This document shows positions 1 through 43,490 of a stretch of DNA of 43,490 bases, one piece after another. The DNA is from Desulfobulbaceae bacterium (lineage in GTDB: Bacteria; Desulfobacterota; Desulfobulbia; Desulfobulbales; Desulfobulbaceae). The DNA is taken from the NCBI GenBank assembly GCA_019163135.1, contig JAFLKR010000015.1:1-43490 (forward strand), given 5' to 3'. The notes below the pieces were generated by a model. That model was given only the letters and a program-made list of their open reading frames with translations, made no database searches and was not told where the DNA came from. The translations under genes and the position numbers were made by a program. Numbering within the stretch: the first letter of the stretch is position 1; each line of letters begins with the position of its first letter.

Positions 1-86
1 GATGCCATGATATCCTCGCACATCAGCGAGCCGTAGGTGAATAAATCCTGGAGAGTTGGTTGCAGGGTAGACATAGGTGCAATCAT
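1..86 (-). CDS. Gamma-glutamylcyclotransferase-like (AIG2/GGCT) protein, N-terminal part only
   Basis: This gene enters the window from its start codon on the minus strand and runs off the left edge, so only about 28 codons are visible. The translation contains LFTYGSLMCEDIM, which matches the YGSLM substrate-loop signature at the N-terminus of AIG2/GGCT-fold gamma-glutamylcyclotransferases. Two in-frame ATGs are possible, at 86 and 74. Neither has a convincing Shine-Dalgarno sequence, so the start is uncertain. The gene lies about 50 bases downstream of the macro-domain gene on the same strand and may be co-transcribed with it. The family releases 5-oxoproline from gamma-glutamyl peptides, but many bacterial members have unknown substrates. 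The catalytic glutamate lies outside the window. Confidence 0.7.
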   Translation of the reverse strand, partial: MIAPMSTLQPTLQDLFTYGSLMCEDIMA

Positions 87-136
87 CAACAGGTGTTTAG
101 AGAGAAGGTGGTGGCGATAAGGTCGAAGGGTCGCCG

Positions 137-643
137 CTAATCCAGCCCATGGATGGCCTGGGCAAAGGCGAGCTTGGCCCGGGACTGAAAACAGACAATG
201 TACACCTCTTTTGGTTTGTGGTTGCGGTCAAGGAAGGATTGGATGGTATCGACGGCGACATCAGCTGCCTCGTCCAGAGGGAAACCGAAGGCACCGCAAC
301 TGATGGCCGGGAAGGCGATGGACTCGAGGTTGTGCTGCACCGCCAGTTCCAGACAATTGCGGTAGCAACTCGCCAGCAGGGCCGGTTCGTTGTTGTTGCC
401 ACCCTGCCAAATCGGTCCGACGGTGTGGATGACAAATTTAGCCGGCAGGTTGTAGCCCTTGGTAAGTACAGCCTGCCCGGTCTTGCAGCCGCCGATCTTG
501 CGGCATTCTTCCAGCAACTCCGGGCCCGCTGCCTGGTGAATGGCACCGTCGACTCCGCCACCGCCGAGCAGGGTTTCGTTGGCGGCATTGACGATAGCAT
601 CGACTTTCAGGGTGGTGATATCGGTTTCAATCAGATTGATCAT
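137..643 (-). CDS. ymdB: Macro-domain protein, O-acetyl-ADP-ribose deacetylase (YmdB-like)
   Basis: This is a single macro domain filling a 168-residue protein. Near the N-terminus is [20 protein letters not shown], the adenine and ribose binding loop of the MacroD/YmdB class. Later come GPIWQGG and the phosphate loop [10 protein letters not shown]. Proteins of this class hydrolyse O-acetyl-ADP-ribose and remove mono-ADP-ribose from acidic residues. The ATG at 643 is preferred over an in-frame GTG at 646, because an AAGGAG sits six bases upstream of the ATG. The length is normal for the family and nothing looks damaged. The neighbour downstream is a gamma-glutamylcyclotransferase-like gene. 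No obvious metabolic partner is present, so the physiological substrate is unknown. Confidence 0.92.
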
Positions 644-1170
644 CACAATCTCCTTGTGAGCTGTGTTCGGGTATCTTCGACCGAAAAGACAGGCCGGCTA
701 TGGAGCATGGATCGCCGTTTAAGCGACAGATGTTTGTATTGTAGCATAAGATCAAAACATCCAAAGGTGAAAAGTGCATTCTGCGACCCCAGAGTGCAGA
801 TTAAGAGGCCTTAGTCATGGGAAACGGTGTGCAAACCGTGTCTTTCAAGAGGTATAAATTATTAACATTAAGTAGTTTTCGCCAATAAAAGGCCAGCGCA
901 GGAGATGAGGATGGAGCAAAGTGCCGCACCGGTAACAGCAAAAAGTATCCGGACCGCCGCCGTATTTCCATCGATTGTCAATTTTCTTTTCGCATGGTAA
1001 AAAACAATTTACTTTGCGGGTAACCCGAGCAGAGATTTGCGGATGCGTCGTCTGAACATCCAAGATATTGTAGCGATATGCAAAGGGTCCACGGCTGAGC
1101 TTTTTCCGCGAGGCCGAACCCGCAACCGCTTTTTAACACCCCGCCAATCAACCATACCTGGGATTTATCC
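644..1170. other. Intergenic region between divergent genes, no gene recognised
   Basis: This 527-base gap separates the divergently oriented macro-domain and CorC-like genes, so it should hold both promoters. I could not identify a convincing -35/-10 pair, riboswitch or terminator. Short open frames on the minus strand lack start sites and family resemblance, apart from a short peptide discussed under rejected observations. Confidence 0.5.
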
Positions 1171-2475
1171 ATGGATTTCATCTTGCTGTTGCTGCTCATC
1201 TTGTTGAACGGCGTTTTTTCCATGTCGGAGATTGCCGTCATTTCGTCGCGGGATGCCCGTCTGCAAAAATTAGCCAACGATGGCCGGCGAGGCGCCCGAT
1301 CAGCCCTGGCGCTTAAAAACAATCCCACCGTTTTTTTGTCGACCGTCCAGGTCGGAATCACCATGGTTGGCATCCTGAGCGGTGCCATCGGAGAAAATGC
1401 CCTGGCTGATCCCCTGTCAACATTGCTTGTGAAGGTCCCGCTGCTGGAACCCCATGCCCGGGTGATTGCCCTGACCTTGGTGGTTGTTCTGTTGACCTAT
1501 TTTTCCGTAGTTGTCGGTGAGTTGGTGCCCAAACGGTTAGGGTTGCAGGAACCGGAGCGAATCGCTTCTTTAGTCGGGGTGCCGATGAAGATGCTGGCGC
1601 GCATTGCCAAACCTCTGGTCTGGTTTTTTTCCACTTCCTCTAATCTGCTGCTCCGGTTGACCGGTGCGCAAAACCGGGAAGGGTTGTCTGTCACCAACGA
1701 AGAAATCAAGTTGTTGATGGAACAGGGAGCCGATGCAGGGGTTTTTCATGAAAGCGAGCGGGTTTTGGTCTCGAATGTTCTGCGTCTTGATGAACAGCCG
1801 ATTGTGGCGATAATGACCCATCGTCAGGATATATATTTGCTTGATATCAACCAACCGGAGGAGGAGATTCGTGGCCTGCTCGCCAGTTGCCCTTTTTCCC
1901 GCGTCATTGTCTGTCGCGGCGGGCTCGATGATATTCTGGGATTGTTGCGGACCGCTGATCTGCTCAAAGCCGCGTTGGCCAATTTGCCGTTGGCCATCGA
2001 ACAGTATATCCGTCAACCGCTTTATGTACCTGAATACGTGACAACTACCCAATTGCTGGAGAATTTTCGCAAGGTTTATCTGCAATGCGCCCTGGTGGTC
2101 GATGAATATGGCGATGTCCAGGGATTGGTAACCCTGACCGATGTCTTGACGGCCATTGTCGGCGAAGTGCCTTCGTCCGGGCTTACCCCCAAACATGATT
2201 TCATCGAACGCGAAGATGGTTCATGGCTGATTGATGGGGGCGTGACGGTTGAACGGGTGAAGTTTTTGCTTGAAATCAATCAGGACCTGCCGGGCGAGAA
2301 GAGTAGCACTTTCCATACCCTGGGGGGGTTCGCCATTCATATGCTGGGCAGAATCCCGAAGGAGGCTGATCATTTCGATAGTCACGGCTATCGTTTCGAA
2401 ATTGTTGATATGGATAATAACCGTATCGACAAGGTTTTGGTTGCACGGGTATCCGGACCGGAAGAGTACGATTGA
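1171..2475 (+). CDS. Hemolysin C/CorC-family membrane protein (DUF21-CBS-CBS-CorC_HlyC)
   Basis: The 434-residue protein has the full CNNM/CorC layout. An N-terminal DUF21 membrane domain (about residues 1-190) begins with a hydrophobic segment followed by GVFSMSEIAVISSR. Then come a CBS pair (about 195-330) containing VVDEYGDVQGLVTLTD, and a C-terminal CorC_HlyC domain (about 345-430) with DGSWLIDGG. Members are linked to Mg2+/Co2+ export or divalent-cation homeostasis in the inner membrane. The old name hemolysin is historical. The ATG has only a weak GGGA about eight bases upstream. The gene stands alone: the next gene, iorA, begins 258 bases later and is functionally unrelated. The transported ion cannot be told from sequence. 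Confidence 0.9.
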   Translation: MDFILLLLLILLNGVFSMSEIAVISSRDARLQKLANDGRRGARSALALKNNPTVFLSTVQVGITMVGILSGAIGENALADPLSTLLVKVPLLEPHARVIALTLVVVLLTYFSVVVGELVPKRLGLQEPERIASLVGVPMKMLARIAKPLVWFFSTSSNLLLRLTGAQNREGLSVTNEEIKLLMEQGADAGVFHESERVLVSNVLRLDEQPIVAIMTHRQDIYLLDINQPEEEIRGLLASCPFSRVIVCRGGLDDILGLLRTADLLKAALANLPLAIEQYIRQPLYVPEYVTTTQLLENFRKVYLQCALVVDEYGDVQGLVTLTDVLTAIVGEVPSSGLTPKHDFIEREDGSWLIDGGVTVERVKFLLEINQDLPGEKSSTFHTLGGFAIHMLGRIPKEADHFDSHGYRFEIVDMDNNRIDKVLVARVSGPEEYD

Positions 2476-2733
2476 ATCGGGGAGGAGAGAGGTTTTGTCG
2501 CGGACCTTCTGTTGATGAGGTCCTGGCCGGGTAATCGTTGCAGTGTGGCAAGTCTTGACCATTTGCGGGTCGCAAGGCGCCTTTTTTCCCAGGGAGGAGT
2601 CGAGGGCCATGAGCCCATTTTTTGGACGAAAGGTGGACTCCCCTGTTACCATAACAGAGATGTTTGGTGTAGTGGAGCCGTGCCGACCAGCATGGTTCAG
2701 CTTTCATCCTCTTGCAAACCGGTGAGGTAGCAT

Positions 2734-4602
2734 ATGAAGAACATGGGCGAGATGCTGTTGACCCAGGCGCCGTTTTCAGAAATTGTCATGGGCAATACGG
2801 CTCTGGTGCGGGCCATGATTGAAACCGGAACTCGGGTGGTGACCTCCTACCCCGGCTCCCCGACTCCGGAGGTAGCCACCGCGATCGAGTCGATTCCACT
2901 GGCCGAGCGGCCTTTTTATTTCGAGTTTTCCACTAACGAAAAAGTGGCCACCGAGGTCGCTTTCGGCGCCTCGCTCAACGGCCATCTAGCCACGGTTTTT
3001 TTCAAGAGCGTCGGCCTCAATGTGGCGGCGGATTCTTTTGTCCAACTCAGCCTGCTGCCGCTCATCGGCGGCCTGATCGTTGTCCTCGGCGACGATCCCG
3101 GGGCCAACTCCTCGCAAAATGAGCAGGACAATCGCCACTATGCCTACATGAGCTATACGCCCATTCTGGAACCTGCCAATCCGACCGAGGCCTATACCTA
3201 TTACAAAGAGGCCGCGGAACTTGCCAGAATCATGGGCAAAGCCGTTATCCTCAGACTTACCACCCATGTCTGCCACGCCAAGGAACGGGTGGTTTTTGCC
3301 GGTTGGAGCCCAACCCAGCCGGACAACACTCCGCGATTTGATCCGGCCAACGGTCCGTACATCCCCTTGGTGGCCGCGGTCTATCCCAAAAAACGTAAGG
3401 CCCTCAACGACCTGCAGTTGGTCGAGCAGTGGGTGGATAAACGCGACCTCCATCGCATCCACAACCATGGCAGCCCCTTGGGGATCATCGTTTCCGGGAT
3501 GGTCTATCTCTCCGTCCAGGATGTCTTGGCTCCGCTTGCCGATAAGCCCGACATTCTCAAACTGGCCATGCCGTATCCGGTGCCGTCACGGATCATCACC
3601 GAATTTCTTGCCACCCATCAGGAAGTCAAGGTTTTGGAAGAACTCGATGATACCTTGGAAAAAGAGGTGAAGACGCTCGCCTTTGATCATCGTTTAACCA
3701 CCAGGATCATCGGTAAGGCAGCGGTGGAGGACTGGATAGGCGAGTACACCCCGGACAAAGTCCATGATTTGCTCCATCAAACCTGGCCCGAGCGCATACC
3801 CGCCAGGAAAAACTATGCCGAGGATACCGCGAAATTGCTACCTCCGCGGCCTCCTCAGATGTGTCCGGGGTGCGGCCACCGGAGCGCTTTTCATGCCATC
3901 AAGCAGGCTCTACCCGCTGACAGGACCATCACCGTTGCCGATATCGGCTGCCACACCCTCGGGTTTCAGGAACCCTACCGCATGGGCGAGGTCCTGCTCT
4001 GCATGGGCGCTTCCCCCGGTATCGGCTCCGGACTGAGCCTGTTGAACGATGCACGTAAAGTGGTCGCCTTTCTAGGTGATTCGACCTTCTTCCATGCCGG
4101 CATCCCCGGCATTATCAACGCCTTGTTCAATCAACACAATCTGACCTTGATCATCATGGAGAACGGAACCACCGCCATGACCGGGCATCAGGATCATGCC
4201 GCTTCCGGTCGAAATTTTAACGAGGTGGTCGAGGCGATTCCGATTCGACAGGTCCTTGAGGGGTTGGGGGTCAAGCATATCTTCGAGATTGACACCTACC
4301 GCCAGCGGGAGTTGGGAGCGATGGTGCGAGACGCTGTGGCCCTTGACACCTTCAGTGTCGTCATCGCCCGTCATCCCTGCATGCTTCTTTTTACCCGAAA
4401 TCTCAGGAGGAAAGGAGGGACAGCTCCGCATCCCGTCAGTATCGATCAGGAAAAATGCAAGAGAATACACGCTTGCATCCAGGACTTCGGCTGTCCGAGT
4501 TTTTTGCGAGCGTCGGATGGCACGGTGACGGTGAACCGGGAACTTTGCATCGGCGACGGTTCCTGCCTGCAGACCTGCCCGTCAAAAGCGATTACCCGGT
4601 AA
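2734..4602 (+). CDS. iorA: Indolepyruvate:ferredoxin oxidoreductase, alpha subunit
   Basis: This is the large subunit of the thiamine-diphosphate enzyme that oxidatively decarboxylates aryl-2-oxoacids to aryl-acetyl-CoA, passing electrons to ferredoxin. The 622-residue protein has the N-terminal pyrimidine-binding domain (SYPGSPTPEV near the start) and a TPP domain beginning MCPGCGHRSAFHAI. The Mg-TPP site is GDSTFFHAGIPGIINALFNQ. A C-terminal ferredoxin-like tail follows. The tail is unusual: position 578 is Ile and position 608 is Asp where the family normally has the second cysteine of each 4Fe-4S motif. That leaves C575, C581 and C587, and C605, C611 and C615. The ATG has GAGG six bases upstream. 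iorB follows after 19 bases, as expected for an iorAB operon. Confidence 0.95.
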   Translation: MKNMGEMLLTQAPFSEIVMGNTALVRAMIETGTRVVTSYPGSPTPEVATAIESIPLAERPFYFEFSTNEKVATEVAFGASLNGHLATVFFKSVGLNVAADSFVQLSLLPLIGGLIVVLGDDPGANSSQNEQDNRHYAYMSYTPILEPANPTEAYTYYKEAAELARIMGKAVILRLTTHVCHAKERVVFAGWSPTQPDNTPRFDPANGPYIPLVAAVYPKKRKALNDLQLVEQWVDKRDLHRIHNHGSPLGIIVSGMVYLSVQDVLAPLADKPDILKLAMPYPVPSRIITEFLATHQEVKVLEELDDTLEKEVKTLAFDHRLTTRIIGKAAVEDWIGEYTPDKVHDLLHQTWPERIPARKNYAEDTAKLLPPRPPQMCPGCGHRSAFHAIKQALPADRTITVADIGCHTLGFQEPYRMGEVLLCMGASPGIGSGLSLLNDARKVVAFLGDSTFFHAGIPGIINALFNQHNLTLIIMENGTTAMTGHQDHAASGRNFNEVVEAIPIRQVLEGLGVKHIFEIDTYRQRELGAMVRDAVALDTFSVVIARHPCMLLFTRNLRRKGGTAPHPVSIDQEKCKRIHACIQDFGCPSFLRASDGTVTVNRELCIGDGSCLQTCPSKAITR

Positions 4603-4621
4603 CGGCCCGCAGGAGTAACTT

Positions 4622-5191
4622 ATGCAATCCTACAATATCTATCTTTGTGGTGTCGGCGGTCAGGGAATCGGCCTCCTCAGTGAAATTCTGCTCCGGGCCG
4701 CCGATTATTCCGGCTATGCCGCCAAGGCGGTGGACACCCATGGCCTGGCGCAGCGCGGTGGCACGGTAATCTCGCAGATACGTCTTGGCAAAGTGGTTTT
4801 TACGCCGATGATCCCCGCACGATCCGCCGATCTGGTGGTCGCCCTTGAACGGCATGAGGCGCTTCGGGGTTTACAGGTGGCGTTGCGGGACCAGGGCACG
4901 CTTATCTATTACAATACCGTCTTTCAGCCGCTGGGCGTTCGTCTGGGGAATGACATTGAAGTCAGCGCAGCCGATATCGAAGCTGCCGGCCGCCAGCGGG
5001 GAATAACGGTGTATCAGGTGGCGCGGCCGGATATTCCGGATCCCCGGATGCAGAACATCGCGGTGCTGGCTGAAATCCATCGGCGCGGATTGGTCCCCGG
5101 CCTTCAGGCCGCTCATTTTCTGCAGGCCATGGAGGATCTGCTCGCCGGCACGGTGCTGGAGGCTAATCTTCGGCTCTTCCATGCCCCCTGA
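4622..5191 (+). CDS. iorB: Indolepyruvate:ferredoxin oxidoreductase, beta subunit
   Basis: The 189-residue protein is the small, gamma-type subunit of 2-oxoacid:ferredoxin oxidoreductases. It opens with a GVGGQGIGLLSEIL loop and has DTHGLAQRGGTVISQIRLG, both typical of IorB. In this family the subunit helps form the CoA-side of the active site and pairs with IorA. It begins 19 bases after iorA with AGGAG upstream of the ATG, so the two are almost certainly co-transcribed. Length is normal. The gene ends facing recR (convergent). No clear intrinsic terminator is visible in the roughly 180-base gap. Confidence 0.95.
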   Translation: MQSYNIYLCGVGGQGIGLLSEILLRAADYSGYAAKAVDTHGLAQRGGTVISQIRLGKVVFTPMIPARSADLVVALERHEALRGLQVALRDQGTLIYYNTVFQPLGVRLGNDIEVSAADIEAAGRQRGITVYQVARPDIPDPRMQNIAVLAEIHRRGLVPGLQAAHFLQAMEDLLAGTVLEANLRLFHAP

Positions 5192-5368
5192 TTGTTGAGC
5201 AGGAGGAGATGGGCTGGGCATCGGTGGTCGGTACTGTTGAACATGAGGCCGTTTGAGGCGCAGGCAACGGGATAGAGGGTCTTTCGGCTTGAAGGTCAGG
5301 GGGATTTATGGTGGAACGACTGGATGGCCAGCCCGCAGGGGCCGGCAAACGCTTGACAACGCCAGATT

Positions 5369-5980
5369 TCAGGGCAGTTCGTTAAGCGATTGGCGGGATT
5401 CGATCGCCCTGGCCAGGGTGTGCTCGTCGGCGTATTTGATATCCATGCCCATGGGGATGCCGCAGGCCAGTCGACTGAGCCGGACAGGAGCCCCCTGGAG
5501 GATATCGGCGAGGTAGCAGGCAGTGGCCTCGCCCGGTACCGTGGAACTGGTGGCGATCAGCACCTCGTCGACGCTGCCGGAAGCGATCCGTTGCCGCAGT
5601 TCCTGGATTTTGAGTTCGTCCGGTCCAATGCCGTCCATCGGGGCGATCACGCCATGGAGAATATGATAGACGCCGCGGAAGACGCCGGTTTTTTCAATGG
5701 CGATCTGGTCGCCCGGTTCTTCAACCACGCAGACCAATCGGGGGTCACGGTTGGGATTGCCGCATATCACACAGGGATTGGTTTCGGAAAAGGTGAAACA
5801 CTGGTGGCAGAGGTGGATGGTCTCGTGCAGCACCAGCAGGTCATTGGCTAAATTCCTGGCCTCGGCCGCCGGTCTGCGGAGGATGTAGAGGGCCAGTCGG
5901 GTCGCGGTTTTGCGGCCAATCCCGGGCAGTTTATTCAGGTCGCTGATCAGGCGCTCCAGAGCGGGTGGAATGACCTGCAT
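5369..5980 (-). CDS. recR: Recombination mediator protein RecR
   Basis: The 203-residue protein shows the RecR layout. An N-terminal helix-hairpin-helix (LNKLPGIGRKTATRLALYIL) is followed by a C4 zinc finger (CHQC then CVIC). A Toprim domain follows, with VVEEPGDQIAIE and HGVIAPMDGIGP, and then the C-terminal Walker-B-like region. RecR acts with RecF/RecO to load RecA on gapped DNA. The ATG follows the TAA stop of the upstream YbaB gene with no intervening base, so translational coupling is likely. Gene order dnaX-ybaB-recR is one of the most conserved bacterial linkages and supports the call. Confidence 0.97.
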   Translation of the reverse strand: MQVIPPALERLISDLNKLPGIGRKTATRLALYILRRPAAEARNLANDLLVLHETIHLCHQCFTFSETNPCVICGNPNRDPRLVCVVEEPGDQIAIEKTGVFRGVYHILHGVIAPMDGIGPDELKIQELRQRIASGSVDEVLIATSSTVPGEATACYLADILQGAPVRLSRLACGIPMGMDIKYADEHTLARAIESRQSLNELP

Positions 5981-6289
5981 TTACATGAGACCCGGTATGT
6001 TGAGGCCGCCGGTCAGGCGCGCCATCTCCGTTTTCCCGAGTTCCTTGGCTTTGTTGAGGCCGTCGTTTACCGCTGCGACCACCAGATCCTGGAGCATCTG
6101 GGTGTTTTCGGGTTGCACGATCGCCTTTTCAATCACCAGTGAGAGCAGTTCGCCTTTGCCGTTAAGCGTGGCGGTCACCATGCCGGCTCCGGCTGAACCG
6201 GTGACCTGCTGGGAGCCCAGATCGTTTTGCACCGTCGCCAGTTTCTCCTGGAGTTGTTGCGCCTGTTTTATCAAATCGCCCATGTTCAT
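5981..6289 (-). CDS. ybaB: YbaB/EbfC-family nucleoid-associated protein
   Basis: This 102-residue protein starts MNMGDLIKQAQQLQEKLA, the helical dimerisation segment of YbaB/EbfC. It continues with a central beta region containing GKGELLSLVIEKAI and a C-terminal helix with VAAVNDGLNKAKEL. Family members form tweezer-shaped dimers that bind DNA with little sequence preference. It lies between dnaX (80-base gap) and recR (directly abutting), the standard arrangement. Upstream of the ATG a GAGG lies at a rather long 11-base spacing. Nothing in the sequence is unusual. Confidence 0.95.
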   Translation of the reverse strand: MNMGDLIKQAQQLQEKLATVQNDLGSQQVTGSAGAGMVTATLNGKGELLSLVIEKAIVQPENTQMLQDLVVAAVNDGLNKAKELGKTEMARLTGGLNIPGLM

Positions 6290-6369
6290 TGTCTGTCATA
6301 CCTCTGAGTAAATATGGTTGGCGACCTGCGGCAAGCACGTAGGGTGGCCAGGGTTGAGAGCGGTCTCGT

Positions 6370-8265
6370 TCATTCCGGGGTGGCGGAAGGGTCTGCAGCC
6401 GATAGCGTGGCCGCCGGACTACTGGTGCGGTAACGGGGGCCAATCCTGATGTCGCCGACCTGACCGGTAAAGATGTCCAACGCGGTCAGCACCAAGGGGT
6501 CGTTGGCCAGTGCGCGTCGTTCCTGCTGCGGCGCCAGACCGTTTGCCGGATCGATGGCGCAGGCACTGGAACCCGGGACCGCAAACTGGATACGGAGATT
6601 CTCCTGAAAAAAATCGAGGACAAACTCGGTAAGCGTATTGATGTGGCTGCTCTGTTTCAACATGGTGCAGTCGGCGCTGTCATCGAAACGGATGAGCAGT
6701 TCTTCACCCTTGCGCTCCACCGAGGAGGCCAGCTGCAGGGCCCCGGACATCCAGGGTTGGCGCTCATGCACATATTTGAGAAAAAGGCTCCAGTGCTGGC
6801 GGATACGTTTTTTTTCGTCGGCCGGTGCTGTGGGCATGGCCTCCTGGCGGGATGAGGTTACCTCTACCTGGGCAGCGGGTTGCGGCGGTTGTTCAGGTGG
6901 CGATTCCTTTGGGAAGGGAGCAGACGGCTGCAACTCTGGCAGAGGCTCCGGTGCTGCCGGTGTGCTGGGTTGGAAGCGTTGGGATGATTCGCGCGCGGGT
7001 GCGAAGGCTGCCTGGGCTGGTTGAACCGGGGCAGGCGCGGACGACGGTTGCTTGTGGGGAATCGTCGCCGGTGGTTGCGGTGATACAACAGCAACAGGAC
7101 TGGCAGGCAGGGTCTCGAGGGGTGCGCCGGCCAGCAGCTGATCAAACCGGGCGATGAGGTCGGAGACGGGGACCACATCACGGAATTGGACGGCGCGGAT
7201 AAAGGTTAGCTCCAGCGCCAGTCGGGGTTGTTGAGAAAAGGTGGCTTTTTCCAGGCCTTCCAAGAGCAGATTGAAAATAGCTGACAGGGTTTCCAGAGAG
7301 TGGAGCGCTGCTGTTTGCTGCAAGAGGGTCAGTTCCTCTTCGGTTGCCTCAAGGAGGTCAGCCGGTTTTTTGCTGACCTTGCAGACAATCAGGCTTCGGA
7401 ACCAAGTGAGGAGATCGTTGCTGAATCGTCTGGTATCCGTGCCATGGAGATACATCTCGTCCAGCAGGGTATAAACCGCCCCCAGGTCGCCGCTCAGGAG
7501 GGCCGCTCCCAGATTGGCGACCAGTTGATGGCTGACCAGGCCGAGAACGTCAATGACATCCTCGGTTTTGACCGTCTGGCCGCAATAAGAGAAAATCTGG
7601 TCAAGGAGACTGAGGCCGTCACGGACACTGCCGCCCGCCTCGCGCACGATCATGTCAAGCGCCTCCGGTTCCACTTGCACACTTTCTAACGAAGCGAGCC
7701 GGTTAAAATGGGCGATGAGCTCGGCGTGGCCCAGGCGTTTAAGTTCATAGCGCTGGCAACGGGAGAGAATAGTCACCGGTACCTTGTGCAGTTCGGTGGT
7801 GGCAAACATGAAATAAACATGGCTGGGCGGTTCTTCCAGGGTCTTCAGCAGGGCATTGAAGGCCTCGGTGGTGAGCATGTGGACTTCATCAATGATAATG
7901 ATCTTGTACCGCGAACTGGTGGGCATGAAGCGGATTTTTTCTTTCAGTTCACGGATTTCCTGGATGCCACGATTAGAGGCGCCGTCAACTTCCTGCAGAT
8001 CAATACTTGCGCCTTCGGTAATTTGCCGGCAGGAACGGCACAGATTACAGGGCTCGGCGGCCGGCCCCTGTTCGCAGTTGAGAGCCTTGGCCATGATTCG
8101 AGCCAAGGTAGTTTTACCGGTGCCGCGTACTCCACTGAAAATAAGAGCATGGGGAACGCGACCCTGGACCAGGGCATTCTGGAGGGTGCGAACCACCGCC
8201 TTCTGCCCGATTACTTCTGCAAAGGTTTGCGGCCGCGATTTTCTGGCAAGGACAAGATAGGACAA
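6370..8265 (-). CDS. dnaX: DNA polymerase III subunits gamma/tau
   Basis: The 631-residue protein is the clamp-loader ATPase. The N-terminal AAA+ core has Walker A GVRGTGKTTL, a four-cysteine zinc module ending CNLCRSC, Walker B/DEVHML and the SRC arginine-finger motif (LSRCQRYEL). Domain III ends around residue 365. It is followed by a Pro/Gln/Ala-rich linker to about residue 480 and then a C-terminal tau domain. The start is TTG at 8265. No in-frame ATG lies upstream, and the N-terminus MSYLVLARKSRPQTF aligns with the E. coli start. A run of eight A residues at codons 484-486 could permit slippage to a shorter gamma form (see separate entry). The SRP RNA gene lies just upstream on the same strand. 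Confidence 0.96.
   Translation of the reverse strand: MSYLVLARKSRPQTFAEVIGQKAVVRTLQNALVQGRVPHALIFSGVRGTGKTTLARIMAKALNCEQGPAAEPCNLCRSCRQITEGASIDLQEVDGASNRGIQEIRELKEKIRFMPTSSRYKIIIIDEVHMLTTEAFNALLKTLEEPPSHVYFMFATTELHKVPVTILSRCQRYELKRLGHAELIAHFNRLASLESVQVEPEALDMIVREAGGSVRDGLSLLDQIFSYCGQTVKTEDVIDVLGLVSHQLVANLGAALLSGDLGAVYTLLDEMYLHGTDTRRFSNDLLTWFRSLIVCKVSKKPADLLEATEEELTLLQQTAALHSLETLSAIFNLLLEGLEKATFSQQPRLALELTFIRAVQFRDVVPVSDLIARFDQLLAGAPLETLPASPVAVVSPQPPATIPHKQPSSAPAPVQPAQAAFAPARESSQRFQPSTPAAPEPLPELQPSAPFPKESPPEQPPQPAAQVEVTSSRQEAMPTAPADEKKRIRQHWSLFLKYVHERQPWMSGALQLASSVERKGEELLIRFDDSADCTMLKQSSHINTLTEFVLDFFQENLRIQFAVPGSSACAIDPANGLAPQQERRALANDPLVLTALDIFTGQVGDIRIGPRYRTSSPAATLSAADPSATPE
6808..6815 (-). 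other. Eight-adenine run inside dnaX, candidate slippage site
   Basis: On the coding strand the codons GAA AAA AAA (residues 484-486) form an uninterrupted run of eight A. Insertion of one extra A by polymerase slippage would give about 14 out-of-frame codons and a TGA, making a product of about 500 residues. That product would lack the tau C-terminal domain. Loss of one A opens a longer alternative frame that also ends early. Thermus dnaX makes gamma by slippage on an A-run. Function here is inferred only. Confidence 0.35.
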
Positions 8266-8353
8266 GGTGAATACCGGCAGTCAATGATCAGGGGATTGGA
8301 TGTATCCCTGGCTCATCCTGACAGGAGGCAGGGATGCATATCGGTGGAAAAAA

Positions 8354-8455
<102 letters not shown>

Positions 8456-8856
8456 ACACTGATGATCATCTGGTTACGGAAGAGAGGTGATGTTATTTTT
8501 GCAGGGGCTTCAAACAAATAATTTCCAGATTGGCGTTGATGGCCTTAGGATATTATTTGCCAGCATGCCTTCTTTCTCTTCGGTTTGCCGTTTATACTCT
8601 TCATTGCGGGGAGCGTCAAGAAAATTAATGGAGAGAAACTGCGGTTTCGGCTTTGCCTGACAATGCGAGAAGCCGAAAACAGAAAGGATCTTTTGGGCGT
8701 ATAAGCAGTCGGGGGAAATTGTTTGCGGGAGAAAGGAAATACAGCATAAAATTCCGTCACCCCCAATGTATTGGGGGTGACGGAGTCGGTGATCGGGGCG
8801 TCGGTTGCGAATGACTGCGTTTAAAAAAAGTTGCGTACCGGTCTTGTGAAAAAATA
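8456..8856. other. Intergenic region holding a strong stem-loop and the ffs promoter area
   Basis: This 400-base gap lies between meaB and the SRP RNA gene, both on the minus strand. No gene was recognised. It contains one perfect inverted repeat (separate entry) and must hold the ffs promoter upstream of 8455. I could not place convincing hexamers there. A 73-codon minus-strand frame begins inside the hairpin and looks spurious. Confidence 0.5.
8753..8784 (-). terminator. Perfect 14-bp stem-loop downstream of meaB, probable terminator
   Basis: Positions 8753-8766 and 8771-8784 are perfectly complementary around a TGTA loop. On the minus strand the hairpin follows the meaB stop by about 70 bases and leads into ATTTTATG, a weak U-tract. 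It is the likely end of the propionate-module transcript. The stem is strong but the U-run is poor, so it may also act mainly as a 3' stabiliser. Confidence 0.65.
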
Positions 8857-9846
8857 TTACAGCAAGAGGTCCTTGCCTAAGATGGAAACCAGTTCGTCGG
8901 CAGCTCGGGTAGGGGCGACTTTGCCAATTTCTACATCATGTTTAATGCCGGGCAGCAGTTTTTGAATCTCCGGGTGTCGGTAAAACCAGCGTTCCAAGCC
9001 TTCATTCACCAGGAACCACATCCAGGACATGGATTGATCCTGCCGTTTTTTGTCCAATTCACCGCTGGATGTCATTATTTGCTTATGGGTGGTGATCGTT
9101 TCCCAGACTTCGGTGAGGCCTTTATTTTCCAAGGCGCTGCAGGTCATGACCGGTACCTCCCAGTTGGGAGACGAGGGGGTGACCAGATGCAAGGCGGTCT
9201 CATATTGACGTTTAGCCAATTTGGCCCGATTGACATTGTCCCCATCGGCTTTGTTGACGATGATCGCGTCAGCAACTTCCAAAACACCTTTTTTAATGCC
9301 CTGGAGTTCATCGCCGGCACCGGAAATTTGCAAGACGAGGAAAAAGTCGACCATCGAGGCGACGGTGGTCTCCGATTGGCCGACACCAACAGTTTCCACA
9401 ATGATAACGTCAAATCCGGCTGCTTCGCAGACCAGCATGGATTCGCGGGTTTTACGGGCCACACCGCCCAAACTGCCGCTTGATGGCGACGGCCGGATAA
9501 AGGCCATGTCATTAACAGCTAATTTTTCCATGCGGGTTTTGTCACCCAGAATGGAACCGCCGCTGCGGGTACTGCTCGGATCGATAGCCAGAACAGCGAC
9601 GCGATGTCCCAGTCGGGTAAGCATGGTGCCAAAACTTTCAATAAAGGTGCTCTTGCCGGCACCCGGTACGCCGGTAATGCCCAAGCGCACTGCTTTACCC
9701 GTATAGGGCAGCAGTTCATTGATGACATGTTTGGCAATCTCCTGATGCGTGGATAGGGTGCTTTCAACCAGGGTGATGGTTCGGGCAAGCATCAGGCGAT
9801 TATTATCCAAGACGCCCTGAATATAATAACTGGGATCTTTATGCAT
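8857..9846 (-). CDS. meaB: Methylmalonyl-CoA mutase-associated G-protein chaperone MeaB
   Basis: The protein has the MeaB/ArgK G3E-type GTPase core. It carries a P-loop GVPGAGKSTFIESFG, AIDPSSTRSGGSILGDKTRM, the switch/Walker-B-like VETVGVGQSE and the base-recognition NKADGDN. MeaB loads and protects adenosylcobalamin on methylmalonyl-CoA mutase and ejects damaged cofactor. The open frame extends upstream to a TTG at 9885 and an ATG at 9873. I prefer the ATG at 9846 (329 residues) because AAAGG lies six bases upstream, and because the earlier TTG start would sit inside a stable hairpin at 9882-9914. The gene directly follows the mutase gene on the same strand. Confidence 0.93.
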   Translation of the reverse strand: MHKDPSYYIQGVLDNNRLMLARTITLVESTLSTHQEIAKHVINELLPYTGKAVRLGITGVPGAGKSTFIESFGTMLTRLGHRVAVLAIDPSSTRSGGSILGDKTRMEKLAVNDMAFIRPSPSSGSLGGVARKTRESMLVCEAAGFDVIIVETVGVGQSETTVASMVDFFLVLQISGAGDELQGIKKGVLEVADAIIVNKADGDNVNRAKLAKRQYETALHLVTPSSPNWEVPVMTCSALENKGLTEVWETITTHKQIMTSSGELDKKRQDQSMSWMWFLVNEGLERWFYRHPEIQKLLPGIKHDVEIGKVAPTRAADELVSILGKDLLL

Positions 9847-9881
9847 ATCTAGCCTTTGGTAGAGGTTCGTCATGACAACAT

Positions 9882-9914
9882 ACAAACGGACGGATGTTTA
9901 GTCCGTCCGTTTGT
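9882..9914 (-). other. Intercistronic 13-bp stem-loop between mutase and meaB
   Basis: Arms 9882-9894 and 9902-9914 are perfectly complementary with a seven-base loop. No U-tract follows on the minus strand, so it is not a classical terminator. It more likely marks an RNA-processing or stability element that lets mutase and meaB be expressed at different levels. Confidence 0.6.
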
Positions 9915-9937
9915 GGTGTTCCCTATATGCTTAACTG

Positions 9938-12091
<2,154 letters not shown>

Positions 12092-12150
12092 GTCACTTGC
12101 TCCTTGTAATTATTGGGGGTTTATTTCTCATTTGAAAATAAAACAGACTG

Positions 12151-12198
12151 ATCCAACGACAATCGGCACCTAGAATCTGTTGCCGATTGTGGTTGGAT
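12151..12198 (-). terminator. Stem-loop with U-rich tail between epimerase and mutase genes
   Basis: Arms 12151-12168 and 12181-12198 pair over 18 positions with a single mismatch around a 12-base loop. On the minus strand the structure is followed a few bases later by TGTTTTATTTTC. It lies in the 166-base gap between mce and the mutase gene. It could terminate, or partly attenuate, transcription between them. Confidence 0.6.
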
Positions 12199-12257
12199 TC
12201 AGGGGTCGTGCGAACATTGAGGTGATCGTTGCCGCGAAAACCGCAATGCAGATCAAT

Positions 12258-12662
12258 TTAACCACGTTGAGAGATTTCGACTAAAACACCGCCAGTGGCT
12301 TTGGGATGGAGGAAGGCAATCTTACAACCGCCAGCACCGATACGGGGGGTCTGGTCGATCAGGGCGACACCTTTTTCTTTCAATTCTGCCAGAGCCTCTT
12401 CAATATTCTCTACGAGAAAAGCAACATGCTGGAAACCAGCGCCTTTTTTCTCGATGAATTTAGCAATCGGACCATCGGGAGATGTCGAAACCAGCAATTC
12501 CACTTCACTTTCTCCAACTGGAAAAAAAGCGGTGGTGACCTTCTGCTCGGCAACAGTTTCCGACCCATGAAGTTTGAGTCCCATAACATCAGTCCAGAAT
12601 TTGCTGCCTTCTTCCAAGCTGTTGACGGCGATGCCCAAATGGTCGATTTTAAGAATTTTCAT
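12258..12662 (-). CDS. mce: Methylmalonyl-CoA epimerase
   Basis: This 134-residue vicinal-oxygen-chelate protein interconverts (R)- and (S)-methylmalonyl-CoA. It starts MKILKIDHLGIAVNSLEEG, with the first metal-binding histidine in DHLGIAV. It also has GAGFQHVAFLVE (second His) and ends with GGVLVEISQRG, whose Glu completes the metal site. AAAGGAG eight bases upstream supports the ATG. Length and motifs are normal. The gene precedes the mutase gene on the same strand but is separated from it by a terminator-like hairpin. Confidence 0.96.
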   Translation of the reverse strand: MKILKIDHLGIAVNSLEEGSKFWTDVMGLKLHGSETVAEQKVTTAFFPVGESEVELLVSTSPDGPIAKFIEKKGAGFQHVAFLVENIEEALAELKEKGVALIDQTPRIGAGGCKIAFLHPKATGGVLVEISQRG

Positions 12663-12755
12663 GTTGTTCGCTCCTTTCCGTTAAGTTTTTTTTTGCCGAA
12701 AGTAGTAATGGACAAATATATGTTGAGAATAGAAGATAGAAAGTACCAATATGCT

Positions 12756-12815
12756 CAACATGATTATACCTGATAAGCAAAAATCTCCAGGTATAATTTA
12801 AACTTTAGCATGTTG
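12756..12815. promoter_or_regulatory. Interrupted inverted repeat upstream of mce
   Basis: A 17-base arm (12756-12772) pairs with two blocks on the other side: CAGGTATAAT at 12788-12797 and CATGTTG at 12809-12815. The repeat lies about 95 bases before the mce start. It contains TATAAT on both strands, but no good -35 element is visible. It could be an operator or part of the leader. The rest of the 12663-12936 gap shows nothing recognisable. Confidence 0.4.
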
Positions 12816-12936
12816 TTTTGAACTATTCCCGAAGCTGTTCTCTGCCTAATTTTTCCGACGATATCGTCCTTTTAAGGCTTCAAGAATATTTCACTGTACG
12901 GCGTATTTATATCAAATGCATCCATCATGTGAAGAA

Positions 12937-12968
12937 AAACTGCGCCGCAGCGATCTGCGGCGCAGTTT
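12937..12968 (-). terminator. Rho-independent terminator of the CoA-transferase operon
   Basis: A perfect 14-bp GC-rich stem (12937-12950 with 12955-12968, loop CGAT) lies 16 bases past the stop codon of the CoA-transferase beta gene. On the minus strand it is followed by TTTTCTTC. It should separate the CoA-transferase genes from mce. Confidence 0.9.
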
Positions 12969-12983
12969 GGTTGTTACATCTGC

Positions 12984-13784
12984 TTATTTGGCAGCTCGTT
13001 TGACGAAGACGCCGTTCGGGTCGACTTCTTCGCGAATCAAACGGACTTCTTCCACCGTCGGAGGTGCGAACTGCGTAACATCCGGGGCTACCAGCAATTC
13101 AAATCCAGTGGCAGCCTGGATGCTCTCAATCGTTTCACCGGGGAAGGTATGGAGAATGCGCATTCTTTTGGTCTTCTCCTCGAAGTCGAAAATACCTTTG
13201 GTGGTGATGAGCCGATAAGGTCCTTTGCCTTGCATGCCGGCTTTGTAACGAGCGCCAGGAGTGCCGTCAAGATGACCGGGGCTGGTAATGTAGGACAATT
13301 TCTCATTGAACTTCTTTTTGTCATGAGGAACGATGAGAATGGTCCGTTCACAGGACGCCGCCATATCGCTGGCGCCGCCGCTGCCAGGAAGCCGAACTTT
13401 TGGTTTCTGGTAGCCGTCCGGATAGTCGCCCATCATGGTGGAGTTGAGGTTGCCGTACATATCGACCTCAGCGCCACCGATGAAACCAAAGTCGGCAAAA
13501 CCGCGTTGGGTCAATTCAAAGGCTGCATTGAGTCCCTTCATGTAGGAAGCGCCGGTACCGGTTTTGGAATCACCGACCGAAATGGGCAATCCGTGTTTCA
13601 AGGGTGGGCCCATGGCGCCAGCCTCGAAGACCGGGATCAGTCCGGGGGCGTGGGTGAGTTTGGCCAGGAGAGACGCCACCATGGGTAACCCTGTCCCGAC
13701 AAAGACGATTTTATTATTTTCCAATATTTTTGCTCCCGCCACAACAATGATCTCTTGGGCGGTGTAATCCGTTGAAACTGTCAT
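12984..13784 (-). CDS. Glutaconate-type CoA-transferase, subunit B
   Basis: The 266-residue protein belongs to the class I CoA-transferase family (GctB-like). It has GTGLPMVASLLAKLTHAPGL and then VFEAGAMGP. The Glu of EAG occupies the place of the catalytic glutamate in the family's ENG/EAG motif, which forms the glutamyl-CoA thioester. GGAEVDMYGN and PGSGGASDMAA are further family landmarks. AAGGAG lies five bases before the ATG. The partner subunit gene lies 61 bases upstream on the same strand. The substrate cannot be read from sequence. Because propionate-pathway genes follow, acyl transfer among succinyl-, propionyl- or acetyl-CoA is a reasonable inference, but 2-hydroxyacid or glutaconate substrates remain possible. 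Confidence 0.85.
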   Translation of the reverse strand: MTVSTDYTAQEIIVVAGAKILENNKIVFVGTGLPMVASLLAKLTHAPGLIPVFEAGAMGPPLKHGLPISVGDSKTGTGASYMKGLNAAFELTQRGFADFGFIGGAEVDMYGNLNSTMMGDYPDGYQKPKVRLPGSGGASDMAASCERTILIVPHDKKKFNEKLSYITSPGHLDGTPGARYKAGMQGKGPYRLITTKGIFDFEEKTKRMRILHTFPGETIESIQAATGFELLVAPDVTQFAPPTVEEVRLIREEVDPNGVFVKRAAK

Positions 13785-13845
13785 GATGACTCCTTATCTG
13801 TAGGTTCCGAGAATTTCCGATTCAATGACGCAGGATGCTGGATAA

Positions 13846-14862
13846 TCAGGCCAGTCGCTCGCAGTGGTAGGACTCTGCAGCTTGGTCGGCCAACAACTTT
13901 TTGGTCGAGAATTTCTCGATGTAATCATCAAAATTTTCGACGCCAAAGATGTTCTCGTCATACCAGGCCTTCAACGCATCGGAGGACCCGCCTTTGACCA
14001 TTGGGGCGATAAGGGCGAGGAACTCGCGGATATGTTCACCATTGAAATAGTAATGCCGACGGCATGCACCCGGATAGGCGCCGTATGGTACCTGGATAAC
14101 CGCGTCAACCGCCGGGAAGGGGATCATGATATCCTTCGGATTGCTGGTGATCACTTCATGGGAGAGCAGTTGCTCGCAGGTGACGATGGTGTGGGCGGAA
14201 GCCATGGCGATTTCGGCGCAGGTGGCGTCTGTTCCACGGATGATGCAGTTACCGTACATATCGGCTGCCTGCACATGGATGAGACCGACGTTGGGATTGC
14301 TGGCCGGCAGCAAGGCAATTGGCCGTCCGGTGAAGGGGCAGTCTATAACCTTGGTGCGGCTGGTGTTCTTGATGTCGCCGCCGAGCGGTCCGCGGGTGGG
14401 GATGAACGGCAGCCCCATGGCGCCGGCTTTGAAGCGGGCGGACATGTTGTAGTTACTCCAGTCTTCGAATTCAATCATGCCGCGCTCGGCAAGATAGCGC
14501 CAGGCCGGACTCAGGCCATAGGCCTCATGTCCCCAGTAGGCCAGTTCGATCCTCTTGATGGAGCAATGGTCAGGCCTGACCATCATGGCGCCGGCGAGAA
14601 GTTCCGGAGCCATGGCTGCTGATTGAAAGGAGAGGGTAAGGTCTTTGAATCCCTGACGAACCATTTCGTGAACAGTAGCAACCGGCTGACGAAGATTGAC
14701 GAAACCGCCGATACCGACATTGTCCCCATTTTTGACAAAGCGAGACACGGCTTCTTTCAGCGTCATCCGTTTGTCTCTCATTGATTTATCTTTGTTGACA
14801 AGTGCTTCCCTTGCATCATCGGGTGATAAACCTGTCCAAACCATTTTAGCGTTGTTTTCCAA
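13846..14862 (-). CDS. Glutaconate-type CoA-transferase, subunit A
   Basis: The 338-residue alpha subunit contains the class I CoA-transferase opening MTLKEAVSRFVKNGDNVGIG, an oxyanion-type GGF loop, and later NPNVGLIHVQAADMYGNC. It is slightly longer at the N-terminus than typical GctA. The start is a TTG at 14862 with AAGAGG seven bases upstream. The ATG six codons later has no Shine-Dalgarno, so the TTG is preferred. It pairs with the subunit B gene 61 bases downstream. About 78 bases upstream of the start is a terminator-like hairpin with nine U residues, suggesting leader attenuation. Substrate specificity is unknown. Confidence 0.85.
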   Translation of the reverse strand: MENNAKMVWTGLSPDDAREALVNKDKSMRDKRMTLKEAVSRFVKNGDNVGIGGFVNLRQPVATVHEMVRQGFKDLTLSFQSAAMAPELLAGAMMVRPDHCSIKRIELAYWGHEAYGLSPAWRYLAERGMIEFEDWSNYNMSARFKAGAMGLPFIPTRGPLGGDIKNTSRTKVIDCPFTGRPIALLPASNPNVGLIHVQAADMYGNCIIRGTDATCAEIAMASAHTIVTCEQLLSHEVITSNPKDIMIPFPAVDAVIQVPYGAYPGACRRHYYFNGEHIREFLALIAPMVKGGSSDALKAWYDENIFGVENFDDYIEKFSTKKLLADQAAESYHCERLA

Positions 14863-14938
14863 TTTGTTACCTCTTCTTATCTATCTGACATTTTTGTTGC
14901 CCAGAGACCACCAAGTGGTTTCACGGGATCCCCCTTAC

Positions 14939-14989
14939 AAAAAAAAAGACCGACGAATACGAGATTAAAATCTCTTATTTCGCCGGTCT
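14939..14989 (-). promoter_or_regulatory. Terminator-like hairpin with U9 in the leader of the CoA-transferase operon
   Basis: On the minus strand a two-part stem ends in nine T residues (14947-14939). The outer arms are 14947-14959 and 14976-14989, and the inner arms are GAGATT and AATCTC. One outer pair is a G-U wobble only in the minus-strand RNA, which favours that direction. It lies about 78 bases before the CoA-transferase start. No minus-strand gene is recognised upstream of it for more than 2 kb, so it would act as a leader attenuator or as the 3' end of a small RNA. Confidence 0.7.
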
Positions 14990-15916
14990 CTTTTCTGACC
15001 CGATCTATAACAATACTCTGCTGTTATTAATATCATGTTCACCATATATTAAGCTAATTTTCCTCAAATGGTTCTATCCCGAATAGTTCGTGATATGTTC
15101 AGATGACTTGCTCGACCGGCCTTGCTTTTTTAAAGCATGAAACAAAGCCAATGTCGTCGGCAAGGGAAAAAAATGGCTTTTTCCTGCTGTCCGAGCGGAA
15201 AAGCCTTCAGCTAACGCTTTTTTTTATACTACCTCTTTCTTTCAATAAACCCTGCGGCTTGAGCTTGATAGCGTTTCTTAGCGCAGGTCAAAGGGGGAAT
15301 TTTTTTTTACGATGCAATCGAACCATGCAGCCATCAGCAAAAAAACAATAACCAATTAAAACTAAATAACATAAATTTAGCGTTTACCTATTTTAAGTCG
15401 GCCTGTTTGTCAATAGTAAAAAAAGAGCGGCAAGGTGCTGTGATTCGAAATCTACCCGCATTTTACGTTAAAATAATAAGATAAAATGAGGATGGCAAAA
15501 AGCTATTTTTTAGTGGGTATCTCACTGGTTAGTTTTTTTGCCGCAAGTTGGAGGGGCGATCGAGGGCGTCCAGTCGTTAATTTTAAAAAATATGATACGA
15601 TTTGCCTGTATACAATATTGTCGCAGCATTTGTTTTCGTGTAGGATTTTTTTAATTTTGGCAACCAGAGACCTTTAGCATGGGTGTTTCGTTTGGCTAAG
15701 AGATACCTTTTGAGTGCCTTTGGAGGTACGACTCGAAAATTTTAACTGAAGAGGCACTCGTCGGTTCGAAATAGACTGAACCCCAAAAAAATGTTTGGCG
15801 TTGTGCAACTTTTGCCGTGCATGAGTCATGTTTTTTTCGATAGTCTTTTTATTCCTTGGTAGATGGAAGCGGCTTACGCTTTACCGATCAATTCAAACAA
15901 AGAAAGGAGTTCGCGG
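14990..15916. other. AT-rich intergenic region of about 0.9 kb, no gene recognised
   Basis: This gap lies between the divergent CoA-transferase and adenosyltransferase operons. It is clearly more AT-rich than its surroundings and has several T-runs (for example near 15218-15225 and 15300-15308). It also holds an 8-bp inverted repeat (15712-15719 with 15752-15759). I see no protein with family resemblance, no cobalamin-riboswitch core and no tRNA. It may hold promoters, the CoA-transferase leader or an unrecognised small RNA. Confidence 0.5.
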
Positions 15917-16480
15917 ATGAAGGTTTACACAGGTGGCGGCGACAAAGGCAAAACAAGCCTTTTCTCAGGTGAAAGGGTCCCCAAGCATCATATCCGCATC
16001 GAGGCCTATGGCGATCTTGACGAACTCAATTCAATCCTGGGAGCAGTAGCCGCATACCTTCCAAATGGTGAACAGGAAATCCGCGATGATTTTGAAGGGA
16101 TTCAATCCAACCTTTTCCTGGCCGGAGCTTGGCTGGCGACCACCCCTGATTCTTCAGCCATGGGCTATCTGACCTCGCTACCTGCCACGGTTTCCAAGGA
16201 TCTGGAAGGGCGTATCGATGCCTTGTCCGAGGTCCTGCCGGTTTTGAAAGAATTCATCCTGCCGGGCGGACAACCGGTCGCCGCTTGGTCCCATGTGGCC
16301 AGAACCGTGTGCCGGCGCTGTGAGCGCCGGTTGACCGAACTGATCGAAGTCTCAGAGACGGAAAGCAACGAACTCGCCGCCATCCAGGTGTATCTGAACC
16401 GACTTTCTGATTATCTGTTTGTTTTAGCGCGCTATCTCAATAAGATTCTGGGAACAGCGGATAAGACCTGGAAAAAATAA
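15917..16480 (+). CDS. Cob(I)alamin adenosyltransferase, PduO type
   Basis: The 187-residue protein transfers the adenosyl group of ATP to cob(I)alamin, making the cofactor needed by methylmalonyl-CoA mutase. It begins MKVYTGGGDKGKTSLFSG, the ATP-binding motif of PduO-type enzymes. It continues with AYGDLDELNSILG, the ARTVCRRCERRL helix and LNRLSDYLFVLARYLN. The open frame extends 18 codons further upstream, but AAAGGAG seven bases before the ATG at 15917 fixes the start. Its stop overlaps the next gene's ATG by one base (TAATG), implying translational coupling with the flavin reductase-like protein. The link to the nearby mutase module is functional inference. Confidence 0.94.
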   Translation: MKVYTGGGDKGKTSLFSGERVPKHHIRIEAYGDLDELNSILGAVAAYLPNGEQEIRDDFEGIQSNLFLAGAWLATTPDSSAMGYLTSLPATVSKDLEGRIDALSEVLPVLKEFILPGGQPVAAWSHVARTVCRRCERRLTELIEVSETESNELAAIQVYLNRLSDYLFVLARYLNKILGTADKTWKK

Positions 16481-17148
16481 TGGATTTGTCCGCCCCGGCC
16501 TATAGAACCACGGTGCTTTCGCGGATCTGGCTGAATGAAGAAACCTTCGAACTAACCTGCACCCGTCCCCAAGGGTTGCAGTTCCTGGCTGGGCAATATG
16601 TAGCGCTGCTGGCGCAGGGAGAGGAACGGGAATACACCCTCCTCTCCCCGCCTGATGCGCTATCACTTCGTTTCCTTATTAAAAAGGTAACCGGGGGCCA
16701 ACTAAGCGTTGCCTTGGCGAACATCGCGCCGGGTGGAGTATTGGCCATGGGAAAGCCCAAAGGATATCTGACCTATCGTCCCACCGACCGTCCCGTCTAT
16801 TTTGTGGCTACCGGTGTGGGGATTGCGCCTTTTGTTGCCATGGCGGCCGATGGGGTCAGAGGGTTTCATTTGCTCCACGGTGCCCGGACCGGGGCCGGTC
16901 TTTTTTACCGGCAGGAACTGGCGGCCGCGGCTGGTCAATACATCCCCTGTCTTTCCGGCAAAGATCCTTCGATGGCAGCTCTGCCCGGCCTGTACCACGG
17001 CTATGTAACCGAATATCTGCAAGAAAATCTTAAGGGTGGTCCCTTTGACTTCTACCTTTGCGGTTCCAGGGCGATGATCCGTGATATGACCCACTTCCTC
17101 GATCAGCACCATCCTGACACCCGGATCTACAGCGAAGCCTACAGCTGA
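16480..17148 (+). CDS. Ferredoxin-NADP reductase-fold flavoprotein (Fre/PyrK-like)
   Basis: The 222-residue protein has a flavin-binding beta barrel (about 5-100) with REYTLLS at residues 50-56, the flavin-contacting RxYS/T-type motif. It is followed by a pyridine-nucleotide domain starting TGVGIAPFVA at about 111 and ending FYLCGSRAMI. It lacks the C-terminal cysteine cluster that binds 2Fe-2S in PyrK-type subunits, so electrons probably pass directly from NAD(P)H to flavin and an acceptor. It is translationally coupled to the corrinoid adenosyltransferase, whose substrate must be reduced to cob(I)alamin. A corrinoid-reductase role is therefore plausible but unproven. A general flavin reductase is the alternative. 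Confidence 0.8.
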   Translation: MDLSAPAYRTTVLSRIWLNEETFELTCTRPQGLQFLAGQYVALLAQGEEREYTLLSPPDALSLRFLIKKVTGGQLSVALANIAPGGVLAMGKPKGYLTYRPTDRPVYFVATGVGIAPFVAMAADGVRGFHLLHGARTGAGLFYRQELAAAAGQYIPCLSGKDPSMAALPGLYHGYVTEYLQENLKGGPFDFYLCGSRAMIRDMTHFLDQHHPDTRIYSEAYS

Positions 17149-17211
17149 GCAACGACACCTCCCCCTGATCGTTGATATCAGTTGAAAATAAGAAATATGG
17201 CTTGGCAACGT

Positions 17212-18588
17212 TCAGATCTGGCCCTGCATATAGCGATGCATGGATTCGGCGGCATCCAGACCCTGGCAGACCGCCTTGGCCACCGTCTGCGGGCCGAGTA
17301 CGGTATCGCCTCCGGCAAAGATCCATTCGACGCTGGTCTGCAGGGTAACCGGATCAACCACATAGGTGCCTCTGGAGGTAATTGCCACCGGGACGGTCTC
17401 GTCATGCACCGGGATGACCTTCTGGCCGACCGCGGCGATCAGGGCGTCGGCCTCCAGAACAAAATTAGTACCTTCCATCGGTACCGGTTTGCGCCGGCCC
17501 GAACCATCCGGCTCGCCCGGCTGCATGCGAATGCATTCCACCCCGGTGATTCGACCCTCGCTGGCCAAGGCTTTGACCGGGGCCACCAGAAACTCCAAAC
17601 GAACGCCTTCCTGCTCCACATGATGCACTTCGACCGCCGAGGCCGGCATCTCCTCGCGGGTGCGGCGATAGAGGATGGTCACCTCTTTCCAGCCGGAGCG
17701 CAGGGCCACCCGGGCGACATCGATGGCGACATTGCCGCCGCCGACCACCACGACCCGATCGCCAAGGGCGACTTCGCGGCCAGTGAGCACTTGGCCTAAG
17801 TAATCGATCCCGGACATTACCCCTTGCGTGTCGTCTTCGCCCGGAATCCCTAATTTTCGGCTTTCATAGGCGCCAATTCCCAGGAAAACCGAGGCGTATC
17901 CCTGATCCCGCAGCTCGGAAAGAGTCAGGTCGCTGCCCACGGTAATCCCGGTTTTGACATTGACCCCGCACTGCTGCAGGGCATACAGTTCGGCGCCGAT
18001 AATATTGCGGGGCAAGCGGTAGTTGGGGATGCCGACACTGAGCATGCCGCCGAACACCGGGAGCGATTCAAACACCGTGCAGCTGTAGCCTTTATGGGCG
18101 AGGGCATGGGCCACGGTGATTCCCGCCGGTCCGGAACCGATCACCGCCACCTTGATCCCGTTGCGCGGAGCACAGCGCGGCGACAGGTTTTTACCGTTGA
18201 TGATCATCCAATCGGCAAGAAAGCGTTCGAGCAGACCGATGGCCACCGGCTGATCTTTTTTGCCGCGGATGCAGGCGCCTTCACATTGGAATTCATGGGG
18301 ACAGACCCGGGAACAGATCGACGGCATGGAACTGGTTTCCCGGATGGTCCAGTAGGCCTGTTCAAATTTGCCCTGGCGCAGTAGTTCGATGAAGCGGGGG
18401 ATGTCGTTGCCGATGGGGCAACCCATCACGCACAGCGGTTTACGGCATTGGAGGCAGCGTTGCGCTTCAATCAGCGCGGTCGCCTCGTCAAATCCCTTGG
18501 AGACTTCATCGAAATTATCGAGTCGTTCCTCCGGATTGAGCTCTCGCGGCTGTTGCCGAGGAATGGCCAGTTGTTCCCTGATATTCAT
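17212..18588 (-). CDS. gltD: Glutamate synthase small subunit-like NADPH oxidoreductase (GltD family)
   Basis: This 458-residue flavoprotein has an N-terminal iron-sulfur region (CLQCRKPLCVMGCP, then CSRVCPHEFQCEGAC). An FAD Rossmann fold follows (VIGSGPAGITVAHALAHKG), then an NADP-binding fold (VVGGGNVAIDVARVAL), and a terminal FAD motif GGDTVLGPQTVAKA. GltD supplies electrons to the large glutamate synthase subunit. Stand-alone homologues include NfnB and other NADPH-ferredoxin enzymes. No large gltB gene is in the window, and the gene stands alone facing the Fre-like gene, so the electron partner is unknown. The frame extends 19 codons upstream. ATG 18588 gives the best family-like N-terminus (MNIREQLAIPRQQPRELNP), although its Shine-Dalgarno is weak. 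Confidence 0.85.
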   Translation of the reverse strand: MNIREQLAIPRQQPRELNPEERLDNFDEVSKGFDEATALIEAQRCLQCRKPLCVMGCPIGNDIPRFIELLRQGKFEQAYWTIRETSSMPSICSRVCPHEFQCEGACIRGKKDQPVAIGLLERFLADWMIINGKNLSPRCAPRNGIKVAVIGSGPAGITVAHALAHKGYSCTVFESLPVFGGMLSVGIPNYRLPRNIIGAELYALQQCGVNVKTGITVGSDLTLSELRDQGYASVFLGIGAYESRKLGIPGEDDTQGVMSGIDYLGQVLTGREVALGDRVVVVGGGNVAIDVARVALRSGWKEVTILYRRTREEMPASAVEVHHVEQEGVRLEFLVAPVKALASEGRITGVECIRMQPGEPDGSGRRKPVPMEGTNFVLEADALIAAVGQKVIPVHDETVPVAITSRGTYVVDPVTLQTSVEWIFAGGDTVLGPQTVAKAVCQGLDAAESMHRYMQGQI

Positions 18589-18700
18589 AATGACACCGTC
18601 TGGGGAAAAATATTGAGGTTGACGCATAGTTGTTACCAGGAACAATGCCGAGTGACAATCAGGAAGCGCTGTCGATACGATGGTGGAATGATAATATTAA

Positions 18701-19317
18701 GAAATACTCATTGCGGGTGCGACCGCTGGTTTGGCCGAGATGAGGGGGCTTCGCCTCCGCCAGGGCCGGTTCATCACGGATTTCAATCACCGCCAATCCT
18801 TTGTGGTGGTCGATGCCGATATTGCGCATGCCTTGAGTGCGGGGAAGCGTCCGTTGCGTCAGGGGGACTTGCTCCGAATCCACAACTACCTGTTCACTGT
18901 TTCGGCATTGCCGAGTCGCTGCCTCACAATCCCTTGCTGCCGCTCGTCCTTAACGACACGGTGCTGATCCCGCTTAACGGCATGTGCCGCATTAGTCCGG
19001 CCCCGGAACTGAATAACGTGATTGTCAAGGCCCAAGCGACGGCTACACTATTTGGGCAACCGTCGCTTGCCGGCGTGATCGATGGCATTGCCGCCCAAAC
19101 CCTACCGAACGCTTTCGACAACGGCGGTGCACGCTACGACGTCACCGTCTCCGCTCCCGCATTGACCATCGAACAACGGCAGCGGGTGCGGTTGGGGATG
19201 AGCGCCAATCTCTCGGTCCTTCTGTACGAAAATCCCCAGGCGATCGTCTTGCCCGCTACCGCGATCCGGTCGAAACACGGCAAATTGCACTTCAGAGTTG
19301 AATCCGCCAAGGAATAA
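18701..19317 (+). pseudogene. Relic of a MacB-type efflux permease joined to an HlyD-type adaptor tail
   Basis: Frame 2 from 18701 encodes a MacB periplasmic-core stretch (MRGLRLRQGRFITDF, then SFVVVDADIAHALSAGKR and LRQGDLLRIHNYLFTV). At about 18899-18902 the match moves to frame 1, continuing FGIAESLPHNPLLPLVLND and VLIPLNGMCRISPAPEL, which is typical MacB/FtsX-core sequence. Losing one base from an original GTT GTC would explain the shift. After about 19060 the resemblance changes to the C-terminus of an HlyD-family adaptor (ARYDVTVSAPALT, RVRLGMSANLSVLLYENP). So two neighbouring efflux genes seem fused by deletion and then frameshifted. There is no start codon or ABC ATPase. A terminator follows. 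Confidence 0.65.
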
Positions 19318-19351
19318 GGTAGTATTAAATAACTGTTGAAACCATTAGTTC

Positions 19352-19387
19352 AGCCGGGATAGTCTTCAGTCGCTCCGGCTATTTTTT
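19352..19387 (+). terminator. Intrinsic terminator after the efflux relic
   Basis: AGCCGG (19352-19357) pairs with CCGGCT (19375-19380) and is followed by ATTTTTT. It lies about 35 bases past the relic's stop and nine bases before the deacetylase ATG, so it could separate the two, or attenuate the downstream operon if transcription starts upstream. Confidence 0.65.
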
Positions 19388-19395
19388 CTACCGTC

Positions 19396-20367
19396 ATGGA
19401 AATGGAAAACAAAACAGACCTTACCATCATCACCGACCCGTCTTTCAGCCGGCATGATACCGGTGGAGGCGAGCACCCGGAAATACCCGAGCGACTACAG
19501 GTGATCACTGACCGCCTCTCAAAGGGTTCCTTGGCTGACCAGATTCATTATCTGCCGCCCAGGGCTGCCTTACGTTCCCAGTTGCTCACCTTTCATACCG
19601 AAGGATGGCTGTTTCGCTTCGAAGAATCCGTGCTGTCCGGGCGTACCTATATCGATCATCCGGACAACCAGGTCTGTTACGATTCCTATGAAATTGCCAC
19701 CCTTTCCGCCGGTAGCGGTCTGGTCGGGGTCGACGTCGCCGAGCAACAGCCCGGCTCAGTGGTCTTCTGTCAGACCCGCCCGCCCGGTCATCATGCCGAA
19801 CCCAACATGCCCTTTGGCTTTTGTTTTTTCAATAACTGCGTGATTGCCGCCCGTTACTGGCAGCAGCAATACCATCGACCGCGGGTCTGTGTGTTTGATT
19901 TCGATGCCCACCATGGCAACGGCATCCAGACCGCCTTTGAGGAAGAGGCCGGGACCGCCTATATTTCTATCCACGAACATCCCAGTTTCAGCTATCCCGG
20001 CACGGGTTGGGCCGAGGATCGAGGACTGGGGGCGGGCAAAGGCACTATTCTGAATCTGCCGTTGGCTCCCGGTGCCGGTGCCGATCAGGTGCTGCGGCTC
20101 TTCCCCAAGATCAAAAACTTCCTCGAAGCCTTTCAGCCCGATGCCTTGGTCATCGCCGCGGGATTTGATGCCCACCGCCTGGATGACATGTCAGGCCTGC
20201 TTTTCACCGTTGATTTATATCGCCAAATCGGAAATTTTGTAATGGAACTCGCTCAAGAGTATACCGAAGGTCGATTGGTCTCTATTCTTGAAGGTGGCTA
20301 TTGTCTCGAAAAACTTGGGATTTGTGTTGAAGCCTATCTTGCAGGGCTCGTGGAGATGAAAAAATGA
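19396..20367 (+). CDS. Class II-type histone deacetylase family protein (AcuC-like)
   Basis: The 323-residue protein is a zinc-dependent arginase/deacetylase-fold enzyme that removes acetyl groups from lysines or small amines. It shows the active-site set: RPPGHHAEPNMPFGFCFFNN (tandem His), VFDFDAHHGNGIQ (zinc Asp and His), IHEHPSFSYPGTG, AAGFDAHRLDDM (second zinc Asp) and the late EGGY. All catalytic residues look intact. It heads an apparent operon with an AcuB-like CBS-ACT protein (40-base gap), an ADP-forming acetyl-CoA synthetase and a CoA-transferase/GNAT fusion. The order recalls Bacillus acuABC, where AcuC deacetylates acetyl-CoA synthetase. The actual substrate is inferred only from this context. 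Two close in-frame ATGs exist and neither has a strong Shine-Dalgarno. Confidence 0.92.
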   Translation: MEMENKTDLTIITDPSFSRHDTGGGEHPEIPERLQVITDRLSKGSLADQIHYLPPRAALRSQLLTFHTEGWLFRFEESVLSGRTYIDHPDNQVCYDSYEIATLSAGSGLVGVDVAEQQPGSVVFCQTRPPGHHAEPNMPFGFCFFNNCVIAARYWQQQYHRPRVCVFDFDAHHGNGIQTAFEEEAGTAYISIHEHPSFSYPGTGWAEDRGLGAGKGTILNLPLAPGAGADQVLRLFPKIKNFLEAFQPDALVIAAGFDAHRLDDMSGLLFTVDLYRQIGNFVMELAQEYTEGRLVSILEGGYCLEKLGICVEAYLAGLVEMKK

Positions 20368-20407
20368 TCTCAATCTGTGCTAACGATGGGATCCAGGGAG
20401 GACAGGG

Positions 20408-21064
20408 ATGTTCATACGCTATCATATGACCGCACCGCCAATTACGGTCACTCCGGACCAGACCGTTGCCGAGGCGAACGATATCCTACAGCAATACAAT
20501 TTTCGGCATTTGCCGGTGGTGGATGAGCGCGGCGTGCTCCTGGGAATCCTTTCCGACCGCGATCTGCGCTCGGCCCGGCCTAGTTCGGTGGCTCGGAGCA
20601 AGGAACGGCACAACGTCGAGGAACGGGTGAAAAACACCCCGATTTCGCTGTTGATGACCCGGGATTGCCTGCACCTGTCGCCATTCTCGACCCTGGACGA
20701 TGCCCTGTTGATTTTTCAATCACGTAAGATCGGTGCTATGCCGGTGATTGATGAAGAAGAACGGGTGATTGGCATTTTTTCCATGGGCGATCTGATGAAG
20801 GCCTATCGCTGCCTGTTCGGACTCGGAGAAAAAGGATCGGTTTTGATTTCGATTGAAGATAACGACGATCCTCAGGCGTTGAGTAAACTGGTTAAACTCC
20901 TGGAGGAAAAGCAGGTCCAGTTCACCCGGCTGGTCAGATCGGATGGCTCCTGCAAAACCAGGGCGATGATTTATCTGCGTATCAAGACTTATAATGTCCG
21001 AGCCGTATACAAGACGCTTGAGGCCGCCGGTTTTACCATCCATATTCCCGAGACAACTGCATAA
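20408..21064 (+). CDS. CBS-pair protein with C-terminal ACT-like domain (AcuB-like)
   Basis: The 218-residue protein has two CBS motifs: residues 1-60, including HLPVVDERGVLLGILSDRDL, and about 80-135, including GAMPVIDEEERVIGIFSMGD. A C-terminal domain of about 75 residues, predicted beta-alpha-beta, resembles an ACT fold (SVLISIEDNDDPQALSKLVK). CBS pairs usually bind adenine nucleotides. CBS-ACT is the architecture of AcuB from the acetoin/acetate acuABC locus, whose exact role is still poorly known. It lies 40 bases after the deacetylase and 11 bases before the ADP-forming acetyl-CoA synthetase, so it may sense adenylates or amino acids to tune the acetyl-CoA enzymes. Good Shine-Dalgarno (AGGA) before the ATG. 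Confidence 0.87.
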   Translation: MFIRYHMTAPPITVTPDQTVAEANDILQQYNFRHLPVVDERGVLLGILSDRDLRSARPSSVARSKERHNVEERVKNTPISLLMTRDCLHLSPFSTLDDALLIFQSRKIGAMPVIDEEERVIGIFSMGDLMKAYRCLFGLGEKGSVLISIEDNDDPQALSKLVKLLEEKQVQFTRLVRSDGSCKTRAMIYLRIKTYNVRAVYKTLEAAGFTIHIPETTA

Positions 21065-21075
21065 ACGAGGTGGCT

Positions 21076-23181
21076 ATGCTGGATAAACTTTTTTCCCCCC
21101 GGGCAATCGCTGTGATCGGGGCTTCCAAAACCGTGGGCAAAGTCGGATACGACACGGTAAGCAATCTGGTGAAGAGCGGCTTCAAAGGTCCCATTGTTCC
21201 GGTGAATTCGGCTGGCGGGGAGTTGTTCGGCCTCAAGGTCTATCCGCAAATATCCGACTATCCTGATCCGATCGATATGGTGGTGATCGCGGTGCCGGCG
21301 GAGATGGTTCCGGCTGCGGCCCGGGAAGCGGTCAAGAAAAAAGCCGGGGCCATCGTAGTCGTGGCCACGGGATTCAAGGAAAGCGGCCCGCAGGGCAGGG
21401 CTATTGAGGACGAACTGATCGACATCTGCCGCAAGGGCGGCGTCCGACTGCTCGGCCCCAACTGCCTGGGCGTGATCAACACCGCCATTCACCTCAACGC
21501 CTCTTTTTCAAAAAGATTGCCGCAAGCCGGTCAACTGGCGATTTTCTCCCAGTCGGGAGCCCTGTGCACAGCCATGATGGATATCGCCGACGAGCGCGAG
21601 CTCGGAGTTTCCAAGGCTGTTTCCATCGGCAATAAGGCCGACATCACCGAGGTCGATGTCCTCTCTGCCCTGGCCCATGACGAAGACACTAAGGTGATCG
21701 TCGGCTATCTGGAGGACATCAGCGACGGCGATAAGTTCGTCAAGGCGGCGGAGGAGGCCAGCAGCAGAAAGCCGGTGGTCATCCTCAAGGCCGGGACCAC
21801 CATCGCCGGTTCCAGAGCCGCCTCCAACCACACCGGTGTTCTGGCCGGCAAGGATACCGCCTATGGCGCCGCCTTCAAGCGTGCTGGAATCTGCCGGGCT
21901 GACAGTTTCGAGGCGCTGTTTGATTATGCATCTGCGCTGGCCCTGCAGCCCACGCCCAAGGGCGACCGGGTGCTGATCATCACCAACTCCGGCGGTTCCG
22001 GAACAATGGCCGCCGACGCCGTCGAAAAGGCGGGGATGAGTGTCACTCCTTTGAGCGAACGACTGGCGGCCCAACTGCGCGCGAAATTGCCCGCAGCCGC
22101 TTTTATCGACAACCCTATCGACATTTCCGCCGACGCTGAACCCCGCCATTATGCCGCCGCCATAGACATCGCCGTGACCGACGACGACATTGATGCCATT
22201 CTCGTGGTGCTGGCCCCCCAATATATGACCGAGCCTGCCGCCACCGTCCGGGCCATTGTTGCCCACCTCGACGAAACCACCCCGGTGCTGGCTTCCTTTC
22301 TGGGGGGCAGCGACATCATGCCGCCGCGCAAGGAACTGGCCGCAGCCGGCCTGCCTTTCTACGATTCACCGGAGCGGGCCGTTGGCGCGCTCAAGGCCAT
22401 GCACGATTACGGCGTCTGGAAAAATCGGCCCGCCCGGCATGTGGTCCGTTTTCCGGTCAATCGCCGCCGGGTCGAGCGCATCATTGCCCGTCGGCAGCGG
22501 ACCAATCGGCTGCGATTGGGCGAGGTGAAATCAAAGGATATTCTCAAGGCCTATGGTTTTCAAATCCTTCAAGGACGACTGACTTCCACCCCTGAGGAGG
22601 CAGTGGAGATCGCCCGTTTTATAGGCTTTCCCGTGGCCCTGAAGATCATCTCTCCCAGCATTGTCCACAAGTCAGACCTCGGCGGCGTCCGGCTTAATCT
22701 TGGCTCGGCTCAGGAAGTTGCCGACGCCTTTGATCTTATGATGCTGCGTATCAATAAACATGCTCCCAATGCTGTTATCGGCGGCATTTATGTGGAAAAA
22801 ATGGCGGAAAAGGGGTTGGAGGTGATCATCGGCATGACCCGCGACCCCCAATTCGGCCCCATGCTGATGTTCGGTCTGGGCGGCATCTTTGTCGAGGTGA
22901 TGAAGGACGTCACCTTCCACCTTGCCCCGATTACCGAGAACGAGGCCGTGCAGATGCTCCAGTCGACCCGGTCCTATGAACTCCTTCAAGGCAAACGCGG
23001 CCTCAAAGAGGTCGATATCCACGCCATAGCCGTGGCCCTGCAGCGTATCAGCCAGTTGACCACCGATTTTCCTCAGATTCTCGACCTGGAAATCAATCCG
23101 CTGATCGTCGGCGAGATCGGCAACGAACCGGTGGTGGTCGATGCCAGTATGACTTTTGCGCCGCTGCTTGGCGAAAGGTAA
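21076..23181 (+). CDS. acdAB: ADP-forming acetate/acyl-CoA ligase, fused alpha and beta subunits
   Basis: The 701-residue protein interconverts acyl-CoA + ADP + Pi with acid + ATP, allowing substrate-level phosphorylation. The N-terminal CoA-binding domain starts LFSPRAIAVIGASKTVGKVG. Succinyl-CoA-ligase-like domains follow, with IFSQSGALC and TNSGGSGTMAADAVEKAG. SNHTGVLAG carries the phosphohistidine. From about residue 480 there is an ATP-grasp domain with SIVHKSDLGGVRL, whose His corresponds to the second phosphorylation site in two-His models. Retained histidines distinguish it from the catalytically dead half of PatZ-type acetyltransferases. ATG 21076 with GAGG upstream is preferred to GTG 21070. 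It overlaps nothing and sits centrally in the AcuC/AcuB/GNAT operon, so it is a candidate target of acetylation control. Confidence 0.93.
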   Translation: MLDKLFSPRAIAVIGASKTVGKVGYDTVSNLVKSGFKGPIVPVNSAGGELFGLKVYPQISDYPDPIDMVVIAVPAEMVPAAAREAVKKKAGAIVVVATGFKESGPQGRAIEDELIDICRKGGVRLLGPNCLGVINTAIHLNASFSKRLPQAGQLAIFSQSGALCTAMMDIADERELGVSKAVSIGNKADITEVDVLSALAHDEDTKVIVGYLEDISDGDKFVKAAEEASSRKPVVILKAGTTIAGSRAASNHTGVLAGKDTAYGAAFKRAGICRADSFEALFDYASALALQPTPKGDRVLIITNSGGSGTMAADAVEKAGMSVTPLSERLAAQLRAKLPAAAFIDNPIDISADAEPRHYAAAIDIAVTDDDIDAILVVLAPQYMTEPAATVRAIVAHLDETTPVLASFLGGSDIMPPRKELAAAGLPFYDSPERAVGALKAMHDYGVWKNRPARHVVRFPVNRRRVERIIARRQRTNRLRLGEVKSKDILKAYGFQILQGRLTSTPEEAVEIARFIGFPVALKIISPSIVHKSDLGGVRLNLGSAQEVADAFDLMMLRINKHAPNAVIGGIYVEKMAEKGLEVIIGMTRDPQFGPMLMFGLGGIFVEVMKDVTFHLAPITENEAVQMLQSTRSYELLQGKRGLKEVDIHAIAVALQRISQLTTDFPQILDLEINPLIVGEIGNEPVVVDASMTFAPLLGER

Positions 23182-23225
23182 GCCGCATGCCGGCGAATTG
23201 TTCACCGCACTCATAGGAATTGCTC

Positions 23226-25106
23226 ATGGAATACGAGAAGGATTGGCAGGAAATCTATAGTGATATGATCGCCACCCCGGCCCAGGCGCTGAGCCATCTC
23301 AAGTCGGGGTACAGGGTTTTTATCGGCACGGGCTGCGGCGCACCGCAGGAACTGATTGCCGCTATGACCGGCCGGGCCCGCGCGGTCTCCAATGTCGAAA
23401 TCATCCAGTTGATCACCAAAGGTGACGCCCCTTATGCCGACAAGAAGATGTCGGAGAGTTTTGCGATCAACTCCTTTTTTATCAGTTCCAATATCCGTGA
23501 CGTCATCCAGGAGGGCTTCGGCGACTACACCCCGATCCTGTTGTCCGATGTGCCCAAGCTGTTCGATTCCGGCAGCCTGCCCATCGATATCGCCCTGATT
23601 CAGGTGACCCCACCCAACATCCATGGCCGGGTCAGTCTTGGCATTTCGGTCGACATTACCCGCAGTGCTATTGATAACGCCTCACTGGTTATCGCCGAGG
23701 TCAATCCCAACATGCCCTGGACCCATGGCGACACCCAGGTTGACGTCAACGACCTCGATCTTCTGGTACCGGTGGACCGGCCTATTCTCGAACGAGAACT
23801 GCATGAGCCTGACGAGATCAGCCGCAAAATCGCCCAGACGGTGGCGGCTCTCATCCCCAACGGGTCAACCATCGAACTGGGACTGGGGCGGGTGCCCGGC
23901 TTTGGCCGCATTCCGCAGGTGGTGATGGAGTTTCTTAAAGACCGCAAGGACATCGGCTTTCACACCGAGATGATCTCCGACTCCATCATTCCCCTGATCG
24001 AATCCGGGGCTGTGACCGGGGCGATGAAGTCCATCGACAAAGGTAAAATCACCGCCAGCTTCTGCATGGGCACCAAAAAGCTCTACGATTACATCAACGA
24101 CAATCCCTTGTTCAGCTTCCGGCCGACCGAGTACATCAACGACGCCAACGTCATCGGCAAGCATAAACGGATGGTGGCGGTCAACATGGCCCTCGAGATC
24201 GATCTCACCGGCCAGGTCTGCTCGGACTCGGTGGGGGGGCGTTTCTATTCCGGTATTGGCGGCCAGATTGACTTTAACCGCGGTGCCGCCAGGTCCGAGT
24301 CCGGCCGGGCGATCATCACCCTGCCATCGCTGAACCAGGAAGGAACCGAGTCGCGGATTGTCTGCACCCTCCAGCCGGGATCCGGGGTGGTCATCAACCG
24401 GGCGAGCGTCCACTATGTGGTCACCGAATATGGGGTCGCCTTTCTCCACGGCAAGTCCATCCAGGAGCGGGTTATGGCGTTGATCTCGATTGCCCACCCC
24501 GATTTCCGGGAGCAACTGTTCCGCGATGCGGTGGCCGCCAAATATCTGCGGCCGGGTCTGGCCCGCTTCAGCAGTCGTTTCATGGCACCGGTGGAAGAGT
24601 CGGTCAAGGCATCTTTCCTGATGCAGGACGGCATTGAAGTTGAATTTCGTTCCATCAAGCCCACGGATGAACCGCACATGCGTGACCTGGTCTACAATCT
24701 CAGCCAGGAAACCATCTACTATCGGTTCATGAGCCATCAACAACGCTTTACCCCTCGCCAGATCGAGGATTTTGTCTACATCGACCATCGTCGGGACGTG
24801 GCGGTGGTCGGCACCATCCCCGAGGCCCACGGCGAGCAGATCATCGTGGTCGGCACCTACTATCTCAACGAAAAGACCAATCTGGCCGAGGTGGCCTTTG
24901 TGGTTCGTGACGGCTGGCAGAACAAGGGACTGGGTACTTTTGTCTTCAAGCATCTGATCAAGATCGCCAAGCGCAACGGCATTGCCGGGTTTACCGCCGA
25001 GGTGCTGCGGGAGAACGAACGGATGCAGGCGGTATTCAACCACTCGACCCTGAAAGTGAAGAGTCATCTCGAAGAAGGGGTCTACAGTTTTGTGATGGAA
25101 TTTTAA
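23226..25106 (+). CDS. Acetyl-CoA hydrolase/CoA-transferase fused to GNAT N-acetyltransferase
   Basis: The 626-residue protein has two parts. Residues 1-450 form an acetyl-CoA hydrolase/transferase (class I, 4-hydroxybutyrate/acetate-type) with FIGTGCGAPQEL, the later SGIGGQIDFNRGA and a conserved TEYGVAFLHGKS. The last 160 or so residues are a GNAT domain (FRSIKPTDEPHMRDL, then VAFVVRDGWQNKGLGTFVF) with the acetyl-CoA loop QNKGLG. The fusion could acetylate protein lysines while moving CoA. It lies 44 bases after the ADP-forming synthetase. ATG 23226 with AGGA about eight bases upstream is preferred over the TTG two codons earlier. The GNAT domain fills the place of AcuA in an acuABC-like operon. 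Substrates of both halves are inferred. Confidence 0.9.
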   Translation: MEYEKDWQEIYSDMIATPAQALSHLKSGYRVFIGTGCGAPQELIAAMTGRARAVSNVEIIQLITKGDAPYADKKMSESFAINSFFISSNIRDVIQEGFGDYTPILLSDVPKLFDSGSLPIDIALIQVTPPNIHGRVSLGISVDITRSAIDNASLVIAEVNPNMPWTHGDTQVDVNDLDLLVPVDRPILERELHEPDEISRKIAQTVAALIPNGSTIELGLGRVPGFGRIPQVVMEFLKDRKDIGFHTEMISDSIIPLIESGAVTGAMKSIDKGKITASFCMGTKKLYDYINDNPLFSFRPTEYINDANVIGKHKRMVAVNMALEIDLTGQVCSDSVGGRFYSGIGGQIDFNRGAARSESGRAIITLPSLNQEGTESRIVCTLQPGSGVVINRASVHYVVTEYGVAFLHGKSIQERVMALISIAHPDFREQLFRDAVAAKYLRPGLARFSSRFMAPVEESVKASFLMQDGIEVEFRSIKPTDEPHMRDLVYNLSQETIYYRFMSHQQRFTPRQIEDFVYIDHRRDVAVVGTIPEAHGEQIIVVGTYYLNEKTNLAEVAFVVRDGWQNKGLGTFVFKHLIKIAKRNGIAGFTAEVLRENERMQAVFNHSTLKVKSHLEEGVYSFVMEF

Positions 25107-25290
25107 GTCGGTTGTGGTAGCGGCATTAAGATACCGAAGAAAGAGCTTTTTGGGTAAATCGCAGTGCAATCCTACCGGCGATGGTATTCCGTGTACTCAC
25201 GGTTGCAGATCGACTCGATCAGGAGTATTTTGATCCAGCAACCAACCGTAATCAGATCAATTACCTCATAGCAACTACTTCCTTCCTTCA

Positions 25291-27331
<2,041 letters not shown>

Positions 27332-27339
<8 letters not shown>

Positions 27340-28036
27340 TTTATTGTACAGATGTTCATTGGCGGTAGTGCCGCGGCTTGCAGCCGGACTGATCCGGATC
27401 TGGTTCGCCACCTGCAGGGTCAAAATCCAGGGGGAAGCAGGGTTACGGGAATTTATGGAACGCGATACCGGGATCGGCGCTTTCTGGCATTATTCCTTCC
27501 TCTATTTTTTTTATTATTTCAGAAAGTATCCAGCGGCGGTTATGGTCAGCGCCAGCAAAGATGGTGAATATATCGCCCAACTGGCACGGCTGCTTGGACA
27601 TGTGCCGGTGCGGGGGTCGAGCAATCGGGGCGGTGTCAAGGCCTTGCGGGAGATGATCGATCTGCTGCAGCAGGGGCGAAACAGTGCCATCGTTGCCGAT
27701 GGCTCCCAAGGTCCGGCGCGGCGAGTACAAGCTGGGTGCATCCTTATGGCCAGCAAATCGGGCAAGCCTATTTTTCCCATGGCCTGGGCCGCCGACCGTT
27801 GTATCATTTTCAACAGCTGGGATCGGACCGTGGTACCGCTGCCTTTTGCCACCATTGCCCTCCACCACGGCGAGGCCTTCTATGTGCCGTCCGCTCTTTC
27901 TTCGTCGCAGATTGAAGAATACCGGCTTGAACTGGAGCAGCGCCTTAACCACCTCTATGAAGAGGTCTGGCGAGCGGTCGGGAGGCCGCCGCATGATGCG
28001 GCAGTGGCCACTGACCATAAAGTGCAGGTACAGTAA
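27332..28036 (+). CDS. DUF374 lysophospholipid acyltransferase-family membrane protein
   Basis: The 234-residue protein belongs to the DUF374 group of the acyltransferase superfamily. It has [17 protein letters not shown] (the catalytic-type His region), [20 protein letters not shown] and [18 protein letters not shown], the DGSQGP block typical of DUF374. Such proteins are thought to modify lipids in the inner membrane. The substrate is unknown. It starts with TTG, with GGAG seven bases upstream, inside the end of uvrB (8-base overlap), so translation is probably coupled. The relation to uvrB is likely transcriptional rather than functional. Confidence 0.85.
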
Positions 28037-28096
28037 CGGCCATTGATACCTGGTCGACGAGAGCAGTAACATCGTAACAATACACCACAGAGGTTA

Positions 28097-29506
28097 ATGA
28101 GTTTGGAAACAGTGAGAAGTCTGGTGCTCGCGGGGTTAAGCGGCGGTTCGGGAAAATCGGTGGTTTCGGTCGGCTTGATAGCGGCCCTGAAAAGCCGAGG
28201 CAAAGGCGTGGTCCCTTTTAAAAAAGGACCGGATTATATCGATGCCGGCTGGCTGACCAAAGCTGCGGGGCAGCCCTGTTACAATCTCGATCCCTACCTC
28301 ATGTCACCTGCGGCGATCGTGGCTACCTTTCAAGGCCATCTCCATGGCAACTCCTTTGCCGTAGTCGAAGGCAACCGGGGGATTTTCGACGGCGTTAACC
28401 CGGCTGGCGATTATTCCACGGCGGAGTTGGCCCTGCAGCTCGACCTGCCGATCCTGCTGGTGGTCAACTGCGCTAAAACTACCCGGACAGTGGCGGCGCT
28501 GGTGCTGGGCTGCTGCGCTTTTGATCCGAGAATCCGCTTTGCCGGGGTCATCCTCAACCAGATTGCCACCGTTCGCCATGAATCCATCATCCGCCAGGCG
28601 ATGGAGTTGTATACCGATCTGCCGGTGCTGGGGATTATGCCCCGGCTCAAGCAGGATGTTTTTCCCATGCGCCACCTCGGGGTGACCCCTCATCAGGAAT
28701 ATGCGGCAGCTGACGAAGCGGTGGCTAATCTGGCGGCCCTGGCCGAGGCCCATATCGATCTGGACAGTATCATCGCCAAGATGAGGGGCGTCGTGCCGCT
28801 TCCGCCATTGGCGCCATCAGTACAGGTCTCAGACTCAGCCCCGCTAACCATCGGGGTTTTGCGTGATGCCGCCTTCCAATTCTACTACGAAGAAAATCTG
28901 GAGGCGCTCAAGGCGGCCGGTGCGCGGTTGGTACTGATTGACGCCCTGGCGTCCCAGGAACTCCCCATGGATCTTGACGGGCTCTATATTGGCGGCGGCT
29001 TTCCGGAAACCAGCGCTCAGCAGTTAGCAAACAATGCCAGTTTTCGCCAGTCGATCCGGGCGCATATCGATGCCGGATTGCCGGTCTATGCGGAATGCGG
29101 CGGATTGATCTTTCTAGGGCGCTCAATTATTATCGACGAGATCGAATACCCATTGGTCGGGGTTTTTCCGGTGACTTTCACCATCTCCTCCAAACCCCAG
29201 GCCCACGGGTACTCGACTTTTACGGTGGAAAAGACTAACAGCTTTTATCCGGTGGGTACCCGGATCAAGGGGCATGAGTTCAGGTATTCCATCGTCCATC
29301 AATGGGATGGAGCCGCCGAAGACCTGGTTTTGAACATGGAGCGCGGCACCGGGTTCCATGAGGGTCGCGACGGCTTGGTGAAAAACAATGTGCTCGCCCT
29401 CTATACCCATGTGCTGGCCTCCGGCACCCCGCAATGGGTCGAAGGATTCATTGCCGCTGCCCGTAATTACGCCACCCGGTCAGGGGCCGTATCGACTGCA
29501 GCGTAA
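28097..29506 (+). CDS. cbiA: Cobyrinate a,c-diamide synthase
   Basis: The 469-residue enzyme amidates side chains a and c of cobyrinate, using glutamine and ATP, in B12 synthesis. The N-terminal nucleotide-binding domain starts with LVLAGLSGGSGKSVVSVGLI and has KKGPDYIDAGWL. The C-terminal class I glutamine amidotransferase-like domain has YIGGGFPET and VYAECGGLIFLG, whose Cys is the nucleophile, and GHEFRYS with the catalytic His. No other cobalamin-synthesis gene is nearby. Its product ultimately feeds the adenosyltransferase and methylmalonyl-CoA mutase elsewhere in this window. A related family acts in factor F430 synthesis, but methanogenesis genes are absent here. Confidence 0.94.
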   Translation: MSLETVRSLVLAGLSGGSGKSVVSVGLIAALKSRGKGVVPFKKGPDYIDAGWLTKAAGQPCYNLDPYLMSPAAIVATFQGHLHGNSFAVVEGNRGIFDGVNPAGDYSTAELALQLDLPILLVVNCAKTTRTVAALVLGCCAFDPRIRFAGVILNQIATVRHESIIRQAMELYTDLPVLGIMPRLKQDVFPMRHLGVTPHQEYAAADEAVANLAALAEAHIDLDSIIAKMRGVVPLPPLAPSVQVSDSAPLTIGVLRDAAFQFYYEENLEALKAAGARLVLIDALASQELPMDLDGLYIGGGFPETSAQQLANNASFRQSIRAHIDAGLPVYAECGGLIFLGRSIIIDEIEYPLVGVFPVTFTISSKPQAHGYSTFTVEKTNSFYPVGTRIKGHEFRYSIVHQWDGAAEDLVLNMERGTGFHEGRDGLVKNNVLALYTHVLASGTPQWVEGFIAAARNYATRSGAVSTAA

Positions 29507-29605
29507 AGCTGCAGCTCCTTATTATTTATCAAAGGTACTCCGCAGGGAGGTTTAAGCTTTGCCTTGTCGGTCTCATGAAACCTACTGCATGGGGAAAAGC
29601 AATTT

Positions 29606-29635
29606 TTGACAAGCGCTCCCCCGATGCTCTATAAT
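29606..29635 (+). promoter_or_regulatory. Sigma70-type promoter for the kinase/HD-GYP operon
   Basis: A perfect TTGACA (29606-29611) and a perfect TATAAT (29630-29635) are separated by 18 bases. Transcription would start around 29642, about 40 bases upstream of the kinase start. It is the clearest promoter in the window. Confidence 0.8.
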
Positions 29636-29679
29636 AACAGCAACGCCTCTTTTTAGCCTCTGACCGGATTGCTGCCAAT

Positions 29680-31668
29680 TTGAAGAAACAATTACTTGCC
29701 ATCAGTTGTCTTATTCTGTGCGTCCCCCATACCGTTCCCGCGGCCCAGGACACTGCACTTCTTTCTGCCACCCCGCCGTTCTTACTTCTTTTCCCCCTGT
29801 TTTTGATAGTGGCTGTCTGCTGGCTTTGGTTCCGGTTGCAGCGGAGCCGGCGGGAAAACCAAGAAACGCTCGACCGTCTGCACCTGGCACAACAAGCCTT
29901 GGATCAGGCACCGCTGGATATCCTCTGGTTTGATGAGCATTTGAAAATTATCCATACGAATCAATCGGCCTTGCATTCAATGGGGGAGCAACAACTGATT
30001 GGTCGCGATCTGCTCGATATAAAACCGGAAATGGCCGTCCATCCGGTCGTCGCCGCTCTGCAAGCCAATGAACAGGGGAGGGCGCTGCCGGATAGTCCAG
30101 AGGTGCCTGGACAAAAGGTGCTGGTGTTGTCAAAGATGGCTGCTCCCCCCATTGCAGTTTGGTACCGCACCCCGTTATCCAATGGCCTGCAGGTTCCGGA
30201 AGTGGCGGCAAAGGTTGAAACGGTTCCTCCAGTCGTTGAGTCCGCCAGTCGGATGAAAAGTGAGTTCATCGCCAATATCAACCACGAAATCCGCACGCCG
30301 ATGAACGCCATCATCGGGTATACCGAGATGTTGGCTAATGCCGAACTCGCGCCCCGTGAAAAACGTTTTGTCTCTATTATTCACAAAAGCAGCATGGTGC
30401 TTGTCTCTATTTTCAACGATATCATGGAGCTTTCGAAGATTGATAGCGGAAGGATGCAGATCATGGTTAGTTCCGTCCGTTTGCAGTCCATTATCGATGA
30501 GGTCGAAGGACTCTTCAGGGATACGGCCAGGGAAAAAGGGGTGCGTTTCCGCTGCCAGATCGCCCCCGAACTTCCCTCGCTTTTCATTCTGGATGGGGCG
30601 CGATTGAAGCAGATTTTGCAAAATCTTATCAGCAACGCCATCAAGTTTACCGCCAAGGGATATGTGGCCATGGTGGTGGAGGGTGAACCGTCTTCCACGC
30701 ACCCCGGTTGCTTCGATCTGCTTTTCAGGATCGAAGATAGCGGCATCGGTATTCCGGCGGCAGATCAGAAAAAGATTTTTGAGTTGTTTCAGCAATGTGA
30801 AGACAGCATCTCCAAACATTACGGCGGGGTTGGATTGGGGCTAACCCTGTGCAGTCGTCTGGTCGCCATGATGGGCGGGAAGATCGAACTGTTTAGTCAC
30901 GAAGGGGAGGGGGCCCGGTTCATCGTATCCCTGCCAGCTGTCAAGGTGGCCGAACAGGTGCCGTCCAAGGTGAAACCCGTTAGGTCGATGATGCAAAAAG
31001 GTGATAAAAAGATTCTGGTCGTGGATGACATGGACCTGATCAAGGATGTCTTCATTGATTATTTTCAAGACAGCGCTATTGAGGTCCTGACCGCCGATAC
31101 CGGTGAGGAGGCGTTGCGTATTGCCGCCAAGGAAAAACCCGGTATTATTTTCATGGATCTCAACCTGGTCGGGATGGATGGTCGAACCGTAACCGAACAG
31201 TTGCACAACCAGGCAGAAACCGCCACCATCCCGGTGGTAGTTATGACCGGCGAGATCCTTGAAGAATCCGACTACAAACCACTGTTCAACGATTTTCTCC
31301 AAAAGCCCTTCCGTTTGGAGGCCTTAAAAGAGCTCACTTCCCGATATATCCAAATTAATCGCTCTGCGGTACCGCAATCGACCGTAGGAGAATCCACAGT
31401 TCAGGAAGACCCAATTTCGATCATTTTTCTTCAACCGTTGTGGACTGAGGAGTTCGAGAAACTTCGCCAGAACGCGAGTCGTTCCGGTAGCCTGTCCGAC
31501 GCCGTTGCCTTGGGCGAGGCCATGTTGCAGGCAGGGGAAAAGAACCAGCAACCGCTGTTGACTGATATTGGCGGGGCGTTGATGCAATATGCAGTTGAAC
31601 CGAATATTTTAGGCGTTGATCGTCTTCTTGCAAAACTTGCCAGGATCGCAGATCGGGAACAATCATGA
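29680..31668 (+). CDS. Hybrid sensor histidine kinase (signal/TM-PAS-HisKA-HATPase-REC)
   Basis: The 662-residue protein begins with a signal-like stretch and a membrane segment (about 30-50). A PAS-like region follows (about 58-160), then the HisKA dimer with H202 in NHEIRTPMNAIIGY. The HATPase has N box NLISNAIKFT, G1 DSGIGIP and G2 GGVGLGLTL. A receiver domain starts KILVVDDMDL, with acceptor D493 in IIFMDLNL. A helical tail of about 110 residues follows without an obvious phospho-accepting His. The start is TTG 29680, without a strong Shine-Dalgarno but with no better in-frame choice. It overlaps the next gene by four bases (ATGA). The stimulus is unknown. Confidence 0.92.
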   Translation: MKKQLLAISCLILCVPHTVPAAQDTALLSATPPFLLLFPLFLIVAVCWLWFRLQRSRRENQETLDRLHLAQQALDQAPLDILWFDEHLKIIHTNQSALHSMGEQQLIGRDLLDIKPEMAVHPVVAALQANEQGRALPDSPEVPGQKVLVLSKMAAPPIAVWYRTPLSNGLQVPEVAAKVETVPPVVESASRMKSEFIANINHEIRTPMNAIIGYTEMLANAELAPREKRFVSIIHKSSMVLVSIFNDIMELSKIDSGRMQIMVSSVRLQSIIDEVEGLFRDTAREKGVRFRCQIAPELPSLFILDGARLKQILQNLISNAIKFTAKGYVAMVVEGEPSSTHPGCFDLLFRIEDSGIGIPAADQKKIFELFQQCEDSISKHYGGVGLGLTLCSRLVAMMGGKIELFSHEGEGARFIVSLPAVKVAEQVPSKVKPVRSMMQKGDKKILVVDDMDLIKDVFIDYFQDSAIEVLTADTGEEALRIAAKEKPGIIFMDLNLVGMDGRTVTEQLHNQAETATIPVVVMTGEILEESDYKPLFNDFLQKPFRLEALKELTSRYIQINRSAVPQSTVGESTVQEDPISIIFLQPLWTEEFEKLRQNASRSGSLSDAVALGEAMLQAGEKNQQPLLTDIGGALMQYAVEPNILGVDRLLAKLARIADREQS

Positions 31669-32729
31669 ACGGAAAACCACCCCTTGTTTTTATAGTCGAT
31701 GATGTTCCTGAAAATATTCAGATCGCCATGTCCCATCTCAAGGAGTTGCACTGTGATTTTGCCTATGCTACCTCCGGTGAACAGGCCCTTGAGCGCATTG
31801 GGGCCACCCATCCGCAATTGATTCTCATGGACGTGATGATGCCAGGGATGAGCGGGTTCCAGACCGTCGAGATGCTGCATCAGAACAAGGCCACCCAATC
31901 CATCCCGGTCATCTTTCTCACCGCCCGCGCGGAATCCGAAGACGTGGTGCAAGGGTTCGGCCTTGGCGGAGTGGATTATATCACCAAGCCCTTCAAAGGG
32001 GTGGAACTGCGCTCACGCGTCCGTAATCACCTGGAGTTGTATGCCTATCGGTCCAATCTGGAAAAATTGGTGGAGGAGAGGAGCCGGGAGGCCGAGTTGC
32101 TCAAAGATGTCATCATTGAGGCCATGGGCGAGATGGCGGAGTATCGTGATCCCGAAACCGGCAGCCATATTCACCGCACCCGTGAGTACGTTCAGTTACT
32201 TGCCGAAACCCTTGTTCAACAGAGATTTTTTCTCGATCATCTGACTCCGGATTATATCATTTTGCTGCGGAAATCGGCACCGCTTCACGACATCGGCAAG
32301 GTGGCCATTCGTGATTCAATCCTGCTGAAACCAGGCAAGCTGACCCCTGAAGAATTTGAAGAAATGAAGGCCCATACCACCTATGGCGAAGAGGTTATTG
32401 CCAATCTCGAGCATATGGCCGGGCATCCGACTTCTTTTCTCAGTTGTGCCAAGGAAATAGCCGGCATGCATCATGAGAAATTTGACGGGAGCGGCTATCC
32501 CAGGGGCCTTGTGGGCCAGGATATCCCGTTGGCGGGGCGTATCATGGCCATTGCCGATGTCTACGACGCGCTGATATCCAAGCGTGTCTATAAAAGTTCC
32601 ATGTCCCATGAAGCGGCCATGAAGATTATGGTTGACGGCAAAGGAACCCATTTCGATCCCATCCTGATTGAAGCCTTTTTAACGGTAGAACCACTCTTTA
32701 ATCAAATTGCTGCCAGGAATGTTGATTGA
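31665..32729 (+). CDS. Response regulator with HD-GYP c-di-GMP phosphodiesterase output
   Basis: The 354-residue protein has an N-terminal receiver domain (1-120) with DD near the start, phospho-acceptor D56 in [10 protein letters not shown], and KPF near residue 110. After a coiled linker comes an HD-GYP domain with H208-D209 in [11 protein letters not shown] and G277-Y278-P279 in [14 protein letters not shown]. All signature residues are present, so it probably degrades cyclic di-GMP when phosphorylated. It overlaps the hybrid kinase stop by ATGA and is surely its partner. A broken yjbQ gene follows about 50 bases later. Confidence 0.95.
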
Positions 32730-32776
32730 TAGCGGTTTGTCTGCCGGTTCAACCGATTGCTTTCTTCCTTGAGATT

Positions 32777-32917
32777 GTGAAAAGTTACCAAAAAGAACTG
32801 TGGTTTGATGTGCCTACCCGCCTGACTTTTATCAACATTACCCAGGAAGTTGAGAAATGCCTGGCCGAAAGCGGTATCAAAGAGGGGTTGTTGCTCTGTA
32901 ACGCCATGCAAATCTAG
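32777..32917 (+). pseudogene. yjbQ: 5' half of a split YjbQ (UPF0047)-family gene
   Basis: From a GTG at 32777 the frame reads [20 protein letters not shown] and then LLLCNAMQI before a TAG. This is the N-terminal third of YjbQ-family proteins, which normally continue NAMHITASVFINDDE. The missing part occurs in the same orientation at 36715-37005, so the gene is cut by about 3.8 kb of foreign DNA. The repeat GCCATGC at the break (32903-32909) is present again at the 3' piece. YjbQ-like proteins are associated with thiamine-phosphate synthase activity. Confidence 0.85.
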
Positions 32918-32983
32918 TTAAACAGGTCGGGTTCGTACTGTATGGCATGATAACTACCCACAATAAAAAAATAAATCATCGAT

Positions 32984-33235
32984 TTGAAGAGGGTGCGCAA
33001 GACCTCTTGGATACCAAAAAATAACCGGAAAACAACAGACTTCATAACGATAGCCAAGGCCAAGGATCTTATCATCTACCATATTGGTCGCATCGTATCA
33101 CACTCAACCGTAGCTCGCTGGGGCGCCCAAAACGAGCTTGGTTTCAAAATGGATGGAATTAGGGGACAGTGGAGTGTGGATGCTGTTTTTTCCGGATTTT
33201 ATAGAACATGTATCTTCATGCCCTGGAGCCAATAA
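32984..33235 (+). pseudogene. Possible relic of an excisionase/MerR-type helix-turn-helix protein
   Basis: The middle of this frame reads TIAKAKDLI, then HSTVARWGAQNELGFKMDG and IRGQWSVDA. That resembles HTH_17/excisionase domains, which typically have a STVxRW recognition helix followed by a short wing. The part before STVARW is off-pattern and the tail is not, suggesting decay. The flanking codons look random. It lies in the 5' flank of the insertion, so a former mobile-element regulator is plausible but weakly supported. Confidence 0.3.
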
Positions 33236-33359
33236 GCCGTATTACCGATTTTCCATTCGCACGAAACATCTTCAATTCAACAGGCCCCAACAGGGTGTGT
33301 TCTAACGCTTTTAATTATATGAAAATACCAGTAGCGGCCTATTCGCAGAGGCAAGTTAA

Positions 33360-33437
33360 CGCGAGAAACTGCAAGAGGAAATTGAATTATTGAGAAATCT
33401 ATCTTTGCATGACACTTTGCTTTATGGTGTTTGGTAA
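33360..33437 (+). pseudogene. Short relic of a GGDEF-protein linker
   Basis: About 25 codons read REKLQEEIELLRNLSLHDTL, then diverge and stop. This matches the coiled linker and opening helix found just before GGDEF domains (normally HDxLTGLPNR). A stop codon lies directly upstream. It looks like a fragment left by deletion within the insertion's flank. The remaining sequence between 33438 and 33689 shows no gene; the SulP promoter is presumably there. Confidence 0.3.
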
Positions 33438-33689
33438 ACAGGAAAGTCTTGACCGGAACATTGAGGTTTTGTAGGCAATGAACAGGGTCGGCAGAGTCTC
33501 GGACGCTAGCAGGTAAGGACCGTTCACCTCTGCCAAACAATTGCAAGGTGAAAGTGCAAATCGTCCATTGTGCTATTGTGACCGCCACATGCCCTCTGAA
33601 TCGGTGAAGATCTACTGACCGTCGCTTGAGATGACTCCTCACCCCATGCCAAACTGAAAGGCAGTATTCTAGAACAGGTCTTTGCCATA

Positions 33690-36281
33690 ATGAAAAATCC
33701 ACTCCGCAATTTACACACCTTCTTTCCCTTCCTGCGCTGGTGGCCGATGGTTAATCGACACACCCTGCGCGACGATCTTTTGGCTGGGGCTACTGGTGCG
33801 TTGGTAGTGTTGCCGCAGGGCGTGGCTTTTGCCACTATTGCAGGATTGCCACCGGAATACGGCTTGTACGCCGCCATGGTGCCAACCGTGATCGCAGCCT
33901 TATTTGGCTCCAGTTGGCACCTGGTTTCCGGGCCGACCACGGCGATATCCGTGGCGCTTTTCGCGGTGTTATCTCAGCATTATGAGCCGGGTTCGGCCCA
34001 GTATATCAGCATGGTGCTGACTCTGACCTTTCTGGCCGGGGTGTTTCAGACGGCGTTGGGGCTGGCGCGCATGGGCGCTCTGGTCAATTTTATCTCCCAC
34101 AGTGTGGTCATCGGTTTCACAGCTGGCGCCGCACTGCTCATTGCGGCCAGCCAGATACGCAATTTTTTCGGCATCGAGATAGTGCGTGGCGCGCCTTTGT
34201 ACGAAATCTTCCATCAATTATATCTGCAAATTGGCACAATTCATTGGCCGGTGCTCTGCATTAGCTTGGTGACCTTGATCACCGGTATCGTGATCAAGCG
34301 CTGTTGCCCCAAAATTCCTTTTATGGTTGCCGCCATGGTCGTCGGCAGCGTGGTTGCAAGCCTGTTGAATTTCTGGCTAGGGACTGCCGCTACCGGAATT
34401 CGCACCGTGGGTGCCTTGCCGGCTCATTTGCCGCCGCTTTCGCACCCCGACCTATCGCCGGCAACCCTGCGGATCGCCTTTGGCCCGGCATTGGTCATCA
34501 CCATGCTGGGGTTGACCGAGGCCGTGGCTATCGCCCGGGCCATCTCCGTGCGCTCAGAGCAATGTATTAACGGCAACCAGGAGTTCATCGGCCAAGGGCT
34601 GGCCAATATCATCGGCAGTTTTTTCTCCGGTTATGCCTCGTCCGGCTCCTTCAATCGCAGCGGGGTGAATTTCGAGGCGGGTGCCAAAACCCCGCTGGCG
34701 TCAGTTTTTGCCTCAATCCTGTTGTTGCTGTTGCTGCTGCTGGTCGGACATTTGGCCGCCTATCTGCCGAATGCCGCCATGGCCGGAATTCTGTTTTTAG
34801 TGGCCTGGGGACTCATTGATTTCCATCAGATCCGCCACATCTGGCAGACCAGCAAAGCTGAGGCCGTCATTTTGCTCTGTACCTTCAGCGGCACCCTGGT
34901 CAATATTGAAGCCGGCATTTTTAGCGGCGTGTTCCTGTCGCTGGTGGTCTACCTGTATCGTGCCTCAAAACCGGATATCATGCCGATGGTGCCAGCCAAC
35001 GAAGCGGGTGCCTATCATTTTGTGCTCGTTCATAGTGAGCCCGAATGTCCGCAATTGAAAATAGTACGGATCAATGGCCCGGTCTTTTTTGGTTCAGCCA
35101 GCCATGTGCAGCAGGCCCTGCGCCACATCGACGCCGAAAACCCTAAGTGCAAATCCGTGCTGATCGCCGCCGCTAGTTTCAATTATATCGATATTGCCGG
35201 TGCAGAGGCCTTGGCCTTGGAGGCACGTCGTCGTCGCCGCCAAGGGGGTGGGTTGTATTTCTATCGCCTGAAGGAGTCCATTTACGAATTCTTACGCCAG
35301 GGCGACTACCTCAAGGATTTTGGCGAAGACGCCTTTTTCCCGGTCATGACCCATGTCACCAGCGCCATCTATTGGAAACTGAATCCGGACATCTGTCGCA
35401 CCTGCAAGGTGCGCATTTTTGAAGAGTGCCAACGTGGCGTTTTGCCCGGCGGGTTGCGTCGTCAACGTATTATGCTGGCCACTGACGGCAGCGCCTTCAG
35501 TCACGCTCCGGAGGAGGTCGCCATTGCGTTGGCCAAGAATTTTGGCGTCAAGTTGGATTTGATGACCAGTGTCGAATCTTCGAAGGCTGATGAAATCGCC
35601 ACGGCGCGCTTGGCCCATGCCAACAGAAAGGCGGAGGCTGCCGGAGTGGAATGCGAGACCTGGGTCAGTTATGGCAAGGATCCGGTGGAACAGGTAGTTG
35701 TCACCGCCCAAAAGGCCCACGCCAATATCCTCATTATCGGCCGTCGCCCTTTGCGCGGCGACATGAAGGAACGGTTGGTTGGCGACATTGCCGAACAGAT
35801 TTTGATCGGATCCCCCTGTCACGTCCTGGTGGCGAATTGGCAAGTCAAGCCTTGGCAAAAGCACATTCTGGTTGCCGTCGATGATAGCCAGATCAGCGAA
35901 ACTGTGATCGAAGTCGCCATCCAAGTCGCCAAGGCATCAAAACTGCCGGTGACCGTGCTCTCCGGCGTTGCCACCGAGTCCCAGTACGGCAAGGCTGAGA
36001 AAGAGTTGGCCTATAAAATCGGTCTGCTCAAGGCGGAGGGTATTGAAGGCAATGCCCTTGTCGTCATTGGCAAGACGCCGGATCGCGCCATCATCGACAC
36101 AGCAGGGGAAATCGGCGCCGATCTGGTTATTATAGGCAATGACCAGCGCAAGGGCTTGCCGCGTAAGATCGCCGGTCAAACCACGGACCGCGTGGTGGTA
36201 GGCTTATCCTGTGCTGTTTTGGTGGTCAAGCGCGCCCCTGAGCCAAGTTCATTGATAGCCGCAGTGCGTCAGCAAGCCTAG
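33690..36281 (+). CDS. SulP-family anion transporter with STAS and two universal-stress domains
   Basis: The 863-residue protein has a SulP membrane domain (about 1-430) starting LRDDLLAGATGALVVLPQG, with GLPPEYGLYAAMVP and SGPTTAIS. A STAS domain follows (about 445-560) with FNYIDIAGAEALALEA. Then comes a linker with three cysteines (ICRTCKVRIFEEC, near 570) and two UspA-type domains (about 590-715 and 722-850) starting QRIMLATDGS and KHILVAVDDS. SulP proteins carry sulfate, bicarbonate or other anions, and Usp domains often bind ATP. The ATP loops here are non-canonical (RGDMKERLVGD and KGLPRKIAGQ). The gene fills the insertion that split yjbQ. Its substrate is unknown. Confidence 0.9.
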   Translation: MKNPLRNLHTFFPFLRWWPMVNRHTLRDDLLAGATGALVVLPQGVAFATIAGLPPEYGLYAAMVPTVIAALFGSSWHLVSGPTTAISVALFAVLSQHYEPGSAQYISMVLTLTFLAGVFQTALGLARMGALVNFISHSVVIGFTAGAALLIAASQIRNFFGIEIVRGAPLYEIFHQLYLQIGTIHWPVLCISLVTLITGIVIKRCCPKIPFMVAAMVVGSVVASLLNFWLGTAATGIRTVGALPAHLPPLSHPDLSPATLRIAFGPALVITMLGLTEAVAIARAISVRSEQCINGNQEFIGQGLANIIGSFFSGYASSGSFNRSGVNFEAGAKTPLASVFASILLLLLLLLVGHLAAYLPNAAMAGILFLVAWGLIDFHQIRHIWQTSKAEAVILLCTFSGTLVNIEAGIFSGVFLSLVVYLYRASKPDIMPMVPANEAGAYHFVLVHSEPECPQLKIVRINGPVFFGSASHVQQALRHIDAENPKCKSVLIAAASFNYIDIAGAEALALEARRRRRQGGGLYFYRLKESIYEFLRQGDYLKDFGEDAFFPVMTHVTSAIYWKLNPDICRTCKVRIFEECQRGVLPGGLRRQRIMLATDGSAFSHAPEEVAIALAKNFGVKLDLMTSVESSKADEIATARLAHANRKAEAAGVECETWVSYGKDPVEQVVVTAQKAHANILIIGRRPLRGDMKERLVGDIAEQILIGSPCHVLVANWQVKPWQKHILVAVDDSQISETVIEVAIQVAKASKLPVTVLSGVATESQYGKAEKELAYKIGLLKAEGIEGNALVVIGKTPDRAIIDTAGEIGADLVIIGNDQRKGLPRKIAGQTTDRVVVGLSCAVLVVKRAPEPSSLIAAVRQQA

Positions 36282-36714
36282 CGTTGCTGGACGGGTAGGC
36301 TATTCAATCACAGGAAAACATAGCGACTTATACCAATGGTTATATGACCGATTATACTGTCACAATCCCGCTGAAAGCGTTGGCATGAGAATGAGTCAAT
36401 ATATTCTTTATGGTACTTGAATCGCAGAAAACAACGAGAAGACAACCTGCTGCATTTTTTTGATAAACGATATCTGGCATATGATATGAACTTAGAAGGT
36501 GATCTAGCCAATTCCACGCTATTCTCGTGCATATATCAGTGGCAGCTATTACCAAGCGATCTGGGCGATAGGTACATAAAATTTTTTTGATCAACGTGGC
36601 TGAGTGTATCTAGTTTTGCTTATAGTGGGCGAGGATTACTCGGAAATATCAAGCTGTCTGACTGTAATCAAAAGTAATGTAAAGATCATTGAGGTAGTCA
36701 AGGCTCAATGAAAA
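36282..36714. other. AT-rich 3' flank of the insertion, no gene recognised
   Basis: This stretch between the SulP-Usp stop and the yjbQ 3' piece is more AT-rich than the surroundings. Overlapping minus-strand frames of 70-80 codons exist, but they have no recognisable family features and no ribosome-binding sites. No transposase fragment was identified. Confidence 0.5.
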
Positions 36715-37005
36715 GCCATGCGCGTTACCGCCTAAGTGTTCATCAATGACGATGAGTCCGGACTGCATCATGATTATGAAAAATGGTTGGAGAAATTGGC
36801 CCCGCATGAACCGGTTACTCACTACCGCCACAATGGTTTTGAAGACAGCGCCGATGCCCATATGAAGCGCCAGATTATGGGACGCGAGGTCGTAGTGGCG
36901 ATTACCAGCGGCAAATTGCACTTCGGCACCAGGAAACAGATATTTTATGGTGAGTTCGGTGGCCGTCGGAAAGAACGGGTGCTGGTCAAGATCATCGGGG
37001 AATAA
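36715..37005 (+). pseudogene. yjbQ: 3' half of the split YjbQ (UPF0047)-family gene
   Basis: The frame through the repeat GCCATGC reads AM-RVTA, a TAA stop, then [20 protein letters not shown]. It continues to a normal YjbQ C-terminus, [11 protein letters not shown]. The codons around the break fit an ancestral MHITASVFIND with point changes. [16 protein letters not shown] departs from the usual GKLDFGxWEQIFYGEF, consistent with relaxed selection. Together with the 5' piece the gene would encode about 137 residues, the normal length. Confidence 0.85.
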
Positions 37006-37011
37006 GAAGAA

Positions 37012-38106
37012 ATGACGATTTTTACCTTCAAAATCTTTGAAAAACAGCAAAAAAGTAAGGCTTTGTATTGGGTTGTTGCCCGGTTCCCTCTGTTGCCGGT
37101 GCCGTTGCTGTTAGCCCTTCTTATTGCCGTTCTAGCCGGTTGTTCCGATCGGGAGGAGAAGAGTGGGGCTGCATCAGTCTTGACCCTGTTCGGTACGATC
37201 GACATTCGGGAGGTGCAACTGGCCTTTCAGGACATCGGCAGGATACAGCGCCTGGATGTTGATGAGGGCGCAAAGGTACGGCAGGGGCAAGTGGTCGCCG
37301 AACTTGATCCGACCCGATACCAATTGGAGGCCAGGCGATTGGCCGGGGAGGTAGCCGCGCAGAGCCAGGTGGTCGATCGTCTTCAACAGGGCAGCCGGTC
37401 CCAGGACTTGGAAAAGGTTAAGGCCGGGGTCGCTGCGGCCAAGGCGAACCTCAAAGAGGCTGAACTTTTCTTGGCCCGGAAACAGTCGCTGCTGTTGTCC
37501 AACCGCATCTCGCAACAGGAAATCGACAGTGCCAGAACCAGAGTTCAGACCTTGACTGCTGCACTGAAGATCGCGGAAGAAGAGGCATCGCTCGCCATCG
37601 AGGGCCCGCGCAAAGAAGATGTTGCGGCAGCCGTAGCGACCCTGACTGCCTTGCAGGCCGCCAAGGAATTAGCGGAGAAACGACTCGACGATACCAGGCT
37701 GCTGGCACCGGCTGATGGTTTTATCCGCAACCGAATTCTTGAACCCGGCGCTATGGCTGCTGCCGGTACACCGGTGTTGACCCTGGCCCTGATTAATCCG
37801 CTTTGGGCTCGGGCTTATATCAGCGAACCGGATCTCGGTAAGGTGCAGGAAGGGATGCGCGCCGAATTGCGAACCGATACCTATCCTGGCAAGGTGTACA
37901 AGGGCTGGGTCGGTTTTATTTCCTCGACCGCCGAATTCACCCCCAAGACCGTGGAAACTACGGAACTTCGAACTAAGTTAGTCTATCGGGCCAGGATTTT
38001 TGCCTGTGATCCCCAGCAGGAACTGCGGCTCGGTATGCCGGTGACTGTGACCATTCATACCGCAAAGAATTTTCCGGATTCAGAGAGATCCACTCACTGC
38101 GATTAA
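37012..38106 (+). CDS. HlyD-family periplasmic adaptor (lipoprotein type)
   Basis: The 364-residue protein has an N-terminal hydrophobic segment ending LAGC (Cys about residue 44), a lipobox for inner-membrane anchoring. A biotinyl-lipoyl-like half motif follows (LDVDEGAKVRQGQVVAELD), then a long helical hairpin (about 100-225) of heptad-like repeats. The second lipoyl half is LLAPADGFIRNRILEPGAMA, and the adhesion/beta-barrel region is ARAYISEPDLGKVQEGMRA. This is the YbhG-like branch that partners an ABC or other pump. No pump gene follows: the next gene is on the opposite strand. It begins six bases after the yjbQ 3' piece with a weak AAGAAG. Confidence 0.88.
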   Translation: MTIFTFKIFEKQQKSKALYWVVARFPLLPVPLLLALLIAVLAGCSDREEKSGAASVLTLFGTIDIREVQLAFQDIGRIQRLDVDEGAKVRQGQVVAELDPTRYQLEARRLAGEVAAQSQVVDRLQQGSRSQDLEKVKAGVAAAKANLKEAELFLARKQSLLLSNRISQQEIDSARTRVQTLTAALKIAEEEASLAIEGPRKEDVAAAVATLTALQAAKELAEKRLDDTRLLAPADGFIRNRILEPGAMAAAGTPVLTLALINPLWARAYISEPDLGKVQEGMRAELRTDTYPGKVYKGWVGFISSTAEFTPKTVETTELRTKLVYRARIFACDPQQELRLGMPVTVTIHTAKNFPDSERSTHCD

Positions 38107-38166
38107 TTTCAAGATTTCAGGGCAACCTGACCTCAACAGCCTTATCGATTTGGCGAGAGCACCCTT

Positions 38167-39300
38167 TCAAGGGGCAGCTTCCAAATCACTCTCTTTGTCA
38201 CGAACCTCCGGGTTGTCAGCCACCCAGAACATAAAGATTTGATAGCCCAGCGCCAGCAGCGTCGCGCCGACAAACATGCCGAGAATGCCGGTGGTGGCCA
38301 TCCCCCCCAGCGCTCCCAGCAGGATCACCGGCATCGGTGCGTCAACCCCGCGACCCAGCATTAAGGGTTTCAGCACGTTGTCGGCAGTGCCGGAGATGAC
38401 GAGCAATGCTGTATAGCCAATCGCGGCGCCGGTGCTGTAGGAACCGCTAAGCCAGATGTAGCCGATCACGGGCAAGGTGACCAGCATGGCTGGCAACTGT
38501 GCGATTCCCAGCACCAGCACTGCCATTGACAGAATTCCGGCCAAGGGAATACCGGCGATGATCAATGCCAGCCCGATGAGGAGTGCCTGGATGCAGGCCA
38601 CCCCGATGACGCCCGCAGCAACAGTACGAACAGTGGCAGTGGAAAGCTTGGCAAATCCTTGTCCACGGTCGACCCCGACAATACGCTTGAAAATCGTCAA
38701 GGCCGCACTAGCCCCTGAATCGCCAAAGGCCATAATTACGCCGGCAATGATAAATGAGAAGAAGAAGAGCAGCATTTTGCTCCCCAGGCTGGCAACGATT
38801 TCGAGGGCATGTTTAGCCAATTCACCAATTTTCGGTTGCAGGCTTTGGATCACGGCCGGCAGATCCGAATATGCCTGCGACCAGAACGCCTGTACCTTTT
38901 TGCCGATAAGAGGCCAATCGGCCACATTTGGAGAGGGGGCTGGAATCTGTAACGTGTTGTTTTTGAGGTTGTTGATCAGGGTAAGAACCGAATCGCCGAG
39001 CGAACTGACCAGTACGGTGGTCGGCACCACGATCAGCACGATGCTGATCAGCACCAGCAGGGTCGATGCCAGTCCTTGCTTCCCTCCTAGCAGGTTGGCC
39101 AGATGCTGATGGATCGGGTACATCGTGATCGACAGGATCAGCGCCCATAACATCAAAGCCATAAACGGCGAAAAAATCTTGTAGCAGAGCATGGCCATTG
39201 CCAGTACCAGTCCCGCTCGGATAAAAACATCGAGCAGGCGGGCGGACAGGCGCTTTTCCAGTTTTTCCAGCTCCTGGTCAGGCGTACAAGGCAGGTTCAT
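38167..39300 (-). CDS. AI-2E/PerM-family membrane transporter
   Basis: The 377-residue protein is an eight-helix-type AI-2E/YdiK/PerM family member. It starts with a hydrophobic pair (RAGLVLAMAMLCYKIFSPFM) and has a soluble middle segment (about 120-170). Helical segments with IAGVIMAFGDSGASAALTIF follow. The family-typical end has PVILLGALGGMATTGILGMF and VGATLLALGYQIF. Members are proposed to export AI-2 or act as Na+/H+ antiporters. The function here is unknown. It lies downstream of the OmpA-like gene on the same strand but over 200 bases away, so it is probably independent. Confidence 0.87.
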   Translation of the reverse strand: MNLPCTPDQELEKLEKRLSARLLDVFIRAGLVLAMAMLCYKIFSPFMALMLWALILSITMYPIHQHLANLLGGKQGLASTLLVLISIVLIVVPTTVLVSSLGDSVLTLINNLKNNTLQIPAPSPNVADWPLIGKKVQAFWSQAYSDLPAVIQSLQPKIGELAKHALEIVASLGSKMLLFFFSFIIAGVIMAFGDSGASAALTIFKRIVGVDRGQGFAKLSTATVRTVAAGVIGVACIQALLIGLALIIAGIPLAGILSMAVLVLGIAQLPAMLVTLPVIGYIWLSGSYSTGAAIGYTALLVISGTADNVLKPLMLGRGVDAPMPVILLGALGGMATTGILGMFVGATLLALGYQIFMFWVADNPEVRDKESDLEAAP

Positions 39301-39514
39301 GGGACAATATCCTCCGGTTATGCAAAGGCATCAGCCTCGATGCCATCAGCAGTTTTTGGGCCTTGTTAAAATAATTTATCACATCGTCGTAAATGTTCAA
39401 TCGGGGCCAGAGGGCTGGATTAAACTGTGCGGCAGCTCAGAACACGATCTGAGAGTTTAGTTAATGGTGGCTGTCAGCCAGGAAAAGGTACCTGTAATTT
39501 GGCGGTGCTCCTGC

Positions 39515-40564
39515 TCACCGTGGCACCAGTTCAACCCTGCGGTTTTTGGTCCGGCCTTCCTCGGTGGTGTTGACGGCCACTGGCGCCAGATTGGCCACTC
39601 CGTTTGCGGTGAGCCGACCGCCGCTGATGCCGTATTCTGTGGTCAGCGCGGTAACCACCGCATCTGCCCGTCGTTTTGACAAATTCAGATTGGCCTCTAA
39701 ACTGCCGACGTTATCGGTGTGGCCGACTACGTGAAGGTTTAGTTTGGTATCTGCTTTCAGCAGTTTGGCGATTTCCTCCAGGGACGGCTTGGATTCGGGT
39801 TTGATGTCGGACTTGTTGGTGTCAAAAAGAATACCATACAAGGCGACCCTGCCTGATGAGGCCATGGATTTGGCCATTTCGTCGGCCTTGACGGTCACCA
39901 TGTTCTGGGTCAGGGGTTGCACCTCAATTACATCAACGGCGAGATAGGCACCACGCTTTGACTTGAAGGTGGCGTCGTCCTTGCCCCATTCCACGGCAGT
40001 CAGGGCCACATAGACATCACCCTCCGGTCGTTCTTTTTTTGCGGTGAGTACCTTGGTTTCCCGGGCATTGGCTGCGTAAAAAACATAATGGCTCCGGTTG
40101 GTCTTAATGTTCATTTCTCCAAAGGGCGCCAGGTAATTGTTCCATTGGGCTGCGGCTGTGTCCTGCTGAGAATCATAAAGTATTTTAAAACCTTGGACCG
40201 CAAGTTCATTCTGGTAATTGCGGATCAATTCCACTCCGCTGGCATCGCCGGCGGCCTCGTACCAGATCCGGGTGAGGCTGCCTTCGAGTTTGAGCGCCGG
40301 TGCCGCGAATACCCGTTTTTTGGCCTCAAGGTCATATTTTTCAAAGGTAGAGGTTTGCAGGTCATAGGTGATGAAGCGCTTGCTATCGTAACCGACGATC
40401 TCGGAGCCTCCAAATCGCTTCAACAAGGGATGGTCTTTGGTGCCGGGCAGGTCACCGGCCCGAGCTACACCGGTGATGACCATCGTCAGGATGCTCATGC
40501 ATAAAAGAACGCTTATTGTCCTGCAGTGGCTTGCGCCTATTTCACGGTTGCTTTTTGTGACCAT
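39515..40564 (-). CDS. DUF4892 and OmpA-domain outer-membrane lipoprotein-like protein
   Basis: The protein (349 residues from ATG 40564) has a signal sequence ending ARAGD. A DUF4892 region follows (LPGTKDHPLLKRFGGSEIVGY), then a C-terminal OmpA domain (about 240-345) with FDTNKSDIKPESKP and the peptidoglycan-binding NLNLSKRRADAVVTAL. OmpA-type domains tether the outer membrane to the cell wall. The ATG at 40564 is preferred: AAGGA lies nine bases upstream, whereas ATG 40573 directly abuts it. DUF4892 has no assigned function. The gene stands alone. Confidence 0.88.
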   Translation of the reverse strand: MVTKSNREIGASHCRTISVLLCMSILTMVITGVARAGDLPGTKDHPLLKRFGGSEIVGYDSKRFITYDLQTSTFEKYDLEAKKRVFAAPALKLEGSLTRIWYEAAGDASGVELIRNYQNELAVQGFKILYDSQQDTAAAQWNNYLAPFGEMNIKTNRSHYVFYAANARETKVLTAKKERPEGDVYVALTAVEWGKDDATFKSKRGAYLAVDVIEVQPLTQNMVTVKADEMAKSMASSGRVALYGILFDTNKSDIKPESKPSLEEIAKLLKADTKLNLHVVGHTDNVGSLEANLNLSKRRADAVVTALTTEYGISGGRLTANGVANLAPVAVNTTEEGRTKNRRVELVPR

Positions 40565-40841
40565 CCTGTTCATTCCTTTTCAGAAGTAGATTATTGTTGA
40601 TTGCGTAGTGGGGCGCAACCGCTGCAATAGAGGTGTGAACGAAGCACGTGGGCAACCGGTGGCGAGCAGGCAAAAATCTTTTGATATTTGGCAGCGCTTC
40701 CGGTCGCCCTCTTGGAAAACTGACCGAAAAGCACCGGATGAACGGTGAGGATGGTCATGGCAACCTTTAGAATCAAGTAAGTGTTAGTTGTAGATTGAAT
40801 CAATTTTGCAATGATTTCGATGTTGCATGTAAGGTGTTGCT

Positions 40842-43037
40842 TTAAGTTTTTACTTGGCCCTGCGCTTTGAGCAACTCCATGAAATCGGAGGCGCAAAGAG
40901 GGCGGCTGAACCAAAAGCCCTGAATTTCGTCGCAACCTTCGGCTCTAAGGAAATTCCATTGCGCCTCAGTTTCCACGCCCTCGGCGACCATGCGTAATCC
41001 CAGTGCTTTGCCCAGGGTCAACATGGCGCGTACGATGGCCTCAGCCTCGGTGTTTTGCCCGAGATCGGCGATAAAAGACTGGTCGATTTTAACCATGTCA
41101 AAGGGAAAACGACGCAGATAGGCCAGGCTGGAGTAGCCCGTGCCGAAATCGTCCATGGCCAGGGAAAATCCTTTGCTCTTAATTTTTTTCAAGAGGGCGT
41201 TCACTTTGTCCGGGTTGTTCATCACCAGGCTCTCGGTGAGTTCGAGTTCTAGATTAAGGGGGGCAAAGCCGGTATGGTCAACCACCCGGTCGAGCAATTC
41301 CAACAGGGACTTGTAGCGGAATTGGCGGGCCGAAATATTCACCGACAGCCTCAGCGCCGAACCCAGGACCTCCTGCCACTGCTGGGCCTCGGTGATCGCG
41401 GTCCGCACCACCCAGTTGCCAATGGGGATAATCAGGCCGGTTTCCTCGGCAATGGGTATGAACACATCGGGGAGGAGCAGGCCTTTGCTCGGGTGATTCC
41501 AGCGTAGCAGGGCCTCGGCTCCGGTGATCCGTTTGGTCTGCACGCTGTATTGCGGCTGGTAGTACAGTTCTAACTGCCCGGAGGTCAGGGCGTAATGGAG
41601 TTGCTGTTTCAATTCCATCCACAGGATCGCCCCCTTGTTGAAGTCGTCAGAATAATAGCGAAACCCGCCTTTATCACTTGCCTTGGCACGGTACATAGCA
41701 GCATCGGCATTCATCATCAAACTCTCGGGATTGTCTCCGTCCTTCGGATAAAGGGCGATACCGACACTGCAGCCGATGTAAAGTTCTCGACCTCTGATCT
41801 GTAGTTTTGCCTCCACCTGATCCAGTAATCTGCGTACAACCGTGGTGATGTGGCCAACACTTTGCGGTGCATGGAGGAGGACAACATATTCATCACCAGA
41901 AATCCTGGCGACCGTATCAACATCGCGGACCGCACCGCTGATTCGCTGGCCGAAGGCCTGGATCACCTCGTCACCCGCACTGTGTCCGAGGGTATCGTTA
42001 ATTTGCTTGAAATTATCGAGGTCAAGAAACAAAACTGCCAACAGGAGGTTACCGCGCTGTGCCTGGATGATCGCCTGCCGTAACCGGTTATTGAGGAGGT
42101 TTCGGTTGGCCAAACCGGTCAGTGTGTCATAATTGGCCTTGTACTCCAGTTGCTGTTCATACTTTTTCTGTGCCGTGACATCCTGAAGGGTTTCGACGGC
42201 GCCGACGATTTGCCCGTCTAGGCTATGCAGCGGCGCGGCGGTGAAATAGAGCCATTTGGGACCTGATTGAAAATCCGGGAAGTAGGTTGTAGCCTCCCAG
42301 GCGTTTTCGATCAAGAGAGAGGGTCTGCAGATGTTCTGGTATTGTTTCGATATTTCTTCAGTCTTGCCATCGACGATCAGGTCGGCCAACACCGGGCGTT
42401 CGTTGGGGTAAAAAGCCTTCCATTGCAGGCGGGTTCCTATCATTTCTTTGGCCATGGTGCCGTTAAGCGCCTCACAGGCTCGGTTCCAATAGGTGACTTG
42501 GTGTTGCGCATTGAGCACAAACATCGGCACCGGAGAACCGTCGATGATTTCATGGAGCAGGTGCTGGCTATCACGCCAGGCGGCTTCCGCTGTTTTCTCA
42601 ACTGTTACATCACGAAGTGTTTCTATAGCTCCGATGATCCGATTTTTTTCGTCTTTCAGTTCGGTGGCGGTAAAGGTGAGCCATTTGCCGCCATCGGGGA
42701 AATGGGGAAAAAAGTCTTCCGCTTCCCAGGTGCCTTGCAGGGTTGGGGAAGGGCGGTATTTGCCGGCATAGTAGTTTGCCATTTCATTGAGGCGACCCTC
42801 GACGATGAGATCAGCCATGACCGGACGTTCCTGTGGATAGAAAGGCTGCCAGGCCCCAGTGCTTCCAATGATCTGCGATGCGGCCACGCCGGTGATAATC
42901 TCGCAGGCTCGATTCCAGAGGATAACCCGATGTTGGGTGTCGATGACGAAGGTGGCAACGGGACTGTTTTTAACGATCTGGGCCAGCATGCCGTTGTGCT
43001 GTTCGGTGAGGGCTGCATGTTTGTCAATTTTTTTCAT
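40842..43037 (-). CDS. PAS-PAS-GGDEF-EAL cyclic-di-GMP signalling protein
   Basis: The 731-residue protein (start ATG 43037; the frame runs on to 43103) has two PAS domains repeated in tandem (about 20-135 and 145-265). Each carries the unusual insert FYPxERPVxADLIV and a WEAxxxFP segment. The GGDEF domain has FLDLDNFKQINDTLGH, an inhibitory RxxD (RDVD) and the signature SGDEY at about 380. A complete EAL domain follows, with E508 in EALLRWNHP, ELTESLV, DDFGTGYSSLAYLRRFPFD, KIDQSFIADL and EGVETEAQW. The EAL half should be an active phosphodiesterase. SGDEY may be active or regulatory. There is no membrane segment. Confidence 0.93.
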   Translation of the reverse strand: MKKIDKHAALTEQHNGMLAQIVKNSPVATFVIDTQHRVILWNRACEIITGVAASQIIGSTGAWQPFYPQERPVMADLIVEGRLNEMANYYAGKYRPSPTLQGTWEAEDFFPHFPDGGKWLTFTATELKDEKNRIIGAIETLRDVTVEKTAEAAWRDSQHLLHEIIDGSPVPMFVLNAQHQVTYWNRACEALNGTMAKEMIGTRLQWKAFYPNERPVLADLIVDGKTEEISKQYQNICRPSLLIENAWEATTYFPDFQSGPKWLYFTAAPLHSLDGQIVGAVETLQDVTAQKKYEQQLEYKANYDTLTGLANRNLLNNRLRQAIIQAQRGNLLLAVLFLDLDNFKQINDTLGHSAGDEVIQAFGQRISGAVRDVDTVARISGDEYVVLLHAPQSVGHITTVVRRLLDQVEAKLQIRGRELYIGCSVGIALYPKDGDNPESLMMNADAAMYRAKASDKGGFRYYSDDFNKGAILWMELKQQLHYALTSGQLELYYQPQYSVQTKRITGAEALLRWNHPSKGLLLPDVFIPIAEETGLIIPIGNWVVRTAITEAQQWQEVLGSALRLSVNISARQFRYKSLLELLDRVVDHTGFAPLNLELELTESLVMNNPDKVNALLKKIKSKGFSLAMDDFGTGYSSLAYLRRFPFDMVKIDQSFIADLGQNTEAEAIVRAMLTLGKALGLRMVAEGVETEAQWNFLRAEGCDEIQGFWFSRPLCASDFMELLKAQGQVKT

Positions 43038-43103
43038 GACATGCTCACTGGAGGTTCTTGCGCAAGAAATCAAGTCGGCCTGATGGGATGAACCATAAAT
43101 CAC

Positions 43104-43490
43104 TATAACGTATTGTAGCGGCAGGAAAAAGAAAAGAGAAATGCAGAGGATGGGTTATGCGTGCTTTTTGGGAGCCCGGATTGAAGGGTGCCGGTCAGTG
43201 AACGCCGATACTGCGCAAAACGGCATTGATCAGGTGGGTGGTACGGTGGCCACCGATAAACATAACGGCTCCAAAACCATTGATGACCAACCCTGGCCGC
43301 AGGAGGCGAAGACGCGCGGGAAATCGTAAAATCTATAGGCTTTCCTTCTGAACAAGTTCACTGAAAATGACCATATTTACTGCCGATAGTGGCTGGAAAT
43401 GGAGATGAATTCCTCATACTCATTAGAAAAAGGTGTTGCAAAGTAATTTCCAGAGACTTGTTTTCAGCTCCCCGTATGCTGGGGGATCAG
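43104..43490. other. Right-end intergenic region, no convincing gene
   Basis: The final 387 bases hold no recognisable complete gene. A short plus-strand frame (43141-43329) and a short minus-strand frame reading VINGFGAVMFIGGHRTTHLI (stop at 43195) were seen but lack starts and family matches. The region presumably includes the promoter of the PAS-GGDEF-EAL gene. Confidence 0.5.

Follow-up and report, generated by a model that had tools for sequence, protein, structure and literature searches.

A conserved four-gene operon of a Desulfobulbaceae bacterium as a candidate energy-gated module of reversible lysine acetylation

Introduction

Anaerobes living near the energy limit must balance the acetyl-CoA that is spent on ATP against the acetyl-CoA that is kept for biosynthesis. 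Could this balance be controlled by an operon that places together a presumed energy sensor, a presumed writer and a presumed eraser of acetyl groups, and two acyl-CoA enzymes? The question is raised by positions 19396-25106 (+ strand) of a 43,490-nucleotide stretch of DNA from a Desulfobulbaceae bacterium (contig JAFLKR010000015.1, positions 1 to 43,490; the whole stretch is called the window here). A first-pass annotation, made from the letters alone, had proposed an AcuABC-like, self-contained switch controlling acyl-CoA flux by reversible acetylation.

The operon and its parts

The genes follow each other in the order HDAC, AcuB, ACD and CT-GNAT, with gaps of 40, 11 and 44 bases if ATG starts are taken for the last two; alternative starts shorten the AcuB-ACD gap to 5 bases (from GTG) and the ACD-CT-GNAT gap to 38 (from TTG). 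Open reading frames and Pfam domains match the four same-strand genes, with gaps of 11-44 bases, that had been described. A promoter scan gave 8 weak consensus sites versus 3.7 expected, and no promoter is claimed. Downstream lies uvrB, an arrangement that recurs in some relatives only and is read as synteny.

The first gene (19396..20367, +) encodes a Zn-dependent deacetylase of 323 aa (PF00850, E 2.5e-79), the presumed eraser. PPGHH, D168, D170, H172, H173, D258 and Y302 are kept in all 38 aligned sequences. Its top PDB match is the two-domain HDAC6 (E 3.4e-79 for the sum of both domains), followed by a Burkholderia HDAC, 5ji5 (8.9e-51), and bacterial HDAH; among the 60 of 137 PDB matches that were listed, there is no class I HDAC. 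By these comparisons the enzyme is class II-like and not of the AcuC type, as had been supposed, B. subtilis AcuC being a class I HDAC according to PMC11532494.

The second gene (20408..21064, +) encodes an AcuB-like CBS-CBS-ACT protein of 218 aa, which presumably senses adenine nucleotides and acts on the deacetylase. This assignment stands on a CBS Pfam match (two stretches, E 1.3e-31) and on the top PDB match, AcuB of G. stearothermophilus (E 1.6e-24), whose alignment covers the ACT part since it spans residues 4-214. The pair R33-H34 (20504..20509, +) is the counterpart of the nucleotide-bridging pair described for B. subtilis AcuB in PMC13039410. R33 occurs in 51, H34 in 47 and R51 in 54 of 56 AcuB-type sequences (53 distinct, without dereplication), and the window protein combines two CBS domains and an ACT domain with this site. 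According to PMC13121692 and PMC13039410 (2026), the AcuB proteins of Bacillus and Geobacillus are inhibitors of AcuC that bind adenine nucleotides or Ap4A, the ligand in Bacilli being AMP or Ap4A; the earlier statement that the CBS-ACT ligand is unknown is therefore outdated for the AcuB family. Two further residues named in PMC13039410 differ in the window protein: K120 of the B. subtilis protein is not conserved, and a tyrosine stands where Geobacillus AcuB has the methionine that contacts AcuC. In other families, HDAC adjoins AcuB in 15 of 20 AcuB loci chosen from matches in 45 of 197 genomes (one of the remaining five starts at a contig edge), which only suggests that AcuB binds and inhibits the deacetylase.

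The third gene (21070..23181, +, GTG start; ATG at 21076) encodes a fused alpha-beta ADP-forming acyl-CoA synthetase (ACD) of 703 aa, an identification supported by its CoA-binding, Succ_CoA_lig and ATP-grasp_5 domains (PF13380, PF13607, PF19045 and PF13549; E 2.1e-82 for ATP-grasp_5). The top PDB match is 8wzu, an ADP-forming 4-hydroxybutyrate--CoA ligase (E 9.6e-149); the protein scores 557.8 bits against TIGR02717, 9 bits under the cutoff of 567.15, and 603.7 of 1300 bits against the 4-hydroxybutyrate--CoA ligase model. Its phosphohistidine His254 (SNHTG; 21829..21831, +), correctly reported as retained, is present in 81 of 81 operon-type sequences (77 distinct, without dereplication, comprising those near a fusion or an HDAC-AcuB pair) and in 21 of 21 paralogues, and His533 in 74 of the 81. 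The phosphohistidine and the ATP-grasp domain mark it as an ADP-forming acyl-CoA synthetase.

The fourth gene (23220..25106, +, TTG start; ATG at 23226) encodes the presumed writer, CT-GNAT, of 628 aa. A CoA-transferase (about residues 7-445; AcetylCoA_hydro and AcetylCoA_hyd_C, E 3.1e-63) and a C-terminal Pat-type GNAT (about 456-628; E 8.2e-7) lie within one frame, the fusion that the first-pass annotation had described. Residue counts refer to 116 fusion sequences (112 distinct, without dereplication). E250 of the HTEM motif (23967..23969, +), which we take to be the catalytic glutamate of the CoA-transferase, is E in 115 of them and Q in the divergent L070; E557 (24888..24890, +), presumably the general base by its role in Pat, is E in 115 and D in L131. 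The acetyl-CoA loop keeps Q567 in 111, G570 in 100 and G572 in 112. The CoA-transferase has the HTE-motif glutamate of class I enzymes of the 4-hydroxybutyrate/butyryl type and a doubled six-residue loop, GLGRVP-GFGRIP (23880..23915, +); six extra residues occur in 42 of the 116.

The structure predicted from 50 sequences has a pLDDT of 90.7 and a pTM of 0.82; an earlier fold from 18 sequences had a pTM of 0.67 and a weak GNAT part. In the later model, the CoA-transferase part matches 2oas (Z 54.5, 43% identity over 425 residues), and the GNAT part matches 4u5y, the GNAT of S. lividans Pat with the C-terminal domain of Acs (Z 24.6), and PatZ (Z 23.6). The predicted GNAT thus has the Pat fold together with its acetyl-CoA loop and glutamate. 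The NDP-forming synthetase domain of a type I GNAT (Pat) is not at the N-terminus, where a CoA-transferase is found instead. No paper describing the operon or a CoA-transferase-GNAT acetyltransferase was recognised in searches of the open-licence PMC literature, and the word "CoA-transferase" does not occur in the available text of a review of the five GNAT types (PMC8556138).

Conservation of the operon

The CT-GNAT set took the 80 best out of at least 591 loci, to which were added 37 loci of relatives, 4 divergent loci and 20 top matches chosen from a phylum sample; a near-full fusion was found in 137 loci (103 after dereplication at 85%). The gene order, whose search across genomes had been proposed as a check, is conserved beyond chance, and the fusion and HDAC co-occur. 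Of 32 dereplicated loci from the window's clade, 31 have ACD ahead of CT-GNAT; in the 22 with at least 4.5 kb of sequence on the upstream side, HDAC is present there in 17 and AcuB in 16. The latter count becomes 17 if L059 is included, in which two frames are bridged by a run of N; the AcuB-ACD fusion that this single frame would imply was rejected. In an intermediate group, ACD lies near CT-GNAT in 26 of 28 dereplicated loci. An apparent CT-GNAT frame of 1290 aa in L090 is due to an over-long stretch at its start.

Among 55 genomes, including the window's own, 32 have both the fusion and an HDAC orthologue, 8 the fusion only, 4 HDAC only and 11 neither (Fisher p 4e-4, kinship ignored). Five HDAC-family loci were counted in the genome and four are shown, one frame having been matched twice, which makes the chance figures, all of which ignore kinship, slightly too cautious. 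The 8 of 40 fusion genomes that are missing the HDAC orthologue include three that are less than 85% complete and one at 56-84%. The genome G025 (86% complete) keeps HDAC, AcuB and ACD with no full-length fusion match; like the missing HDAC orthologues, this counts against a fixed module. Two genomes, G035 and G048, carry HDAC-AcuB at a different place from ACD-CT-GNAT. Paralogous ACDs have no such company: none of 21 (20 chosen non-Pat matches and one from the window's own genome, Pat-type ACD-GNATs being left out and some flanks being short) lies close to HDAC, AcuB or the fusion.

Exchange of parts between lineages

In four genomes of other families (L210-L213), the order is Pat (an ACD-GNAT protein), HDAC and AcuB, followed in three of them by ACD. 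Their HDACs group with that of the window at 100/100 in a tree that carries a long-branch warning and includes no AcuC sequence. A 1296-aa "HDAC fusion" in L213 was rejected, its frame being too long and running into the Pat gene. Another class of HDAC, on a separate branch of the tree, lies near CT-GNATs in planctomycete, Limisphaera, Delongbacteria, Krumholzibacteriota, Thermoplasmata and Thorarchaeota records; the class I assignment by PDB comparison (HDAC8/2) is that of a single representative, L099. Of 103 dereplicated loci, 12 have an AMP-forming Acs no more than 5 kb from CT-GNAT, and the neighbouring Acs and ACD genes do not all share the strand of CT-GNAT. In 28 of the 43 most distant loci, no ACD, HDAC or Acs was found within 5 kb, some flanks being short.

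Another explanation is that the operon is metabolic only: CoA-transferase and ACD would process short-chain acids, the substrate of GNAT would be a small molecule or some unrelated protein, with HDAC and AcuB merely sharing the promoter. The CoA-transferase does stay under the equivalog cutoff for a defined substrate (291.7 of 674.8 bits against TIGR03948, butyryl-CoA:acetate), as this explanation would allow. However, the GNAT part matches the protein lysine acetyltransferases Pat, PatZ and Rv0998 in both sequence and fold, Pat takes the place of CT-GNAT in other families, and two HDAC groups occur near the fusion, so that a purely metabolic role is very unlikely.

A different possibility is that HDAC and AcuB provide a general, energy-gated de-acylation against non-enzymatic acylation by reactive acyl-CoA, with no dedicated writer. 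HDAC-AcuB pairs with no writer detected nearby do exist (L216-L219, L221, L223 and L225-L227), and B. subtilis AcuC has several substrates according to PMC13039410. Set against this, HDAC-AcuB goes together with GNAT writers and acyl-CoA synthetases in both the window's clade and the Pat-type operons, and this possibility is judged improbable.

The conserved order, the absence of such neighbours at paralogous ACDs and the exchange of parts instead support a reversible-acetylation module. The operon is probably, though by no means certainly, an energy-gated module of this kind, tied to the interconversion of short-chain acyl-CoAs.

A proposed mechanism and its target

In the proposed mechanism, the GNAT domain of CT-GNAT would transfer the acetyl group of acetyl-CoA to a lysine of an acyl-CoA synthetase, the CoA-transferase half serving as a working enzyme, an acyl-CoA sensor or both, and HDAC would erase the marks. 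AcuB would bind adenine nucleotides in its CBS pair and block HDAC through its ACT domain, so that the target would stay acetylated at low energy charge. ACD and the CoA-transferase would interconvert acyl-CoA, acid and ATP.

An important question is which synthetase is the target. The best candidate would be an acetyl- or propionyl-CoA synthetase of the AMP-forming type, which consumes ATP and is encoded at another place in the genome. The window's own genome encodes an AMP-forming Acs with a PKTRSGK motif, on contig C1, as well as a Pat-like ACD-GNAT protein, two sirtuins and acetate kinase; it may therefore have other writers and erasers of acetyl groups, and in view of these genes, and of the separate HDAC-AcuB pairs in G035 and G048, the switch is doubtfully "self-contained".

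The second candidate would be the operon's own ACD. That this ACD, or the attached CoA-transferase, is the main target, such that the operon controls its own flux, is a serious but somewhat unlikely alternative. ACD accompanies CT-GNAT with the regularity given above for the window's clade and the intermediate group, and it follows HDAC-AcuB in three Pat-type operons, just as acsA adjoins acuABC in Bacilli (PMC13121692). However, no lysine exclusive to operon-type ACDs was found in comparison with the paralogues and the solved structure 9y43: K24 and K489 are enriched (95% of operon-type sequences versus 10% and 0% of paralogues), but both occur in 9y43 and were rejected as operon-specific targets. 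Moreover, to hold an ATP-producing enzyme in the acetylated state at high AMP would be control in the wrong direction, except if ACD operates toward activation or is not inhibited by acetylation; an AMP-loaded AcuB that keeps its target acetylated suits an ATP-consuming Acs better. Finally, HDAC-AcuB pairs occur without ACD nearby (L162, L163 and L215-L219), L215 having Acs and a propionate--CoA-ligase-like gene ahead of the pair, and three Thorarchaeota CT-GNATs are near Acs without ACD.

Of the claim of an AcuABC-like reversible-acetylation controller, what survives is a conserved unit of presumed writer, eraser, AcuB and synthetase with its active sites kept; "AcuABC-like" holds strictly for AcuB only, HDAC being class II-like and GNAT being Pat-type rather than AcuA. 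A wider proposal is more tentative, and we regard it as possible but rather doubtful: CT-GNATs may be a further widespread protein acetyltransferase architecture of bacteria and archaea, with a working CoA-transferase that measures or supplies acyl-CoA for the writer, and part of a mix-and-match circuit that exchanges writers (Pat or CT-GNAT), erasers (class I or II HDAC), the AcuB sensor and synthetases (AMP- or ADP-forming), and that, in the window's clade, controls the energy-conserving ADP-forming synthetase. If the operon works by the mechanism proposed above, AcuB-type energy gating would reach far outside Bacilli, a GNAT architecture not included in the five-type scheme would be a real protein acetyltransferase, and whether acetylation controls ADP-forming synthetases would become directly testable.

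Comparison with known systems

Like AcuABC-AcsA of Bacilli, the operon encodes a presumed GNAT writer, a Zn-HDAC eraser and a CBS-CBS-ACT AcuB, with the ligand residues R33, H34 and R51 kept, together with an acyl-CoA synthetase. Unlike AcuA, which is a stand-alone GNAT, the window GNAT is Pat-type and C-terminal to a CoA-transferase; HDAC is class II-like whereas AcuC is class I, the neighbouring synthetase is ADP-forming rather than the AMP-forming AcsA, and the gene order differs.

With Pat-type acetyltransferases, the writer shares the same kind of GNAT domain by sequence and predicted fold, and Pat occupies the writer's place in sister operons; here, however, GNAT is fused to a CoA-transferase that keeps E250, and the synthetase is a separate protein. 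The CoA-transferase resembles the 4-hydroxybutyrate/butyryl-CoA:acetate CoA-transferases in its fold, its identity to 2oas and its HTE motif, and differs from them in its C-terminal GNAT and its extra loop residues. ACD, for its part, has all the domains of the ADP-forming acetyl-/acyl-CoA synthetases, including His254 and His533, but sits with a presumed writer, an eraser and AcuB.

Organization and Conservation of the Operon

Between positions 19396 and 25106, four genes are arranged head to tail, with gaps of 40, 11, and 44 bases counted from likely ATG starts. Domain searches recovered, in order, a zinc-dependent deacetylase (HDAC), a CBS-CBS-ACT protein (AcuB), a fused ADP-forming acyl-CoA synthetase (ACD), and a CoA-transferase-GNAT fusion (CT-GNAT), in agreement with the operon described in the first-pass annotation. 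The window spans all of contig C19; the genome is 3.64 Mb in size, and its nearest named relatives among the matches listed are Desulfobulbus and Desulfobulbaceae. The uvrB gene (25291-27339) lies 184 bases past the operon, as it does in several relatives, though not all.

The gene order proves to be conserved. The co-occurrence that had been proposed as a check was counted in 55 genomes (own included; fusion counted at ≥59% identity, HDAC at ≥50%). The fusion is present in 40 of these (36 full length, 4 as cut pieces at ≥85%) and the HDAC in 36; 32 have both, 8 the fusion alone, 4 the HDAC alone, and 11 neither (Fisher p 4e-4, kinship ignored). Where both are present, they lie on one contig at operon distance in 27 genomes and are separated by contig ends in three (G002, G015, and G017), while in two (G035 and G048) the HDAC-AcuB pair sits at a separate place from the fusion. 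In all but one of the 32 dereplicated loci of the window's clade (31), an ACD directly precedes the fusion, and the exception has just 134 bases of upstream sequence; where at least 4.5 kb is available upstream, the HDAC is found in 17/22 loci and AcuB in 16/22. Paralogous non-Pat ACDs from the same genomes served as a control: the fetched flanks of all 21, some of which were short, contained no HDAC, AcuB, or CT-GNAT.

Two variants were observed. In one relative, AcuB and the ACD are separated by a 433-aa AAA_14/DUF4143 gene (locus L063, 5438-6739). In another genome (G025, 86% complete), AcuB precedes the ACD without a downstream CT-GNAT (L165, L166), the HDAC is close to another contig's end, and elsewhere there is just one stand-alone GNAT-like match.

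Active Sites and the Nature of the Writer

Judged by their residues, the enzymes look functional. The zinc and catalytic residues of the HDAC are identical in 38/38 aligned sequences; among ACDs near the fusion or HDAC-AcuB, the phosphohistidine His254, previously noted as retained, is indeed present in 81/81 rows and His533 in 74/81. E250 of the CoA-transferase and E557 of the GNAT, which we take to have the functional roles familiar from their families, are each conserved in 115/116 fusion rows. A six-residue motif, GxGR(V/I)P, is doubled in a CoA-transferase loop (23880-23915) in 42/116 fusion rows, namely those nearest the window.

A structure model of CT-GNAT built with 50 aligned relatives (mean pLDDT 90.7, pTM 0.82) resembles 4-hydroxybutyrate CoA-transferases up to about residue 445 (2oas, Z 54.5, 1.6 Å over 425). 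Its last 170 residues resemble the S. lividans Pat GNAT, in a structure determined together with the acetyl-CoA synthetase C-terminal domain (4u5y, Z 24.6, 1.5 Å over 164), as well as E. coli PatZ (Z 23.6) and Rv0998 (Z 20.2). These fold matches place the modelled writer domain among the Pat-type protein lysine acetyltransferases and not with AcuA.

The fusion is common, since 89/197 sampled genomes of the phylum contain matches with E-values of 1e-100 or better, as many as six per genome, some covering the CoA-transferase part only; in G165, at least one of six is of this type. The components and the principle are already known. Neither the assembly nor a CoA-transferase-GNAT writer was found in a search of the open-licence PMC literature, and the term "CoA-transferase" is absent from the available portion of the five-type GNAT review (PMC8556138).

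Exchange of Parts Between Lineages

A reversible-acetylation unit is best supported by the recurrent association of a writer, an eraser, and an acyl-CoA synthetase. In four genomes from four other families of the phylum (L210-L213), the order is Pat, HDAC, AcuB, with an ACD next in three, and neighbouring genes overlap or are no more than 87 bases apart; Pfam confirmed the Pat architecture in L212. The HDACs of these loci and that of the window form one group (support 100/100). A different HDAC, 376-401 residues long (save one contig-end piece), is found no more than 5 kb from CT-GNAT in records of planctomycetes, Limisphaera, Delongbacteria, Krumholzibacteriota, Thermoplasmata, and Thorarchaeota, and it immediately adjoins CT-GNAT in L096, L099, L108, L112, L122, L123, L126, and L137. 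Its representative from L099 matches HDAC8 and HDAC2, hence class I, and its group is separate from the window's HDAC in a tree that carries a long-branch warning.

AMP-forming acetyl-CoA synthetase (Acs) is encoded no more than 5 kb from CT-GNAT, on either strand, in 12/103 dereplicated loci, including three from Thorarchaeota with no ACD; in L215, Acs and a propionate--CoA-ligase-like gene are upstream of HDAC-AcuB. Of the 28 loci in an intermediate group, 26 have an ACD, 9 an HDAC, and 5 Acs, and in the most distant group 28/43 loci have none of the three within 5 kb. By chance, with kinship ignored, fewer than 2% of loci would be near any HDAC and around 0.4% near Acs. A Phycisphaerae record (L117) contains the tandem array ACD, CT-GNAT, ACD, CT-GNAT, HDAC, and at locus L129 an MFS protein was confirmed by Pfam.

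The Candidate Target

The operon had been proposed to be a self-contained controller. It is not, because the same genome encodes Acs with the PKTRSGK motif, acetate kinase, a second Pat-type ACD-GNAT, two sirtuins, and three further HDAC-family loci. This second ACD-GNAT (888 aa; contig C52, L071, 6076-8742) retains the histidine (THTG) that corresponds to the phosphohistidine; the synthetase domains of type I GNATs are described as inactive (PMC8556138). Neither a sirtuin nor acetate kinase was found in four module-bearing genomes of other genera (G027, G041, G045, and G046), so the HDAC and ACD may be more important there.

If AcuB acts as in Bacilli, high AMP would stop deacetylation and the target would remain acetylated. 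Acetylated Acs is inactive, so ATP would be spared where the target consumes it. The same gate on an ATP-making ACD would be self-defeating, unless the ACD runs toward acid activation or its acetylation is non-inhibitory. This logic, the structural match to Pat with Acs, and the presence of Acs beside CT-GNAT in other lineages lead us to infer that Acs, acting in trans, is the first-choice target, with the ACD as second candidate. In an alignment of operon-type with paralogous ACDs, no lysine cleanly marks operon membership.

Comparison with AcuABC

The ligand of the CBS-ACT protein, considered unknown in the first-pass annotation, has been reported for AcuB of Bacilli. AMP-bound AcuB is reported to inhibit AcuC (PMC13121692) and Ap4A to strengthen this inhibition (PMC13039410), although the two reports disagree as to which ligand matters. 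R33, H34, and R51, which hold adenine nucleotides or Ap4A in B. subtilis AcuB (PMC13039410, PMC13121692), are present in 51/56, 47/56, and 54/56 AcuB-type rows, respectively. Neither a class II-like HDAC as the partner of AcuB nor the link to an ADP-forming synthetase was found in the open-licence PMC search. The unit differs from AcuABC in that the writer GNAT is of the Pat kind. The deacetylase, initially called AcuC-like, has its structure-database matches among class II-like HDACs and bacterial HDAH types; AcuC of B. subtilis, in contrast, is a class I HDAC (PMC11532494).
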